DNA of 64,000 nucleotides, taken from the NCBI RefSeq assembly GCF_022760955.1, contig NZ_JAKTNU010000002.1:1-64000 (forward strand), in the 5' to 3' direction. Below the pieces are notes generated by a model. It did not search any database. It was not told where the DNA came from and was given only the letters and a program-made list of their open reading frames with translations. Positions 1 to 64,000 of the stretch are shown here, piece by piece; the stretch's first letter is position 1, and the number at the start of each line of letters is the position of its first letter. Position numbers and translations under genes: made by a program. This DNA comes from Thermus neutrinimicus (GTDB lineage: Bacteria > Deinococcota > Deinococci > Deinococcales > Thermaceae).

Positions 1-57
1 TCCACGTGGGCGCAGGTCCATCCTAAAGGGGTGGTCCCACGTTTTGACGTGTACTGA

Positions 58-1221
58 GCGGGATTTCTGGTTCTCCTAGCGGGTCTGGCCTGGGCCCAGG
101 TCCCCCTCAAGGTAGGGGTCATCCTCCCCCTCTCCGGGGCTTCTGCGGTTTCGGGTAAGGCGGCGCTGAACGGCATCCAGCTGGCTGCCGACGAGGTAAA
201 CACTGCCGGCAAGGTAAGGCTGGAGCTGGTGGTGGTGGACGACGGAACCGACCCCGCCAAGGCGGTTCCCGCCTTCACCAAGCTCATGACTGTGGACAAG
301 GTGGACATCGTGATCGGCGGCCTGGCCAGCGGGGTTACCTTCGCCCTTTCCGGCCCCGTGAAGCAGTACGGGCCCCTCTTCCTGGCCATCGGGGCCGCCA
401 GCTCTGTGGTGGAGCAGGCCTTTGAAGGTTATCCCCTATTTTTCCACTACCATCCCTGGGACTACCATAACGTGGCCGCCGCCTTGCAGTTCTTCCAGTA
501 CCTGAGCCGGGAACACGGGGCCAAGAGGGTGGCCATCCTTTATGAAGATGGGCCCTTCGGCTCCGCAGGCATTGGGGTCTACAAACAGCAGCTGGAAAAA
601 CTGGGCTACCAGGTCCAGGCGGAACCCTTCAAGGCCGGAAGCGGGCAGTTCACCGCCATCCTCACCCGCTTCCGGGCCTTCGCCCCGGATATCCTGTATT
701 GGATCGGGTACGACGTGGATGCTTTGCCCATCGCCACCCAGGCAAGGCAGGTGGGTCTTAGGCCCAAGCTCATCTACGGTGCCCCGCCTTCCTGGCCCAT
801 CGGCTTCGAGAAGAACCCCCTTTCCAATGACATCGTCGGCATGACCGCCTGGTTGCCCACGGTGGCCAACGCCGAGTCCCGCCGTTTCGTGGAAGCCTAC
901 CGCAAAAAGTATGGGGAGGTCACCGAGGAATACATGGCCCCCATGGGCTACACCATCGTCAAGAGCCTGGCCCTGGCAGCGGAAAAGGCAGGCGGCACTG
1001 ACAAAAACCGCATCGCCGAGGCCCTAGCCGGTCTCAAGATGCCCACGCCCCTTGGCCCCTTGTCCTTTAAGCCCTCGGACACGGGCCGCACCAAGTACCA
1101 GGGGTTTGGTCCTGAGATCTGGTTCCAGTTCCAATATCTCCAGGGAAGCCGTCGGCCTGTCTTCCCCAAGGAAGTGGCCACAAGGCCCTTGCGCTACCCC
1201 GGAGAATACTACCTAAGATAG
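58..1221 (+). CDS. Branched-chain amino-acid-type ABC transporter substrate-binding protein, 5' end defective
   Basis: Periplasmic binding protein of the LivK/Peripla_BP_6 type, the receptor for the permease and ATPase genes that follow directly. The frame runs open from the base after a TGA at 55-57 and encodes the hydrophobic part of a signal peptide (GFLVLLAGLAWA, cleavage before QVPLKVG), then the typical opening VILPLSGASAVSG and a full two-lobe protein ending at 1221. There is no ATG, GTG or TTG in frame between the TGA and the GTG at 229, and that GTG lies inside the conserved first domain. The natural start seems lost by truncation or by a one-base change in the G run at 59-61. A CTG start at 67 is the only alternative. 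The ligand cannot be told; the family binds leucine-type amino acids but also other acids and amides. Confidence 0.8.
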   Translation, partial: AGFLVLLAGLAWAQVPLKVGVILPLSGASAVSGKAALNGIQLAADEVNTAGKVRLELVVVDDGTDPAKAVPAFTKLMTVDKVDIVIGGLASGVTFALSGPVKQYGPLFLAIGAASSVVEQAFEGYPLFFHYHPWDYHNVAAALQFFQYLSREHGAKRVAILYEDGPFGSAGIGVYKQQLEKLGYQVQAEPFKAGSGQFTAILTRFRAFAPDILYWIGYDVDALPIATQARQVGLRPKLIYGAPPSWPIGFEKNPLSNDIVGMTAWLPTVANAESRRFVEAYRKKYGEVTEEYMAPMGYTIVKSLALAAEKAGGTDKNRIAEALAGLKMPTPLGPLSFKPSDTGRTKYQGFGPEIWFQFQYLQGSRRPVFPKEVATRPLRYPGEYYLR

Positions 1222-1239
1222 GAAACCCTTAGGAAGACC

Positions 1240-2097
1240 ATGGAGCTCCTGCTGCAAACCCTCCTAAATGGCCTCCTCCTGAGCGGGGTCTACGCCTTGG
1301 TAGCCACGGGGTTAGCCCTTTCCTTAGGGGTGGTGGGGATCGTTAACTTCGCCCACGGGGAGTTTTTGATGATGGGGGCCTTCCTCTCCTACCTTCTCTT
1401 CGCCTTCCGGGGACTGGATCCTCTCCTCTCCTTGGGCCTGGCCTTCCTGGCTGCCTTTTTGGTGGGAGGCCTGACGTACCAAGGGCTGATCCGGCCGGTG
1501 TTAAAGGCCCCGGAACTCAACCAGATGCTCCTTACCTTCGGGCTTGCCATCCTCCTACAAAACCTAGCCCTCCTCCTTTTCGGCGCCGACACCCGGGTGG
1601 TGGCCCCACCCTACCAAGCGACCACCCTTGCCCTGGGCCCCTTTTTCCTGGGAGCCGTACCCCTGGGGGCCTTTCTGCTCTCCCTCGCCACCCTCTTGCT
1701 GCTCCAGGTCTTCCTCTCTCGAAGCCGGCTAGGCCTGGCCATGCGGGCCGTGGCCCAAAACCGCCAGGCCCCCGGGCTTCTGGGCATCGAAGCGGAGAGG
1801 GTCTACCTCCTGGCCTTCGGTCTGGCCGCCGCTTTGGCCGGGGTTGCTGGGGTCATGCTCTCGGTGATGCTGTACGCCAGCCCCACCGTGGGCTTTGCCT
1901 TCACCCTCAAATCCTTCGCCATCGTGGCCCTGGCCGGGCTTGGAAACCTCAAGGGGGTGGTGCCCGCCGCCTTTGTCCTGGCCTTGGCCGAGGCCTTGGT
2001 GAGCACCTACCTACCGGGAGGCGGAGGGCTTGTGGAGGCAGTCTTCTTTTTGGTGCTCTTCCTCGCCCTGGTGGGCCGGGCCTGGAGGGAGGCATGA
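1240..2097 (+). CDS. livH: Branched-chain amino-acid ABC transporter permease LivH
   Basis: Integral membrane subunit of the importer, 285 residues, the usual LivH length. It shows the LivH signature near the N-terminus (GLALSLGVVGIVNFAHGEF) and about eight hydrophobic segments, with the conserved GLGNLKGVVPAAFVLALAEA stretch near the end. The ATG at 1240 follows AGGAAG by three bases. It lies 18 bases after the binding-protein gene, and its TGA overlaps the ATG of livM (ATGA), so the two are translationally coupled. Confidence 0.93.
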   Translation: MELLLQTLLNGLLLSGVYALVATGLALSLGVVGIVNFAHGEFLMMGAFLSYLLFAFRGLDPLLSLGLAFLAAFLVGGLTYQGLIRPVLKAPELNQMLLTFGLAILLQNLALLLFGADTRVVAPPYQATTLALGPFFLGAVPLGAFLLSLATLLLLQVFLSRSRLGLAMRAVAQNRQAPGLLGIEAERVYLLAFGLAAALAGVAGVMLSVMLYASPTVGFAFTLKSFAIVALAGLGNLKGVVPAAFVLALAEALVSTYLPGGGGLVEAVFFLVLFLALVGRAWREA

Positions 2098-3011
2098 GGG
2101 GTTTCGGCCACCTCACCCTGATCCTTCTCTGCCTGCTCTTTTTCGCCTTGCTGCCCTACCTTCCCTTGGGGATCTGGCGGGACTTCCTCCTGGACGTGGG
2201 TTTTTTCGTCCTTCTTTTTACCGCTTTGGCCCTCTCCTGGGACCTGGTGGCCCGGACCGGCCAGCTTTCCTTGGCCCATGGGGCCTTCTTCGGCTTGGGA
2301 GCGTATGGCGCTGGGCTCCTGGCCCCCCAGGTGGGCACACTCCCCGCCTTGTTCCTGGGAGCCTTGGGAGCGGGGGCCGGGGCCCTGGTCCTGGGGTGGA
2401 TAACCTTACGCCTCCACGGTCTGTACTTCGCCATGGCCAGCCTGGCCTTCAGCGAGGTGCTCCGTACCATCGCCCTGAAACTGCCTTTTACCGGCGGACC
2501 CATCGGCCTTCCGGTCCCGCCCCCCTTTGGGGGGAGTTGGCCTTTGGCCGCTTACTACCTGAGCTTCAGCGTCCTCTTCTTGGCCACAGCCCTAAGCCTC
2601 TGGGCGGAAAGGAGCCCGTTCCGCCTCGCCCAGGCAGCTACCCGGCAATCGGAGGCGGTGGCGCGGGTATTGGGCGTGCAGGTGGTTCGGGTGAAGCTCT
2701 GGTCCTTGCTCCTGGGGAGCCTGGTTGCCGGGCTTGCGGGCGGTGTCTACGGGATGAAGACCCTCTTCCTCTCCCCCTACGATGCCTTCAGCCTGGGCAG
2801 GGCTGTGGAAGCCTTGGTAATCCCCATCTTCGGCGGCCTCTACACCACCTTGGGACCCCTGATGGGTGGCGTGGTGCTGGTAAGCCTCGAGCACGCCCTT
2901 AGGCTTTGGATCAAGGAGGGATACCTGGTGGTCTACGGGGCCATTCTCATCCTGGTCATCCTCTTCCTGCCCCGCGGCCTGGTGGGCATTCTGGGGAGGC
3001 GCCGTGGGTAA
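2094..3011 (+). CDS. livM: Branched-chain amino-acid ABC transporter permease LivM
   Basis: Second membrane subunit, 305 residues, with around nine hydrophobic segments and the LivM landmarks LSLAHGAFFGLGAYGAGLL near residue 60 and GGLYTTLGPLMGGVVLV near residue 255. LivH and LivM form the heterodimeric channel. Translation starts inside the livH stop codon (ATGA), and the gene ends eight bases inside livG. The C-terminal LPRGLVGILGRRRG matches the family ending. Confidence 0.93.
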   Translation: MRGFGHLTLILLCLLFFALLPYLPLGIWRDFLLDVGFFVLLFTALALSWDLVARTGQLSLAHGAFFGLGAYGAGLLAPQVGTLPALFLGALGAGAGALVLGWITLRLHGLYFAMASLAFSEVLRTIALKLPFTGGPIGLPVPPPFGGSWPLAAYYLSFSVLFLATALSLWAERSPFRLAQAATRQSEAVARVLGVQVVRVKLWSLLLGSLVAGLAGGVYGMKTLFLSPYDAFSLGRAVEALVIPIFGGLYTTLGPLMGGVVLVSLEHALRLWIKEGYLVVYGAILILVILFLPRGLVGILGRRRG

Positions 3012-3729
3012 GGTCCTGGAAGTTATAGGGGTGAGCAAACGCTTCCTAGGGCTACAGGCCCTTAAGGAGGTGAGCCTTCAGCTGGAGGAAGGGGAGATCC
3101 TGGCGGTCATCGGTCCCAACGGGGCCGGAAAAAGCACCCTCTTGAACCTTCTCTCAGGCCTCCTAAGGCCTGACTCGGGCCGGATCCTATTTCAAGGGAA
3201 AGAGATCACCCACCTTCCCCCGGAAGTCCGTACCCACTTGGGCCTTGGACGGGCCTTCCAGATCGTGCAGCCCTTCACCGAGCTCACCGTGCGGGAGAAC
3301 CTGCTGGTGGGGGCGTGCTTTGGCAAACCCAAGGTGCGGCAGAAGGAGGCGGAGGCCTGGGTGGAGGAGGTGCTGCGTCTGACGGGATTAGAGACTCGGG
3401 CGGGGGCTTTGGCCGGGGATCTCACCCTTTTGGAGGACAAGCGCCTAGAACTCGCCCGTGCCCTGGCCACCCGGCCCAGGGTTCTTCTCCTGGACGAGGT
3501 GATGGCCGGCCTTCGCCCCAAGGAGGCGGAGGAGGCGGTGGCCCTGGTGCGGCGGATCCGCGAGGCTGGCGTATCCATCCTGTTCATCGAACACCTCATG
3601 CCGGTGGTGCGCGCCTTGGCCGACCGGGTGGTGGTTCTGGACTACGGCGAGGTGATCGCCGAGGGAACCTACCAGAAGGTAGCCCTGGACCAGAGGGTAC
3701 GGGAGGCCTACCTGGGGAGGGGAGCATGA
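3004..3729 (+). CDS. livG: ABC transporter ATPase LivG
   Basis: First ATPase of the importer, 241 residues. It has Walker A GPNGAGKST, Walker B RVLLLDEVMAGL and the H-loop FIEHLM. The signature region reads LTLLEDKRLELARAL, close to LivG proteins, which often have a degenerate LSYGQQRRLEIARAL motif; this copy lacks the canonical LSGG/LSYG form. The start is GTG, eight bases before the end of livM. Its TGA overlaps the ATG of livF. Confidence 0.92.
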   Translation: MGKVLEVIGVSKRFLGLQALKEVSLQLEEGEILAVIGPNGAGKSTLLNLLSGLLRPDSGRILFQGKEITHLPPEVRTHLGLGRAFQIVQPFTELTVRENLLVGACFGKPKVRQKEAEAWVEEVLRLTGLETRAGALAGDLTLLEDKRLELARALATRPRVLLLDEVMAGLRPKEAEEAVALVRRIREAGVSILFIEHLMPVVRALADRVVVLDYGEVIAEGTYQKVALDQRVREAYLGRGA

Positions 3730-4430
3730 GGCTAAGGATAGAGGACCTGGAAACCGGCTATGGCAAGGCCCAGGTGCTCTTCGGCATGGACCTCGAGGTG
3801 CGCGAAGGGGAGCTAGTGGCCCTCCTCGGGGCCAATGGAGCGGGCAAGACCACCCTGCTCCGGACCATTTCCGGCCTAATCCGTCCCTGGCGGGGCAGGA
3901 TCCTGTGGGATGGACAGGACCTCGCAGGCCTTTCCCCCGCTAAGAGAGCCAGGCTAGGGCTGGGCCACGTGCCCGAGGGCAGGCAGCTCTTTCCTCTGAT
4001 GACCGTGGAGGAAAACCTCCGCCTAGGGGCGGCTTTCCTGGCCCCTGGCCGGGAAAAAGAGGGTTTTGAACGGGTCTACACCCTCTTTCCCCGGCTTGCG
4101 GAACGAAAGGGACAGCTTGCCGGCACCCTCTCCGGCGGGGAACAACAAATGCTGGCCATCGCCCGGGCCCTTATGGGCTTTCCCAAAATTCTTCTGGTGG
4201 ATGAGCCCTCCTTAGGACTCGCTCCCCGCCTGGCGGAGGAGGTGCTCCGTACCCTTAAGCGGGTGGCGGAGGAAGGGGTGGGGGTGTTGCTGGTGGAGCA
4301 AAACGCGGCACTTTCCCTAGAGGTAGCCGCCAGGGCCTATGTGATGGAGCACGGCCGCATCGTGCTCCAAGGTACCGCCCCTGCGGTCCTCGAGGATCCC
4401 AGGGTAAGAGAGGCCTATCTGAGCCTCTAG
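3726..4430 (+). CDS. livF: ABC transporter ATPase LivF
   Basis: Second ATPase, 234 residues from the ATG overlapping the livG stop. It carries Walker A GANGAGKTT, a canonical signature LSGGEQQMLAIARAL, Walker B ILLVDEPSLGLAP and the H-loop VEQNA. The open frame extends 400 bases further upstream, but that extension is only an alternate frame of livG. It is the last gene of the transporter operon and meets the PucR-type regulator tail to tail across an 11-base gap with no clear terminator hairpin. Confidence 0.93.
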   Translation: MRLRIEDLETGYGKAQVLFGMDLEVREGELVALLGANGAGKTTLLRTISGLIRPWRGRILWDGQDLAGLSPAKRARLGLGHVPEGRQLFPLMTVEENLRLGAAFLAPGREKEGFERVYTLFPRLAERKGQLAGTLSGGEQQMLAIARALMGFPKILLVDEPSLGLAPRLAEEVLRTLKRVAEEGVGVLLVEQNAALSLEVAARAYVMEHGRIVLQGTAPAVLEDPRVREAYLSL

Positions 4431-4441
4431 AAGCCGGCAGG

Positions 4442-5428
4442 CTACAAGCCATCCCCCACCGCACGATAGAGGTATAGGGCCATGCTTACGAGGCATAAAT
4501 CCTCCACCCGGCTTAGGCGAAGACCCGTCAGATCCTCAACCCGGTGAAGCCGATAAAGAACCGTGTTGGAATGGAGTCCCAGGCGATGGGCCGCCCTCTT
4601 GAGGGAAAACCCGGACTGCAGATAAGCCTCCAAGGTCGCCAAAAGCTCCGGGTGGGATTCCAGGGGAGCCAGGAGCCCTAAAAGCCGCTCCCTCCCCTTG
4701 GAGGAGTCCAGGGCAATGGCCAAAGGCCACAGCAAGCGGGTGGGGTAAAGCCCCGGGGGCAGGTGCAGATGCTTCCCAAGGACCAGGGCTTCCTCCAAAC
4801 CTGCCCTGGTTTTTGGGGCATCCATCCCTTCCTCCACCCAAAGCACGGCTCCGGATTGCCGGGCCAGGCCCTTAAGCTCCCGCTCCACCTCGGACAGCGG
4901 TGCCGCCAGGAAGAGAAGGGCGCCAAAGGGGCTCTGTTCGTAGAACATCGCCTCAGGAGGGAGGCTCAGGTGGCGTGGGGCTAAGGCCACAGCCCCGGCA
5001 TCGGCAAACCCCACCCCGACCCCCACCAGCGGTCCCCGGGGAAGCCTCCCCTCCAGGGCCTGGTGATAGCCCCGGGTCGAGGCTTCGCTCACCCGGTCCA
5101 GGAGCTCCAGCACCCGAGGCGCCAGCTCCACCATCCGGCTTGGCGTGGAGGCCCTTAAGGCCTCGAGGGCATCCTTTGCCCATAAACGGTAAGCCCGGAG
5201 CAGGGCCGGGAGGGAGACACCCTGGCTCCGCCGGCGCTGGCCCACCGCTAGGGCCAGGCTTTCCACCTCATCCCCCCCCTCAAGGGCCCGCAAGTACTCA
5301 AAGGAAACCACAGCCACATCCCGCTCGAGGATGCGTGTATCCAGCCGAGCATAATCAGGGATTTCCCGGGCGTAGTGCCAGGCCATGGTCTCAGCCCAAG
5401 ACCAAAAGGTCCGTTGAAGGGCACCCAT
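4442..5428 (-). CDS. PucR/CdaR-family helix-turn-helix regulator
   Basis: Transcription regulator of 328 residues. The C-terminal 60 residues hold the PucR-type helix-turn-helix (LEAYLQSGFSLKRAAHRLGL, then HSNTVLYRLHRVEDLTG); the N-terminal two thirds form a helical region and a GGDEF-like sensing region as in PucR and CdaR proteins. The ATG at 5428 is preceded by GAGGAGGGG, better placed than the upstream in-frame ATG at 5488. It is transcribed away from the dehydrogenase operon starting at 5586, and divergent arrangement with the target operon is the usual PucR layout. I infer that it activates the 5586-13572 genes in response to a substrate; the ligand is unknown. Confidence 0.85.
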   Translation of the reverse strand: MGALQRTFWSWAETMAWHYAREIPDYARLDTRILERDVAVVSFEYLRALEGGDEVESLALAVGQRRRSQGVSLPALLRAYRLWAKDALEALRASTPSRMVELAPRVLELLDRVSEASTRGYHQALEGRLPRGPLVGVGVGFADAGAVALAPRHLSLPPEAMFYEQSPFGALLFLAAPLSEVERELKGLARQSGAVLWVEEGMDAPKTRAGLEEALVLGKHLHLPPGLYPTRLLWPLAIALDSSKGRERLLGLLAPLESHPELLATLEAYLQSGFSLKRAAHRLGLHSNTVLYRLHRVEDLTGLRLSRVEDLCLVSMALYLYRAVGDGL

Positions 5429-5453
5429 GCCTTCCCCTCCTCGGCGTCTTCCC

Positions 5454-5459
5454 AGTATA
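5454..5459 (-). promoter_or_regulatory. Probable -10 box of the PucR-type gene
   Basis: TATACT read on the minus strand, 25 bases before the ATG at 5428, leaving a short leader with a strong ribosome binding site. No convincing -35 box is visible, which fits an activator-dependent or extended promoter. Confidence 0.4.
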
Positions 5460-5523
5460 GCAAGGGTAGGCACCTTGGGGTCTAGCACAAACTCCTAGGG
5501 CTTCGCTTGGGGTGAGATCACAG

Positions 5524-5552
5524 TGGACAGCCGCAAACCGCGCCTCTACACT
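5524..5552 (+). promoter_or_regulatory. Promoter of the mmsA catabolic operon
   Basis: TGGACA (5524-5529) and TACACT (5547-5552) are separated by 17 bases, close to a sigma-A consensus. The start would be near 5559, about 27 bases before the ATG at 5586. The in-frame GTG at 5523 lies upstream of this start site, which rules it out. The 157-base gap between the two divergent genes holds this promoter and the PucR one; I see no other gene there. Confidence 0.55.
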
Positions 5553-5585
5553 TGCACACAAAAGAGCTCACGCCTAGGAGGAAGG

Positions 5586-7010
5586 ATGGTCAAGAACCTG
5601 ATCGGAGCCCAGTGGCAGGAGGTTTCCCGCCCCACGCTGCCCGTGTACAACCCCGCCACCGGGGAGGTGATCGAGGAGGTTCCCCTCTCGGGGAAGGAGG
5701 AGGTGGACCAGGCGGTGGCTGCGGCCAGGAGAGCCTTTGAGGGGTGGAGCCGCACCCCCCTCATGGAGCGGGTCCGCCTCATGTTCCGTTTCAAGGAGCT
5801 TTTGGAGAAGCACTTTGAGGACCTGGCCCGCCTGGTCACCCTCCACCACGGCAAGACCCTGGAGGAGGCCCGGGGGGAGGTGCGCCGGGGCATCGAGGTG
5901 GTGGACTTCGCCTGCGGGGCCCCCACCCTTCTCCAGGGCCGCACCCTGCGGGAGGTCACGGGCGGGGTGGACCAGAACCTCTTCCACTACCCCTTGGGGG
6001 TGGTGGCCGGGATCCCCCCCTTCAACTTCCCGGTGATGATCCCCTTGTGGATGTTCCCCATCGCGGTGGTGGCGGGGAATACCTTCGTGCTCAAGCCCTC
6101 GGAGAGAACCCCCCTGGGGGCGGTGCGCCTGGCGGAGCTCTTCCTGGAGGCGGGCTTCCCCGAGGGGGTCCTGAACCTGGTCCATGGGGCCCAGGAGGCG
6201 GCGGAGGCCCTGGTGAGCCACCCGGAGGTGAGGGCGGTGCAGTTCGTGGGCTCCGAGCCTGTGGCCCGGAGGGTCTACCAGCTGGCCGCCCAGCACGGCA
6301 AGAGGGTCTCGGCGGCCGGGGGGGCCAAGAACCACCTGGTGGTGATGCCGGACGCCGACCTGGACCAGGCCATCCCCGCCATCCTCAACTCCGCCTTTGG
6401 CAACGCCGGGGAGAGGTGCCTGGCGGGGAGCGTGGCCGTGGAGGTGGGGGGGATCGGGTCCGAGCTCCTGGAGAGGATTGTGGAGAGCGCCCGTAGGCTC
6501 AGGGTGGGTCCGGGATGGGAGGAGGGGGTGCAGGTGGGCCCCTTGATCCGGGAGGAGCACCGGAGGCGGGTGGTGGGGTACATCCAGAAGGGCCTGGAGG
6601 AGGGGGCCAGGCTGGCCCTGGACGGGCGGGGCATCGAGGGCCAAGGCTTCTTCCTGGGGCCCACGGTGCTGGACCGGGTCTCCCCCCGGATGGCGGTGGG
6701 GCGGGAGGAGATCTTCGGCCCGGTGCTCTCCGTCTCCTATGCGAAGGACCTGGAGGAGGCCATCGCCCAGGCCAACGCCGTGCCCTACGGCAACATGGCC
6801 ACCCTCTTCACCCAAAGCGGCCGGGCGGCCCGGGAGTTTAGGGAAAGGGTCCAGGCAGGCATGGTGGGGATCAACGTGGGTGTGGCCCAGCCCTTTGCCT
6901 TCTACCCCTTCTCCGGATGGCGCAACTCCTTCTTCGGCGACCTCCACCCCCATGGCCCCGATGCCTTCCTCTTCTACACCCAAAGGAAGGTGGTGGTGGA
7001 AAGGTGGTGA
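5586..7010 (+). CDS. mmsA: Methylmalonate-semialdehyde dehydrogenase (CoA-acylating) family
   Basis: Oxidises methylmalonate or malonate semialdehyde with NAD and CoA to propionyl- or acetyl-CoA and CO2; last step of valine and some polyol or beta-alanine breakdown. 474 residues from the ATG at 5586, which follows AGGAGGAAGG. Landmarks: PPFNFPVMIPLWMFPIAVV, the cofactor region FVGSEPVARRVYQ, GAKNHLVVMPDADLD, and NAGERCLAG with the catalytic cysteine at residue 278. The C-terminus (DLHPHGPDAFLFYTQRKVV) is typical of this subfamily rather than ordinary aldehyde dehydrogenases. Third codon positions are almost all G or C, much more than in the following genes. The next ATG overlaps its stop. Confidence 0.9.
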   Translation: MVKNLIGAQWQEVSRPTLPVYNPATGEVIEEVPLSGKEEVDQAVAAARRAFEGWSRTPLMERVRLMFRFKELLEKHFEDLARLVTLHHGKTLEEARGEVRRGIEVVDFACGAPTLLQGRTLREVTGGVDQNLFHYPLGVVAGIPPFNFPVMIPLWMFPIAVVAGNTFVLKPSERTPLGAVRLAELFLEAGFPEGVLNLVHGAQEAAEALVSHPEVRAVQFVGSEPVARRVYQLAAQHGKRVSAAGGAKNHLVVMPDADLDQAIPAILNSAFGNAGERCLAGSVAVEVGGIGSELLERIVESARRLRVGPGWEEGVQVGPLIREEHRRRVVGYIQKGLEEGARLALDGRGIEGQGFFLGPTVLDRVSPRMAVGREEIFGPVLSVSYAKDLEEAIAQANAVPYGNMATLFTQSGRAAREFRERVQAGMVGINVGVAQPFAFYPFSGWRNSFFGDLHPHGPDAFLFYTQRKVVVERW

Positions 7011-8110
7011 TGCGGGCAGCGGTCCTGGAGCGGGTGGGGGAACCCTTGAGGGTAGAGGAGGTTCCTATCCCCGAACCCAAGGCCGGAGAGGTCCTGGTGC
7101 GGGTGGCGGCCTGCGGGGTATGCCACACGGATCTCCATGTGATCAAAGGAGAAGTAGCCTTCCCTACCCCTTGCGTGCTAGGACACGAGATCTCGGGCAC
7201 GGTGGCCGCCTTAGGCCCGGGAGTGGAGGGCCTAAAGGTGGGCGCAAAGGTGGTCTCCAGCTTCATCATGCCCTGCGGGCAGTGCTACTACTGCCTCAGA
7301 GGAGAAGAAGACCTCTGCGAGCGCTTCTTCAGCTATAACCGCCTAAAGGGTGTGCTCTACGACGGCACCACCCGGCTCTTCCGCAAGGACGGGACTCCCC
7401 TATGGATGTACTCCATGGGCGGCTTAGCAGAGTATGCGGTGGTCCCGGCCACAGACGTCTTTCCCTTACCCGAAGGGATCCCCCTAGAGGAAGCCGCCGT
7501 CCTGGGGTGCGCCCTCTTCACCGCCTACGGTGCGGTGAAGACCGCTGGCCTCGAGGGTGGGGAATCGGTGGCCGTGGTGGCCACCGGCGGGGTGGGCCTA
7601 GGGATCGTCCAGATCGCCCGGGCGTTTGGGGCTCACCCCGTGGTGGCGATAGATCTACGGCCCGAAAAACTGGCTAAGGCCAAGGCCCTTGGCGCCACCC
7701 ACACCTTTGTCCCGGCGGAAGCCCCCCAAGCGGTCCAAGACCTGACGGGCGGGCGAGGCGTGGACGTGGCCTTCGAGGCCTTAGGGAAACCGGAAACCTT
7801 CCGTTTGGCCCTAAACCTCCTCCGGGACGGGGGAAGGATGGTACCCGTGGGCATCGCCCCCCAAGGGGTGGAGGCCGGGGTGGAGATCACCCGGTTGGTC
7901 CGGCGCAAGCTTAGGATCCTAGGCTCCTACGGGGCCAAGCCCCGGAAGGACATGCCCATCCTCCTTAAACTGGCGCAAGCGGGCATCGTGGGGGTGGGTG
8001 CAGGGGTTAGCGACCGCTTCGCTTTGGAGGAAGCCGACCTGGCCTACCGGCACCTGGATAAGGGGGAAATTGTAGGCCGGGCGGTGGTGTTGATGGGAGG
8101 TGGAACGTGA
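7010..8110 (+). CDS. Zinc-dependent alcohol dehydrogenase (MDR superfamily)
   Basis: 366 residues starting at the ATG that overlaps the mmsA stop codon. Catalytic-zinc region GVCHTDLHVIKGEVAFP followed by LGHE; structural-zinc lobe with four cysteines in CGQCYYCLRGEEDLC; Rossmann motif TGGVGLGIVQIARAFGA. It should interconvert an alcohol and an aldehyde or ketone with NAD(P). Placed directly after a semialdehyde dehydrogenase, it may make that enzyme's aldehyde substrate from a hydroxy acid or alcohol, but this is inference. The TRAP binding protein starts inside its last codons (GTGA). Confidence 0.9.
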   Translation: MRAAVLERVGEPLRVEEVPIPEPKAGEVLVRVAACGVCHTDLHVIKGEVAFPTPCVLGHEISGTVAALGPGVEGLKVGAKVVSSFIMPCGQCYYCLRGEEDLCERFFSYNRLKGVLYDGTTRLFRKDGTPLWMYSMGGLAEYAVVPATDVFPLPEGIPLEEAAVLGCALFTAYGAVKTAGLEGGESVAVVATGGVGLGIVQIARAFGAHPVVAIDLRPEKLAKAKALGATHTFVPAEAPQAVQDLTGGRGVDVAFEALGKPETFRLALNLLRDGGRMVPVGIAPQGVEAGVEITRLVRRKLRILGSYGAKPRKDMPILLKLAQAGIVGVGAGVSDRFALEEADLAYRHLDKGEIVGRAVVLMGGGT

Positions 8111-9249
8111 AAAAGCAGGTGGCAGCTCAGAAGGCATCCAAGCGGTTTCGTACAGATCGGCGGACTTTCCTGAAAGCGGGCATCACCCTGGGCGCCGCAA
8201 CCCTAAGCGGCCAAGCGGTGGCCCAAAGGCGCCCCGAGGTGCGCTGGACCATGGCCACCTCCTGGCCTGCCACCATTCACCTGCATCACATGGCCCAGTT
8301 CTGGGCCAAGAAGGTGGAGGAGATGAGCGGGGGCCGGATGGTGGTGGACGTCCAACCGAGCGGCGCCATCGTGGGAGCCTTTGAGGTTCTGGATGCTGCC
8401 CACTCCGGGGTCGTCCAAGCCATGCACAGCTGGAGCGCCTACTGGATAGGCCGGAACCCCGCCGCCGCATTCTTCGCCTCAGTCCCCTTCCTTTTCGCTC
8501 CCCTTTCCCACCTAGCCTGGGTTTACGAAGGAGGGGGCCTCCAGTTCTGGCAGAAGATCTACGATGATCTAAGGCTCAACGTAAAGGTACTTCCCTGTGG
8601 CATCACCCATGCGGAAATAGTGGCCTGGTCCCATAAACCCTTGCGCCGGCTAGAGGACTGGCGGAGTCTGAAATACCGGGCACCCGGGATTTGGGGCGAG
8701 ATTCTCCGGGGGTTGGGAGTGGCCGTGGTAACCTTACCGGCCGCTGAGCTCTACACCGCCATGGAGCGCCGCGTCATAGATGCCACAGAGTTCAACACCC
8801 CTTACACCGACTACCTCCTCCGGTTCCACGAGGTGGCCCGCTACTTCACCGGACCAGGCATGCACCAGCCCACAGTGCTCTTTGAGCTTGTGATCAATAA
8901 GACTGCCTGGGATCGGTTGCCGAGCGATCTCAAAGTGATCGTAGAGGAAGCCGCTAGGGCAACCACGCTTTGGAGCCTGGTCTACGACTTGGACAAGAGC
9001 ATGGAGTACATAGACTTGTTCAAGCGGCGGGGCAACCAACAAGTATCGGTAGAAAGGCAAACCCAATGGGAGATTTACAAAGTGGCCATGGAGTACCTTA
9101 AGAAACAGGCCGAGGCCAATCCCTTCTTCAAGCAGGTGCTGGACTCGGCCTTAAGCTACCACCGCCGCTACGCCGCTTACGACGAACTGATGACCCCCAT
9201 CCCCGTCCGGGAAGCGCACCGCGTGCCCCAACCCTATAGGGTGATATAG
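8107..9249 (+). CDS. TRAP transporter substrate-binding protein (DctP family, Tat-exported)
   Basis: Extracytoplasmic solute receptor of a TRAP importer, 380 residues, GTG start overlapping the previous stop. The N-terminus has a long basic stretch with a twin-arginine-like motif (DRRTFLKAGITLGAATLSG, cleaved near AVAQ), so the protein is probably exported folded. The mature part has family landmarks: MATSWPATIHLHHMAQFWAK, the binding-arginine region LKYRAPGIWGEIL, and ATEFNTPYTDYLL. Tat export and the MATSWP opening are typical of TRAP receptors for 2-oxo acids, lactate and similar acids. GC content here is clearly lower than in the genes around it. Confidence 0.88.
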   Translation: MKKQVAAQKASKRFRTDRRTFLKAGITLGAATLSGQAVAQRRPEVRWTMATSWPATIHLHHMAQFWAKKVEEMSGGRMVVDVQPSGAIVGAFEVLDAAHSGVVQAMHSWSAYWIGRNPAAAFFASVPFLFAPLSHLAWVYEGGGLQFWQKIYDDLRLNVKVLPCGITHAEIVAWSHKPLRRLEDWRSLKYRAPGIWGEILRGLGVAVVTLPAAELYTAMERRVIDATEFNTPYTDYLLRFHEVARYFTGPGMHQPTVLFELVINKTAWDRLPSDLKVIVEEAARATTLWSLVYDLDKSMEYIDLFKRRGNQQVSVERQTQWEIYKVAMEYLKKQAEANPFFKQVLDSALSYHRRYAAYDELMTPIPVREAHRVPQPYRVI

Positions 9250-9273
9250 CCTGTTGGCAAGGAAGGGGAAGGG

Positions 9274-9786
9274 ATGGCCATGGCTGCACTTCTTAGAACC
9301 ATAGACCTCATCAACGCCAGCCTTAGCCGTTTCTCCTCCGTCTTCATGGTCCTTCTTGGGCTTACCCTAACGTACGAGGTAGGGATGCGCTACCTCTTTA
9401 AAAGCCCCACCCTTTGGAGCTACGACATGAGCTACATGCTTACCAGCCTCTTCATGGTCCTATCCATGGGCCACGTTCTGCAGCGCAACGAGCACGTACG
9501 TGTGGACTTGTTCTCCCATTACTTGCCCCCGCGCTGGGCTGCGGCCCTCGAGGCTTTCCTCTTTCTGGTCCTTCTCTTTCCCTTCCTCTATGTCCTCCTT
9601 GCCCCAATGCCGGGGCATGTGCTTAACTCCTGGCGGATAGGCGAGCGCTACACCGCCGGGACCTGGCTCCCTCCCATCTACCCCTTCAAAACCTGGGTCA
9701 TGGTGGGTATGTGGCTGCTGGCCCTCCAATCCCTTGCCCAATTCCTTCGGGCCCTGATCCTGGCCCTTAAGGGGGAAAAGGTATGA
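9274..9786 (+). CDS. TRAP transporter small permease (DctQ)
   Basis: 170 residues with four hydrophobic segments, the DctQ topology, and family features in TYEVGMRYLFKSPTLWSYDM and NEHVRVDLF. The small membrane subunit pairs with DctM to form the transporter. A purine-rich run (GGAAGGGGAAGG) precedes the ATG at 9274; a second in-frame ATG two codons later could also serve. Its stop overlaps the ATG of the large permease. Confidence 0.88.
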   Translation: MAMAALLRTIDLINASLSRFSSVFMVLLGLTLTYEVGMRYLFKSPTLWSYDMSYMLTSLFMVLSMGHVLQRNEHVRVDLFSHYLPPRWAAALEAFLFLVLLFPFLYVLLAPMPGHVLNSWRIGERYTAGTWLPPIYPFKTWVMVGMWLLALQSLAQFLRALILALKGEKV

Positions 9787-11210
9787 GCCCGGCCCAGGAA
9801 AGATCCCTATCCTTGCCCCTTGGGCTCACCCTTTTCCTCCTGGTCCTGGTGTTGTTGGGCCCCGCCATCGCCTGGCTTCGAGGGGCTGATCTAACCTCTG
9901 AAGCCTTGGTGGGGCTCATGCTCCTCTCCGTAATCGGGGCCGTAATCCTCGGTTTCCCCATCGCCTTCGCTTTAGCGGGCGTCGCCACCCTTTACGGCCT
10001 TGCCCTAATCGGTCCATTTGTGGGAAACATCTTCATGCTAAGGCTGTTCCAAGTGCTCCAGGACTACATCCTCATCGCCATCCCCTTATTCGTGTTCATG
10101 GGAGTAGTGATCGAGCAGACAGGGCTCGCTAGCCAACTGTACCGGACAGTCCTGGAGTGGGTGGGCCACATCCGAGGGGGCCTGGCTATTGCCACGGTGC
10201 TCGCGGCCACCATCTTTGCCGCCGCCACGGGAGTGGTGGGGGCCTCGGTGGTGGCCATCGGCATCTTGGCTTTGCCACAGATGCTTAAATACGGTTACAG
10301 CAAGCCCCTGACCACGGGGGTTGTCTGCGCTGGGGGAGCCCTAGGTATTCTCATTCCCCCTAGCATCATGCTGGTGGTCTATGGACCCACTGCCGGTATA
10401 TCCATTGGAGCCTTGTTCCTGGCAGCGATACCCGCGGGCCTCCTTCTTTCCGGCTTGTACGTGCTCTACGTTGCCCTCCTATGCCGCCTTCGCCCTGAGG
10501 AGGGACCTGCCTATAAAGGTGAGCCCATTCCCTGGAGGAAAAAGATAGCGGATGCCGCGGTTTCTATCCTTCCTGTAGGACTTCTGATCCTTGCTGTCTT
10601 GGGCTCCATCTTCTTCGGGCTAGCTGCCCCCACGGAAGCGGCGGCCCTCGGGGCTTTTGGCTCCCTTCTCCTGGCCCTAGCCTACAAAAAGCTCACCTTA
10701 AGAAGCCTGTTTGAGGCTGCTTACCGCGCTGTGCGGATCAGCGCCATGGTCTATATGGTTCTGATCGGAGCAGGGTTCTTAAGCGCTATTTTCGTCCGCC
10801 TTCGGGGAGGGGATGCGGTAGCCCACTTGGTGGCGGGTCTAGACATTCCCGTGTGGGCTGTACTCCTTGTAATGCTGTTCATCGTCTTCATTTTGGGCAT
10901 GTTCGTGGATTGGATCGGCATTGTCATGATCACCGTACCCCTATTCATTCCCATTGCCACAACCTTGGGACTGGACCTCCTCTGGTTCTCCATGCTCCTC
11001 ATCGTTACCATGCAAACCTCCTTCCTGACCCCACCCTTTGCCTACACCATCTTCTACCTAAAGGGCATTGCCCCCCCAGAGGTCACCACCTGGGATATCT
11101 ACCGGGGCGTGGTCCCCTTTATTCTCCTCCAGCTTATCGGGGTTATCCTCATCGGCCTTTTCCCCCAGATCGTCCTCTGGTTACCCAAGGCCTTGGGGTT
11201 GTGGGGATAG
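9783..11210 (+). CDS. TRAP transporter large permease (DctM)
   Basis: 475 residues with twelve or more membrane segments. It has the DctM hallmarks AIPLFVFMGVVIEQTGLA, GALGILIPPSIMLVVYGPTA and VDWIGIVMITVPLFIPIA. It couples substrate entry to a sodium or proton gradient. The ATG overlaps the DctQ stop (ATGA). The length, slightly above the usual 425-430, comes from a longer N-terminus and a longer central region, as in the subgroup of TRAP systems with Tat-exported receptors. Confidence 0.9.
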   Translation: MSPAQERSLSLPLGLTLFLLVLVLLGPAIAWLRGADLTSEALVGLMLLSVIGAVILGFPIAFALAGVATLYGLALIGPFVGNIFMLRLFQVLQDYILIAIPLFVFMGVVIEQTGLASQLYRTVLEWVGHIRGGLAIATVLAATIFAAATGVVGASVVAIGILALPQMLKYGYSKPLTTGVVCAGGALGILIPPSIMLVVYGPTAGISIGALFLAAIPAGLLLSGLYVLYVALLCRLRPEEGPAYKGEPIPWRKKIADAAVSILPVGLLILAVLGSIFFGLAAPTEAAALGAFGSLLLALAYKKLTLRSLFEAAYRAVRISAMVYMVLIGAGFLSAIFVRLRGGDAVAHLVAGLDIPVWAVLLVMLFIVFILGMFVDWIGIVMITVPLFIPIATTLGLDLLWFSMLLIVTMQTSFLTPPFAYTIFYLKGIAPPEVTTWDIYRGVVPFILLQLIGVILIGLFPQIVLWLPKALGLWG

Positions 11211-11228
11211 CCGCCGGGGAGGTCCAAG

Positions 11229-12836
11229 ATGGAGCGGCTCCGGCTTAGGAAGGAAAACAGAAACCAACTCCTGGCAAGGTTTCGCTGGCCTACCCCCCGC
11301 CGCTTCAACCTGGCCGCGGACACAGTGGACCGCTGGGCCAGGGCTAACCCCAGGGGCACCGCCTTGCTGGAACCCGGGGGACGGAAGGCCACCTATGCCC
11401 AGTTGAGCCTCCTCTCCGCGAAGTGGGCTATGGTCCTTAAGGCTTATGGGGTCGCTCCCGGGGACCGGGTGGCCATCCTACTCCCCCAGAGCCTAGAGGC
11501 CGCCTTGGCCTACCTGGCCACCTACCGGATCGGGGCCATCGCCCTCCCCCTTTCGGTCCTATTTGGTAGCGAAGCCATCCGTTATCGGCTGGAGCATGGG
11601 ATGGCCAAGGTGGTCTTGGCGGATATGGAGGTCCTGGAAGCGCTGGAGAATGCGATTCCCGAAGGCGTCAAGGTCGTCCCTAAGGAGGCCCTCTGGGCCA
11701 TGGCCGAGAGGGTGACGCCGGACCCCAAGCCCCACCCCACCCGGCCCAATGACCCCGCCCTTCTGATCTACACCTCGGGCACCACGGGCAAGCCCAAAGG
11801 GGCTTTGCTACCCCATGGCACCTTGATCGGCCACTTACCCGGTTTCTATCTTTACTCCAACTTCCCTCGGCGTCCTGCCGTCTACTGGTCCCCAGCTGAC
11901 TGGGCCTGGATGGGCGGCCTCATGGACGTTCTCTTCCCAGCCCTGTATTACGGCTTCACGGTGATCGCCTACAGGGCCAGGCGCTTTGACCCAGAGGAAG
12001 CCCTGTGGATCATGGAACGCTTTGGGGTCACCCACACCTTCCTCTTCCCTACGGCCCTGAAAATCTTGCGGAGCCTAGGCCCCCTCAAGAAAAAGCGGCT
12101 ACGTCTAAAGAGCGTGCATTCCGGGGGTGAACCCCTTGGGGAGGAGCTCCAAACTTGGGCACAGGAGAACCTTGGGTTGCCTGTGAATGAGTTCTACGGC
12201 CAGACTGAAGCCAACCTATTGGTGGGCAACTCCTTCCTCATCTACCCCATCCGCCCCGGGTCCATGGGTTTGCCCTATCCTGGCCATGAGGTGGTGGTCT
12301 TACGGGAGGACGGAAGCCAAGCGGAACCCGGAGAGGTGGGGGAAATTGGGCTAAAAACCCCAGACCCCGTAGCCTTTCTCGGCTATTGGCAAAACCCTGA
12401 GGCCACCCAGGCGAAGTTCCTGGGCCCTTACCTTCTCACAGGAGACCTGGCCGCCAAGGACGATGAGGGATACCTATGGTTTAAGGGCCGCAAGGACGAC
12501 CTCATCAAGTCGGCGGGGTACCGGATAAGCCCCTTTGAGGTGGAGGAGGTGCTCTTAACCCACCCAGCGGTGGCCATGGTGGGGGTTGTGGGGTTACCTG
12601 ATCCAGAAAGGGGAGAAAGGGTGGCGGCCTTCGTAAAGTTACGCCCAGGCTACTCACCTAGGCCAGTCCTCGCTGAGGAGCTCAAGGCCCTGGTCAGAAC
12701 CAGGTTGGGCCACCACGCCTACCCCCGGGAAGTTCGCTTTGTGGAGGAACTTCCCCTTACTCCCACGGGCAAGATTCAGCGCTTCCGTTTACGGGCCCTG
12801 GCCCAGGAGGAAAAAGATGGAGGGGTTTCGGGGTAA
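11229..12836 (+). CDS. AMP-forming acyl-CoA synthetase
   Basis: Activates a carboxylic acid with ATP and CoA. 535 residues, ATG at 11229 after GGGGAGGTCC. Adenylation core: [65 protein letters not shown], and the catalytic lysine in [15 protein letters not shown]. Its general pattern is that of short- to medium-chain acyl-CoA synthetases of the acetyl-CoA-synthetase-like group; the acid is not evident. Coming after an importer, it probably activates the imported acid. The last 20 bases overlap the next gene. Confidence 0.88.
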
Positions 12837-13572
12837 GAGGATTCTGATCACCGGTGCCGGAAGCGGCATCGGCCTAGCCATCGCCAGGACCTTCGCCCGG
12901 GAAGGGGCCTTGGTATTGGTACACGACCTAAAGGACGCCTCCGCCTTGGCGGAGGAGCTAGGCGGGATATTCCTTCAGGCAGATCTAGCCAACCCTCACG
13001 CGGTAGAGGAGCTGGGGAGGGAAGCCGCCCGGCATGGGGTGGACATCCTGGTCAACAACGCGGGCTTCCAGCACATTGACCCCGTGGAAGACTTCCCTTT
13101 GGAAATCTGGCAAAAGATGCTCCAGGTGATGCTCACCGCCCCCTTCCAGCTCATCAAGGCTCTGCTTCCGGGGATGAAGGCCAAGGGCTGGGGGCGGATC
13201 CTCAACATCGCCAGCGTCCACGGCCTGGTGGCAAGCCCCTACAAGTCCGCCTACATCTCCGCCAAGCACGGGCTTTTGGGCCTCACGAAGACCGTGGCCC
13301 TCGAGGCGGGTCCCTTTGGCATCACCGTGAACGCCATCGCCCCCGCTTACGTGCGCACCCCCTTGGTGGAGAACCAGATCGCCGACCAGGCCCGCACCCT
13401 GGCCATCCCCGAAAGCGAGGTGGTGGAAAAGGTCTTCCTGGCCCAGGCGGCCATCAAACGCCTCATTGAACCGGAAGAGATAGCCGAACTGGCCCTTTTC
13501 CTAGCCTCGGAAAAGGCCTCCGCCATCACCGGGGCCGTCTTTCCCATCGACTTGGGATGGACCGCCCGCTAG
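12817..13572 (+). CDS. 3-hydroxybutyrate dehydrogenase-type SDR
   Basis: Short-chain dehydrogenase, 251 residues. ATG at 12817 follows AGGAGG, inside the end of the synthetase gene. NAD site [17 protein letters not shown] motif, catalytic S-Y-K ([20 protein letters not shown]). The strings [35 protein letters not shown] and the C-terminus [15 protein letters not shown] closely match bacterial D-3-hydroxybutyrate dehydrogenases, so oxidation of 3-hydroxybutyrate to acetoacetate is likely. Last gene of the catabolic operon; it converges with the CoA transferase gene, overlapping by four bases. Confidence 0.85.
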
Positions 13573-14402
13573 CCCCGCACCGCCCGGAGGGGAAGCCCCT
13601 TCTCCCTGGCCCAGGCCTCCCACTCCCAGGCGGCCTTCCCCTGGAAGAAGGCCCGTAGCCGTTGGTAACCCGGGTCGCCCGGTTCCGCCGGACTAAAGGC
13701 CAAGGGAAGGAGCTCAGGCAACCCCGCTGCCTCGCAAAACCGGGCCCAGAAATGGGGCTCCAAGGCCGCTAGGGCCACCTTTCCCTCCCGGACAGGGTAG
13801 ACCCCATAGCAGAGGGCGGAACCGTCCAAAAAGGGAATGGGGGGATAGGCCATGGCCTTGACCGCCTCAGAAAGGGCCACCTCGTATACCCCGCCCCCTA
13901 GGAGGAGCCCCTTGAGCGCCGCCAGGGCCAGAGCGTAGGCACTGGCCAGGTCGGCAAACTGGAAGGACTGCCAGGGAAAGCGCCCCAGAAGCCCCGCTTC
14001 CGCCAGGTAGGTAAGGTCGTGGCCCGGGTCCGGGGAATCGGGGTAGCCCCGAAGCCGGACGTAGGCCAGGCGGGGATGGATCCCAAGGAGCACCTCTGGC
14101 CCCAGGCCCAAGCCCTCCATAACCCCGGGGCGGTTGGACTCCAGGAGGATGACGGCCTCCGGCAGCAAAGAGAGAAACCTTTCCCGGCCTTCCTTACCCT
14201 TCAGGTCCAGGGTCACAACCTCTTTGTTGCCGTTCAGGAAGGCGTAGGTTTCCGGGGCCCAGTCCCTTAGGGGATCCCCTTGCGGGGGGTCTACCTTGAG
14301 GACGGGAAAACCCAAATCCCTCAGAAGCTTCCCCGCCAAGGGCCCGGGGAGAAGCCGGGTAAGGTCCAGAATCCTACCTGGGGGCCATGCGCAAGGCGCC
14401 AT
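13569..14402 (-). CDS. Class III (CaiB/BaiF-type) CoA transferase, short form
   Basis: 277 residues, against about 360-400 for alpha-methylacyl-CoA racemases and formyl-CoA transferases. Recognisable parts: [38 protein letters not shown], a [16 protein letters not shown] stretch, LAYVRLRGY, and [19 protein letters not shown], where the aspartate matches the catalytic one. The shortening appears to be in the middle and C-terminal parts. It may be a compact functional enzyme or a gene shrunk by deletion; the frame is intact. It overlaps the upstream SDR by 29 bases and is last in the minus-strand fatty-acid operon. Confidence 0.75.
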
Positions 14403-15105
14403 CCAGGCGGATCACCTCCCCGTTCAGCATGGGGTTTTCCAAAATGTGGAGGACCAGTAGAGCGTACTCCTCCGGCCTGCCCAGCCGCTTAGGAAAAGGC
14501 ACCTGTTCCGCCAAGGAAGCCTTGGCCTTTTCCGGAAGACCCTGGAGGAGGGGGGTATCGAAGAGGCCAGGGGCCACCGTCACCACCCGGATTCCCCAGT
14601 CCGCAAGCTCCCGGGCCGCGGGAAGGGTGAGGCCCACCACACCCCCCTTGCTGGCCGCGTAGGCCACCTGGCCCACCTGGCCTTCAAAGGCGGCCACGCT
14701 GGCGGTGTTCACCACCACCCCCCGTTGCCCCTCGGCGTCGGGAGGGTTCTCCCGCATGGCCCAAGCCGCCAGGCGCAAGACGTTAAAGGTGCCGATGAGG
14801 TTCACCTCCACCACCTTGCGGAAGCCTTCCAGGTCATGGGGGCCTTCCCGACCCAAAACCTTGCGGACCAAACCGATTCCCGCCACATTCACCACCGCGA
14901 AAAGGGGAGCCTGGGAGGCCGCGAGCTCCACCGCCCGCCCGGCATCCTCCTCCCGGGTCACATCCCCCTTCAGGTAAACAAGGCCCGGATCCTCCCCCCG
15001 CGTGAGGTCCAAGACCACCACCTTGTAGCCCCTATCCCTTAGGGCCAGGGCCGCAGCCCTCCCAAGCCCCGAGGCTCCCCCTGTCACCAAGGCGCTTCGT
15101 TCCAT
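14374..15105 (-). CDS. 3-hydroxyacyl-CoA dehydrogenase type II (SDR)
   Basis: 243 residues. SDR family with NAD site LVTGGASGLGRAAALAL, the sequence VNVAGIGLVRKVLG, catalytic VNTASVAAFEGQVGQVAYAA followed by SKGGVVGLTL, and APGLFDTPLLQGLPEKAKAS. These are the marks of the HSD17B10-like type II enzymes, which oxidise (S)-3-hydroxyacyl-CoA to 3-ketoacyl-CoA, including branched-chain substrates such as 2-methyl-3-hydroxybutyryl-CoA. Start ATG at 15105, ten bases after the thiolase gene. The thiolase next door would use its product. Confidence 0.87.
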   Translation of the reverse strand: MERSALVTGGASGLGRAAALALRDRGYKVVVLDLTRGEDPGLVYLKGDVTREEDAGRAVELAASQAPLFAVVNVAGIGLVRKVLGREGPHDLEGFRKVVEVNLIGTFNVLRLAAWAMRENPPDAEGQRGVVVNTASVAAFEGQVGQVAYAASKGGVVGLTLPAARELADWGIRVVTVAPGLFDTPLLQGLPEKAKASLAEQVPFPKRLGRPEEYALLVLHILENPMLNGEVIRLDGALRMAPR

Positions 15106-15114
15106 AACCTACCC

Positions 15115-16269
15115 CTAAATCCTTTGGATGATGGTGGCCGTGGCCTGCCCATGGCCGATGCACATCACCTGCAGGCCAAACTCCCCCCCGGTGCGCTCCA
15201 GCTCGTAAAGGAGCTTGGTCATAAGGATGGCCCCTGTGGCCCCTAAGGGATGGCCATGGGCGATGGCCCCGCCGTTGGGGTTCACCTTCTCGGGGTCAGG
15301 GTGGAACTCCCGCAGGAAGGCCAGGACCACGCTGGCAAAGGCCTCGTTGATCTCGATGACGTCCAGGTCCCTAAGGGAAAGCCCCGCTTTCTCCAAGGCC
15401 CTTTTTGTGGCGGGGATCACCTCCAAAAGCTGCAGGGTGGGATCCCCAGCCACCACCACCCGGGCCAGGAAACGGGCCCGGGGACGAAGGCCCAAGGCCA
15501 AGGCCTTTTCCCGGTCCCCCAGGAGGAGGGCCGCCGCCCCGTCGGAGATCTGACTGGAGTTGCCGGCGGTCACCACCCCGTCCTCCCGGAAGACGGGTTT
15601 CAAGGCCAGCATCCTCTCGTAGTCCACGTCAAAGCGCACCCCTTCATCGCGGTCCAACAGGAAGGGCCTGCCCTCCCCATCCACCCCCTCCAGGGGGAGG
15701 ATCTGGGTCCGGAAGCGGCCTTCATGAATGGCCCGGGCTGCCCGTTTGTGGGAGAGATAGCCCCACTCGTCCAGCTCCTCTCGGCAAAGGCCGTACTTCC
15801 TGGCGATGCGTTCGGCGCTCTCCCCCTGGTGGACGAGCTCGTAACGCTGGAAAAGGGCCGGGTTTAAGGTGTGGAAGCCTCCCCCGATGTCGGAGAACAT
15901 GGGGGCCCGGGTCATGCTCTCTACCCCGCCAGCGATGGCGAAGTCCAGGTCGCCAGCGGCGATGGCTTGGGCAGCAAAATGCACTGCCTGTTGGCCCGAG
16001 CCGCACATGCGGTTTAAGGAGACCGCCGGAACCTCTTTGGGGAGGCGGGAAAGGAGAACGGCAAGCCGCCCGATATTGGCTCCCTGCTCCCCAGCTTGGG
16101 TCACGCAGCCCGTGACCACATCCCCGATGAGGCCGGGGTCAATCCCAGTGCGCTCCAGAAGGGCGTCCAAGACCTGGGCGTAAAGGGCATCGGGCCGCCA
16201 CTCCCGCAAGGCGCCATTCCTCTTGCCGATGGGGGTACGTACCGCCTCGAGGATCACCGGCTCTCCCAT
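15115..16269 (-). CDS. Acetyl-CoA acetyltransferase (thiolase)
   Basis: 384 residues, full-length thiolase. Nucleophilic cysteine at residue 89 in [31 protein letters not shown] contains the active-site histidine; second cysteine in [13 protein letters not shown]. It splits 3-ketoacyl-CoA to acetyl-CoA and a shortened acyl-CoA (or acts on acetoacetyl-CoA). Strong AAGGAGG site before the ATG at 16269, which lies within the end of the acyl-CoA dehydrogenase gene. Confidence 0.92.
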
Positions 16270-17372
16270 ATCCGCCTCCTTGCCAGCTCCCGCAGGACAA
16301 TGAGCCTTTGGATTTCGGAGGTTCCCTCGTAGATCTGGAGCACCTTGGCGTCGCGGTACAGCTTGGCTAAGGGATACTCCTCGCTGTAACCGTTTCCGCC
16401 AAATACCTGGAGGGCCTCCGACACCCCCCGCACGGCAGCGTCGGCAGCAAAGGCCTTGGCCGTGGCCGCCTCCAAGGCGTTCTCCTCGCCTCGCTCCGCC
16501 AGATCGGCGGCCTTCAAGGTAAGGAGGCGGGCGGCCTCCAGGTCCATGTGGATCTCCGCCAGTTTAAACCCCACCCCCTCATGCTGCAAAAGGGGCTTGC
16601 CGAAAGCCTCCCGCAGGGCGGCGTAGGCCAGGGCCTCCTCCAGCGCCCTCCGCAAAAGCCCCACCGCCAAAGCCGCCACCATGGGGCGGGAGCGGTTGAA
16701 CACCCGCATGGCCAGGGCAAACCCCTCCCGGGCGATCAGGCCCTTCTCCGGTACAAAAACCCCATCCAGATACACCTCCGCCGCCGGGGAAGCCTTCTGT
16801 CCCAGCTTAGGCAAAGGAGGCCCCACCTCCACCCCCTTCCCCCGCTCCACCAGGAAGGCGGCGATCCCCTCCCGGCCCTCCGCTACCTTGGCGAAGACCA
16901 CGAAAAAGGAAGCTTCTGGGGCGTGGCTGATCCAGGTTTTCCGCCCGTAAAGGCGGTACCCTCCCGCCACCCTTTCTGCCCAGGTACGGATGGCGGCCAC
17001 ATCCGACCCCGCGTGGGGCTCGGTGAGGGCATAGGAGGCCACCTCCTCCCTAAGCCGGGGCAGAAAGCCTCGGGCATGGGGGCTTCCCGAGAGGAGAAGG
17101 GCATCCGCCACCAGGTTGTTGAGAAGCAAGGCCGCCGCTACCCCGGTGCAGGCGTAGGCCAGCTCCTCCGCCACCAGGACCAGGCTCCTGGGCCCAAGGC
17201 CGGCTCCGCCCAGCTCCTCCGGGACCACCAGAACAGGAAAACCAAGCCCTGCCGCCTCCCGAAACAGGGGCCAGGGAAACCGGGCCTCCTGGTCCAGGTG
17301 CTTGGCCTGGGGCAGGATGCGCTCCCGGGCAAAGCACCGGGCCAGATCCTGGATGGATTTCTCCAGTTCCAA
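16254..17372 (-). CDS. Acyl-CoA dehydrogenase
   Basis: FAD enzyme that makes the 2,3-double bond in acyl-CoA, about 372 residues. Landmarks: [52 protein letters not shown] and [18 protein letters not shown], whose glutamate is the catalytic base position. The true start is unclear: no ATG lies in the 50 bases after the cyclase stop. I chose the TTG at 17372 because a G-rich run stands five bases ahead; TTG at 17405 would add eleven residues. It begins the enzymatic part of the minus operon, 50 bases after the diguanylate cyclase. Confidence 0.85.
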
Positions 17373-17424
17373 GGAAACCCCCCGAGAAAAGTTTACCCGG
17401 TTCAAAACTCTGGGGCAAGGGCCC

Positions 17425-18348
17425 TCATCTCCCCTTCTTACGGTACATAAGCCCATCGGCCTCCTCGAGGGCCCGCAAGAGCTCCCTCCCCTCCGCCGGG
17501 CTGAACCCCACGGAAACCGAGGGGAAGCGGGCATGGATCCGCGCCTCCAAGGAGGCTCCGTCCCCTAAGCCCAGGTGCAGGCCCACAAACTCGTCCCCAC
17601 CCACTCGGTAAAGGGCGTCCCCCTCCCGGGCCTCCTCCCGCAGGAGGGTAGCGAAGCGGACCAGCTGGGCATCCCCCGCCCTATGCCCCTCCCGGTCATT
17701 CACCGCCTTGAGGTCGTCCAGGTCCCAGAGGGAAAGGACCAGGGAAAGCCCCTCCCGGGCGGCTAGGGCCTGAAGCCGGGGAAAGTCCCGCTCCAGGGAG
17801 CGGCGGTTGCCCAGACCCGTGAGGGGGTCGGTGAGGGCCTCGCTCTGGATGAGGCTTTGCAAAGCTTGAAGGCGCCGGATCATGGCCGCCACGCTGAGGC
17901 CGGCTATGCTGGCCAAAAGTCCCCCCGCCGCCACCAAAAAGCGAGTCTCCGCCATGGGCCAAGGGGCAAGAACCACATAGGCCAAGACCAGCCAAAGCCC
18001 AGGCCAGCCAGCAAAGGCGGCAAAGGCATACGCGCCCACGGTGAAAAAGGCCATGACCCCAAGCCGCCAATCCTCCCCGGAAAGACCTGTGACCACCGCC
18101 TCCGGCGGGGCCACCAGGCTCATTAGGGCGGTGAAAAGGGCCACCCCCAGGTGCAGGGCCACGGCCAGGCGCCCCAAGCCCGTCACCCTGCCCAGGATGT
18201 AGGCCGCCGGAAGGCTTAACCAGTAAAGGAGCGTGGCCCCGTACATCACCCGGTCCCCATACAGCACCACCACCGGGATCCACACCACAGGGATCAGGGC
18301 CAGTCGCCAGTAGAGGCGGACCAGCCCCGGCCAGATCTCAGGGGACAT
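17425..18348 (-). CDS. Membrane diguanylate cyclase (GGDEF)
   Basis: 307 residues. The first half has five to six hydrophobic segments (a membrane sensor with no named domain), the second half a complete GGDEF domain. The active motif GGDEF is at residues 250-254, and a product-inhibition I-site RxxD (REGD, 241-244) is exactly five residues ahead, so it should make cyclic di-GMP and be inhibited by it. ATG at 18348 is five bases from a TAGAAT box, suggesting a leaderless mRNA. It lies at the head of the fatty-acid gene cluster, but its functional link to it is unknown. Confidence 0.88.
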
Positions 18349-18353
18349 GCCGC

Positions 18354-18359
18354 ATTCTA
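18354..18359 (-). promoter_or_regulatory. Leaderless-type -10 box for the diguanylate cyclase
   Basis: TAGAAT on the minus strand, five bases (GCGGC) before the ATG. Transcription would begin at or next to the start codon. No good -35 box. Confidence 0.5.
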
Positions 18360-18390
18360 CCCGTACCGCCCACGGGAACGGGAGGCCAGC

Positions 18391-18419
18391 TTGACTTTGC
18401 CCCCTCCACCCTGGACGAT
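18391..18419 (+). promoter_or_regulatory. Possible promoter of lepA
   Basis: TTGACT (18391-18396) is followed after 17 bases by GACGAT (18414-18419), a weak -10. The predicted start is near 18426, which would favour the ATG at 18427 over that at 18418. The -35 match is good, the -10 poor. Confidence 0.3.
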
Positions 18420-20244
18420 GAGAAGGATGGATGGCAGGCGCATCCGCAACTTCTCCATCATCGCCCATGTGGACCACGGGAAGTCCACCCTGGCGGACCG
18501 CATCCTCCAGCTGACCCATGCGGTGAGCGAACGGGAGATGCGGGAACAGTTTCTGGACTCCCTGGAGCTAGAGCGCGAGCGGGGCATCACCATCAAGGCC
18601 AGCGCCGTGCGGGTGGAGTACCGGGCCAAGGACGGGGAAACCTACATCTTCAACCTGATCGATACCCCGGGCCACGTGGACTTCACCTACGAGGTCTCCC
18701 GGGCCCTGGCGGCGGTGGAAGGGGTCCTTCTGGTGGTGGATGCCAGCCAGGGGGTGGAGGCCGAGACCCTGGCCAAGTTCTACATGGCCCTGGAGCACGG
18801 CCATGTGATGATCCCCGTCATCAACAAGATCGACCTTCCCAACGCCAGGCCCCTGGAAGTGGCCTTTGAGGTGGAGGAGGTCCTGGGGCTTGCCGCCGAC
18901 GAGGCCATCTTCGCCTCCGGGAAGACGGGGGAAGGCGTGGAGGAGATCCTCGAGGCCATCGTAAGGCGCATCCCACCCCCTAAGGGAGACCCAGAGGCCC
19001 CCCTTAAGGCCCTCATCTTCGACTCCCTTTACGACGCCTACCAGGGGGTCATCCCCTACCTCCGCCTCTTTGAGGGCCGGGTGCGCCCGGGGGACCGGAT
19101 CCGCATCTACTCCACCGGCAAGGAGTTCACCGTGGACAAGGTGGGGATCTTTACCCCCCAGGGGCTCATCCCCGTGGAGGAGCTCACCGCCGGGGAGGTG
19201 GGCTGGCTGGTGGCCGCCATCCGGGACATCCACGACGTGCAGGTGGGGGATACCATCACCCACGCCCATAGGCCCACCGACACCCCCTACCCCGGCTTCC
19301 GCCCGGCCAAACCCGTGGTCTTCGCCGGCCTCTACCCCGTGGACTCCGGGGACTACGGAAGGCTTAGGGACGCCCTGGAAAAGCTCAAGCTCAACGACGC
19401 CGCCCTGTCCTTTGAGCCGGAAACCTCCACCGCCTTGGGCTTCGGTTTCCGCTGTGGCTTCCTGGGACTTCTCCACGCGGAAATCGTTCAGGAGCGCTTG
19501 GAGCGGGAGTTCGGCCTGGAGCTCATCGCCACCGCCCCCAGCGTGGTCTACAAGGTGCGCCTGAAGGGCGGAGGGGAGGTGGAGGTCTTAAACCCCGCCG
19601 ACCTCCCTGATCCCACGAAGATCGAGGAGATCCTCGAGCCCTATGTGAAGCTCACCGTCTTCACCCCCGAGGAATACGTGGGGGCAATCATGCAACTTGT
19701 CCAAGAAAAACGGGGTCGCTTGGTGAACATGACCTATCTTCCCGGGGAAACCAAGAGGGTGGAGCTGGTCTATGAGGTACCCTTTGCCGAGATCCTCTAC
19801 GACTTCCACGACCGCCTGAAAAGCCTCTCCCGGGGTTACGCCTCCATGGACTACGAGCAGGTGGGCTACCAGCCCGGGGACCTGGTCAAGGTGAACGTGC
19901 TGGTGCACGGGGAACCCGTGGACGCCCTCACCTTCATCGCCCACCGGGACAAGGCCTACGCCCTGGCCCGGGCCATGGTGGACAAGCTGGCGGAGGTCAT
20001 CCCCCGGCAGCTCTTTGAGGTGCCCATCCAGGCCGCCATCGGGGGAAAGATCATCGCCCGGGCCACGGTGAAGGCCCTGCGCAAGGATGTGCTGGCCAAG
20101 TGCTACGGCGGGGACGTGACCCGGAAGAAGAAGCTTCTGGAGAAGCAAAAAGAGGGGAAGAAGCGGCTCAAGGCCATCGGCAAGGTGGAGGTGCCCCAGG
20201 AGGCCTTCCTGGCGGTGCTCTCGGCGGGGCGGGATGAGCCTTAG
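18418..20244 (+). CDS. lepA: Elongation factor 4 (LepA), back-translocating GTPase
   Basis: 608 residues, the usual LepA length. GTPase motifs AHVDHGKST (G1), RGITI (G2), DTPGHVDF (G3), NKIDLP (G4). Later parts: the LepA-specific [20 protein letters not shown], and the C-terminal [20 protein letters not shown] followed by [17 protein letters not shown], which contacts the A site. It acts on stalled or mistranslocated ribosomes. ATG at 18418 gives [12 protein letters not shown], resembling the start of the T. thermophilus protein; ATG at 18427 is possible. It overlaps the histidine kinase gene by eleven bases. Confidence 0.96.
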
Positions 20245-21217
20245 GGCAAGGCTGGCCCTGGTTATCGCCCTCCTGGCTTTCCTGCCCAACCTGGTCCTGG
20301 CCCTCACCCTGGGCCTCATGGGGGAGGGTCCCTGGCTGCCCCTGGCGCTTTGGCTTCTCCTCATCGCCTTGGTCTCCGGGGCGGTGGGATATTTTCTGGC
20401 CCGGAGCCTCCTTAGGCCCCTCGAGGAGCTCACCCGCGCCCTGGCCTACCTCTCCTTAAAGGAGGGCCCGGTGGACCAGCTCAAGCTCCCCAGCCCCAAG
20501 GAGCCTCCCCCCAGGGAGATCGCCCTGCTCCGCGCCCGCTTTGGGGAGCTTCTTCAACGCCTCCAGCGCCTCATGGAGGCCCGGGAAGCCTTCTACGGGG
20601 CCCTAGCCCACGACCTGAAAACCCCCCTGCTTTCCGCCATCCGGGCCCTGGAGTACCTGGAGAAGGCCGACCACCTGGGAAGGGAGAAGCGGGTGGAACT
20701 CCTTTGGGCCTTGAGGCGGGAGCTTTTAGAGGCCCACCTCCTGGTGGAAAACCTCCTGGCCCTCTCCCGCCTCGAGGCCCGCACCCCCCAGTGGAAAACC
20801 CTGAACCTCCGGGCCCTGGCCGAGGATCTCCTCCTGCGCTACCAGGAGGAGGCGGCAAGGCGGGGGCTCGGCCTTGCGGTGGAGGGAGCAGGCCTGGCCC
20901 GGGGGGAGCGGCCCCTTTTGGAAAGGGCCCTGGCCAACCTTCTGGATAACGCCCTCCGGCACGCCAAGACCCAGGTGCGCATCTGGGTGGAGGAGGGAGC
21001 CTTGCAGGTGGAGGACGACGGGGATGGGCTTCCCCTGCCCCTCGAGGCCCTGGCCCAGCCCTTCCGCCAGGGCCATGGGAACCGGGGAAGCTCGGGGCTC
21101 GGCCTCTACACCGCCAAGCGGGTGGCCGAGGCCCACGGGGGAAGGCTTCTTTCCTGCAAGGGCCCCTTGGGCGGGGCGTGTTTGCGCCTGGAGCTCCCCT
21201 CGGGCAAGGAGCTTTAG
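20234..21217 (+). CDS. Sensor histidine kinase, orphan
   Basis: 327 residues. Two membrane segments (about 7-28 and 36-56) with hardly any loop between them, so no real extracellular sensor; a HAMP-like region with RPLEEL at 61-66; then H-box ALAHDLKTP with the phosphorylated histidine at 126; N-box [13 protein letters not shown]1 [10 protein letters not shown]2 [19 protein letters not shown]. It should sense something within the membrane or cytoplasm and pass phosphate to a response regulator, but none is adjacent. It starts inside lepA and is probably coupled to it. It ends convergently with sdaAB, overlapping four bases. Confidence 0.9.
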
Positions 21218-21876
21218 TCCATCACCGGGGGGATCTGCCGCACCCAGAGGATGTAGGAGAGGTGCTCCAGGTACCTCAGGGGAACCTCGGAAAGGGGCCG
21301 GTCCACCTCCAGGCTCATCATGGCCTCCCCACCCCGCTTCTTGCGGCTTACCGTGAGGTAGGCGATGTTGACCTCGTCATCGGCCAGGATCCGGGCCACC
21401 CGGGCCACCACGCCCGGGGTATCCACGTTGCGGATCACCAAGGTGGGAGCGGCCCCAGTGATGCGCACCTCAAAGCCATCCAGGTCAAAGATGCGCACCA
21501 ACCCCCCTCCCAGGGAGCTACCCGTAACGGTGATGCGCTCCTGCTCCCCCTCCAGGACCATGCGCACGGTGTTGGGGTGCACATCCCCTAGCTCCACCGC
21601 CTTGAAGACCACCTCGAGGCCCTCCCTTTCCGCCAGAGAGAGGCTCTCCTTAAGCCGCTCGTCGTCGGGCTTGAAGCCCAAGACCCCTGCCACCAGGGCC
21701 AGGTGGGTGCCGTGGCCCTTTCCCGTTTTGGCAAAGGAACCATGCAGGCCAAACTCCACCCGCTTGGGTCTCTCCCCCAAAAGGTGGCGGGCCAAAAGGG
21801 CCAGGCGGCAGGCCCCGGCGGTGTGGCTGGAGGAAGGCCCCACCATCACCGGGCCGATCATGTCCAAAAGACCCAT
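21214..21876 (-). CDS. sdaAB: L-serine dehydratase, beta subunit (iron-sulfur type)
   Basis: 220 residues. The N-terminal serine-dehydratase beta domain begins MGLLDMIGPVMVGPSSSHTA, with FGLHGSFAKTGKGHGTHLAL; the C-terminal 70 residues form an ACT domain (LVIRNVDTPGVVARVARIL). With the separate alpha subunit it deaminates serine to pyruvate. No alpha-subunit gene is in the window. It shares a 17-base intergenic gap with the divergent membrane-protein gene at 21894. Confidence 0.92.
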   Translation of the reverse strand: MGLLDMIGPVMVGPSSSHTAGACRLALLARHLLGERPKRVEFGLHGSFAKTGKGHGTHLALVAGVLGFKPDDERLKESLSLAEREGLEVVFKAVELGDVHPNTVRMVLEGEQERITVTGSSLGGGLVRIFDLDGFEVRITGAAPTLVIRNVDTPGVVARVARILADDEVNIAYLTVSRKKRGGEAMMSLEVDRPLSEVPLRYLEHLSYILWVRQIPPVMD

Positions 21877-21881
21877 GCCTG

Positions 21882-21888
21882 TAGAATA
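21882..21888. promoter_or_regulatory. Overlapping divergent -10 boxes
   Basis: TAGAAT (21882-21887, plus) and TATTCT (21888-21883, minus) overlap by five bases. Each is exactly six bases from its own ATG (21894 plus, 21876 minus), so both mRNAs should be leaderless and the two promoters cannot be occupied at once. Confidence 0.5.
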
Positions 21889-21893
21889 ACCCC

Positions 21894-23825
21894 ATGCGCA
21901 CGTTCCTGACCCGGGCCATCGGCCTCCTCTTGGCCATGGGACTCCCGGTTCTGGGCCAAAGCCTGGTGGTCCCGAAGGAGGTCCAGGTGGGGCGGTCCGT
22001 GGTTTTGGAGGGTAGGGACCTGCCCGAGGGGCGCTTCCCCCTGGTGCTGGAGGGGCCGGAAGGTCAGCAGACCCTGGAGGTGGAGGTCCAGAAGGGAAGG
22101 TTCCAGCTGGAGCTAAGCCCCAAGGCCCCCGGGGAGTACCGCATCCGACTTTCCCTTCCCGCCGGTGCCTTGGAAGCCCGCTTCACCGCCCTTGCCCCCA
22201 CCACCCCCGAGCTAACCCAGGAGGGCCTTAAGCTCCCCTGGGGCCTCCTGGCCCTGCCCCCGGGGGACTGGTTGGGCCCTTTGGTCCAGGGGGATAAGGT
22301 GTTCGTGGCCCAGGGGATTTTGGTGGTGGAAACCAGCCTCAAGGGGGAAACCCTGTCCTTTCACTTCGCCCCCGCCCGCATCCTGGCCCTCCGCCCAGGC
22401 CCCGAGGCCCTCCTACAGGGGGACTGGGTCCTGCCCATCCCCTTCCCCCGGGTGCCCTTTGAGGGGAAGGAGGAGGATTTAGAGGTCCTGGGCTCCCTCT
22501 TGGAAGCTCTGAAGCCCCCGAAGCCCTGGCCTTACTTCGCCTACTGGACCCAAGACCCCGCCACCCTGACCCCGGAGGACCTCATGGCCTACGGCCAGGA
22601 CCTCCTGGCCCGGGGACACAGGCCGGAACTCTTCTTCGGCCAGGCGGAGGTGGCCCGCATGGCGGAGGCCTCCAGCTCCCTGCGGCAGAAGGATCCCGAA
22701 AAGGCCCTTCTCCTGGCCCAGACCCTTCTCCGCTACACTCCCCTTTTCCCCGGTTCGTTGGCCTTTTTTAGGGAAACGGCCCTGTACCTCGAGGCCCACG
22801 GGTACCCTGCCCAAGCCTTGCGCTTCCGCGAAGCAGAGAAACTCCTAAGGGCCTGGCTTCCCCCGCAGCTTACCCTGCTTCCCCCTGCCCTTTGGACCCT
22901 GGGCCTGGCCTACCTGACCCTCATGCTCTACCTCTTCCTCTTCTACCTGCCCGCCCAGCTAAAGGACCTGAAGCCCCTTGGCGGCTACTTGGGCGGATTC
23001 TGGAAGCACCCACTCCTGCGCTTCAGGCACCTCCACCTGGCCTACGCCAGCCTGGGGGAACGGGTCCTGGCCCTGGCCCTCTTCCTAGCCCTCGGCCTGG
23101 GCCTCCTCCTCCAGGGATTGGACGCCCGGGTGCGGGGGGAGCTTTTCACCCCCCCCTTGGACCAGGGGACCCTCCGCACCCAAAAAGCCCAGGACTGGCT
23201 GCGCACCCTGCCCTCCACCCCTGAGGCCAAGGCCCTTCTGGGCTACGCCCTCCTTTCGGAGGCCCCCAAGGAGGCCCTGGGCCTCCTGAAGGAAGCCTCC
23301 TTGCCCTTCGCCTTGGCCCTCAGGGGGGACGAGGCCTCCTTGGCCCAAGCCTACCGCCGAGCTCCCCACGAGGGCCCCATCCGCACCGCCTTGGGGCTGG
23401 GCCAGGACCCCTGGGGAGCCAGGGAGCCAGGCCCCAGCTTGCGAAGCCTTTACCTGGCCCTCCTCCAGGTGGAGCTCAAGCGCCTCCAAGAGGATCCCTT
23501 CCGGGGATTCCTGCGCCTGGGCATTCCCCTTCCTGAAGGGGTGAGGCCCTGGGCCTTCGCCGGATTCTGGCTCCTTCTCCTCTACCACCTCCTCACCTTC
23601 CTCTTACCCCGGCGCAGGACCCCGGTCCCCCCCTCCTGGGCCCTGGGGGTGCGCCTTCTGGTGCCGGGAAGCCTGGGGTTCTCCTCGGGGCTAGGCCTCG
23701 TCCTCCTCCTCCTTTTCGCCTACGGGCTTTTTGCCGTGCTGGAGGGCAAGACACCCACCTTCCTGATCCTGGCCTACGGGCTCCACCTCCTGGTGCTGGT
23801 CCTTAGCCTGAGGAGGCCCAGATGA
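21894..23825 (+). CDS. Exported multi-domain membrane protein, function unknown
   Basis: 643 residues, not recognised. Signal peptide 1-22 (ends VLGQ); residues 23-100 look like an immunoglobulin-like beta domain (VPKEVQVGRSVVLEGRDLPE); a mixed region to about 330; then about five membrane segments: near 335-360, 395-415, 550-572, 592-615 and 620-638. Between the second and third lies a helical, possibly TPR-like soluble stretch. The Ig-like domain before membrane helices recalls bacterial surface or BatD-like proteins, but I would not assign it. Its last codons overlap the DapA-family gene. Confidence 0.75.
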   Translation: MRTFLTRAIGLLLAMGLPVLGQSLVVPKEVQVGRSVVLEGRDLPEGRFPLVLEGPEGQQTLEVEVQKGRFQLELSPKAPGEYRIRLSLPAGALEARFTALAPTTPELTQEGLKLPWGLLALPPGDWLGPLVQGDKVFVAQGILVVETSLKGETLSFHFAPARILALRPGPEALLQGDWVLPIPFPRVPFEGKEEDLEVLGSLLEALKPPKPWPYFAYWTQDPATLTPEDLMAYGQDLLARGHRPELFFGQAEVARMAEASSSLRQKDPEKALLLAQTLLRYTPLFPGSLAFFRETALYLEAHGYPAQALRFREAEKLLRAWLPPQLTLLPPALWTLGLAYLTLMLYLFLFYLPAQLKDLKPLGGYLGGFWKHPLLRFRHLHLAYASLGERVLALALFLALGLGLLLQGLDARVRGELFTPPLDQGTLRTQKAQDWLRTLPSTPEAKALLGYALLSEAPKEALGLLKEASLPFALALRGDEASLAQAYRRAPHEGPIRTALGLGQDPWGAREPGPSLRSLYLALLQVELKRLQEDPFRGFLRLGIPLPEGVRPWAFAGFWLLLLYHLLTFLLPRRRTPVPPSWALGVRLLVPGSLGFSSGLGLVLLLLFAYGLFAVLEGKTPTFLILAYGLHLLVLVLSLRRPR

Positions 23826-24673
23826 TCCTCCCTCCCATCCCCACCCCCTTCGACCGGGAAGGTCGCCTGGACGTGGGGGCCTTTCGGGAACTGGCGGAAG
23901 CCCTGGAACCCCTGGTGGACGGGCTTCTCATCTACGGCTCAGGCGGGGAAGGCGTGCACCTCACCCCCGAGGAGCGGGCCAGGGGGCTTCGGGCCTTAAA
24001 ACCCCGGAAGCCTTTCCTGGTGGGCCTCATGGAGGAAACCCTACCCCAGGCGGAGGGGGCCCTCCTCGAGGCCCAAGAGGCAGGCGCCATGGCCTCCCTG
24101 GTCACGCCTCCCCGGTACCACCACGCCAGCCTGGGCGAGGGGCTGGTGGCCTACTACCAGGCCCTGGCGGAGAGGATGCCCGTGTTCCTTTACCACGTGC
24201 CCCAGAACACCAAGGTGGACCTCCCCCTTTCTGCGGTGGAAGCCCTGGCCCAACACCCCAGGATCATGGGAATCAAGGACTCCAGCGGCGACCTTTCCCG
24301 CCTGGCCTTTTACCAAGCCCATCTAAGGGATTTCCGGGTCTTCACCGGCCACGCCCCCACCCTCCTGGGGGCTTTGGCCCTGGGGGCGGAAGGGGGCATC
24401 CTGGCGGCGGCCAACCTGGCCCCCAGGGCCTACCGCACCCTCCTGGAAACCTTCCGGGCCGGGCGCCTGGCGGAGGCCCAGGCCCTGCAAAGGAGGCTCT
24501 TCCCCTTGGGGAGCCTCCTCGCCCAGGGCGGGGTACCCCTCCTCAAGCAAGCCCTCCGCCACCTGGGGCTGCCTGCCGGGTATCCCAGGCCCCCCTATCC
24601 CCCGGAAAGCCCCCTTTGGCCCAGGTTCCTTCCGGTTTTGGATAAGCTGAAGGAGGAGGGATGGATTCTATGA
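23822..24673 (+). CDS. DapA/NanA-family class I aldolase or lyase, probably not DHDPS
   Basis: 283 residues of the dihydrodipicolinate synthase superfamily (TIM barrel). Schiff-base lysine in MGIKDSSGDLSRL and tyrosine in FLYHVPQNT are present. The pyruvate-binding GTTGE is replaced by GSGGEG, and the arginine of the usual YNVPSRT motif, which binds the semialdehyde in true dihydrodipicolinate synthases, is absent (YHVPQNT). It is therefore better described as an aldolase or lyase of unknown substrate. It overlaps the genes on both sides by four bases (ATGA type), forming an operon with the membrane protein and the lipoprotein. Confidence 0.82.
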   Translation: MILPPIPTPFDREGRLDVGAFRELAEALEPLVDGLLIYGSGGEGVHLTPEERARGLRALKPRKPFLVGLMEETLPQAEGALLEAQEAGAMASLVTPPRYHHASLGEGLVAYYQALAERMPVFLYHVPQNTKVDLPLSAVEALAQHPRIMGIKDSSGDLSRLAFYQAHLRDFRVFTGHAPTLLGALALGAEGGILAAANLAPRAYRTLLETFRAGRLAEAQALQRRLFPLGSLLAQGGVPLLKQALRHLGLPAGYPRPPYPPESPLWPRFLPVLDKLKEEGWIL

Positions 24674-25332
24674 GAAAGGTCGCCCTGCTAGTCATGACGC
24701 TAGGTTTTCTGGCCGCCTGCGCCCCGCAAACCCTCACCCCAGAAGCCCGTTTCCTGGGGGCGGAGATCCGGGGTTTTGAGCTAAGCCCGGAGCCAGCCCT
24801 CCTCCTGGGAATCAGGGTGGGTTTCCAAAACCCCAACCCCTTCCCCTTGCCCCTTTCCACCTTCGGCACCCGGCTGCGGGTGGGAGAGGTGGCGGTGCCC
24901 TTGGACCTCACCCTCCCCCCGGGAAACAAGGAGGAGGTCCTCTTGGTGCGGCTTACCCCCAAGGGGGCCCTCTCCACCGCTCAAGCCCTCCTTTCCCGGG
25001 AGGGGGTGGAGGTGGCCTTGGAAGGCCGCACCCTGGGCCAAAGCCTCACCTTCTTCCGCACCCGGCTGGCCTTTCCCCTGGAGCCACCAAGGGTGCGCCG
25101 GGTAGGAGTGAACTTCTTCCTGGAAAACCCTAACCCCTTCCCCCTCAAGGTGGAAGGGAGCCTGGTTCTCCTGGGCCAGAGCTTCCGGGTGCAGGTGGAT
25201 CTACCCGCCCGGGGCGAGGGCCGGCTTCAGGTGGTGGGCTTCCGGCCTGGCCTGGAACGGGGCACAGGGAGGTTGGAGCTCACCCTCGAGGTCCCGGGCT
25301 TTTTCCGCCAAAGCCTGGTCCTGGCCCTCTAA
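24670..25332 (+). CDS. Lipoprotein with two LEA14/WHy-like domains
   Basis: 220 residues. Start ATG at 24670 (nine bases after GGAGGAGGG; the ATG at 24661 is too close). Lipoprotein signal with lipobox LAAC, cysteine 17. Two copies of the LEA14 (WHy) hallmark, VGFQNPNPFPLPL and VNFFLENPNPFPLKV, about 100 residues apart, indicate tandem beta-sandwich domains. LEA14-like proteins are linked to desiccation or stress, but no molecular role is established for the bacterial ones. It overlaps cdd by four bases at the 3' end, convergent. Confidence 0.8.
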   Translation: MRKVALLVMTLGFLAACAPQTLTPEARFLGAEIRGFELSPEPALLLGIRVGFQNPNPFPLPLSTFGTRLRVGEVAVPLDLTLPPGNKEEVLLVRLTPKGALSTAQALLSREGVEVALEGRTLGQSLTFFRTRLAFPLEPPRVRRVGVNFFLENPNPFPLKVEGSLVLLGQSFRVQVDLPARGEGRLQVVGFRPGLERGTGRLELTLEVPGFFRQSLVLAL

Positions 25333-25697
25333 AGCCTAAAGCCCAAGGGCAAGAGCTCCTCCAGGGTTCTCACCACGTACCCCTCGGGCCCGTGCATGAC
25401 CACTTCGGCCCCGGGGGCAGCGAACTCCAGGAGCACCTGGCGGCACCCCCCGCAAGGGGGGATGGGGCCCTTGGGGCTATAGATGTGCACCCGGTCTATC
25501 CGCCTCTTCCCCGCCAGGACCATGGCGGCCACCGCATTGCGCTCCGCACACTGGGAAAGGGGAAAGGAAGCGTTTTCCACGTTGACCCCCAAAAACTCCT
25601 CCCCCTCCGCCTCCACCAGGGCCACCACGGGAAAGCCGGAGTAAGGGGCGTAAGCCCGCCCCACATGGGCCTTAAGGACGGCCCTAACCCTCTCCAT
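25329..25697 (-). CDS. cdd: Cytidine deaminase
   Basis: 122 residues, the short tetrameric form. Zinc ligands C50 (SQCAERNA, with catalytic glutamate 52) and C82 and C85 (PPCGGCRQVLLEF); substrate-binding NVENASF. It deaminates cytidine and deoxycytidine for pyrimidine salvage. The ATG at 25697 lies inside the end of the CBS-domain gene, so it is translated from the same message. Confidence 0.93.
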   Translation of the reverse strand: MERVRAVLKAHVGRAYAPYSGFPVVALVEAEGEEFLGVNVENASFPLSQCAERNAVAAMVLAGKRRIDRVHIYSPKGPIPPCGGCRQVLLEFAAPGAEVVMHGPEGYVVRTLEELLPLGFRL

Positions 25698-27009
25698 GCT
25701 CCACCAACCTCTCCACCCGCACCCGTTCTATCCGGCGCTGGTCGGCGCTCTCCACCACGAAGCGGAATCCCTGCCACTCCACGCTCTCCCCCACGCTGGG
25801 AATACGGCCAAACTGCTCGTAGAGGAAACCGGAAAGGGTGTCGTACTCCCCTTCGGGAAGCTCCACCCCCAGGGCCTCGGAGACCTCGTCCACGGGGGTC
25901 TGGGCCTGGATGGAGAAGGAACCGTCGGGAAGCCTGCGGATGGCTAGGTCCTCCGGTTCGTCGGTCTCGTCGTAGATCTCCCCCACGATCTCCTCCATCA
26001 CGTCCTCCAGGGTGACCAAGCCCGCGGTGCCCCCAAACTCGTCCACCACGATGGCCATGTGCACCTTCCGCCGGCGCAACTCCCGTAGGAGGGACCAGGC
26101 GTCCATGTTCTCGGGTACGAAGTAAGGGGGATGGGCAATGGAGGCCACGGTGCGCCCCTTGAGGTCCTCCTCGCAGTAGTAGTCCAACAAGTCCTTGGCG
26201 TAGGCCACCCCCACGATGTGGTCCACGCTTTCCCGGTAAACGGGAACCCGGCTGTAGCGGTGCTCGCGGAAAAGGTGCAGAAAGTCCTCCAGGCTGGCCT
26301 CGGCCTCGATGGCCACCATCTCCACCCGTGGGGTCATGATCTCCCGCACGGGGGTTTCCTCCAGCTCCAGGATGGAGTGGATCATCTCCTCCTCCTGGGC
26401 CTCTATGGTTCCAGACTCCTCCGCCCCCGCCAGGATGAGCTTGAGCTCGCGCTCGGAGACCAAGGGGGTATCCCGGGGCTCGAGGCCCAGCACCCTCAAG
26501 AAGAAACCCGAAACCAGGCTGAAGAAACGGCCCACGGGGTAGAGGAGGATGGAGAAGAGGTAGATGGGCCACGCGGCCACCCGGGCCAAGGGCACCGCGT
26601 GGTGCACGGCGATGGACTTGGGGGTGATCTCCCCGAAGAACAGGACGAGAAAGGTCATGAGCCCCGTGGCCAAGCCCACCCCCAGGGAACCGAAGGCCCG
26701 GGTAGCAAGGTCCGTCACCAAGGCGGTGGCGGCGATGTTCACCAGGTTATTCCCCACCAGAATGGTGGTGAGGAAACGGGTGATGTCCTGGGAGAGGAGC
26801 CGGAAGGGCCCCCCTTGGGTTTCCGCAAGCTCCCTCACCTTCCAGGGGTAGAGGGTGGTGAGGGCGGTCTCGCTGGCGGAAAAGAAGGCGGAAAGGGCCA
26901 AGAGGGAGACCAAAAGAAAAAGGTCCCCAGGACTTGGGGCTTGGGACTGGGCCAGGGCTAGGGAACCGAAGGGCAGGAAGAAGAGCCACCGACTGGGAGG
27001 TCTGTCCAT
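25684..27009 (-). CDS. CNNM/CorC-type membrane protein (DUF21, CBS pair, CorC_HlyC domain)
   Basis: 441 residues. N-terminal DUF21 membrane domain (LLALSAFFSASETALTTLYP, then three to four helices), a CBS pair (MTPRVEMVAIEAEASLEDF; VAYAKDLLDYY; ELRRRKVHMAIVVDEFGGTA) and a C-terminal CorC_HlyC transporter-associated domain (VDEVSEALGVELPEGEYDTL). Related proteins move magnesium and other divalent cations. I chose ATG 27009 (AAGGTGAT ahead) because the upstream in-frame ATG at 27024 overlaps a TAGAAT -10 box at 27028-27023. Confidence 0.88.
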   Translation of the reverse strand: MDRPPSRWLFFLPFGSLALAQSQAPSPGDLFLLVSLLALSAFFSASETALTTLYPWKVRELAETQGGPFRLLSQDITRFLTTILVGNNLVNIAATALVTDLATRAFGSLGVGLATGLMTFLVLFFGEITPKSIAVHHAVPLARVAAWPIYLFSILLYPVGRFFSLVSGFFLRVLGLEPRDTPLVSERELKLILAGAEESGTIEAQEEEMIHSILELEETPVREIMTPRVEMVAIEAEASLEDFLHLFREHRYSRVPVYRESVDHIVGVAYAKDLLDYYCEEDLKGRTVASIAHPPYFVPENMDAWSLLRELRRRKVHMAIVVDEFGGTAGLVTLEDVMEEIVGEIYDETDEPEDLAIRRLPDGSFSIQAQTPVDEVSEALGVELPEGEYDTLSGFLYEQFGRIPSVGESVEWQGFRFVVESADQRRIERVRVERLVEHGEG

Positions 27010-27025
27010 ATCACCTTCCGCCATT

Positions 27026-27046
27026 CTACACCATGGGGAAGTGTAG
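27026..27046. promoter_or_regulatory. Inverted repeat between CBS gene and marR, possible MarR operator
   Basis: CTACAC (27026-27031) and GTGTAG (27041-27046), nine bases apart. It overlaps the minus-strand -10 box of the CBS gene and lies about 30 bases ahead of the TATAGT -10 box (27078-27083) of the MarR gene, a plausible autoregulatory site. Confidence 0.35.
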
Positions 27047-27091
27047 GGTGGGCTCGTGTTTTTCCTTTACGCGCATGTATAGTTGAAGGGT

Positions 27092-27526
27092 ATGAACGGT
27101 CCGCCCACCCCTCTGGTGGAAGAGCTCTCCCGGCTGGGCTACAGCCTGATGCGCCTTCTCCTTGCCCGGGCCAAGGAGGTCTTCGCCCAAGAAGGGCTTT
27201 CCCTCATGCAGGCAGAGGTGTTGCGGCTGGTGAGGGGGGGCGTAGACCTACCCTCCCGCCTGGCCGAGCACCTGGAAGTCCTTCCCTCCCAGGTCTCCCA
27301 CCTCCTGGCCTCCCTGGAGGAGGCCGGCCTCCTCACCCGCCATCCCGACCCCCAGGACCGCCGCAGGGTCCTCCTCCGCCTCACCCCCCAGGGGGAGGCC
27401 GTGCAGCAGCGCCTACAGGAAGCCTGGCTCCAGGCCTACGGCCAGCACCTGGCCCGGCTCAGCCCGAAGGAGCTCCTCCTCTTCCGTGATCTCTTGCGCA
27501 AGCTCACGGAGGTGGAAGGTGGCTAG
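27092..27526 (+). CDS. MarR-family regulator
   Basis: 144 residues from ATG 27092; a TTG at 27083 overlaps the TATAGT box and is unlikely. Winged helix-turn-helix with the dimer helix LVEELSRLGYSLMRLLLARA, recognition region EVLPSQVSHLLASLEEAGLL and wing HPDPQDRRRVLLRLTPQGEA (MarR hallmark DxRxxxxxLT). It is first in the efflux operon and probably represses it until a drug or phenolic compound binds. It ends eight bases inside the TolC-like gene. Confidence 0.88.
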   Translation: MNGPPTPLVEELSRLGYSLMRLLLARAKEVFAQEGLSLMQAEVLRLVRGGVDLPSRLAEHLEVLPSQVSHLLASLEEAGLLTRHPDPQDRRRVLLRLTPQGEAVQQRLQEAWLQAYGQHLARLSPKELLLFRDLLRKLTEVEGG

Positions 27527-28787
27527 GGCCCTCGCCCTTTTCCTCTTCCTCCTCCCCGCACTGGCCCAGGGGGCGCTAAGCCCCCTTAAGGACCACCCCT
27601 TGGCCCAGCAGGCCAAGGCCCTTTTGCAGGCCGCCGCCAAGGCCCTCGAGGCCCAATCCTCCCCCTGGGCCCTGAACGTGCAGGGGAACTACGCCCGGCT
27701 GGGCTACGAGTGCACCCCTTCCTCCCTATGCCCAAGCCTGCCCGCCACGGGGGGAAGCCTCACCCTGGCCCTGGTCCTGACCCCCTTCCCCTTCGGGGAG
27801 GTGGAGGACGGGCTGAACCGGGCCCGCATCGCTTACCGAAGGGCCGAGCTTGCCTACCGCAAGACCCTCGCCGCCCTGCAGGCCCAGGCGGTGGCCGCCC
27901 ACGGCCGCTACCAGCTGGCCCTCTTGGGGGAAAAGCTGGCGCACAAGGGAGTGGAGCTGGCCAGGGAGGCCCTGGAGGCGGCCAGGAAGCGCCAGGCCAA
28001 CCCCAGGGAACTGCGGGAGGCGGAGCTCGCCCTAAAGGAGGCGGAAAACCGCCTCCTGGAGGCCCAAAGGGGCGTGGAGCTGGCCAGGAAGGGGGCGGAA
28101 GGGCTGGTGGACCTCACCCAGCCCCTTCCCGAGATCCCTCCTCCCCAAGGTGCCACGCCCCTTTCCCTGGAGGAAGCCCGCCTGAGCCTGGAGGAGGCTA
28201 GGATCGCCCACGCCACCGCCCTCCGCTCCCTCCTCCCCGAGCTCAAGGCCAGCTACCTCCTCTACCCGAGCGGGAACGACACCCTGGCCCTAAGCCTTTC
28301 CAGCCGGAGCCTGCAACCCACCCTGGCCTACACCCGGCAAGACCCGGCGCAAAGGCCCACCAGCCTCCCCGGAGGGGGCAGCTACCGCGTCCTGGAGGAG
28401 ATGAGGCTCTCCCTCTCCCTCACCCTCTCCCCCGGCCTCCTCGCCGCCCTGGAGGCCACCGAGGCCCAGGTGCGGGGAGCAGAGGAAGCCCTAAGGGGGG
28501 CTGAGATGCAGGCCCGGCTCCAGGGGGAAACCCTGGAAAACTCCCTTAGAACCTTGGGGGCGGCCTTGGAGCTGGCCCGACTCCGCCTCGAGGCCCAGTC
28601 AAGGGCCCTGGCGGAAACGCGAAAGCGCCTAGAACTGGGCCTGGAAAGCCCCTTGGCCCTGTTGCAGGCGGAGCTATCCCTTCTCCAGGCGGAACTGGCC
28701 CTGGCCCAGACGGAAAACGATCTGAGAGGCAAGCGGATGGAACTTTACCAGTTTTATGGCGAACTGCTACCGGAGGTAACCCCATGA
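27519..28787 (+). CDS. TolC-like outer-membrane efflux protein, first copy
   Basis: 422 residues. GTG start at 27519 (GGAGGTGGAAG just ahead), inside the end of marR. Signal peptide ending PALAQG. The rest is dominated by long heptad-like alpha-helices rich in Ala, Leu, Glu and Arg (for instance GLNRARIAYRRAELAYRKTL, ALLQAELSLLQAELALAQT), the OEP pattern of two helix-hairpin repeats. It should form the outer-membrane duct of the pump. Sequence is diverged, so the family call rests on architecture and context. Confidence 0.75.
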   Translation: MARALALFLFLLPALAQGALSPLKDHPLAQQAKALLQAAAKALEAQSSPWALNVQGNYARLGYECTPSSLCPSLPATGGSLTLALVLTPFPFGEVEDGLNRARIAYRRAELAYRKTLAALQAQAVAAHGRYQLALLGEKLAHKGVELAREALEAARKRQANPRELREAELALKEAENRLLEAQRGVELARKGAEGLVDLTQPLPEIPPPQGATPLSLEEARLSLEEARIAHATALRSLLPELKASYLLYPSGNDTLALSLSSRSLQPTLAYTRQDPAQRPTSLPGGGSYRVLEEMRLSLSLTLSPGLLAALEATEAQVRGAEEALRGAEMQARLQGETLENSLRTLGAALELARLRLEAQSRALAETRKRLELGLESPLALLQAELSLLQAELALAQTENDLRGKRMELYQFYGELLPEVTP

Positions 28788-29752
28788 GAAAAGGCGCCCT
28801 AACCCTCCTTCTCCTCCTGGCCCCAGGCCTGGCCCAACCCCTTCCCCATGCCCTCAAAAAGGCCCCGGAGATGGCCGCGGTGGTCACAGCCCGGCTGGAA
28901 TACCAAGCCAAGCAGAAGGATCTGGACCGGACCCTGCAAGACCCCCTGCGCACCGCCCTGGCCGAGTTGCAAGCCCGCCAGGCCAGGGACTTGGCGGAGG
29001 CCAGGCTCAAGAGGGCTTTGGCCCAGGCGGAAAGCGAGATCGTCTCCGCCTACACCCAGGCCTACGAGGCCCTCCTGCAGGTGGGCCTGGCGGAAAAGGC
29101 GGTGGAGGTGGCCGAGCTGGGGCTAAAGGCCACGGAGATCCGCCTCAAAGGAGGCGGGGCCACCAGCCTAGACCTCCTGGAGGCGCAAAACCGGCTTCTG
29201 GAGGCCAGGAAGAACCTGGAGTTGGCCCAAAGGGGGCGGGATAGCGCCTTGGCCGCCCTGGCCAACCTGGTGGGGGAATGGAAACCCCAAAGCGTGGGCG
29301 AGCTCCCCTCTCTGCCCGGCCCGGAGGTGGTGGAAACCCTCCTTGGAGAGCAGGCAGACCTCCTCCAGCTTAGGCAGTCCCTAGAGCTTCTCCGCTTCCA
29401 AAGGGGGCTTATGGACGAAAGCTTCGTTCCGAGGAAGGAGATAGAGGCCCTCGAGGACCAGATCCGAACCCTGGAAACCAACCTGGCCAACCTGGAACGC
29501 ACCCTGAGGGTGGGCCTGGAGGCCAGGTACCGCCAGCTATCCCCCCTCCTCCAGGGGGTGAAGGCGGCGGAGGAGGCTTACCGGGCGGCCCAGGAGCGCT
29601 ACCAGGCCGAGGAAAAGCGTTTCCAGGCAGGGCTCACCAGCCGGCTTGGCCTGTTGCAGCAGGAGCTTTCCCTAAGGCAAGCCCAACTGTCCTGGGAACA
29701 GGCCAAGCACGCCTACCTCAAGGCCTATTACGGCCTTCTTGCCAGCCGTTAA
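28784..29752 (+). CDS. TolC-like outer-membrane efflux protein, second, shorter copy
   Basis: 322 residues, signal peptide ending LAPGLAQ, then long coiled helices with the OEP-type stretch TSLDLLEAQNRLLEARKNLE and a C-terminal helix TSRLGLLQQELSLRQAQLSW. It is about 100 residues shorter than its neighbour and well below the 420-480 residues of normal TolC homologues. It overlaps the first copy by four bases (ATGA). It could pair with it in a mixed trimer or serve a different adaptor; unknown. Confidence 0.72.
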   Translation: MRKGALTLLLLLAPGLAQPLPHALKKAPEMAAVVTARLEYQAKQKDLDRTLQDPLRTALAELQARQARDLAEARLKRALAQAESEIVSAYTQAYEALLQVGLAEKAVEVAELGLKATEIRLKGGGATSLDLLEAQNRLLEARKNLELAQRGRDSALAALANLVGEWKPQSVGELPSLPGPEVVETLLGEQADLLQLRQSLELLRFQRGLMDESFVPRKEIEALEDQIRTLETNLANLERTLRVGLEARYRQLSPLLQGVKAAEEAYRAAQERYQAEEKRFQAGLTSRLGLLQQELSLRQAQLSWEQAKHAYLKAYYGLLASR

Positions 29753-29762
29753 GGAGGATGGG

Positions 29763-30959
29763 ATGCCCAACGCCCGTATCTTCCCCCTTGCCCTAGGCCT
29801 CACCCTCTTCCTCCTGGGCGCCTGCGCCCCCAAGAGGGAGACCCCTTCCCAGGCCCCAGGGAAACCCCAGGCCCTGGAGGTTCGCACGGTTCCCGCCCAA
29901 AGGGGCCTTCTGGAGCGGGAGGTCCGGGCCTCCGCCACCTTGCAGGCGGAAAGGGATAGCCTGGTGGCGGCAGGCGCCTCGGGAAGGGTCCTAAGAACCC
30001 TTCCCCCCGGCACCCGGGTACAGGCGGGGGAGGGGGTGGTCTTTTTGGACCCCGCCCCCTTCCAGGAGGCCCTGGAGGCCGCGAGACTGAACCTCAAGCA
30101 GGCCGAGGCCAACCTGGAGCGCGGCCGAAACCAGCTTTCGGGGAACCAGGCCGCCCTCAAGGCCCAGCTCCAGGCAGCGGAGGCCCAGCTCCAGGCGGCC
30201 AAAAGGCGGTATGAGGAGGGCCAGGCCCTGCTTTCGCTGGGGGCCTTGGCCCCCTTGGACCTCAAGGCCCTCGAGGCCCAGTACCGCCAGGCGGAAAGCG
30301 CCTACCAAAACGCCCTCGAGGCCCTCTCCCGCCTGGAGCGGGGGGAGGACCTCCGGCTTCTTGAGCTCCAGGTGGAGGCCGCAAGGCTCCAGGTGCGCCA
30401 GGCGGAGAGAAACCTAAGGGAAAGCGTGGTCCGGGCTCCCTTCGCCGGGGAGGTGGTGGAGGTTTTCGTGCGGGAAGGGGAGTTCGTGGGAGCAGGAAGC
30501 CGGGCCTTCCGTCTGGCGGCCACGGACCGCCTCCTGGCCAAGCTCTACCTCCCCCCAGACCAGGCCGCGGCCCTTACCCCCGAAACCCCCTTCCTCCTGA
30601 GGCAAAACGGCCAGGAGGTGCGGGCGCGCCTCCTGCGCAAGACGGATCTCCCGGGCCAAACCCGCCTGGTGGAGGTGGTCTTGAGGCCGGAAGGCACCCT
30701 CCTCCCGGGCCCTGCTGAGGTGCGCTACCGGGTGAAGCTGGCCGAAGGCTTCCTCATCCCCGCCACCAGCCTCCAGGTCCAAGAAGGGGAGGCCCGGGTC
30801 TTCCAGGTAGAGGGGGGAAGGGCCAGGAAGGTGACCGTGCGCCTCCTGGCCCAGGAGGGCGGGCAAGTGGCAGTGGAAGGCCTTGCGGAAGGGAAAGAGA
30901 TCATCCACCCTGTGCCCGTGGGCCTTAAGGACGGGGATCCCGTGGAGGTGGTGCGGTGA
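29763..30959 (+). CDS. RND efflux periplasmic adaptor lipoprotein (HlyD/MFP family)
   Basis: 398 residues. ATG at 29763 after AAGGAGG. Lipobox LLGAC with cysteine 21. Lipoyl-like half VAAGASGRVLRTLPPGTRVQ, followed by a long helical hairpin (LNLKQAEANLERGRNQL to QVRQAERNLRES), the second lipoyl half VVRAPFAGEVVEVFVREGEF and beta-barrel domains. It links the RND pump to the TolC-like duct. The pump gene starts in its last codons (GTGA). Confidence 0.88.
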   Translation: MPNARIFPLALGLTLFLLGACAPKRETPSQAPGKPQALEVRTVPAQRGLLEREVRASATLQAERDSLVAAGASGRVLRTLPPGTRVQAGEGVVFLDPAPFQEALEAARLNLKQAEANLERGRNQLSGNQAALKAQLQAAEAQLQAAKRRYEEGQALLSLGALAPLDLKALEAQYRQAESAYQNALEALSRLERGEDLRLLELQVEAARLQVRQAERNLRESVVRAPFAGEVVEVFVREGEFVGAGSRAFRLAATDRLLAKLYLPPDQAAALTPETPFLLRQNGQEVRARLLRKTDLPGQTRLVEVVLRPEGTLLPGPAEVRYRVKLAEGFLIPATSLQVQEGEARVFQVEGGRARKVTVRLLAQEGGQVAVEGLAEGKEIIHPVPVGLKDGDPVEVVR

Positions 30960-33900
30960 GGGAAAACCCCCTGGTGGCCTTCTTCGTGGAGCGCTTCGTC
31001 TTCGCCACTGCCATCTTCGTGGGCCTGGTCCTGGTGGGCTTGCTGCTGGGGCTTGGGCTTGGGGTGGAGCTCCTCCCCCGCTTTAGCGTGCCCGTGGTGG
31101 CGGTTTCCACGGGCTACCCCGGGGCCGGTCCCGAGGAGGTAGCGGAGCAGGTGTCCAAGCCCCTGGAGGATGCCCTCTCCACCCTGAGCGGGGTGGATAC
31201 CATCGGAAGTAGCTCCACCGAGGGCTTCAGCCTGGTCTTCGTCCAGTTCCAGCAGGGGGTGGACGTGGACCGGGTGGCGGTGGAGGTGAGCCAAAAGGTG
31301 GCCGCCGCCCGCGCCCAGCTACCCAAGGACGCCTCGCCCCCCGTGGTGCAGAAGTTCGACCCCTCGGCAAGCCCCATCCTCTACGTGGCCCTCGAGGCGC
31401 CCGGGGAGGACCTCTCCCGGGTGTTGCGCTACGCGGAGAGAACCCTAAAGCCCCGCCTGCAGCTGGTTCCTGGGGTGGCGGATATCCGCCTCACCGGGGC
31501 TCCCAAGAGGGCCATCCAGGTTTACCTGGACCCCGACCGCCTCGAGGCCTTGGGGGTAGCCCCTGGCCAGGTGGTGCAGGCCCTTTCCGCCTCGGCCCTG
31601 AACCTGCCCCTGGGTAACCTCACGGAGGGGGAAAAGCGCCTGGTCTACACCCTGCGCAACACCCCCGCCACCGCCATGGAGGTGGCGGACCTGCTCCTGG
31701 ACCCCTCCCGGGGCCTCAGGGTCCGGGACGTGGCCCGGGTGGAGGAGCGGGCGGAGGAGCCCACCACCCTAAACCGCCTGAATGGCCGCCCCGCCGTCCT
31801 CCTGGCGGTGGTGAAAACCCCCGATTCCAACGCCGTGGCCGTGGCCGACGGGGTCAAAAGGGCCCTGGCCGAGACCCAGCTCCCCCCAGGCTACCGGGCG
31901 GAGATCGCCCTAGACTCCACCCGCTTTATCCGAGCCGCCGTCTTGGACACGGTGCGGGAAGCCTTCCTGGCCGCCTTGGCGGTGTCCTTGGTGGTGCTGG
32001 TCTTCTTGGGAAAGCTGAACTCCGTCTTCTCCGTGATCCTGGCCATCCCCATCACCCTCTCGGGGGCCATCCTCCTCTTTGGCCTTTTGGGCTTCACCTA
32101 CAACCTGATCAGCCTCCTGGCCCTCACCGTGGCGGTGGGCATCGTGGTGGACGACTCCATCGTGGTGGCGGAGAACATCGACCGCTACCGCCGCATGGGG
32201 TACAGCCTCAAGGAAGCGGTGCTTAAGGGGGCCAGCGAGGTCTCCGTGGCGGTGGCCGCCGCCACCTTGAGCCTTTTGGCGGTATTCCTCCCCATCAGCT
32301 TCCTCCCAGGCATCATCGGCCAGATTTTCCAGCAGTTCGGCCTAGGCATGGCCGCCGCCATCGCCGTGAGCTGGTTGGAGGCCCTCCTTTTCCTCACCGT
32401 GCGCCTGGCCTACTTCCCGGACCCCGAGCCCCCAAACCCGAGGGAAGCCCTTCGGGCGCTACGCCTCCTGCCCAAGGACCTCCGATACGCCTACCAAAGG
32501 GGCTTCCGCACCCCCATGGGCCTTCTCCTCGGGGCCCTTTCCGCCCTCCTCCTGTACCGGATGGGCCCCACCTGGCTCCTCCTCCTTCCCCTATACCCCA
32601 CCCTCCTTGCCCTTGGGCGCTACCTGGGCCGCCTTTTCCTGGACGTGGCGGGAGCCCTCACCCACCTCCTCCACACCGCCGCCGAAGCCCTATTGCGCCG
32701 CCTCACCGAGGCCTACGCCCGAAGCCTCGGCCAGGTCCTGAGAAGGCCCTGGCTGGTCCTGGGCCTGGCCGGTTTGGCCTTCCTCTCCCTCTTCCCCATC
32801 CTGCCCAGGATCCCCTTCAACTTCACCCCCCGCTCCGACACCGGGGTCCTCACCGCCACCCTGCTTTTGCCCAAGGACACCCCCCTGGCGGTCTCCGACC
32901 GGGCGGCGAGGGCCCTGGAGGCCTACTTCCTCGCCCACCCCGCGGTGAAGCGGGTGGTCACCACCGTGGGGGCCAGCGCCACCGGCGGAGCCCAGGTGGG
33001 AGACCCAAGCCGGGTCCAGCTCCAGATCGTCCTCAAGCCCAAAGGGGAACGGCAGGATATCTTCTCCCTCACTGAGGCCTTCAACCGGGAGGGGAGGGCC
33101 CTTCTGAAGGACTTTCCCGGGGCCGACCTCCGGGTGTTGGCCCAGACCGGCCCCGAGGCTGGGGATGCGGACCTGCAGTTCTTCGTCACCAGCCCCGACC
33201 GGGCCCTTTTGGAAACGCGGGTGATGGAGATCACCCGGTTGATCGCGGAAAAACCCTATGTCCTCAACGTGAAGAACACCCTCGAGGCCACCCAGCGGGA
33301 ACGGGTCTTCGTGCCGGACCCTGCCCGCCTTTCGGGAACCGGCCTCACCCCCCTGGACGTGGCCCAGGCCCTGCGCCTTTACCTCTCGGGCACCCAGGCG
33401 GCCACCGCCAGACGGGGCGGCGAGGAACTGGCCGTGGTGGTCCAGGTGGACCCCTTGCGCCTGGGGGGTGAATCCGACCTCCTCTCCCTGCCCATCTACG
33501 CCCCTGCCCTGGGAGCCTTCCTGCCCCTGGGAAGCCTGGGGCGGTTTGTGGAGCAGCCTGGACCCACCTTGATCTCCAGGCGGAACCAGGCCTACGCCGC
33601 GGGCATCAACATCAACCTGAAGCCGGACGCTCCCGGCACCTTCCAGATACAAAGGGAGCTGGAGGCAGAGCTTAAGGAGAAGGGGCTTTTGGGGGATGGG
33701 GTGGAGCTTCTGGCCACGGGCCTGGGTAGCTTCACCGGGGAGCTATCCCGGCTGGCCCCCCTGGCCTTCGCCCTAGCCCTGGTCCTCAACTACCTGGTCA
33801 TCGCCAGCCAGTTCAACGCCTGGCGCTACCCCCTTTACCTCCTCCTCCCCGTGCCCTTGGCCCTGGTGGGGGCCTTCTGGCTCACCTACCTTTTGGGAAC

Positions 33901-34255
33901 CGGCCTGGATGTGATCAGCGTCCTGGGGGTGGTGATGCTCATCGGCCTGGTCACCAAAAACGCCATCCTCCTCCTGGACTTCGCTGCAAGGCGCATGCGG
34001 GAAAAGCCCTTAAGGGAAGCCCTGGTGGAGGCAGCCCGGCTCCGCTTAAGGCCCATCCTCATGACCAGCCTCACCGTGCTCATCATTAGCTTGCCCTTGC
34101 TCCTGGGCACCGGCGAGGGCGCCGAGTACCGTAGACCCTTAGGGGTGATCATCCTGGGAGGGCTCCTTTCCTCCACCCTCCTCACCCTCTTCGTGGTCCC
34201 CGCCGCCTTCTACGCCTTTGAGGGGCGGAGGGCCCGGGAAACCGTCCTGAGGTAA
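30956..34255 (+). CDS. RND-family efflux pump (AcrB/MdtB-like), with extra central segment
   Basis: 1099 residues, somewhat longer than the usual 1030-1060. Proton relay in VGIVVDDSIVVAENIDRYRR (two aspartates, TM4) and the lysine of GLVTKNAILLLDFAARRMRE (TM10). Periplasmic porter halves around 35-320 and 620-880. Between TM6 and TM7, residues about 516-558 form two further hydrophobic helices (PMGLLLGALSALLLYRMG; TWLLLLPLYPTLLALGRYL), not present in standard RND pumps. It exports amphipathic compounds or lipids driven by protons. GTG start overlaps the adaptor stop. Confidence 0.9.
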   Translation: MRENPLVAFFVERFVFATAIFVGLVLVGLLLGLGLGVELLPRFSVPVVAVSTGYPGAGPEEVAEQVSKPLEDALSTLSGVDTIGSSSTEGFSLVFVQFQQGVDVDRVAVEVSQKVAAARAQLPKDASPPVVQKFDPSASPILYVALEAPGEDLSRVLRYAERTLKPRLQLVPGVADIRLTGAPKRAIQVYLDPDRLEALGVAPGQVVQALSASALNLPLGNLTEGEKRLVYTLRNTPATAMEVADLLLDPSRGLRVRDVARVEERAEEPTTLNRLNGRPAVLLAVVKTPDSNAVAVADGVKRALAETQLPPGYRAEIALDSTRFIRAAVLDTVREAFLAALAVSLVVLVFLGKLNSVFSVILAIPITLSGAILLFGLLGFTYNLISLLALTVAVGIVVDDSIVVAENIDRYRRMGYSLKEAVLKGASEVSVAVAAATLSLLAVFLPISFLPGIIGQIFQQFGLGMAAAIAVSWLEALLFLTVRLAYFPDPEPPNPREALRALRLLPKDLRYAYQRGFRTPMGLLLGALSALLLYRMGPTWLLLLPLYPTLLALGRYLGRLFLDVAGALTHLLHTAAEALLRRLTEAYARSLGQVLRRPWLVLGLAGLAFLSLFPILPRIPFNFTPRSDTGVLTATLLLPKDTPLAVSDRAARALEAYFLAHPAVKRVVTTVGASATGGAQVGDPSRVQLQIVLKPKGERQDIFSLTEAFNREGRALLKDFPGADLRVLAQTGPEAGDADLQFFVTSPDRALLETRVMEITRLIAEKPYVLNVKNTLEATQRERVFVPDPARLSGTGLTPLDVAQALRLYLSGTQAATARRGGEELAVVVQVDPLRLGGESDLLSLPIYAPALGAFLPLGSLGRFVEQPGPTLISRRNQAYAAGININLKPDAPGTFQIQRELEAELKEKGLLGDGVELLATGLGSFTGELSRLAPLAFALALVLNYLVIASQFNAWRYPLYLLLPVPLALVGAFWLTYLLGTGLDVISVLGVVMLIGLVTKNAILLLDFAARRMREKPLREALVEAARLRLRPILMTSLTVLIISLPLLLGTGEGAEYRRPLGVIILGGLLSSTLLTLFVVPAAFYAFEGRRARETVLR

Positions 34256-34258
34256 GCT

Positions 34259-35011
34259 ATGGACGCCAAAAGGATCCTTCTCCTCTTCCTGGCCGCCGCC
34301 TTCCTCCTGGCCCTGGGCGTGGTGGGCGTGGCCCATTACTTTCTGAGGCCGCTGAAGGCGGAAGCCCTGGCCCGGGAAGCCCTAGGGCGAGGAGGCCTCG
34401 AGGTGCGGGAGGTTTCCCATGGCCTAGAGCTTATCCCCAAAGCCCCCAAGGCCCTTTTGGCCTTCTACCCCGGGGCCCGGGTGGAACCCTTGGCCTACGC
34501 CCCCCTCCTGGCCCCGGTGGCGAAGGCAGGGTATCTGGTGGTCCTCCTCAAGGTCCCCTCGGGCATCGCCCTCCTGGGAAAGGAAAGGGCTTTGGAGGCG
34601 AAAAGGGCGCACCCCCAGCTTCCCCTGGTGGTGGGGGGGCACAGCCTGGGCGGGGTGGCCGCCGCGGGGCTGGCCGCCCGGGAGAAGCTTCCCCTCATCC
34701 TCTTCGCCAGCTACCCCGAAGGGGACCTGAGCGGGGAAACCTTCCCCACCCTAGCCCTTTTCGGCACGGAAGACGGCCTTCTACCCCCGGATAAAGCCCG
34801 GGAAAAGGCCCGGCTCCTTCCCAAAAACGCCCGGGTGGTCTTCGTGGAGGGGCTGAACCACGCGGGCTTTGGCGCCTACGGCCCCCAGAAGGGGGACCGG
34901 CCCGCCAGGAGGCCCCGGGAGGCCCTGTGGCGGGAGATCCAGGAGGAAGTCCTCTTCTTTTTGGAAGGCCTGGGCTTAGACGCCCCTCCCCCGCCCCAGG
35001 CCCACCGCTGA
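34259..35011 (+). CDS. Membrane-anchored alpha/beta hydrolase
   Basis: 250 residues. N-terminal membrane anchor 7-28, then an alpha/beta-hydrolase of the YqiA/abhydrolase_5 type: nucleophile elbow GGHSLGGVAAAG, acid region LFGTEDGLLPP, and histidine in VEGLNHAGFGAYGPQKGD. Probably acts outside the membrane on an ester or amide. It follows the RND gene by three bases, last in the efflux operon. Substrate unknown. Confidence 0.8.
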   Translation: MDAKRILLLFLAAAFLLALGVVGVAHYFLRPLKAEALAREALGRGGLEVREVSHGLELIPKAPKALLAFYPGARVEPLAYAPLLAPVAKAGYLVVLLKVPSGIALLGKERALEAKRAHPQLPLVVGGHSLGGVAAAGLAAREKLPLILFASYPEGDLSGETFPTLALFGTEDGLLPPDKAREKARLLPKNARVVFVEGLNHAGFGAYGPQKGDRPARRPREALWREIQEEVLFFLEGLGLDAPPPPQAHR

Positions 35012-35153
35012 GGACCCAGGTGGTATAGTGGTAAGAGCCGGGGCGGGCGCCCCCCCTCGGAACACTTCCCCCTAAAACTCACCCCTAGCCCGGCCCTGCC
35101 CACGTCAGGGTAGCCTTTAGTCTGGGCAAGAGGGGGAAGGGAAAGGAGCGGCC
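35012..35153. other. Intergenic region before acnA
   Basis: 142 bases. It holds a TATAGT at 35024-35029, a GC-rich run near 35038-35056 that could fold into a short hairpin, and TTTAGT at 35116-35121. None comes with a convincing -35 box, so the acnA promoter is not placed. The start resembles a tRNA D-arm but no tRNA can be completed. Confidence 0.4.
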
Positions 35154-37859
<2,706 letters not shown>

Positions 37860-37868
37860 GGAAGCCCT

Positions 37869-37897
37869 AAGGCCCCGGGGCATAGCCCCGGGGCCTT
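37869..37897. terminator. Bidirectional hairpin between acnA and the ATPase operon
   Basis: Perfect 13-bp stem (AAGGCCCCGGGGC) with a three-base ATA loop. It lies ten bases after the acnA stop and 22 bases beyond the end of the minus-strand ATPase subunit D gene. The A/T ends of the stem give short T tracts in both directions, so it can end both transcripts. Confidence 0.8.
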
Positions 37898-37918
37898 CTT
37901 GCACCCTTCTAGGACAGG

Positions 37919-38590
37919 CTAAAGCCCGGCGCCGATCTCCAGGTGGGGATTGGGACGGCCTCCCTCCGCCTCCGCCTCCCGGGCCTCGATCTTGCCCTTG
38001 ATGCGCTTGAGCCGGAAGGTATCCTCCCGCTCCCGCTGCTCCAGGACCTGCTGGATGAAGCGGATCTGGGAGCGGATCCCAGGGATCACCACCTGCTCCA
38101 GGGCGTTCACCCGACGGGTGGTCTTCTTGATCTCTTCCCCGATCTTCTTCAGGCGGGTTTCCGTGTTGGCCACCTGGACAAGCGCCTCGGCATAGCGGCG
38201 GAAGGCGCGGGCAGCTTCCAAGGTGTAGGCGGGGGTGCCCACCGGGGAGAGCACGGCCCCATCGGGAAAGGTTACCCTAAGCCTGGGCACCTTGCTCCCC
38301 CAGACGTTTTCCACCTCCGCCTCCACCTCCTCGAGGGCCCTCACCCCCAAGGCCGCAGCGGATACGCTTTCTGGCCCATCAAAGGCCTGGGCCAGGAGCA
38401 AGGCCCCGTAGGCCTCCTGCGCCGCCTGGTTCAGGGCCTTGCGGGCCATTAGGGCCTCCCGCACCAGGCCGAAGAACTCCGCCACCAAGGCATCCCGCTT
38501 CTTCTTGAGGAGGTCCACCCCCTTCTGCGCCAGGCGCATCTGGCCGCGCCGCTGCAGAAGGTTCATGCGGGTGGGACTGACCTGGCTCAT
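37919..38590 (-). CDS. atpD: V/A-type ATPase subunit D (central shaft)
   Basis: 223 residues. Begins MSQVSPTRMNLLQRRGQMR, the D-subunit signature, and has the long coiled-coil termini (ETRLKKIGEEIKKTTRRVNA; EDTFRLKRIKGKIEAREAE) that form the rotating shaft. It transmits rotation between the membrane ring and the A3B3 head. Last gene of the ATPase operon. Confidence 0.95.
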   Translation of the reverse strand: MSQVSPTRMNLLQRRGQMRLAQKGVDLLKKKRDALVAEFFGLVREALMARKALNQAAQEAYGALLLAQAFDGPESVSAAALGVRALEEVEAEVENVWGSKVPRLRVTFPDGAVLSPVGTPAYTLEAARAFRRYAEALVQVANTETRLKKIGEEIKKTTRRVNALEQVVIPGIRSQIRFIQQVLEQREREDTFRLKRIKGKIEAREAEAEGGRPNPHLEIGAGL

Positions 38591-38599
38591 GGGGCCTCC

Positions 38600-40036
38600 T
38601 TAGTCCAGGGCCTGGGGAGCACCCCAGATCTCCTCCAGCTTCTGGCCGTAGTACTTGCCGATGTGGTCGCGGGAAATCCGCTTCAGCTCCCCCTGGGGCA
38701 ACATGGAAAGCAGGGCCCAAGCGATCTGCAGGCTCTCCTCAATGGAGCGGTTCTGCTGCCCCTGGTTGATGAAGTGCTTCTCAAAGGCGTCGGCGAACTG
38801 CAGGTAGCGCCGGTCGTTCTCCGTGAGGGCGTCCTCGCCGATGATGGCCACCAGCTTGCGGATGTCCACCCCGTTGGCGTAGGCGGAGTAGAGCTGGTCG
38901 GACACCTGCTTGTGGTCCTCCCGGGTCTTGCCCTTGCCCACGCCGTTGTTCATGAGCCGGGAAAGGGAGGGCAAGGGGTCGATGGGCGGGTAGATACCTT
39001 TGCGGTGGAGCTCCCGGGAAAGCTGGATCTGCCCCTCGGTGATGTAGCCGGTGAGGTCGGGAATGGGGTGGGTGCGGTCGTCGTCGGGCATGGAGAGGAT
39101 GGGGATCTGGGTCACGGAGCCCTTCTTGCCCACCACCACCCCGGCCCGCTCGTAGATGGTGGCCAGGTCGGTGTACATGTAGCCGGGGTAGCCCCGCCGG
39201 CCCGGGATCTCCTCACGGCTCGCCCCGATCTCCCGCAGGGCCTCACAGTAGTTGGTCATGTCCGTGAGGATGACCAGCACGTGGTAGTCGTGCTCAAAGG
39301 CCAGGTACTCGGCCACGGTGAGGGCCATGCGGGGGGTGAGGATGCGCTCAATGGTGGGGTCGTCCGCCTTGTTCAGGAAGAGCACGGAGCGGCTTAGGGC
39401 CCCGGTGCGCTCAAACTCCTGGATGAAGTAGGAGAGCTCCCGCTGGGTGATGCCCATGGCGGCGAAGACCACGGCGAAGGGCTCCTCCTTCTCCCCCTCC
39501 CCCGAAAGGTCGGGGCGCACCGTGGCCTGGCGGGCGATCTGGGCGGCGATCTCGTTGGCGGGAAGGCCCGAGCCCGAGAAGATGGGAAGCTTCTGCCCCC
39601 TCACCAGGGTGTTCATCACGTCGATGGTGGAGATCCCCGTCTGGATGAACTCCTCGGGCTTCCTGCGGGCCACGGGGTTCAGGGGCAGGCCCACGATGGG
39701 AAGCCGCTTCTCCGGGGTAATGGGGGGAAGGCCGTCAATGGGCTTGCCGATCCCGTTGAAGCGCCGGCCCAGCATCTCCTTGGAAACCCCAAGCCGGGCC
39801 ACATCCTCCACCAGGCTCACGCTGGTGGTGGCCAGGTCCAGCCCCGTGGTCTCCTCAAACACCTGGATGACCGCGTACTCCTCCGAGACCTCGATCACCT
39901 GACCGCCGCGCACCCGGCCCGTGCCGTCCTTGATGTCCACGATGGCGCCGTAGGCCAGGTCCTTGGCGTTCTCCACGAAGAGGAGAGGTCCCGAGATGTA
40001 GGTGACGCCCGTGTACTCCTTCTTAAGAAGATCCAT
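38600..40036 (-). CDS. atpB: V/A-type ATPase subunit B (regulatory)
   Basis: 478 residues, non-catalytic head subunit. It lacks a P-loop and instead has the B-type sequence [19 protein letters not shown]. Other landmarks: [80 protein letters not shown]. With subunit A it forms the ATP-binding hexamer; here the complex works mainly as ATP synthase, as known in Thermus. Confidence 0.96.
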
Positions 40037-40047
40037 ACTTCCCTCCC

Positions 40048-41784
40048 CTAGGCCAAGGCCTTGAAGGCCACCTCGATCTCCTGCATGGCCTCCTCAAAGT
40101 AGCGGGGGAAGTCCTGCTCGCTCACGTAGCGGGCCCGGCCGATGCGCTCGATCACCGGGAGCTGCAGGATCTCGTCCACGGTAACCCCCCGCCGTATGGC
40201 CGCCTCCGCCTCCTTGTAGAGGCTAAGGATCATCTTCATGATGCCGTAGGCCTTCTGCATGGAACAGTAGGCGTCGATCTCGTGGAAGGCGTTCTGTTGC
40301 AGGAAGTCCTCGCGGATGATCCGCCCCACCTCGATGACCAGGCGCTCAGCATCCTGAAGGGCATCGGGACCCACCAGCTGCACGATCTCCTGCAGGCCGG
40401 CTTCCCGCTGGAGCAGCTCGGAGATGGCGTCGCGAAGCTCCGGGTAGTCAGGGGCCACGTGCTGGCGGTACCAGGGGTCCAGGGCCGGGGTGAAGAGGGA
40501 GTAGGACCCATTCCAGTTGATGGCCGGGAAGTGGCGCCGGAAGGCCAAGGAGGCATCCAGCCGCCAGAAGGCCCCCACGATGCGCAGGGTGGACTGGGTC
40601 ACGGGCTCGGACATGTCGCCCCCCGGAGGGGAAACCGCCCCCACGATGGTGATGGCCCCCTCCTCTCCCCCCAAGGTGATCACCTTGCCGGAGCGCTCGT
40701 AGAAGGCGGCCAGGCGGGCAGCCAGGTAAGGGGGGTAGCCCTCTTCCGCGGGCATCTCCTCGAGGCGGCTGGAGATCTCCCGCAAGGCCTCGGCCCAGCG
40801 GCTGGTGGAGTCCGCCATGAGGGCCACGGAGAAGCCCTGGTCGCGGAAGTACTCCGCGATGGTGACCCCCACGTAGATGCTGGCCTCGCGGGCGGCCACG
40901 GGCATGTTGGAGGTGTTGGCGATGAGCACCGTGCGGTGCATAAGGGGCCCGCCCGTCTTGGGGTCGGTGAGCTCGGGGAACTCCACCAAGACGTCGGTCA
41001 TCTCGTTGCCCCGCTCCCCGCAGCCCACGTAGACCACCACGTCCGCGTTGGACCACTTGGCCAGGGCCTGCTGGGTCACGGTCTTGCCGCTACCAAAGGG
41101 CCCGGGGATGGCTGCGGTACCCCCCATGGCCACGGGGAAGAGGACATCCAGGATGCGCATCCCCGTGAGGAAGGGGGTGTTGGGGTCCAGCTTGCGCTGG
41201 ACAGGCCGGGCCCGGCGCACCGGCCAAGTGTGGTACATCTTGAGCTCGGTGCCGTCCTCGAGGACCACCACCACGTCCTCCACCGTGTACTCCCCGGCGG
41301 GCTTCACCTCCTTGACCCGGCCCTTCACATCCGGGGGCACCAGGATCTTGTGGGTGAAGTTGAACTCCGGCACCGTGCCCAGGACCATGCCCCCCTTCAC
41401 CTCATCCCCCGGCTTGACCCTCGGGGTCCAGGCCCACCGCTTCTCCCGGTCCAGGGGATGCACCACCACCCCCCGGGTGATGTAGATTCCGGTCCGTTCC
41501 TGGATGCGCTCCAGAGGGCGCTGGATGCCGTCGTAGATGCCGTTCAGCATCCCTGGGCCCAGCTCCACCGCCAGGGGAAGGCCCGTGGACACCACCGGCT
41601 CCCCCACCTTAAGCCCCGAGGTATCCTCGTAAACCTGGACGAAGGCGGTATCCCCGTCCAGGCGGATGATCTCCCCCACCAGGCCCTCGTGGCCCACCTT
41701 GCAGATGTCGTACATGCGGGCCCCGGTCATGCCCTTGGCAATCACCGCCGGGCCCGCAATCTTCTGGATCACGCCCTGGATCAT
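40048..41784 (-). CDS. atpA: V/A-type ATPase subunit A (catalytic)
   Basis: 578 residues. Walker [18 protein letters not shown] near residue 232, with the catalytic region [20 protein letters not shown]; the bulge (non-homologous) region around residues 110-190 holds [20 protein letters not shown]. Later [20 protein letters not shown] and [20 protein letters not shown]. Twelve bases separate it from subunit B. Confidence 0.97.
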
Positions 41785-41796
41785 CTTCCCTCCATT

Positions 41797-42117
41797 CTAC
41801 AGCTTGATGTCAAAGCCTATGGTCCTGCGGACCAGCTCCCGCATGTACCCCTCCACATCGGGGTTCTGGAAGGCCTCCCTCAACCCGGCGATGGGCAGAA
41901 GCACGGGAAGGTCCTTGCCCCGCATGAGCCGCTCCACCGCCTTTTCCGGCTCCGGCAAAAGCCCCTGGTCCACGGCCACCAGGGCGTACCCCCCCCTCTG
42001 GACCAGGTCTTCCAGCCGGGACCGGGCCTCCTCCGCCGAGGTGGCGGCATAGGCCTCGAGGCCCGCCAACCTAAACCCCTGCGCCGCCTCGGGATCGGCG
42101 ATCACGGCGATCCTCAT
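41797..42117 (-). CDS. atpF: V/A-type ATPase subunit F
   Basis: 106 residues. MRIAVIADPEAAQGFRLAGL starts a Rossmann-like fold of the F subunit, which sits on the shaft with subunit D. Overlaps the C-subunit gene by four bases. Confidence 0.92.
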   Translation of the reverse strand: MRIAVIADPEAAQGFRLAGLEAYAATSAEEARSRLEDLVQRGGYALVAVDQGLLPEPEKAVERLMRGKDLPVLLPIAGLREAFQNPDVEGYMRELVRRTIGFDIKL

Positions 42118-43085
42118 GGGCAGACCACCTCCTCCTCCACCTGGGTCCGGGGAAGCCCGAAGTAAGCCCGCCGGGCCAGGAGCCTAAGCCGCACGGCCTC
42201 CCACTCCCGCTCCTTGACATAGGCCAGCACCAGCCCCACCCCCAGGGGGTCGCTGGCCCCCTTCCGGGCCTCCTTCAGGAGAAGGCACCGAAGCCGCCTT
42301 TCCAAGGCCCTCAGGTCCCGCACGCCCGCCAAGGGGGCAAAGGGAGTACCCGAAAGCTCGTCCAAGACGGCGTAATCCCCCTCCAGAAGCCGGGCGAAGC
42401 CCACCCTGTTCACGAACCGCCCACCCCGTATGAAGACGGCTTCCACCGGCACATCCTGCCCCTGGAGCTTGAAGGCGGTGCGCAGGTTCTCCGCATCCAC
42501 CTCGAGGGCCAGGTACTCCCTGAGGGCCGCCTCCTCCAGGGCCTTGGAGGCCTTGGCCACCCCTTCAAAGAAGCGCTTGGCCAAAAGGGCCTCGACGCGC
42601 CCCAGGTCCTGGGTTTCCCGCAAAACCGCCCTCAAGGCCCGGGCCAGGGGATGGCCGGGCAGGGAAAGCACCTGGGCCATCCCCGCCGCATCCTGGGCCT
42701 CATAGGCCTGCCGCCAAAGGGCCTCCTTCAGGGTGCCCGGGAGAAGGACCACCTCCTCAAAGGGCCTGCCCGTGGCCTTGGCCCGGAGGAGGGCCTGCAG
42801 GTTAGTAAGGTCATTCCTGAGAAGGAGAAGCCGGACCGCCTCCCGGGCCTCCCCCGTGACCAAGCCCGCCAGATCCCCCACCAACCGGGCCTGGGTGAGG
42901 GCGATGGCCCGGTCCACCTCGGGAAGGCCCTGGCCAGCCAGGTCCTCGCCGTAGACGCTCTCGGAAAGTAGGCGCAGGAAATCGGGATAGGAAAGGTCCA
43001 AGGCCTCCTGGAAGAAGCTCTCCTTGAGAAAGGTGCTCCTCCTGGCCCGTACCCGGGCGTTTAGGTAGCCGAAGTCGTCCGCCAT
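42114..43085 (-). CDS. atpC: V/A-type ATPase subunit C (socket on the ring)
   Basis: 323 residues, almost fully helical, begins MADDFGYLNARVRARRSTFL. It joins the shaft to the proteolipid ring. It carries the repeated helical pattern of Thermus C subunits, including LLLRNDLTNLQALLRAKATG. The start lies three bases after the E-subunit gene. Confidence 0.92.
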   Translation of the reverse strand: MADDFGYLNARVRARRSTFLKESFFQEALDLSYPDFLRLLSESVYGEDLAGQGLPEVDRAIALTQARLVGDLAGLVTGEAREAVRLLLLRNDLTNLQALLRAKATGRPFEEVVLLPGTLKEALWRQAYEAQDAAGMAQVLSLPGHPLARALRAVLRETQDLGRVEALLAKRFFEGVAKASKALEEAALREYLALEVDAENLRTAFKLQGQDVPVEAVFIRGGRFVNRVGFARLLEGDYAVLDELSGTPFAPLAGVRDLRALERRLRCLLLKEARKGASDPLGVGLVLAYVKEREWEAVRLRLLARRAYFGLPRTQVEEEVVCP

Positions 43086-43088
43086 GTC

Positions 43089-43655
43089 CTAGCCCCACAC
43101 CACCTGGGCCACCTTGGAGGAAAGGGCATCCCAGGCCCGTTGCAAACGGCTTAGCAGGGCGTTTTCCACCTGGGTCCTGCCCCCCTTGCCGATGGCCCTT
43201 ACCCCAAGGCGCAAGGCAGGGTCGGCCCTAAGCTCCAGGCCCCGCTCCCGCGCCAGACCCTCGAGGTGGGGAAGGTTTTCGGGATGGGAAGCCAAGGCCT
43301 CGGGCTCGCCCAAGGCCGCAAGGGCCTCCTCGGCCAGCTTCCGCAAAATCCCTGGCCAATCGGGGCTACCCGGTAGGGCCATAAGGGCCTCCTGCACCTT
43401 TTCCCTCACCCGGGCCAGTACCTCCCCCTTGGCCTCGGTACGGGCTGTAGCCTGGAGGAGCTCCCCGGCGCTTTCCGCCCGGCGGATGGCGGCCTGCAGG
43501 CTGGCCTCGAGGGCCCGCTTCTTGGCGGAAAGCATCCCCTCGGCCTTGGCCTTGGCCTCGGAGGTCAGGCGCTCCGCCTTGGCCTTGGCCTCCTGCAAAA
43601 CGGCCTGGATCTCCGCCTCCACCTCCTGGCTCAGAATGGCTTCCAGTTTGGACAT
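43089..43655 (-). CDS. atpE: V/A-type ATPase subunit E (peripheral stalk)
   Basis: 188 residues. N-terminal half is a right-handed coiled-coil (VEAEIQAVLQEAKAKAERLT), C-terminal half a globular head. It pairs with subunit G to make the stator stalk. AAGGAGGG precedes the ATG at 43655. Confidence 0.92.
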   Translation of the reverse strand: MSKLEAILSQEVEAEIQAVLQEAKAKAERLTSEAKAKAEGMLSAKKRALEASLQAAIRRAESAGELLQATARTEAKGEVLARVREKVQEALMALPGSPDWPGILRKLAEEALAALGEPEALASHPENLPHLEGLARERGLELRADPALRLGVRAIGKGGRTQVENALLSRLQRAWDALSSKVAQVVWG

Positions 43656-43673
43656 CTGCCCTCCTTGGAAACA

Positions 43674-43699
43674 GGCCCCACCCCGAAGGGGGCAGGGCC
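43674..43699 (-). other. Hairpin between the proteolipid and E-subunit genes
   Basis: GGCCC-CA-CCCC-GAA-GGGG-GCA-GGGCC: a five-bp outer stem, a small internal loop and a four-bp inner stem with GAA (TTC) loop. On the minus strand it follows the proteolipid stop by 11 bases and is followed by TTT. It may partly stop or protect the message downstream of the high-copy ring subunit. Confidence 0.45.
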
Positions 43700-43710
43700 C
43701 TAAAAACCCC

Positions 43711-44010
43711 TTACAGCTTGCCGTTCAGGATGAAGGCGATGAGAAGGCCGAAGATCACCAGCGTCTCGGGCAAGAGGAGGAAGATCAAGGCGGTACCGAA
43801 GTTGCTCCGGTCCTCGGCAATGGCCCCCACGCCCGCCGCACCGATGCGGGCCTGGGCCACGCCGGTGCCCAAAGCCGCCAGGCCCACCGCCAAGCCCATG
43901 CCCACGGCGATAAGGCCTCGGTCCAAGCCCCCGGAGGCCGCCGCCTCCTCCGCCGCAAAAGCCAGAGCGCCAAAAACCGCCACCAGAACCGTAACCAGAA
44001 GCTTCTTCAT
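43711..44010 (-). CDS. V/A-type ATPase proteolipid (c-ring, subunit L/K)
   Basis: 99 residues. An N-terminal signal-like segment (1-20, ending AFAA) is followed by two membrane helices; the ion-carrying glutamate is residue 82 in LLPETLVIFGLLIAF. A dozen copies form the rotor ring in the Thermus enzyme. The mature protein probably starts near residue 21. Confidence 0.94.
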   Translation of the reverse strand: MKKLLVTVLVAVFGALAFAAEEAAASGGLDRGLIAVGMGLAVGLAALGTGVAQARIGAAGVGAIAEDRSNFGTALIFLLLPETLVIFGLLIAFILNGKL

Positions 44011-44022
44011 CTCTTTCCCTCC

Positions 44023-45981
44023 CTAAAGCGTCTCGCGGACGCTCTTGAACGGCCGGTAAGGCCTGCCGTTCTCCTCGTAGAAGCCGAACTTGGTGAAGAA
44101 CTCCACCCAGATAAGACGGATGGGCTGGAGCATGTGGCCCAAGGTGGTGAGAAACAGGATGAGAAGATGCAACACTGCCGCCACCCCGATGCCCAGAAGC
44201 ACGCCCAGAAGCCCGATCCGCTCCGCCAGGGCGAAGCCCACATCGGTGAGAAGGCCTGCCAGAATCCCCCCAGCAGCCCCCACCGCATAGATACGGATGT
44301 GGGAGAGGATATGCCCCGCCTGGGTGAAGATCTCCGGGACCATGAGCCACATCCGGCTCATGAGAACCGCCAGCAAGAAGACGCCAAAGCCCAGGTACAT
44401 GACCAAGGAAAGCCACCCGGCCTGCAGGTTCCCCAGATACCCCGCCGCCAGGGCTAGGATCCCCAAAAGGCCTCCCAGATACCCCACGCCCTCCCAGAAG
44501 TGGCCCATGTGCCGGTGCTTAAGACCCAGGTAGGCCCTCAAGGCCAGGCCCCAGAAGACCATAACCACCCCGAAGGCCACGGAAAGGAGGATAAGGAGGT
44601 TGGCGGTCTTGGCCGTATCGATGCGGGGAATGAGGATGGGGATGAGGCCCGGGTGCTCGGGGGTGCCAAACACCCCCAGGTGCTCCAGGAAGGTGCCGAA
44701 GAACTCCCCATAGATGAAGCCCCAGACCACCGTCCAGAAAACCATCCAGTTAAGGATGTAGACCAGCTTCCCGATGACCGCAGGTTTGAGCCTGAGGGCG
44801 AAAAGGTCGATGACCAAAGGCTCGTTCCGCTTCACGAACCCGGAAAGCCAGCGCCCGAGGAACAGGAAAAGGAGGGCATACCCAATGTCCCCCACGATCA
44901 TGCCAAACCAGAAGGGGAAGAAGATGGGCACCACCGGGGTGGGGTCCAGGGAGCCGTACTTGGGGGTGTTGAGGAAGCTCACCAAAAGCTCAAAGGGCTT
45001 AGCCCAAGGAGGGTTGTCCAGGGCCACGGGCACCCGGTCCGCCTCGTGGTGCTCGTCCACGGGCTCAAAGGCGTAGACCGCGCTCTCCTTGTGGCGGGCC
45101 AGGGCCTCCTCCACCCGGCCCTTGGCCTTCACCGGCACGTAGCCCAAAAGGGCGAAGCCAAACCGGCCGGAGGCCAGCTCCTCCAGGGCCTTGAGCCGGG
45201 CCGCCTCGTCCTTGGCCCTGGTCCAGAGGCTCTGCAGGGTGGAGGCCGCGTCCTGGGCCAGCCGGTAAAGGGCCTGGCGTACCTCGGAAAGCTCCTTGGG
45301 GGCAGCCTCGGCCCGCTCCCTCAGCCGGCGGGTGGCCTCGCTTAGGGGGAGGTCGCCATAGGCACCGGGCAGGCGGAGCTCCGCCACCCCGGCCCGGGAA
45401 AGGGCCGCCTTGGCCGCCTCGAGGTCCTTCCGGTGCACCACGAGAAGCCCGGCCACCCCCTTGGAGTAGGGCTCGCTGGCCAGGATGAACCGGTCCTCCA
45501 GGGCCTTTTTCAAGGCCTCCTCCACCAGGGGAAGCTCCTTCTCCGTGATCAAAAAGGGCACCACCCGGAGGCGAGCGCTTCGGTCCAGGCCCTGGGCCAT
45601 GGCGGCCAGTTTCTCCAGGGGCTCCAGGTAAGCCTGGGCCAGGGAAAGCTCCTCTTCCAGCTCCTGCCTCTGCCGGGCCAGGCCCTCCGCGTGCGCCTGG
45701 ATGGGGGAAAGGGCCTTTTCCGCCGCCTCCAGCCTGTCGGGGAAGGGCCTTGTGGGCTCCATCTCCCGGCCCAGGAGGGCCAGGGTGTGCTCGGCTCCCG
45801 CCGCCACCCCTTCCCAGCGCCTGAGCTCCTCCCGCTCCTCCTGGGAAAGCTTGTACTCGGCAAGCTCCTCCACCCGGAGGGTCTCCAGGTGGACCACCCC
45901 CGCCTGCTGCAGGCTGTGGAGAAGCTCCTGGGCCTTGGCCTTGGGCCCGGCCAGGACCAGCTTCTCCATGGGGGCAATCAC
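44023..45981 (-). CDS. V/A-type ATPase subunit I (a-type stator)
   Basis: 652 residues. The first half is cytoplasmic with coiled-coil arms binding the E/G stalks; the second half has about eight membrane helices, including the ion-channel region HILSHIRIYAVGAAGGILAG, whose arginine faces the ring glutamate. It forms the proton half-channels. Overlaps the G-subunit gene by four bases. Confidence 0.94.
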   Translation of the reverse strand: MIAPMEKLVLAGPKAKAQELLHSLQQAGVVHLETLRVEELAEYKLSQEEREELRRWEGVAAGAEHTLALLGREMEPTRPFPDRLEAAEKALSPIQAHAEGLARQRQELEEELSLAQAYLEPLEKLAAMAQGLDRSARLRVVPFLITEKELPLVEEALKKALEDRFILASEPYSKGVAGLLVVHRKDLEAAKAALSRAGVAELRLPGAYGDLPLSEATRRLRERAEAAPKELSEVRQALYRLAQDAASTLQSLWTRAKDEAARLKALEELASGRFGFALLGYVPVKAKGRVEEALARHKESAVYAFEPVDEHHEADRVPVALDNPPWAKPFELLVSFLNTPKYGSLDPTPVVPIFFPFWFGMIVGDIGYALLFLFLGRWLSGFVKRNEPLVIDLFALRLKPAVIGKLVYILNWMVFWTVVWGFIYGEFFGTFLEHLGVFGTPEHPGLIPILIPRIDTAKTANLLILLSVAFGVVMVFWGLALRAYLGLKHRHMGHFWEGVGYLGGLLGILALAAGYLGNLQAGWLSLVMYLGFGVFLLAVLMSRMWLMVPEIFTQAGHILSHIRIYAVGAAGGILAGLLTDVGFALAERIGLLGVLLGIGVAAVLHLLILFLTTLGHMLQPIRLIWVEFFTKFGFYEENGRPYRPFKSVRETL

Positions 45982-46292
45982 GGCAAAACCTCCTTCAGAA
46001 CCAGGGCCACCGCCTCCTCCAACCGGGCCTCTGCCTTTTCCCTCACCGCCTTGGCCTCGGCCTCCGCCTGGGACCGAAAGCGGGCCAGGACGGCCTCGGT
46101 TTCCTTGGCCTCCCGTTCCCGGTACTCGGCCTCCAGGGCCTTAGCCTTGGCCTCGGCCTCCGCCAGGAGGGCCCTGGCCTCCGCCTCAGCCTGCTCCACC
46201 AGGGCCTCGGCTTCCTTCCTCGCGGCCTCGAGGCGGGCCAATAGCTCCCGTTCCTTTTCCGCCAGGCTCTTGATAAGTCCCAGGCCTCCCAT
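45978..46292 (-). CDS. atpG: V/A-type ATPase subunit G (peripheral stalk)
   Basis: 104 residues from the ATG at 46292, which has GAAGGGAGGGG ahead; further in-frame ATGs upstream (to 46370) lie in or before the promoter. Entire sequence is coiled coil rich in Ala, Glu, Lys and Arg (KSLAEKERELLARLEAARKE), ending AVALVLKEVLP. First gene of the operon; order G-I-L-E-C-F-A-B-D as in T. thermophilus. Confidence 0.92.
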   Translation of the reverse strand: MGGLGLIKSLAEKERELLARLEAARKEAEALVEQAEAEARALLAEAEAKAKALEAEYREREAKETEAVLARFRSQAEAEAKAVREKAEARLEEAVALVLKEVLP

Positions 46293-46337
46293 CGCCCCTC
46301 CCTTCGTGAAAAGATGCGCAAACTGCGCCTGCCGGAT

Positions 46338-46366
46338 AGGATACCGGCCTTTGGGGCAAACGTCAA
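46338..46366 (-). promoter_or_regulatory. Promoter of the V/A-ATPase operon
   Basis: TTGACG (46366-46361) and TATCCT (46343-46338) with a 17-base spacer, a near-consensus sigma-A promoter. Start near 46331, giving a leader of about 38 bases with a good ribosome binding site. Confidence 0.75.
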
Positions 46367-46373
46367 CCAACCC

Positions 46374-46393
46374 CGCTTAAGTATACTTAAGCG
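46374..46393. promoter_or_regulatory. 20-bp perfect palindrome overlapping the methyltransferase -10 box
   Basis: CGCTTAAGTA and its reverse complement abut with no spacer and end at the base before the ATG at 46394. The centre contains TATACT (46382-46387), six bases before the ATG. It lies seven bases from the -35 box of the divergent ATPase promoter, so a bound protein could affect both. Confidence 0.6.
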
Positions 46394-47539
46394 ATGCGGA
46401 TTCTCGTCAACGAAAAAGGGGCCCAGCGCCTCCTGGCCCGGCACCTTTGGGTCTTCCGCCGCGATGTGCTCTCGGGTCCCGAGGAGCCCGGCCTTTACCC
46501 CGTTTACTGGGGCAAGCGCTTTCTTGCCCTGGCCCTCTTCAACCCCAATAGCGACCTCAGCCTGCGGGCCTACCGCTTCCGCCCGGCAAGGGATCCGGTG
46601 GAGGCGCTTTTGGACAACCTGGATAAGGCCTTGGCCCGACGCCTCCCCGCCTTGGAAGGGGAGCCCGAAGGGGGCTATCGCCTGGTCCATGCGGAAGGGG
46701 ACTTCCTGCCGGGACTGGTGGTGGACTACTACGCGGGCCACATGGTCCTCCAGGCCACGGCCCACGCCTGGGAAGGCCTTCTGCCCCAGGTGGCAGAACG
46801 CCTTAAACCCCTAGGCCAAAGCCTCCTAGCCAAAAACGACCCCAGGGCCCGGGAGCTGGAGGGCCTACCCCTCTACGTCCGGCCCCTTTTTGGCCAGGTG
46901 CCTCCGGAAGCTACGGTGAAGGAAGGCCAGATCCGCTACCGGGTGGACCTCACCGGGGGCCAGAAGACGGGCGCCTACCTGGACCAAAGGGACAACCGGA
47001 TTCTAATGGAAAGGTTCCGCGGCGAAAGGGCCTTGGACGTGTTCAGCTATGCGGGAAGCTTTGGCCTCCACCTGGCCCTGGGCTTCAAGGAGGTGATCAG
47101 CGTGGACAGTTCCCTCGAGGCCCTAAGGCAAGCGGAGGAGAACGCCAGGCTGAATGGGCTCTCCCTCAAGACGGTGGAGGCCAACGCCTTCGACTACCTA
47201 AGGGCCCTGGAAAAGGCGGGGGAACGGTTTGACCTGGTGGTGCTGGACCCGCCCGCCTTCGCCAAGGGGAAAAAGGATCTGGAAAGGGCCTACAGGGCCT
47301 ACAAGGAGGTGAACCTCCGGGCCATCAAGCTCCTCAAGGAAGGGGGCCTCCTGGCCACCAGCAGCTGCAGCCACCACCTAACCGAGCCCCTCTTCTACCA
47401 AATGCTCACCGAGGCGGCCCAGGACGCCCACCGCAGCCTAAGGGTGGTGGAGAAACGGAGGCAGGGGTGGGACCATCCCATCCTCCTCAACCATCCCGAA
47501 ACCCACTACCTGAAGTTCGCCCTCCTAGAGGTTCTTTGA
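46394..47539 (+). CDS. rlmO: 23S rRNA m5C methyltransferase (RlmI/RlmO family)
   Basis: 381 residues. N-terminal PUA domain ([20 protein letters not shown]), an EEHEA-like middle domain, and a C-terminal SAM domain: [18 protein letters not shown] (SAM site), [14 protein letters not shown] (motif IV), [10 protein letters not shown] (motif VI, cysteine). It follows the YccW/RlmI pattern; the T. thermophilus relative RlmO makes m5C1942 of 23S rRNA, as I recall, so that role is likely. The start codon abuts the palindrome, implying a leaderless message. Confidence 0.85.
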
Positions 47540-47764
47540 TCCGGGCCGCCAGGCCCTCAGGATCGGGCCCGGGAAGGGATATCCCTTCCCGGGCGAGGAG
47601 TCCCCACCCCCACCTCCCGTACCTCCTCCCAGGGAATCCGGCGCCAAGCCCCAAGGGGGGATGGAGGCTAAGGTGGTGGGGAAAAAGCCGTAACCGCCAA
47701 CCCCGCCCAGAAGACCCAGGGGGAGAGGCCAGCAAAACCCACCTCGAGGAGCATCCCCATCCAT
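47533..47764 (-). pseudogene. Remnant of a small PH-domain-like membrane protein
   Basis: From the ATG at 47760 the frame reads a hydrophobic start (MGMLLEVGFAGLSPWVFWAG) but hits TAG at codon 31; the same frame then gives RRIPWEEVREVGVG. After a shift in the G-rich run near 47605-47615, another frame gives LLAREGISLPGPDPEGLAAR and ends near the 3' end of the methyltransferase gene. Membrane helix, then WEEVREV, then [13 protein letters not shown] resembles small bacterial PH-domain (bPH_2-like) proteins. One stop and one frameshift make it a decayed gene if real. Confidence 0.4.
47567..47594. repeat. 28-bp perfect palindrome
   Basis: GCCCGGGAAGGGAT followed at once by its reverse complement. 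It lies 28 bases after the methyltransferase stop. There is no T tract, so a classical terminator is doubtful, though the hairpin could protect the 3' end of the message. It falls inside the decayed minus-strand gene. Confidence 0.6.
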
Positions 47765-47787
47765 TATCCCCCAAGGCCACCCCGGGA

Positions 47788-47793
47788 TAGACT
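47788..47793 (+). promoter_or_regulatory. Leaderless-type -10 box
   Basis: TAGACT, six bases (AAAGGG) before the GTG at 47800. Confidence 0.4.
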
Positions 47794-47799
47794 AAAGGG

Positions 47800-48009
47800 G
47801 TGGAGAAGGACCTGTTGGAAGCCCTGGGCCAGCACCTGGTCTGGCGCATCGGCCGGGCCGAGGAGGAAGAGGTCCTGGTGGTGCGGGTGGGCCTGGCCTC
47901 GGCCACACCCCGCTTCCGGGAGCTGCCCAGGCTCCTAAATATCCCGGACGCCGAGGTGGCCCGCCTGGCCAAGGAAGGCCGGGTGCGGGTGGAGTGGGTG
48001 GAAGGATGA
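47800..48009 (+). CDS. Small acidic protein, unknown
   Basis: 69 residues, GTG start at 47800. Not recognised. Sequence is compact and charged (QHLVWRIGRAEEEEVLVVRV; ending EVARLAKEGRVRVEWVEG), with no signal or membrane segment. It probably has a beta-alpha fold. Its stop overlaps the next ATG (ATGA), so the two are coupled. Confidence 0.55.
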   Translation: MEKDLLEALGQHLVWRIGRAEEEEVLVVRVGLASATPRFRELPRLLNIPDAEVARLAKEGRVRVEWVEG

Positions 48010-48377
48010 AGGCCAGGCTGTACCTCGTCCTGAGCGGCCATCCCTCCCAGGGTCTACCCCTGGAACTCCGCTGGGAAGGGGGGGAGGTGCAGGGAGTCTT
48101 CCGGCAGGCAAACCCCGTGCTGGGGGAGGTGGCCCTTCCCTTCGCCTCGAGGCTTACAGGGGAGCACCTAAAGGCCTTGCCCCTCCCTCCACCTTCCCTA
48201 AAGGTGGAGGGTCGGGTGCTGCCGGGCACCAAGGGTCTGGAGCTGGAGCTGGAGCTAAGCCTGATCCTCCCCGAGGGCCGGACCTGGGGGGAACGGGCCT
48301 TCACCCGTATCCTGGAACTCGTCTTCTACAAAAGCCTGGAGCGCTCCCTTCCCCAGGTGGTCCTTTCTCCGGTATAG
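48006..48377 (+). CDS. Hypothetical protein, 123 residues
   Basis: Starts MKARLYLVLSGHPSQGLPLE, overlapping the previous stop. Predicted beta-rich with a single C-terminal helix (ERAFTRILELVFYKSLERSL). No signal peptide or recognised domain. The TATAGT at 48373-48378 overlapping its stop codon may serve as -10 box for the hydrolase. Confidence 0.55.
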   Translation: MKARLYLVLSGHPSQGLPLELRWEGGEVQGVFRQANPVLGEVALPFASRLTGEHLKALPLPPPSLKVEGRVLPGTKGLELELELSLILPEGRTWGERAFTRILELVFYKSLERSLPQVVLSPV

Positions 48378-48398
48378 TGCCCTATAAAGGAGGTGTCC

Positions 48399-49073
48399 AT
48401 GCTGGAGATCCGGTACCTAGGCCACTCGGCGGTCTGGCTTTCCGACGGCAAGACCAAGGTGGTCATCGATCCCTTCCTCACCGGCAACCCCCTGGCCCCG
48501 GTGGGGGTGGGGGAGGTGCAGGCGGACCTCATCCTGGTCACCCACGCCCACGGGGACCACTTCGGCGACGCCGTGGCCCTTTCCAAGAAGGGGGGCACGG
48601 TGGTTTCCACCTTTGAGATCGCCACCTATGCGGAGAAGCACGGGGCCAAGGCGGTGCCCATGAACATCGGGGGCACCTACCGCTTCGCCGGGGGCTGGCT
48701 CCAGTGGTTCCCCGCCTGGCACTCCTCCAGCTTCCCCGACGGCACCTATGGGGGTATGCCCATGGGGGTGGTGGTGGAGCTGGGTGGCAAGCGCATCTAC
48801 CATGCCGGGGACACCGCCTTATTCTCCGATATGCGCCTCATCGGGGAGCTGGGCCTGGACCTGGCCTTCCTGCCCATCGGCGACCACTTCACCATGGGGC
48901 CGGAAGACGCCCTAAAGGCTTTAGAGCTCCTTAAACCCAAGCGGGTGGTGCCCATCCACTACAACACCTTCCCCCCCATCCGTCAGGACGGGGACGCCTT
49001 TGCCGAGAGGGCCAAGGAAAAGGGCGTGGAGGGCCATGCCCTAAAACCGGGAGGGGTACTGGTCCTTGACTAG
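48399..49073 (+). CDS. UPF0173-type metal-dependent hydrolase (metallo-beta-lactamase fold)
   Basis: 224 residues. ATG at 48399 after AAAGGAGGT. Opening MLEIRYLGHSAVWLSDGKTK and VVIDPFLTGNPLAP, then the metal motif THAHGDHFGDA (HxHxDH) and later histidines in IYHAGDTALFSDM and VVPIHYNTFPPI. This is the UPF0173/YtkL pattern; substrate unknown. The kinase start overlaps its last codons. Confidence 0.88.
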   Translation: MLEIRYLGHSAVWLSDGKTKVVIDPFLTGNPLAPVGVGEVQADLILVTHAHGDHFGDAVALSKKGGTVVSTFEIATYAEKHGAKAVPMNIGGTYRFAGGWLQWFPAWHSSSFPDGTYGGMPMGVVVELGGKRIYHAGDTALFSDMRLIGELGLDLAFLPIGDHFTMGPEDALKALELLKPKRVVPIHYNTFPPIRQDGDAFAERAKEKGVEGHALKPGGVLVLD

Positions 49074-49893
49074 CCTGAGGCGCAAGGACTTCCGCCTGCA
49101 GATGCTCCTGGGCCTGGGGCAGACCGCCCAGGTCTACCTGGCGGAGGCCCCCGGTGGGGAGAAGGTAGCCCTTAAGCTTCCCCGCAAGGAGGTCAGGCAG
49201 GACCCCAAGCTGGCCGAGCGCTTCGCCCGGGAGGTTTCCCTCAGCCTTTCCCTGAAGCACCCCCACCTGGTCCAGGGGCTTTACGGGATACCCTTCGGCG
49301 AGGAGGCCTTTTTGGCCCTGGAGTACCTGGAGAGGGGAACCCTGGAGGCAGAGCTCCTCAAGGGCCCCCTTCCCCAGGAAGAGGCCGTGCGGGCACTTTT
49401 GCAGGTGGGAGACGCCCTGCTTTTCCTGCACCAAAGGGGTTTCCTCCATCAAGACGTGAAGCCCGCCAACGTGTTCGTGGGGGAAGGGGTTTACAAGCTG
49501 GGGGACCTGGGAACTGTGCGCCCCCTGACGGAGGCCTTCTCGGAGTATGCGGGAAGCCCCCACTACCTGGCTCCCGAGCTGTTCCTGGGGGGCAAACCTA
49601 GCCCCAAAAGCGATGCCTACAGCTTTGGGGTGATGGCCTATGAGCTCCTCACGGGAAGGCGGCCCTTTCGCGGGGAAACCCTCGAGGAGCTCAGAAACGC
49701 CCATCTCCTTCTCCCTCCCCCTCCCACCTCCCTTTCCCCCAGGCTGGACAAGGCCTTACGGCGCCTTTTGGCCAAGAACCCGGAGGAACGGCTTGACCTC
49801 AAGGCCTTCCTGGAGGTCCTGAAGAGCCCCCAGGCCCCCAAAGCCGAGGAAACCCCGCCCAAGCGCAAGGGGTTTCCCTTCTGGAGGAAGTAG
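49066..49893 (+). CDS. Soluble Ser/Thr protein kinase
   Basis: 275 residues, TTG start overlapping the hydrolase stop. Complete Hanks-type kinase with modified motifs: glycine loop LGLGQTAQVYLAE, lysine 37 (VALKLP), glutamate 56, catalytic loop LHQDVKPANVFV (HQD for HRD, aspartate 130, asparagine 135), DLG at 147-149 in place of DFG, and YLAPELF (APE). Probably active. It ends soon after the kinase domain with a basic tail (KRKGFPFWRK) and has no membrane or PASTA segment, so it is cytoplasmic. The following ATG starts right after its stop. Confidence 0.88.
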   Translation: MTSLRRKDFRLQMLLGLGQTAQVYLAEAPGGEKVALKLPRKEVRQDPKLAERFAREVSLSLSLKHPHLVQGLYGIPFGEEAFLALEYLERGTLEAELLKGPLPQEEAVRALLQVGDALLFLHQRGFLHQDVKPANVFVGEGVYKLGDLGTVRPLTEAFSEYAGSPHYLAPELFLGGKPSPKSDAYSFGVMAYELLTGRRPFRGETLEELRNAHLLLPPPPTSLSPRLDKALRRLLAKNPEERLDLKAFLEVLKSPQAPKAEETPPKRKGFPFWRK

Positions 49894-51792
49894 ATGGAAC
49901 CCATCTGGTACCCAAAGCCCGAGGAGGCCCGGGCCACCAGGCTTTTCCGGATCATGGAGGCCCTGGGCTTTCAAGACTACGAGGCCTTTTACCGGTACAG
50001 CGTGGAGGAGCTAGAGGACTTTTACGGGCAGTTTTTCACCCATCTTGGGATACCCTGGCGCAGGCCCTATGAGCGGGTGGTCTCCGGCACCTTCCCCCTC
50101 CCCCAGTTTTTCCCGGGGGGCCGGCTCAACCTGGTGGAGGCCGCCCTCAGCCACGAACCCGCCGCCCTAGCCCTCGTCCACGAAACCGAGGAGGGTGGGG
50201 TGCGCACCCTCACCTACGGGGAGCTGTTTCAGGAAGTGGAAAGGGTGGCGGCGGGGCTTCGCGCCTTGGGGGTGGAGCGAGGGGACCGGGTGGGCTTGTG
50301 GTTCCCCATGGGCCTCGAGGCGGCCATCCTCCTCCTGGCCACCGCCTGGCTGGGGGCCATCGCCATCCCCATCTTCTCCGGCTACGCCGCCGAGGCGGCG
50401 GCGGTGCGGCTTAAGGACGCCAAGGCCAAGCTCCTGGCGGTGCAGGACGGCTTCCACCGGCGGGGAAGAAGGGTGGAGCTCCTCCCGGAGGCCCGCAAGG
50501 CCCAGGCCCTGGCGGAAACCCCCCATCTTTTGGCGGTGCGCCGGCTGGGCCTGCCCCGGGAAGCCGGGGAAGCGGACTACGCATCCCTAAGGGGCGAGCC
50601 CTCCCCCCCAGAGGAGATGGAAAGCATGGACCCCTTCATGCTCATCTACACCTCGGGCACCACCGGCCGCCCCAAGGGAACCGTTCACTACCACGCGGGC
50701 TTCCCCCTCAAGGCCGCCTTGGACCTGGCCCTTCTCTTTGACCTGAGGGAGGGGGACCGGCTTTTCTGGTTCACGGACCTGGGCTGGATGATGGGGCCCT
50801 GGGCCATCCTGGGGGGGTTGATTCTGGGAGCCACGGTGTTCCTCTACGACGGGGCCCCCGACTACCCGGGGCCGGAAAGGCTTTGGCGGATGGTGGAGGT
50901 CCACCGCCTCACCCACCTGGGCCTCTCCCCCACCCTGGTGCGGGGCCTGATCCCCTTGGGGGAGGAGCCCATAAGGGCCCACGACCTTAGCTCCCTCCGG
51001 GTTCTCGGCTCCACCGGGGAACCCTGGAACCTCGAGCCCTACCTCTGGTTCTTCCGCACGGTGGGAGAGGAAAGGAGGCCCATCGTGAACTACTCCGGCG
51101 GGACGGAGGTCTCCGGGGGCATCCTGGGCAACGTCCTGGTCAAACCCATCAAGCCCATGGGCTTCAACACCGCCGTGCCCGGGATGGCCGCGGCGGTACT
51201 GGACCCGGAGGGGAGACCCCTGGTGGGCCAGGTGGGGGAGCTGGCGGTGCTCAAGCCCTGGCCCGGCATGACCAAGGGCTTCTGGCAGGACGAGGCCCGC
51301 TACCTGGACACCTATTTCTCCCGCGTCCCCGGGGTTTGGGTTCACGGGGATCTGGCCCTTCAGGACGAGGAAGGCCACTTCTTCATCCTGGGCCGGAGCG
51401 ACGACACCCTAAAGGTGGCGGGGAAGCGGGTGGGCCCAGCCGAGGTGGAAACCGCCGCCATCGCCCATCCCGCCCTGAAGGAGTGCGCCGCCATCGGGGT
51501 ACCCCATCCGGTGAAGGGAGAGGCCATCGTGCTCTTTGCCGTGCTAAAGCCCGGCTTCTCCCCAAGCCCCGAGCTGGCCCAGGCGGTGGCCGACCGGGTG
51601 GCGGAGGCCCTGGGCAAACCCTTAAAGCCGGAAAAAGTGGTCTTCGTGCCCGACCTCCCCAAAACCCGCAACGCCAAAGTCATGCGCCGGGTGGTGCGGG
51701 CGGTCTACCTGGGCCAGGACCCGGGGGATCTCTCTGCCCTGGAAAACCCCGAGGCGGTGGAGGCCATCCGCCAGGCCTCCCAGGAAAGCTAG
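49894..51792 (+). CDS. Acetyl-CoA synthetase-like AMP-forming ligase
   Basis: 632 residues, the length of acetyl-CoA synthetases. N-terminal ACAS-like cap (TRLFRIMEALGFQDYEAFYR), core [72 protein letters not shown], and lysine in LPKTRNAKVMRRVVRA, the position regulated by acetylation in relatives. The substrate pocket differs from true Acs (usual VTGHSY/W region replaced by FTDLGWMMGPWAILGG, which is near-canonical), so acetate or propionate is likely. Directly follows the kinase gene. Confidence 0.87.
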   Translation: MEPIWYPKPEEARATRLFRIMEALGFQDYEAFYRYSVEELEDFYGQFFTHLGIPWRRPYERVVSGTFPLPQFFPGGRLNLVEAALSHEPAALALVHETEEGGVRTLTYGELFQEVERVAAGLRALGVERGDRVGLWFPMGLEAAILLLATAWLGAIAIPIFSGYAAEAAAVRLKDAKAKLLAVQDGFHRRGRRVELLPEARKAQALAETPHLLAVRRLGLPREAGEADYASLRGEPSPPEEMESMDPFMLIYTSGTTGRPKGTVHYHAGFPLKAALDLALLFDLREGDRLFWFTDLGWMMGPWAILGGLILGATVFLYDGAPDYPGPERLWRMVEVHRLTHLGLSPTLVRGLIPLGEEPIRAHDLSSLRVLGSTGEPWNLEPYLWFFRTVGEERRPIVNYSGGTEVSGGILGNVLVKPIKPMGFNTAVPGMAAAVLDPEGRPLVGQVGELAVLKPWPGMTKGFWQDEARYLDTYFSRVPGVWVHGDLALQDEEGHFFILGRSDDTLKVAGKRVGPAEVETAAIAHPALKECAAIGVPHPVKGEAIVLFAVLKPGFSPSPELAQAVADRVAEALGKPLKPEKVVFVPDLPKTRNAKVMRRVVRAVYLGQDPGDLSALENPEAVEAIRQASQES

Positions 51793-51795
51793 CCC

Positions 51796-54162
51796 GTGCG
51801 CACCCTAAGCCTTCTTCTCCTCCTGGGCCTTGCCCTGGCCACCCCGTTGGAGGAGGCGCGGGAACTCTATGCCCAAGGGGAGATGGCCGGGGTCTTGGCC
51901 CGCCTTGGCCCTCTTCTCCAGGGCTACGACCCTCCGGAGGAGGCCTTGCTCCTTGCGGGCTTCGCCCAGTACCGCTTAGGACGCCTGGAGGAAGCCCTTT
52001 TCACCTTCAGCCGGCTGGTGGGCACCTTGAAAGGGGGTAGCGAGGCCCTTTACGGATTCGGCCTAACCTTAAGGGCCTTGGGGGACCCGGAAGGGGCGAG
52101 AGCCGCCCTGGACTGGGCCCTAAGGCAGGGTTACCGGGAGGCAGAAGGCATCCTGGATAGCCTTCCCCCGCCTCCTTCCTTAGCCCCCAAGGCCCGCAAG
52201 GCCCCGCCTCCTTTCCGTGCGGAGAAGGGAAGGCTTTGGATCGGGGACAAGCCCTTCCAGGTGCGCGGGGTCAACCTGGGGGTGGCCTTGCCCGGGCGCT
52301 TTCCCGCGGAGTTCCCGGAGGAGGAAGCCCTCTACCGGGCCTGGCTGGAGCTCCTTTCCGCCATGGGGGCCAACACGGTGCGTACCTACACCCTCTTACC
52401 CCCCGCCTTCTACCGGGCCCTTTGGGGCCACAACCGCCTCCACCGGGACCGGCCCCTTTACCTTTTCCAGGGGGTATGGACCGAGCTCCCGGAGGAGGAG
52501 GGCCTCGAGGACTGGGAGGGGCCTTTCTTGGATAGGTTCCTCCTTGAGGGCCGAGAGGTCTTGGACGCCCTCCACGGAAACCTCAGCCGCCCACCCCGCC
52601 CGGGCCATGCCCATGGGGAGTACGCCGCCGATGTCTCCCCTTGGGTTATGGGCCTCTTGGTGGGCCGGGAGTTCGAGCCCTACTCGGTGGAAGCCTACAA
52701 CCGGCGCCATCTAGGCCGCACCTACTGGGGTAGGTTCCTCGAGGCCTCCCCAGAGGCCAGCCCCTTCGAGGCCTACTTGGCCGAGGTCCTGGACCGCCTG
52801 GCCACCTACGAGTGGGAGGCCTATGGAACGGCGCGCCCCCTAAGCTTCGTCAACTGGCCCACCCTGGACCCCCTAAGCTGGCCAAGCGAGGCGGGTTTGC
52901 GGGAAGAGTATGAGCTGCGCCGCGCCCGTGGGGAAAAGGTGGAACCACCCCGTCCAGGACCTGTCCACGAGGAGGATACCGTTACCCTAGACCCCACCCA
53001 CCTGAAACCTACGCCGGGTAGCCCCGTAACCCTCTTCGCCACCTACCACGTCTACCCCTACTACCCCGATTTCCTGGTCAATGAACCGGAACTGTCCCCA
53101 AACCGCTTCCGGGCCTACCTGTCCCGCCTAAAGGCCCACCACGGGGAGATGCCCCTCCTCATCGCCGAGTTTGGCCTGCCCAGTAGCCGGGGCATCGCCC
53201 ACCTTCACCCCGAAGGCCTCCACCACGGGGGGCATTCCGAACCCGAGCAAGCGGAAAAGGTCCTGGCCCTTTGGCAGGACATTGCTAGCTTGGACCTGGC
53301 CGGAGGGATGGTTTTTGCCCTCATGGACGAATGGTTCAAGAGAAACTGGCTCGTGGCCCCCTTTGAGCTTCCCACCCCACGCGACCCCTTCTGGCACAAC
53401 CTCCTGGACCCCGAGGAGAACTATGGCCTCATCGCCGCCACCGCTAAGGAAACCTTCCGGCTGGATGGCCAGGGGCAGGAATGGGAGGCCATACCCTTCC
53501 TCCTCCGGGAAGAAGGGCGCCTCCTCAAGGCCCATGCGGACCCCGAGTACCTTTGGCTCCTCTACCTAGGGCCCTTACCCTTAAGGCTTTGCCTGGACAC
53601 CGTGCCCGGCGGGGTTCCGGTGACCGAGGGGTTTGGAGCGGAGTTCCTCCTGGAGGTGAACGCCGAGGGGGGAAGGCTTCTGGCGGAGAAGGGGTATTAC
53701 CCCTTTCAAGAGCTGGACCATGGCCTGCCCGGAACAGAATACCTCCACTTCCGGGGGGCCACGCGGCCGGGGTCAGGACCCTTTGTACCCTTCCTCCTCG
53801 AGCCCAACCGCCGGCGCACCGGTCGGGACGGCACCGACTACCCCCGCATCGTCTACGAGCTGGGGAAGCTCCAGCGGGGCCAGGACCCCGAAGGAGCCCG
53901 GGACCCCACGGCGGACTACGCCCTGGGAAAGGAGGGGCTAGTGGAACTCCGCATTCCCTGGGGCATGCTCCTCATCACGGACCCCAGCCAGCGCCTGGCC
54001 TGGTACGCTCCTGGGCCTATCCCCATAGACGGCATCCGCCTCCTCCTCCCAGGGGCCCCACCCGTCCGCTTTTCCTGGCCCACCTGGGAGGAACCCGCCT
54101 TCACCCTAAGGCTTAAACCCCTCTACTTCCGCCTTCAGGAGCTCTGGCGAGGAGGGCCTTGA
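51796..54162 (+). CDS. Exported TPR plus glycoside-hydrolase-like protein
   Basis: 788 residues, GTG start three bases after the ligase gene. Signal peptide 1-16; helical repeats (TPR-like) 18-130; a proline-rich joint; then a TIM-barrel-like domain starting FQVRGVNLGVALPG, with LSAMGANTVRTYTLLPPAFY, and the two acid motifs typical of clan A glycosidases: LLIAEFGLPSS (E458) near the strand-7 position and ALMDEWFKRNW (D511, E512). The C-terminal 220 residues are beta-rich. It likely cleaves or transfers sugars outside the cell. It overlaps murJ on the other strand by 50 bases. Confidence 0.7.
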   Translation: MRTLSLLLLLGLALATPLEEARELYAQGEMAGVLARLGPLLQGYDPPEEALLLAGFAQYRLGRLEEALFTFSRLVGTLKGGSEALYGFGLTLRALGDPEGARAALDWALRQGYREAEGILDSLPPPPSLAPKARKAPPPFRAEKGRLWIGDKPFQVRGVNLGVALPGRFPAEFPEEEALYRAWLELLSAMGANTVRTYTLLPPAFYRALWGHNRLHRDRPLYLFQGVWTELPEEEGLEDWEGPFLDRFLLEGREVLDALHGNLSRPPRPGHAHGEYAADVSPWVMGLLVGREFEPYSVEAYNRRHLGRTYWGRFLEASPEASPFEAYLAEVLDRLATYEWEAYGTARPLSFVNWPTLDPLSWPSEAGLREEYELRRARGEKVEPPRPGPVHEEDTVTLDPTHLKPTPGSPVTLFATYHVYPYYPDFLVNEPELSPNRFRAYLSRLKAHHGEMPLLIAEFGLPSSRGIAHLHPEGLHHGGHSEPEQAEKVLALWQDIASLDLAGGMVFALMDEWFKRNWLVAPFELPTPRDPFWHNLLDPEENYGLIAATAKETFRLDGQGQEWEAIPFLLREEGRLLKAHADPEYLWLLYLGPLPLRLCLDTVPGGVPVTEGFGAEFLLEVNAEGGRLLAEKGYYPFQELDHGLPGTEYLHFRGATRPGSGPFVPFLLEPNRRRTGRDGTDYPRIVYELGKLQRGQDPEGARDPTADYALGKEGLVELRIPWGMLLITDPSQRLAWYAPGPIPIDGIRLLLPGAPPVRFSWPTWEEPAFTLRLKPLYFRLQELWRGGP

Positions 54163-55600
54163 GGGGCAGGCGCAGGGCTATGGCCCCCAAAAGGAAAAGC
54201 CCCAGGCCTAGCCCCCCGCCCACCACGAGGGGTAGGAGGGCCTCCGTGGCGCTTCGAGTGGGAAACACCTGGGCCAAGACCAAGCCGGGCAAGGCGGCCA
54301 AGAGCCCTGCCAATAGGGCCCGGAGGAGAAAGGGCGGGAACCCCCAAAGCCCCACTCCCTCCCGGGCCAGAAGGCGCAGGTAAAGGAAAAGCCCCAGATA
54401 CCCTGCCAAGGCGGTGGCCAGGTTCAGGGGAAAAAGCCCGGCATCCCGGAGAAACCAGTACCCCAGGGTGTTGGTCAGAAACACGGTGGCGCTAGCGGAA
54501 ACCGCCTCCCGGATCCGCCCCAGGGCGTAAAGCCCCCTTAGGAGCAGGGTGTTCACCCCCCAGGGCAACACGGCAAAACCCAGGGCCGCCAGAACCTGGG
54601 CGCTGTAGGCCCGGTTCTCCGGGGTTAGAGGGCCAAAGAGCCCGAAGAGCACCACCACCACAAAGGGGGCTAGACCGGTGAGAACCCCCCCCAGGAGGGC
54701 CAGGAGAAGGGTAAGCCGGCGCAAAGGACCCAGGAGGAAACGGGCGAGGGCCTCGCCCCTCAGGGCGCTCATCCTGGGGAACAAGGCGATGGCCGGCGAG
54801 GTGGCAAAAAGCCCCAGGACCATCTGGAAGACCACCTCGGCGTTGTAGAACCCCGTGACCGCCGCCGGGGGGTAGCGGGTGAGGATATGGGTCAGGACCA
54901 GGTTTAAGAACTGGCGCAAGGAGGTGGTGAAGGCAAAGGGCCCCATCCGCCCCAAGGCTGGGAGGAAGGCCTGGTGCCAGCGCCACTCCAGGACATAACC
55001 CCTAAGGAAAGGCAGCTGGACCAAGGCCTGGACCAGCCCTCCCAGGGCCACGGAAAGCCCTAGGAAAGTGGGGTCTCCCGGGAATAGGGCCATGAGGCCG
55101 ATGGCCACCAGGTTGAAGGCCACTGGACCCAAGGCGTAGGGGAGAAAGCGTTCCTCCGCCTGAAGAAGGGCGGAGAAAAGCGCCGCCATGGAGATGCCCA
55201 GGAGAAAGGGTAGGAGAAGCCGGGTGAGGTAGACCACCTGGGCCAAGCCCCCGTCCTCCCGCAGGTGGCTTTCCCCAGCCACCAAAAGCCCCACCACCCA
55301 AGGGGCCAGGAGATACCCCAGGCCCAAAACCAGGAGGTTAACCCCCAACAGGAAAGCTCCAAAGCGGCGGGCAAAGGCCCGGGCCTCCTCCGGGGGCAGG
55401 CCCTTTAGAAGGGGGATGAGGGCGTTCTGCACCGCCCCCTCCGCCAGTAGCTCCCGGAGGAGGTTGGGCACCCGGTAGGCCACGTTGAAGGCATCCTTCA
55501 GGGCGTCGGGGTAGAGGGCGTTGAAGACCGCCTGGCGCACCAGGCCCAAGACCCTCGAGGCCAAGGTACCCCCCATGACCAGGAGGACCTTACGCAGCAT
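54113..55600 (-). CDS. murJ: Lipid II flippase MurJ (MviN)
   Basis: 495 residues with about 14 membrane helices. MurJ marks: SRVLGLVRQAVFNALYPDAL, DAFNVAYRVPNLLRELLAEG with AVQNALIPLL, SLRQFLNLVLTHILTRYPPA. It moves lipid II across the membrane for peptidoglycan synthesis. Its ATG lies inside the end of the upstream nuclease-like gene, so they share a message. Confidence 0.93.
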   Translation of the reverse strand: MLRKVLLVMGGTLASRVLGLVRQAVFNALYPDALKDAFNVAYRVPNLLRELLAEGAVQNALIPLLKGLPPEEARAFARRFGAFLLGVNLLVLGLGYLLAPWVVGLLVAGESHLREDGGLAQVVYLTRLLLPFLLGISMAALFSALLQAEERFLPYALGPVAFNLVAIGLMALFPGDPTFLGLSVALGGLVQALVQLPFLRGYVLEWRWHQAFLPALGRMGPFAFTTSLRQFLNLVLTHILTRYPPAAVTGFYNAEVVFQMVLGLFATSPAIALFPRMSALRGEALARFLLGPLRRLTLLLALLGGVLTGLAPFVVVVLFGLFGPLTPENRAYSAQVLAALGFAVLPWGVNTLLLRGLYALGRIREAVSASATVFLTNTLGYWFLRDAGLFPLNLATALAGYLGLFLYLRLLAREGVGLWGFPPFLLRALLAGLLAALPGLVLAQVFPTRSATEALLPLVVGGGLGLGLFLLGAIALRLPLKALLARAPEGGSRGV

Positions 55601-56654
55601 TCCCTTCCAGCACCTCCTGGAATATTTCCAAAAAGTTCGCCTGGTTGACCACCGTGAGGCCGTGGAGGGCGGAAAGCTCCTTGGCGCGGGCCTTGTCCAT
55701 GCCCAAAAGCACCAAAAAGCTCTCCCTGGCGGATAGCCCCAGCACCTTCTTCAGCCCCGCGTACTTGGCGATGTGGGCCTGGAAATCCCCCGTTTTAGCC
55801 TCAAACCAGAAAAACCGCTCCCCTACCCTGAGGAGCACATCCAGCTCCATGCTGTCCCCGTTGGGCAGGGTGACCTGGTAGCCCACCGCCACCTCGTGAG
55901 GCAGGTTCTTGGAGCGCAGGAACTTGCGAAGCCTTTCCGCCACGTAACGCTCCAGCCAACCCCCGGTGAGGAAGTTCTGCACCCACCCCTCCGTGCTGGC
56001 CTTGGCCCGGATGCGCCGTTCCTCGCTCTTGTAGTGGTAGGAGGTGAGGAGGGCATACTGCTTGAGCATGGTGCAGAACTGGGTGGAGTTGGCGATCTCC
56101 TCCTGGGTGGCCTCGGAAAGGGAGAGCTCAAACTGCCGCTTGGTGGAAAGGCTTTGCTTGAGGCGCTCGTAAAGCTTCTCCAGGCTGGAATAGCGGTCCC
56201 CCAGGAAGAGGGCCAGCCGGGTCAACACCTTCTCCTTTTCCTCCTCCTCCTGCGGCTTCTTCACCACCTGGATGCCCAGACCCTTCAGCCATTCCTCCAG
56301 CGAGGCCGCCCTTTTCCCCCTCGAGGGCTCCGGCACCCGGCTGGGCGAGGCCAAAGCCGCCTCCGCCCCCCCGGGCTCCCGGAAAAGACGCCAGATCTCC
56401 CGGGTCAGGGCCAGGAAACGGGTGCGCACGGGATCCTCGGCTCCCTCCAGACCCGGCGGGGTAAGGCCCGAGCGCAGGGTATCCAAAAGCCAGGCCTCCA
56501 GGGCTTCCTGAAGGCTCTCCCGGGCGGCCTCGAGGTGGGGAGCCTCCACGCGCAGGCCCAGCTCAGGAAGCTCGGCCACGAAACGGCCAGGGCCCAGGAG
56601 GTCATACCGCGCCTGGGCCATGGACTTTTCCAAATAGCGGGTAAGAACGCCCAC
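55590..56654 (-). CDS. HicB-like domain fused to PD-(D/E)XK nuclease-like domain
   Basis: 354 residues from GTG 56654 (ATG 56666 is the alternative). Residues 3-70 follow the HicB antitoxin pattern: TRYLEKSMAQARYDLLGPGR, then FVAELPELGLRVEAPHLEAA, ESLQEALEAWLLDTLRSG. A charged helical linker follows. The C-terminal third reads as a restriction-like nuclease: GGWLERYVAERL (E235), SMELDVLLRV (D272), FFWFEAKTGDF (E285, K287), then KYAGLKKVLGL. The E-x-K after a strand with D is the PD-(D/E)XK core; a similar tail is found in DUF1887/Card1-type nucleases. No HicA toxin gene is near. Function unknown; a defence or regulatory role is possible. Confidence 0.65.
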   Translation of the reverse strand: MGVLTRYLEKSMAQARYDLLGPGRFVAELPELGLRVEAPHLEAARESLQEALEAWLLDTLRSGLTPPGLEGAEDPVRTRFLALTREIWRLFREPGGAEAALASPSRVPEPSRGKRAASLEEWLKGLGIQVVKKPQEEEEKEKVLTRLALFLGDRYSSLEKLYERLKQSLSTKRQFELSLSEATQEEIANSTQFCTMLKQYALLTSYHYKSEERRIRAKASTEGWVQNFLTGGWLERYVAERLRKFLRSKNLPHEVAVGYQVTLPNGDSMELDVLLRVGERFFWFEAKTGDFQAHIAKYAGLKKVLGLSARESFLVLLGMDKARAKELSALHGLTVVNQANFLEIFQEVLEGNAA

Positions 56655-56661
56655 GCACCTA

Positions 56662-56667
56662 AGCATA
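56662..56667 (-). promoter_or_regulatory. Leaderless-type -10 box of the HicB/nuclease gene
   Basis: TATGCT on the minus strand, seven bases before the GTG at 56654. It lies after the tRNA-Leu terminator, so this gene and murJ are probably transcribed on their own. Confidence 0.4.
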
Positions 56668-56684
56668 CCAAGGGAAAAAGGTTT

Positions 56685-56705
56685 GGCCCCGGGAAACCCG
56701 GGGCC
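56685..56705 (-). terminator. Rho-independent terminator after tRNA-Leu
   Basis: GGCCCCGGG with its reverse complement around a three-base loop (nine-bp stem), followed on the minus strand by AAACCTTTTT. It is four bases downstream of the encoded CCA end of the tRNA. Confidence 0.75.
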
Positions 56706-56708
56706 CCA

Positions 56709-56796
56709 TGGTGCCGGGGACGGGACTCGAACCCGTACGGGGGTAACCCCCCAGCGGATTTTAAGTCCGCAGCGTCTACCGTTCCGCCACCCCGGC
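56709..56796 (-). tRNA. tRNA-Leu (anticodon TAA)
   Basis: Acceptor stem GCCGGGG pairs with CCCCGGC. Anticodon stem-loop GCGGA-CTTAAAA-TCCGC gives anticodon TAA, reading UUA and UUG. It has the long variable arm of leucine tRNAs (GGGGGGTTACCCCC), T-arm GGGTTCGAGTCCC, discriminator A and an encoded CCA (56711-56709). It sits 15 bases after the LCP gene on the same strand, perhaps cut from its transcript. Confidence 0.95.
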
Positions 56797-56810
56797 GGGC
56801 GCCTTCCATA

Positions 56811-57965
56811 CTACAAAAAGGGGGCCTCAGCGCCAAGGCGCAGGGTGAGGTCAGCCCCCAAGACCGCCTCCCCGGAGATGCGGTAGGGCACCCCCAAGGC
56901 CTCCCCCAAGGCCTGGGCCCAAAGCCCGGGCCCGTTTTCCAGCACCTCCGTGCGGGAAGGGGCCAGGTCCACGGGGTGGAGGATCACCCTTAGGCCCAAC
57001 TCCCTCAATCTTGAACGGGCTTTCTCCACCTGGGCCTCCTGCCCCGGTCCATAGACTAAGGCCACCAACCGTCCCGCAAGGTCCCCCTTCTCCCCAGGCG
57101 CCTCCCCCTGGAAGTAAACCGCCAGAAGCCGCCTCAGGGCCTCCTGGTCCACGGTCCAACCCCCTCCCCCGAAGCTCCCCGGCAAAAGAAGGCTTACCAG
57201 ATGGGGCCGCCTCATGGCGAAGCCCAGGATGGCCCCCTTTTCCTCCCGGGAAAGGTCGGTCTGGAAGTAGGGCTCCACCGCCGCCACCGCCCGGGGCAGG
57301 CGGAGCAACCCGGCAGGGGATAGCACCTGCTCCTTCAGGGCGTGGAAGAAGGCCTGCTGGCGCTGGATGCGCCCAATATCCCCCAGGGCATCCTTGCGAA
57401 AGCGCAAATACCCCTCCGCTCCCTTCCCGTCCAGCACCTGGCAGCCGGGCTCCAGGTGGATGTCCAGCCCCGCGGCGGTATCCCGGTAGCGCATGGGCTT
57501 TTCCACGCAGACCCTAACCCCCCCCAAGGCGTCTATCCCCCGGCGGAGGGCTTCCAAGCTCACCACCAGGTAACGGTCGGCCTGTATCCCGGTGATGCGG
57601 GCCACGGCCTCCTTCATGAGGTCCGGACCCCCCAAGGGGCTCGCCGCATTCACCTTGTGCCAGCCATACCCGGGAAGGTTCACCCAGACATCCCGGGGGA
57701 TGGACAGGACCACCATCCGGTTGGCCCCGGGATCCAGGCGCACCAGCAAAATCGTATCTGCCAGGCCCCGGAAGCGCTCCGGTGCCCTTCGGTGGTAGCC
57801 GGAGTACTCGGGACTGGAGCCATAGACCAGCACCGTGAGGGGGGCCTTAAGCCCCTCGGGGGCGGGCAGGGCCCCATGCCGCACCACGGGTCCCAACAAC
57901 GGGTAGGCCCATATCCCCAGGGCCACCAACAGGGCCAAAAGCAGAAGGAGGAGAAACCGCCGCAC
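56811..57965 (-). CDS. LytR-CpsA-Psr (LCP) family protein
   Basis: 384 residues, GTG start. Membrane anchor 3-22, then the LCP domain: LADTILLVRLDPGANRMVVL and SIPRDVWVNLPGYGWHKVNA (hallmark SIPRD with arginine), LRFRKDALGDIGRIQRQQAF (R-x-D-x-x-R). The last 90 residues form a LytR_C domain (RLVALVYGPGQEAQVEKARS). LCP proteins attach polymers from lipid carriers to the wall; in Thermus the target is unknown. The gene starts from a -10 box inside a hairpin. Confidence 0.88.
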   Translation of the reverse strand: MRRFLLLLLLALLVALGIWAYPLLGPVVRHGALPAPEGLKAPLTVLVYGSSPEYSGYHRRAPERFRGLADTILLVRLDPGANRMVVLSIPRDVWVNLPGYGWHKVNAASPLGGPDLMKEAVARITGIQADRYLVVSLEALRRGIDALGGVRVCVEKPMRYRDTAAGLDIHLEPGCQVLDGKGAEGYLRFRKDALGDIGRIQRQQAFFHALKEQVLSPAGLLRLPRAVAAVEPYFQTDLSREEKGAILGFAMRRPHLVSLLLPGSFGGGGWTVDQEALRRLLAVYFQGEAPGEKGDLAGRLVALVYGPGQEAQVEKARSRLRELGLRVILHPVDLAPSRTEVLENGPGLWAQALGEALGVPYRISGEAVLGADLTLRLGAEAPFL

Positions 57966-57987
57966 GGGGGCTTAGCATACAGCCCCC
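57966..57987 (-). promoter_or_regulatory. Inverted repeat around the LCP -10 box
   Basis: GGGGGCT (57966-57972) and AGCCCCC (57981-57987) frame an eight-base centre; the TATGCT -10 box (57979-57974, minus) lies within, eight bases from the GTG at 57965. It could be an operator or the end hairpin of the upstream subtilase gene. Confidence 0.4.
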
Positions 57988-58000
57988 AAGGTGAGGCGGA

Positions 58001-59305
58001 TTAAGGGAAGCAATAGGTGGTGTCCGACATCACCCGGTCCGCGCGGACGAGGCCAAAGCCGTATTCGTCGTCTCGACCGGAGGGACCTAGGTCCTCAGCT
58101 GTCCCGATCAAGCATTGATAGACCCGATCCGGGTTTGGCCATGCCTTGCGCTCGCTGGCGTACTTGCTCATGTAAAGGGCCACCACCCCGGCCACCACGG
58201 GGCTAGCAAAGGAGGTGCCGCTACCCAATTCGTAATCTCCGCCTGGCTTAGCCACCAGGACGCTGACCCCTGGGGCTACTAAGTCCAACCCGGGGCCACA
58301 GTTGGAAAAACTGGCCCGCTGTTTCGCGGGGTCCACCGCCCCTACCGCAATCACGCTTGGCAGGCTTGCCGGAAAAAATACCCCATAGGTTCCAGCGTTT
58401 CCTGCGGCCCCCACCACCACAAGGCCAGCGGCCCGGGCCTGGGAGATGGCGTTCTCCAGAACGGGATCTGAGACATTTGCCCCACCCAGGGAAAGGTTGG
58501 CCACCCTAGCCCCAAGGGCCCTAGCCAAGTCCATCCCCTTGGCAATATCCCCAGTGGTGGCCTCTGAACTCCCGTCCTTAAATACCTTGATGGGAACCAC
58601 ATACTTGCCCCAGGTCACCCCAGCCATCCCGAGAGCGTTATCGGTCTCCGCCCCAAGGATGCTGGCCACCCTAAGGCCGTGTCCGAAACTGGACCCCGTG
58701 GTCCGGTCGGTGGGGTCGGTGTCATCGTCGGCCACATCCAGCTTCACCCCTGGGGGAAGATAAAAGCTAGCCTGGACATCGCCATGGGGAAGCGTTCCCG
58801 TGTCCAAAACCGCGACAAGGGGTGGCTTATCCCGACCAGTGCTTCTGTCCCAGGCGGCCTCGAGGCCCACCAGCCCGTTCAGGTAGGCCCTTTGGCCAGA
58901 GGGGTAAAGGGGGTCGTTGGGCACGAGCAGGGGACGGTACACGTAGTTGGGTTGCACATACTGGGCGCCCGCCCGTAACAACGCCTCTGCCCGGACCTTC
59001 TCCTGCCCTGGCGGCACCTTCACCCGCAAAAGGCCTTGGGGAAGGGATTCCTGGGGCTCTACGCCCTGAGCCCTAAGGGTCCCTACGCCCACGCCAGGCC
59101 GGGGCAACACCAGGAGCTCGCCGGGGACATACTCCCCCTCAAACCGCCCCAAGCCCTGAAGCCTCAGGGGTTCCTCCGCCTGGACCTGTAGGGGTCCCAC
59201 TGGGCATTCCGAGGGGTTAACCGGTGGCGGAGGAGGCGTCTGGGGGCACGCCGTGAGCAAAAGGGTCGTGGCCGTAAGAAGTGCCAGGAAAAGAACCCGC
59301 TTCAT
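58001..59305 (-). CDS. Subtilisin-like (S8) serine protease lipoprotein
   Basis: 434 residues. Lipobox LLTAC with cysteine 20, proline-rich spacer, a propeptide-like region 55-125 (YVPGELLVLPRPGVGVGTLR), and an S8 domain with aspartate 168 (AVLDTG), histidine 209 (FGHGLRVASI), oxyanion asparagine 303 (GAAGNAG) and serine 365 (GSGTSFASP). In the histidine motif the usual GHGTHVAG is GHGLRVAS, so the conserved T-H pair is lost while the catalytic histidine remains. Anchored at the cell surface. TATAGA (59320-59315) precedes the ATG by nine bases. Confidence 0.9.
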   Translation of the reverse strand: MKRVLFLALLTATTLLLTACPQTPPPPPVNPSECPVGPLQVQAEEPLRLQGLGRFEGEYVPGELLVLPRPGVGVGTLRAQGVEPQESLPQGLLRVKVPPGQEKVRAEALLRAGAQYVQPNYVYRPLLVPNDPLYPSGQRAYLNGLVGLEAAWDRSTGRDKPPLVAVLDTGTLPHGDVQASFYLPPGVKLDVADDDTDPTDRTTGSSFGHGLRVASILGAETDNALGMAGVTWGKYVVPIKVFKDGSSEATTGDIAKGMDLARALGARVANLSLGGANVSDPVLENAISQARAAGLVVVGAAGNAGTYGVFFPASLPSVIAVGAVDPAKQRASFSNCGPGLDLVAPGVSVLVAKPGGDYELGSGTSFASPVVAGVVALYMSKYASERKAWPNPDRVYQCLIGTAEDLGPSGRDDEYGFGLVRADRVMSDTTYCFP

Positions 59306-59340
59306 GCCCTTTACTCTATATCCCCCAAGAAAGAATTCCC

Positions 59341-60138
59341 TTAACCTTGCCCTAAGGTTTGCGCCACCCGGTCCGCCAGCTTCTCCAGGAAGGCGAAGAA
59401 CATGGGCCCGTAGTGGGCCAACTCGTCCCCATCCGTGGCCACCACGGGGAGGTTCCAGCCCCTCTCCCTGGCCAGGGCCCGGGCCTTCTCCAGGGGGTTC
59501 CGGCCCCAGGGCTTGGGCTCGTAAAGGAACAGGTCCGGCTTGCGGCGCTTTACCTCCTCGAGGTCCGGCGGGAAATACGCCTGGGGCAGATCCAGGAAGA
59601 TGGGCCTAAGCCCCAGGTGCAAGAGGGCCTGGGCGATGTAGCTTCCCCGGCCCACGGTGATGGGCCCCCCCAGGTCCATCTCAAAGTAGACCCTCAGGTC
59701 AAACCGCCCCTTGAGGCGGCCATAGCGCTCGGCCAGCTGGTGGGCGAGCTCGGAAGCCCTTTCCTCCCGATCCAGAAGATGCCCCAGGGTAGACAGGTTT
59801 TCCAGGATGCCGTAGGGGCTTAAGGGCAAGGGGAGGGCATAGACGGGAAAGCCCTCCTCCTTAAGCCGCAGGGCCTGGTCCCGTTGCACCCCGGTGGAAA
59901 GGAAGACCACATCGGGCCTAAGGCTCCGAAGCAGCTCGGTGCGGGCCTTGGTGTAGGAGGCCAGGACCGGCAAGGACAGGACCTCCGCCGGCCGGTGGCA
60001 GAAGGCGCTTCGGCCCAAAACCCTTTCCCCCACCCCCAGGGCAAAAAGGGCATCGGTCACGTTGGGGGCCAGGCTGACGATGCGCTCCAGGCGATCGGGG
60101 AGCTCCAAAGGACCCAGGAGTTCGTGGAAGAGCCTCAT
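59341..60138 (-). CDS. BtuF-like cobalamin-type binding protein without signal peptide
   Basis: 265 residues of the Peripla_BP_2 family. [40 protein letters not shown] and [20 protein letters not shown] match BtuF/FecB-type binding proteins. The N-terminus ([20 protein letters not shown]) has no signal peptide or lipobox, so it should stay in the cytoplasm. The ATG overlaps the hisD stop, giving coupled translation. No permease or ATPase gene is nearby. Ligand may be a cobalamin-like or metal-chelate compound. Confidence 0.75.
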
Positions 60139-61373
60139 CGCCTAAGGTCCAGGGAGCGGGCGTGGGCCTCGAGGCCCTCGGCCCGGGCAAGAAGCGCCCC
60201 CTTCTGGGCCAGGTCCCTCACCGCCCCCTCCGCCAGGCCCATCACCGGGATCACCTTCAGGAAGTCCCGCACCGCAAGCCCTCCTTGGAAGCGGGCGGTG
60301 CCCGAGGTGGGCATCACGTGGCTGGGCCCGGCGATATAGTCCCCCAGGGCCTCGGGGCTACCCTCCCCCAGGAAGACCCCCCCGGCGTTCTGCACCTTTC
60401 CCAGCCAGGGCAAGGGGTCCGCCAGGGCCAGGCAAAGGTGTTCGGGAGCGTAGAGGTTGGCCAGGGCAAAGGCCTCCTCGAGGTCCTGGGTGAGCACCAG
60501 GCCTCCCCGCTCTAAAGCCCGTTTGGCGATCTCCGCCCGGGGCAGGTCCTGAAGCTGGCGGGAAAGCTCCGCTTCCACCCTCTCCAAGAGGGCCCGGTCG
60601 GGAGAGAGGAGCCAGGGCTCGGAGTCAGGGCCGTGCTCCGCCTGGGCTAAGAGGTCGGCGGCGAGAAGCCTGGGCGAGGCCGAGCCATCGGCCACGATGA
60701 GGGTCTCCGTGGGGCCCGCCAGACCATCCAGCCCCACGGTGCCGAACACCTGCCGCTTGGCCGCCACCACGTAGGCGTTGCCCGGCCCCACGATCTTGTC
60801 CACCCGGGGAACCCGCTCGGTGCCGTAGGCCATGGCGGCGATGGCCTGGGCCCCGCCCATGGCGAAAAGCCGGTCCGCCCCGGCCACCCAGGCGGCGGCC
60901 AGCACCCCCGGGTGGACCCTTGGGGGACTGGCCACGATCACCTCCGCCACCCCCGCCACCTTGGCGGGCACCACGCTCATGAGGAGGCTGGAAAGAAGGG
61001 GGGCGCTCCCCCCAGGCACATACACCCCCACCCGGGAAAGGGGGCGGACCAGCTGGCCCAGAAGGCCGCTGGCGTCCGCCCTCAAAAAGCCACCCCTGGC
61101 CTCCTCCCGATAGAAGGCCTCTATGCGTTCCTTGGCGGTCTCCAGGGCGTCCCTGAGCTCCTCGTCCAGGTCTTCGTAGGCCTGGCGCCAGGCCTTTTTG
61201 GGAATCTCCTCCACGGGGTGGCCGTCCAGGTCCAGGCTGAAGCGGTCTAAGGCCGCATCCCCTTCCTCCCGCACCGCGGCCAGGATACCCCGCACGATCT
61301 CCTCCACCGTGGGGTCAAAGGAAAGGCCCCGGCGGGCGAAGCGCTCCCTCACCTCCTCCGCTAGGTAGATCAT
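60135..61373 (-). CDS. hisD: Histidinol dehydrogenase
   Basis: 412 residues. [65 protein letters not shown] (zinc region) and [20 protein letters not shown] are diagnostic. Oxidises histidinol to histidine, last two steps of synthesis; no other his gene is in the window. The TATAGT at 61385-61380 (six bases before ATG) overlaps the stop codon of the upstream gene and gives it its own leaderless-type promoter. Confidence 0.96.
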
Positions 61374-61380
61374 GCCTCCA

Positions 61381-61977
61381 CTATACCCAGCGGCGGCGCC
61401 TTTTCACCTCCTCCACCCCCTGGAGCACCGCCTCAAACACGTGGTCCTGTACCTGCTGGGCCATCCTCACGGGAAGCCCCTCCTCCAGCTCCACCAGGGT
61501 AAGCCCCGGGCGAAGGCGGTAGTGCCGGCGCATGCGCCCCTTCACCTCCAGGTCCGCAAGCCTCTCCACATACACCCGGCCCCCGGGCATGGGAAAACGG
61601 GCCACTTCCCCCGGCTCCAGGACCAGGCGGGGCAGGGCCAGGAGGAGGGAAAGGGGGTCGTGGTAGGGGGCCACGAGGGGCAGGGCCACGCTCTCCTTGC
61701 CTTGGCTGACCAACACCACCCCTTCCTCCTCCAACCTTTCCACGGTGAAGACCCGGCTTTCCCGCCCCTCCACCCGTTCGGCGAAGTACAGGGAGAAGCC
61801 TTCGGCATCCGTTTCCGTCTGCCAGCGCTGGCGGGTCTTGGGCAGGGGAAGGTTCACCTCGGCGGTGAGGGTGGCCTTCGCCCCCGGGGGCTCTGGGCGC
61901 ACCTCCAGCCTTCCCTCCCCCGCCTCCTCCCCGGCGAAGAAGTAGCGGTACACGTAAACGGCGGGGCGCTCGGTCAT
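61381..61977 (-). CDS. Hypothetical protein, 198 residues
   Basis: Starts [20 protein letters not shown], four bases after the pseudokinase gene. Beta-rich central part ([38 protein letters not shown]) loosely recalls DUF3108-like lipocalin-type proteins, but I do not assign it. No signal peptide. The basic tail [11 protein letters not shown] ends at the hisD promoter. It probably works with the upstream membrane pseudokinase. Confidence 0.6.
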
Positions 61978-61981
61978 GGCC

Positions 61982-63109
61982 TTAGCGTACCTTGATGACC
62001 AGGGGTGGCCCTGGCACCTCCAAGAGGTAGTCCACGGGATCGCGGCCCGCCACCCGGATGCGCAGGCGGTAAACCCCTTTCTGGTCGAACTCCGCCCGGC
62101 CTGGGGCGGTGAGGAGAAGCTGGCCGGGGGCCATCTTGGAACCTTCGGGCACCTCGAGGAGGAACACCTCTGCCCGCTCCGTGGGGGGGTCGGTGCGGAA
62201 CTCCATGGTGTAGCCCCCCCCGGAAGGGGAGGAAGGGCGAAGGAGGAAAAGGGCCAAACCCAAAAGCACCAGGACACCCAGAAGCCCCAGAAGCCAGGCC
62301 CGCTTCCTGGGCCGCGGAGGTTCCACCACGGTAAAGGAGGGCTCCTCAGGCTCCTCGATGCGGATGACCCGGGGACGGCTTGGGGTCTTACCCTCAGGGG
62401 TCAAGGCCTCCTTGGCCGGCGTGGCCTCCCCGTCATCCGTGGGTCCGGGAACGGGGTCCACGCTCAGCACCTTTCTGGAGGAAGAGGGCCTGGCCGGCTC
62501 CTCCTCGGGCTTGGAGGGTTCAAGGGGCCCCCCTTCCCGGTAAGGGGTTTCCGAGGGTAGGGGCTCGGCCTCCTGCGCGGCACGGGCGGGCTCGGCAAAG
62601 AGAATCTCCAGGGGTTCCTCCTTGGCCTTGATCCTTTCCAAGGCTTCCCTTAGGGGAAACTCGGGATAGCGATCCCCGGCCAAGGCCCGAACCAAAACGG
62701 CAAGGGCCTTTTCCGGTTCCCCGGAAACCTCCTTAAGCCCCACCCCGGCCAACCACACCCGCTTGCCCTTGACCAGGCAAAGCTCCGGGATGGGGGCATG
62801 AGACACCTCCTGGGCCTTCAAACCCACCAGGATTCGGGCCATCTCCCTCACCCAGTGCTCCAGCCGCTCCAGATCCGCTACCCCCAGGTACTGGCTTAAG
62901 GGAACCGCCCCGATGGGCCATTCCACCACCCAGGCCTCGGGGGTCTCCTCCAACAGGGGAAGTACCCCCTCCCCCAAAGCCGGCACCCCTTGGGCCCCCT
63001 TGAGCACCATCACCGGCATCCCGGTGTGGGTATCCTGGCCCTCGTAAACAACAACGGAAGCAATACGGACAAGAATGCGCCGCAACCAATACTTGCCAAG
63101 AACCTCCAT
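61982..63109 (-). CDS. Membrane-anchored pseudokinase with PEGA-like C-terminus
   Basis: 375 residues from ATG 63109 (GTG or ATG further up would precede the -10 box). Residues 7-170 follow a protein-kinase outline in reduced form: YWLRRILVRIASVVVYEGQD and PVMVLKGAQ (lysine 37), then IPELCLVKGKRVWLAGVGLK, the position of the catalytic loop and DFG, with both catalytic aspartates missing. No glycine loop. Then a 95-residue acidic, proline-rich linker, one membrane helix (271-290) and a PEGA-like beta domain (FRTDPPTERAEVFLLEVPEG). Kinase with PEGA outside is a known bacterial layout; here the kinase is dead, so a scaffold or sensor role is likely. Confidence 0.6.
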   Translation of the reverse strand: MEVLGKYWLRRILVRIASVVVYEGQDTHTGMPVMVLKGAQGVPALGEGVLPLLEETPEAWVVEWPIGAVPLSQYLGVADLERLEHWVREMARILVGLKAQEVSHAPIPELCLVKGKRVWLAGVGLKEVSGEPEKALAVLVRALAGDRYPEFPLREALERIKAKEEPLEILFAEPARAAQEAEPLPSETPYREGGPLEPSKPEEEPARPSSSRKVLSVDPVPGPTDDGEATPAKEALTPEGKTPSRPRVIRIEEPEEPSFTVVEPPRPRKRAWLLGLLGVLVLLGLALFLLRPSSPSGGGYTMEFRTDPPTERAEVFLLEVPEGSKMAPGQLLLTAPGRAEFDQKGVYRLRIRVAGRDPVDYLLEVPGPPLVIKVR

Positions 63110-63116
63110 CCCCACA

Positions 63117-63122
63117 AGTATA
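63117..63122 (-). promoter_or_regulatory. Leaderless-type -10 box of the pseudokinase gene
   Basis: TATACT on the minus strand, seven bases before the ATG at 63109. Confidence 0.45.
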
Positions 63123-63161
63123 GCCAGTTCGGCCCTACAGGCCCTCCGGTACAACCCGCTC

Positions 63162-63167
63162 TATACT
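63162..63167 (+). promoter_or_regulatory. Leaderless-type -10 box of the MerR gene
   Basis: TATACT, five bases (GAAGC) before the GTG at 63173. The 63-base gap between the divergent genes thus has one -10 box at each end and room for a shared operator. Confidence 0.45.
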
Positions 63168-63172
63168 GAAGC

Positions 63173-63583
63173 GTGTACCGCATCGGCGAGCTCGCCAGGC
63201 AAACCGGGGTAAGCCCTGACACCTTGCGCTTTTACGAGCGCATAGGCCTGGTACACCCCGTAGCCCGCAACGAGGGAGGTTATCGCCTGTACGGGGTGGA
63301 GGCCATTCGCCGCCTCAACTTCATCAAGCAGGCCCAGTCCCTGGGCCTGACCCTAGAGGAAATCCGGGCGGTGCTCGAGGTCATGGAGGAGGGCCGCCCT
63401 CCCTGCGCCGACGTGCGCCGGATGTTGCGCCAAAAGGTAGCTCTGCTGGAGAGGCGCATCGCCGAACTCGCCGCGTTGCGCAACGCCCTAGCCGAGAGGC
63501 TGAAGTGGGCCGAGGCCCACCCTGACCCTGCCTGCGATGGCCAGGACCACTGCGTCTACCTAGACCCTACCCAAGCAGGATAA
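63173..63583 (+). CDS. MerR-family regulator, heavy-metal (CadR/PbrR/ZntR) type
   Basis: 136 residues, GTG start. Helix-turn-helix YRIGELARQTGVSPDTLRFY and wing ERIGLVHPVARNEGGYRLYG, dimer helix, and three cysteines at 78 (RPPCADVRRML), 121 and 127 (PACDGQDHC), placed as in regulators for Cd, Pb or Zn. No transporter or metal gene is next to it; the target may be the divergent pseudokinase gene or lie elsewhere. Confidence 0.85.
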   Translation: MYRIGELARQTGVSPDTLRFYERIGLVHPVARNEGGYRLYGVEAIRRLNFIKQAQSLGLTLEEIRAVLEVMEEGRPPCADVRRMLRQKVALLERRIAELAALRNALAERLKWAEAHPDPACDGQDHCVYLDPTQAG

Positions 63584-63628
63584 ATCCCTATGGAAAACCG
63601 CTGGTCTTCCCCGCCAAACCCCTCCTTG

Positions 63629-63985
63629 CTAAAACGTGATGAGGGTATATCCCTCCTCCAGGAGACCCCTCAGGCTAGGGTGGTCCCTGTAGTCCCCAAG
63701 GAAGGGGAAGCCCGCAGCCTCGAGGGCCTCTCTGGCCCCGAAGGCCCGGGCACAGTAGGCGCAGGCACCTTGTATACGGTCCCGTACCGCCAAAAGAAGC
63801 TTGTGGGCCTTGTGGCTGGGGACGGCCAAGGCAGCAAGCCCCTGGGTACCCGCCCCATCAAAGAGGAGGCGCACCTCGTCCCCAGCTTCCTTCAACTCCT
63901 GGGCCAACATCAGGGCATTCACAAGCCGCCCAAGACCCTCATGGGTTTCCGTACCCGCCAAAACCAGCACAGCCACTTTTCGCAT
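63629..63985 (-). CDS. DsrE-like small protein
   Basis: 118 residues from ATG 63985 (GAGGTGA ahead; upstream in-frame ATGs at 63991 and 63994 are also possible). VAVLVLAGTETHEGLGRLVN, ALMLAQELKEAGDEVRLLFD and a two-cysteine motif GACAYCARAFGA fit the DsrE/DsrF-like fold used in sulfur transfer and in small redox proteins. The gene lies at the window edge and its promoter is outside. Confidence 0.7.
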   Translation of the reverse strand: MRKVAVLVLAGTETHEGLGRLVNALMLAQELKEAGDEVRLLFDGAGTQGLAALAVPSHKAHKLLLAVRDRIQGACAYCARAFGAREALEAAGFPFLGDYRDHPSLRGLLEEGYTLITF

Positions 63986-64000
63986 GCCCATCACCTCGTC

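What the first reader, a model, noticed from the sequence alone, without database searches (positions are those of the whole stretch)
55590..56654. HicB-like antitoxin domain fused to a PD-(D/E)XK nuclease domain
The N-terminal 70 residues match HicB and the C-terminal third holds E235, D272, E285 and K287 in the order of restriction-like nucleases, with a tail like DUF1887/Card1 enzymes. No HicA gene is present. A self-contained regulator-nuclease could be a defence or toxin-antitoxin-like system. It is transcribed with murJ, so it could also act at the envelope or replication.
Basis: partly seen in the sequence, partly recalled or inferred. Interest (0 to 1): 0.7.

Follow-up and report, generated by a model that had tools for sequence, protein, structure and literature searches.

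The report
HicB-fused Can2-like nuclease of Thermus
Every Thermus genome examined carries one gene that joins an antitoxin-type HicB domain to a DNA/RNA-cutting domain otherwise known from CRISPR-activated immune enzymes, as if an antitoxin had replaced the usual alarm-molecule sensor; it looks like a regulated nuclease that has become a fixed part of these bacteria.

Summary
The nuclease half belongs with the Can2/Card1/VC1899 (DUF1887) enzymes. E270 and D272 match Can2's E276/D278, whose double mutant is inactive, and all five residues are invariant in 38 orthologues. Both folds are supported by AlphaFold and Foldseek. It is not a mobile defence gene: it is in 27/27 Thermus genomes, always beside murJ, and in related genera without murJ. 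It does not need type III CRISPR signalling: no Cas10 was detected in G000. Between argA-like and carA genes, eight Thermus and a sister genus carry a HicB-HicA toxin-antitoxin pair, while ten Meiothermus-group genomes carry the HicB-nuclease fusion there. One further genome has an intact hicA directly before the fusion. I conclude that a Can2-type nuclease has a HicB antitoxin domain in the position of the CARF sensor, and most likely acts as a HicB-gated, metal-dependent nuclease. Its trigger and substrate are unknown. It is a new variant of known kinds, not a member of either parent system.

The parts
55590..56654 (-). HicB-nuclease fusion gene, 354 aa from GTG 56654 (stop 55590-55592)
56448..56654 (-). 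HicB/UPF0150 domain, residues 1-69 (alpha-beta-beta-beta-alpha)
   Evidence: Pfam UPF0150 9.5e-15; PDB 2dsy TTHA0281 5e-10; AF2 pLDDT about 85-89 over most of it; dN/dS 0.13
56304..56447 (-). variable linker, residues 70-117
   Evidence: AF2 pLDDT below 50 for most of it; dN/dS 0.41
55977..56303 (-). helical middle region, residues 118-226, matching the part that follows CARF in CARF-PDDEXK proteins; winged-helix reading inferred, not shown
   Evidence: PADLOC PDLC01880 over 116-328; dN/dS 0.11; AF2 low confidence for most of it
55593..55976 (-). PD-(D/E)XK nuclease domain, residues 227-354
   Evidence: PADLOC, Pfam sub-threshold Card1_endonuc, Foldseek VC1899/Cdn1/Can2 prob 1.00
55839..55847 (-). 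E270-L-D272, equivalent to E276/D278 of Can2
55794..55802 (-). E285-A-K287, the E-x-K motif
55950..55952 (-). E235 in GGWLERY
56662..56667 (-). TATGCT -10 element, 7 nt before the GTG start; probable leaderless promoter
   Evidence: the pattern is described for Deinococcus-Thermus in PMC12340547 (abstract)
56685..56705 (-). terminator-like hairpin after tRNA-Leu, separating it from the fusion gene
56709..56796 (-). tRNA-Leu (TAA)
54113..55600 (-). murJ (lipid II flippase), overlaps the fusion gene by 11 nt
   Evidence: Pfam MurJ 2.8e-64; link conserved in 27/27 Thermus

Best explanation
A Can2/Card1-type metal-dependent nuclease in which a HicB antitoxin domain stands where the CARF sensor stands in those enzymes. 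Shown by sequence and fold: the two domains, the intact active site, purifying selection on both domains, core-gene status in Thermus, independence from type III CRISPR, and the shared chromosomal site with a hicBA toxin-antitoxin pair. Inferred: HicB supplies the dimer contact and holds the nuclease in check, as CARF does in Can2; release, by loss or displacement of the HicB restraint or by binding a partner protein, lets the C-terminal domain nick or cut DNA and possibly RNA. In Thermus this has become a fixed, self-contained stress or damage-response enzyme expressed from its own leaderless promoter ahead of murJ.
For: UPF0150 match and 2dsy. PADLOC CARF_PDDEXK 2.4e-15, matched by 14/14 family members. 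Profile hits to Cdn1, Can2, Card1 and VC1899 at 3.5e-7 to 3.2e-6. Foldseek top hits VC1899, Cdn1, Can2, probability 1.00. E270/D272 equal Can2 E276/D278, required for activity (PMC7969007); all catalytic residues invariant in 38 orthologues. dN/dS 0.13 HicB, 0.11 middle, 0.13 nuclease, against 0.41 for the linker. 27/27 Thermus beside murJ. Cas10 palm over the cut-off in only 16/27 Thermus and not detected in G000. argA|carA: hicBA in eight Thermus and G071, remnants in four, fusion in ten Meiothermus-group genomes. hicA 11 bp before the fusion in G060.
Against: No activity, oligomeric state, partner or ligand was measured. The middle region is poorly modelled (pLDDT below 50 for most of 134-231). 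Gating by HicB is an analogy. The number of fusion events is unresolved: HicB-less relatives are not cleanly separated in the nuclease tree. Shared position at argA|carA suggests, but does not prove, that HicA was replaced by the nuclease in one step.
Confidence: 0.6

Rival explanations
1. HicA-controlled version: the HicB domain still binds a HicA toxin in trans, so the protein is an antitoxin that carries its own nuclease, and HicA binding switches or reports on the nuclease.
For: HicB domain 44-48% identical to HicBs paired with HicA at argA|carA; intact hicA (Pfam 31.3 bits, cut-off 27) directly upstream of the fusion in G060; every Thermus genome has some HicA.
Against: The argA|carA hicBA is absent or decayed in 19/27 Thermus, G000 included, while the fusion is kept in all; the LPGVWATG stretch of HicB is shortened to L-GLRVEA in Thermus fusions; only one genome has hicA beside a fusion.
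Confidence: 0.15
2. Housekeeping DNA-repair or replication nuclease; HicB is only a dimerisation scaffold and nothing is sensed.
For: Core gene, strong purifying selection, operon-like overlap with murJ, not on phages or plasmids; the Can2 nuclease core resembles the mismatch nuclease EndoMS (PMC7969007).
Against: Relatives lie in CRISPR settings: Persephonella homologue upstream of cas7, G035 copy beside cas2 and a three-repeat array; present in only 7 of 18 genomes of genus g4; not linked to repair genes.
Confidence: 0.2
3. Ordinary type III CRISPR accessory nuclease activated by cyclic oligoadenylate.
For: Nuclease half matches CARF-PDDEXK models.
Against: No CARF domain; no Cas10 detected in G000 and none over the cut-off in ten other Thermus genomes that keep the gene.
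Confidence: 0.02
4. Non-catalytic DNA-binding autoregulator of the murJ transcript, like HicB antitoxins with DNA-binding domains.
For: HicB proteins often autoregulate (own knowledge); the middle region may be a winged helix (inferred).
Against: Invariant catalytic residues across 38 orthologues would not be kept; the murJ link is lost outside Thermus and g5.
Confidence: 0.05

Closest known systems
Can2 / Card1 / Cdn1 / VC1899 (DUF1887, CARF-PD-(D/E)XK nucleases)
   Same: C-terminal PD-(D/E)XK domain with E-x-D and E-x-K, GG-W-x-E motif, and the region that follows CARF
   Different: no CARF domain; HicB-like domain instead; kept without Cas10; core gene
Class 2 hicBA toxin-antitoxin modules (small HicB without DNA-binding domain; TTHA0281 type)
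   Same: N-terminal 70 residues are a HicB/UPF0150 domain; shares the argA|carA site across genera
   Different: no HicA partner in most genomes; HicB is fused to a nuclease of a different fold
Class 7 and 8 long HicB antitoxins (PMC10865869)
   Same: long HicB proteins of 216-356 aa
   Different: Class 7 has two DUF1902 domains; Class 8 has a C-terminal HicB domain and a lysyl-tRNA-synthetase-like middle, not a nuclease; the passages read describe no HicB-nuclease fusion

Membership tests
Can2/Card1 (CARF-PDDEXK effectors) | PD-(D/E)XK domain of the Can2/Card1 type with intact catalytic residues | tested here: met
Can2/Card1 (CARF-PDDEXK effectors) | N-terminal CARF domain | tested here: not met
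   N-terminus is UPF0150/HicB; PADLOC match begins at model position 136, after CARF
Can2/Card1 (CARF-PDDEXK effectors) | association with type III CRISPR (Cas10) | tested here: not met
   fusion in 27/27 Thermus, Cas10 palm over the cut-off in 16/27 and not detected in G000
Can2/Card1 (CARF-PDDEXK effectors) | activation by cyclic oligoadenylate | not testable with these tools
   needs purified protein
HicBA toxin-antitoxin module | HicB-fold antitoxin domain | tested here: met
HicBA toxin-antitoxin module | adjacent hicA gene | tested here: not met
   none beside the gene in the window; in Thermus the neighbours are murJ and usually the LCP gene; one exception elsewhere, G060
HicBA toxin-antitoxin module | HicB neutralises HicA by binding | not testable with these tools
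   needs binding or toxicity assay
Defence system (mobile, patchy, island-borne) | patchy distribution, mobile or defence-island context | tested here: not met
   27/27 Thermus, syntenic; no hits in phages, plasmids or viral contigs; patchy only in genus g4

The most novel reading that the evidence does not exclude
A modular exchange between two immune worlds: at a toxin-antitoxin site HicA was replaced by a CRISPR-type nuclease, so that an antitoxin domain took over the job of the second-messenger sensor and HicA, or whatever displaces HicB, became the trigger; the hybrid then became a fixed core gene in Thermus.
Probability: 0.15. Interest if true: 0.8.

Novelty: new variant of a known kind. 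Interest (0 to 1): 0.55.

Why it matters
Can2 and Card1 nucleases are studied as cyclic-nucleotide-activated effectors, and HicB as a HicA antitoxin. This fusion suggests the nuclease module can be regulated by a quite different sensor, gives a native HicB-nuclease to dissect in a thermostable host, and offers a site (argA|carA) where antitoxin-toxin and antitoxin-nuclease versions can be compared across related genera. A core nuclease with an antitoxin domain also raises the testable question of what keeps it quiet.

Tried and rejected
Pfam HicB_lk_antitox PF15919 does not match in G000; the right family is UPF0150 PF21748. NCBIfam gives nothing useful. No relatives in viral contigs with the protein, the family alignment or the HicB-less paralogue, nor in phages or plasmids. 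AF2 with 9-10 rows could not resolve residues 134-231; the second job on residues 110-354 improved the nuclease (pLDDT about 90) but not the middle. Only loci allowed for the folding tool were used. Trees of the two halves: fusion HicBs fall on one side of a branch in 78% of bootstraps, while the nuclease tree leaves one or two fusion events open. The envelope reading was set aside because murJ is not linked outside Thermus and g5. Frameshifted copies in G016 and G020 were read as probable assembly errors (G020 murJ and G016 hicA are also broken) and left out. Literature search found no description of this fusion, but the library is open-access only.

Full report
The gene is real and its start is right. 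ORF 55590-56666 runs on the minus strand. The GTG at 56654 is the conserved start. All 24 distinct Thermus copies have a TANNNT -10 element exactly 7 nt before it (TATGCT in 22), while most flanking bases vary, and the upstream ATG at 56666 lies inside that element. This is the leaderless pattern reported for Deinococcus-Thermus (PMC12340547, abstract seen). A terminator-like hairpin after tRNA-Leu separates the gene from the LCP gene upstream. The stop overlaps murJ by 11 nt, and similar overlaps or near-contacts recur in other Thermus. Co-transcription with murJ is inferred, not measured.

N-terminal domain. Residues 6-67 match Pfam UPF0150 at 9.5e-15, and TTHA0281 (PDB 2dsy) at 5e-10. AF2 gives the alpha-beta-beta-beta-alpha HicB fold at pLDDT about 85-89 over most of it.

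C-terminal domain. Residues 116-328 match PADLOC CARF_PDDEXK models at 2.4e-15, from the position after CARF onward. All 14 family members tested match. A family profile finds Cdn1, Can2, Card1 and VC1899 structures at 3.5e-7 to 3.2e-6. Foldseek of the AF2 models ranks VC1899, Cdn1 and Can2 first with probability 1.00. In the alignment, Can2 E276 and D278 fall on our E270 and D272; the E276A/D278A Can2 variant is inactive (PMC7969007). E235, E270, D272, E285 and K287 are invariant in 38 orthologues from Thermus, the Meiothermus group, G035 and g14. Pfam Card1_endonuc itself scores below its cut-off (19.8 against 26.4 bits), so the assignment rests on the other lines. The middle region, residues 118-226, is conserved (dN/dS 0.11), but AF2 could not model most of it. 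Many CARF proteins have a winged helix directly after CARF (PMC4012209), so I infer one here without proof.

Selection and spread. dN/dS in Thermus is 0.13 for HicB, 0.13 for the nuclease and 0.41 for the linker, so both ends are used. The fusion is in 27/27 Thermus, beside murJ in all. It is also in G071 (g5, murJ-linked); in G035, whose single 2.27-Mb contig has the size I recall for Marinithermus hydrothermalis; in the g2, g3 and part of the g4 genomes, which I read as the Meiothermus group; and in four g14 genomes, one of them cut by a contig end. It was not found in phage, plasmid or viral collections. Cas10 palm matches over the family cut-off occur in 16/27 Thermus and none was found in G000, so the fusion does not depend on cyclic oligoadenylate.

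Origin. The most informative result is the argA|carA site, named from sequence: an argA-like GNAT gene and carA. In eight Thermus genomes and in G071 the site holds a standalone HicB (44-48% identical to the fusion's HicB domain) and a HicA; in two of the eight, HicA is frameshifted in a poor assembly. In four, G000 included, it holds a decayed remnant, and in fifteen it is empty. In ten Meiothermus-group genomes the same site holds the HicB-nuclease fusion. In G060 the fusion lies elsewhere, with an intact hicA (58% identical to the Thermus site HicA, over the Pfam cut-off) ending 11 bp before it. HicB-HicA and HicB-nuclease forms are thus alternative occupants of one site. The simplest reading is that HicA was exchanged for the nuclease, but the order of events is not resolved.

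CRISPR ties of relatives. A HicB-less homologue, interrupted by a frame break, lies in a Persephonella contig upstream of cas7 (DevR 1.9e-28) and after a weak cas6 match. The G035 copy lies after cas2 (6.7e-23) and three 36-nt CRISPR-like repeats at 78-bp spacing.

Mechanism. In Can2, ligand binding by CARF exposes the active-site cleft between two nuclease domains (PMC7969007). I propose that HicB takes over dimerisation and gating here. The trigger is unknown; it is not likely to be cyclic oligoadenylate. A HicA in trans is possible but not needed in most genomes. Substrate and role (stress response, DNA damage, or defence) are open.

Verdict. Observation confirmed; interpretation partly supported; new variant of known kinds. 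It should not be filed as a Can2/Card1 member, because the CARF domain is absent, nor as a HicBA module, because HicA is absent beside it.

Noticed in passing
L082:1244-3131 (G000:C4:45243-47130): Decayed hicBA remnant between argA-like and carA genes in the window's own genome; HicA is frameshifted.
   Followed up: yes
L059:7085-7351: Intact hicA ending 11 bp before a HicB-nuclease fusion in G060, the only such arrangement seen.
   Followed up: partly
L056:7712-8665, L057, L058, L060: HicB-less paralogue of the nuclease with a short helical N-terminus; in L056 and L058 it lies next to a dGTPase-like gene on the opposite strand.
   Followed up: partly
L009:5702-6594: HicB-less homologue interrupted by a frame break in Persephonella, upstream of a cas7 (DevR) gene.
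   Followed up: partly
L040:6601-7282: cas2 and three 36-nt CRISPR-like repeats (78-bp spacing) directly upstream of the fusion in G035.
   Followed up: partly
window:58001-59305: S8-family serine protease gene whose identity to other Thermus copies (39-76%) is much lower than that of its neighbours.
   Followed up: no
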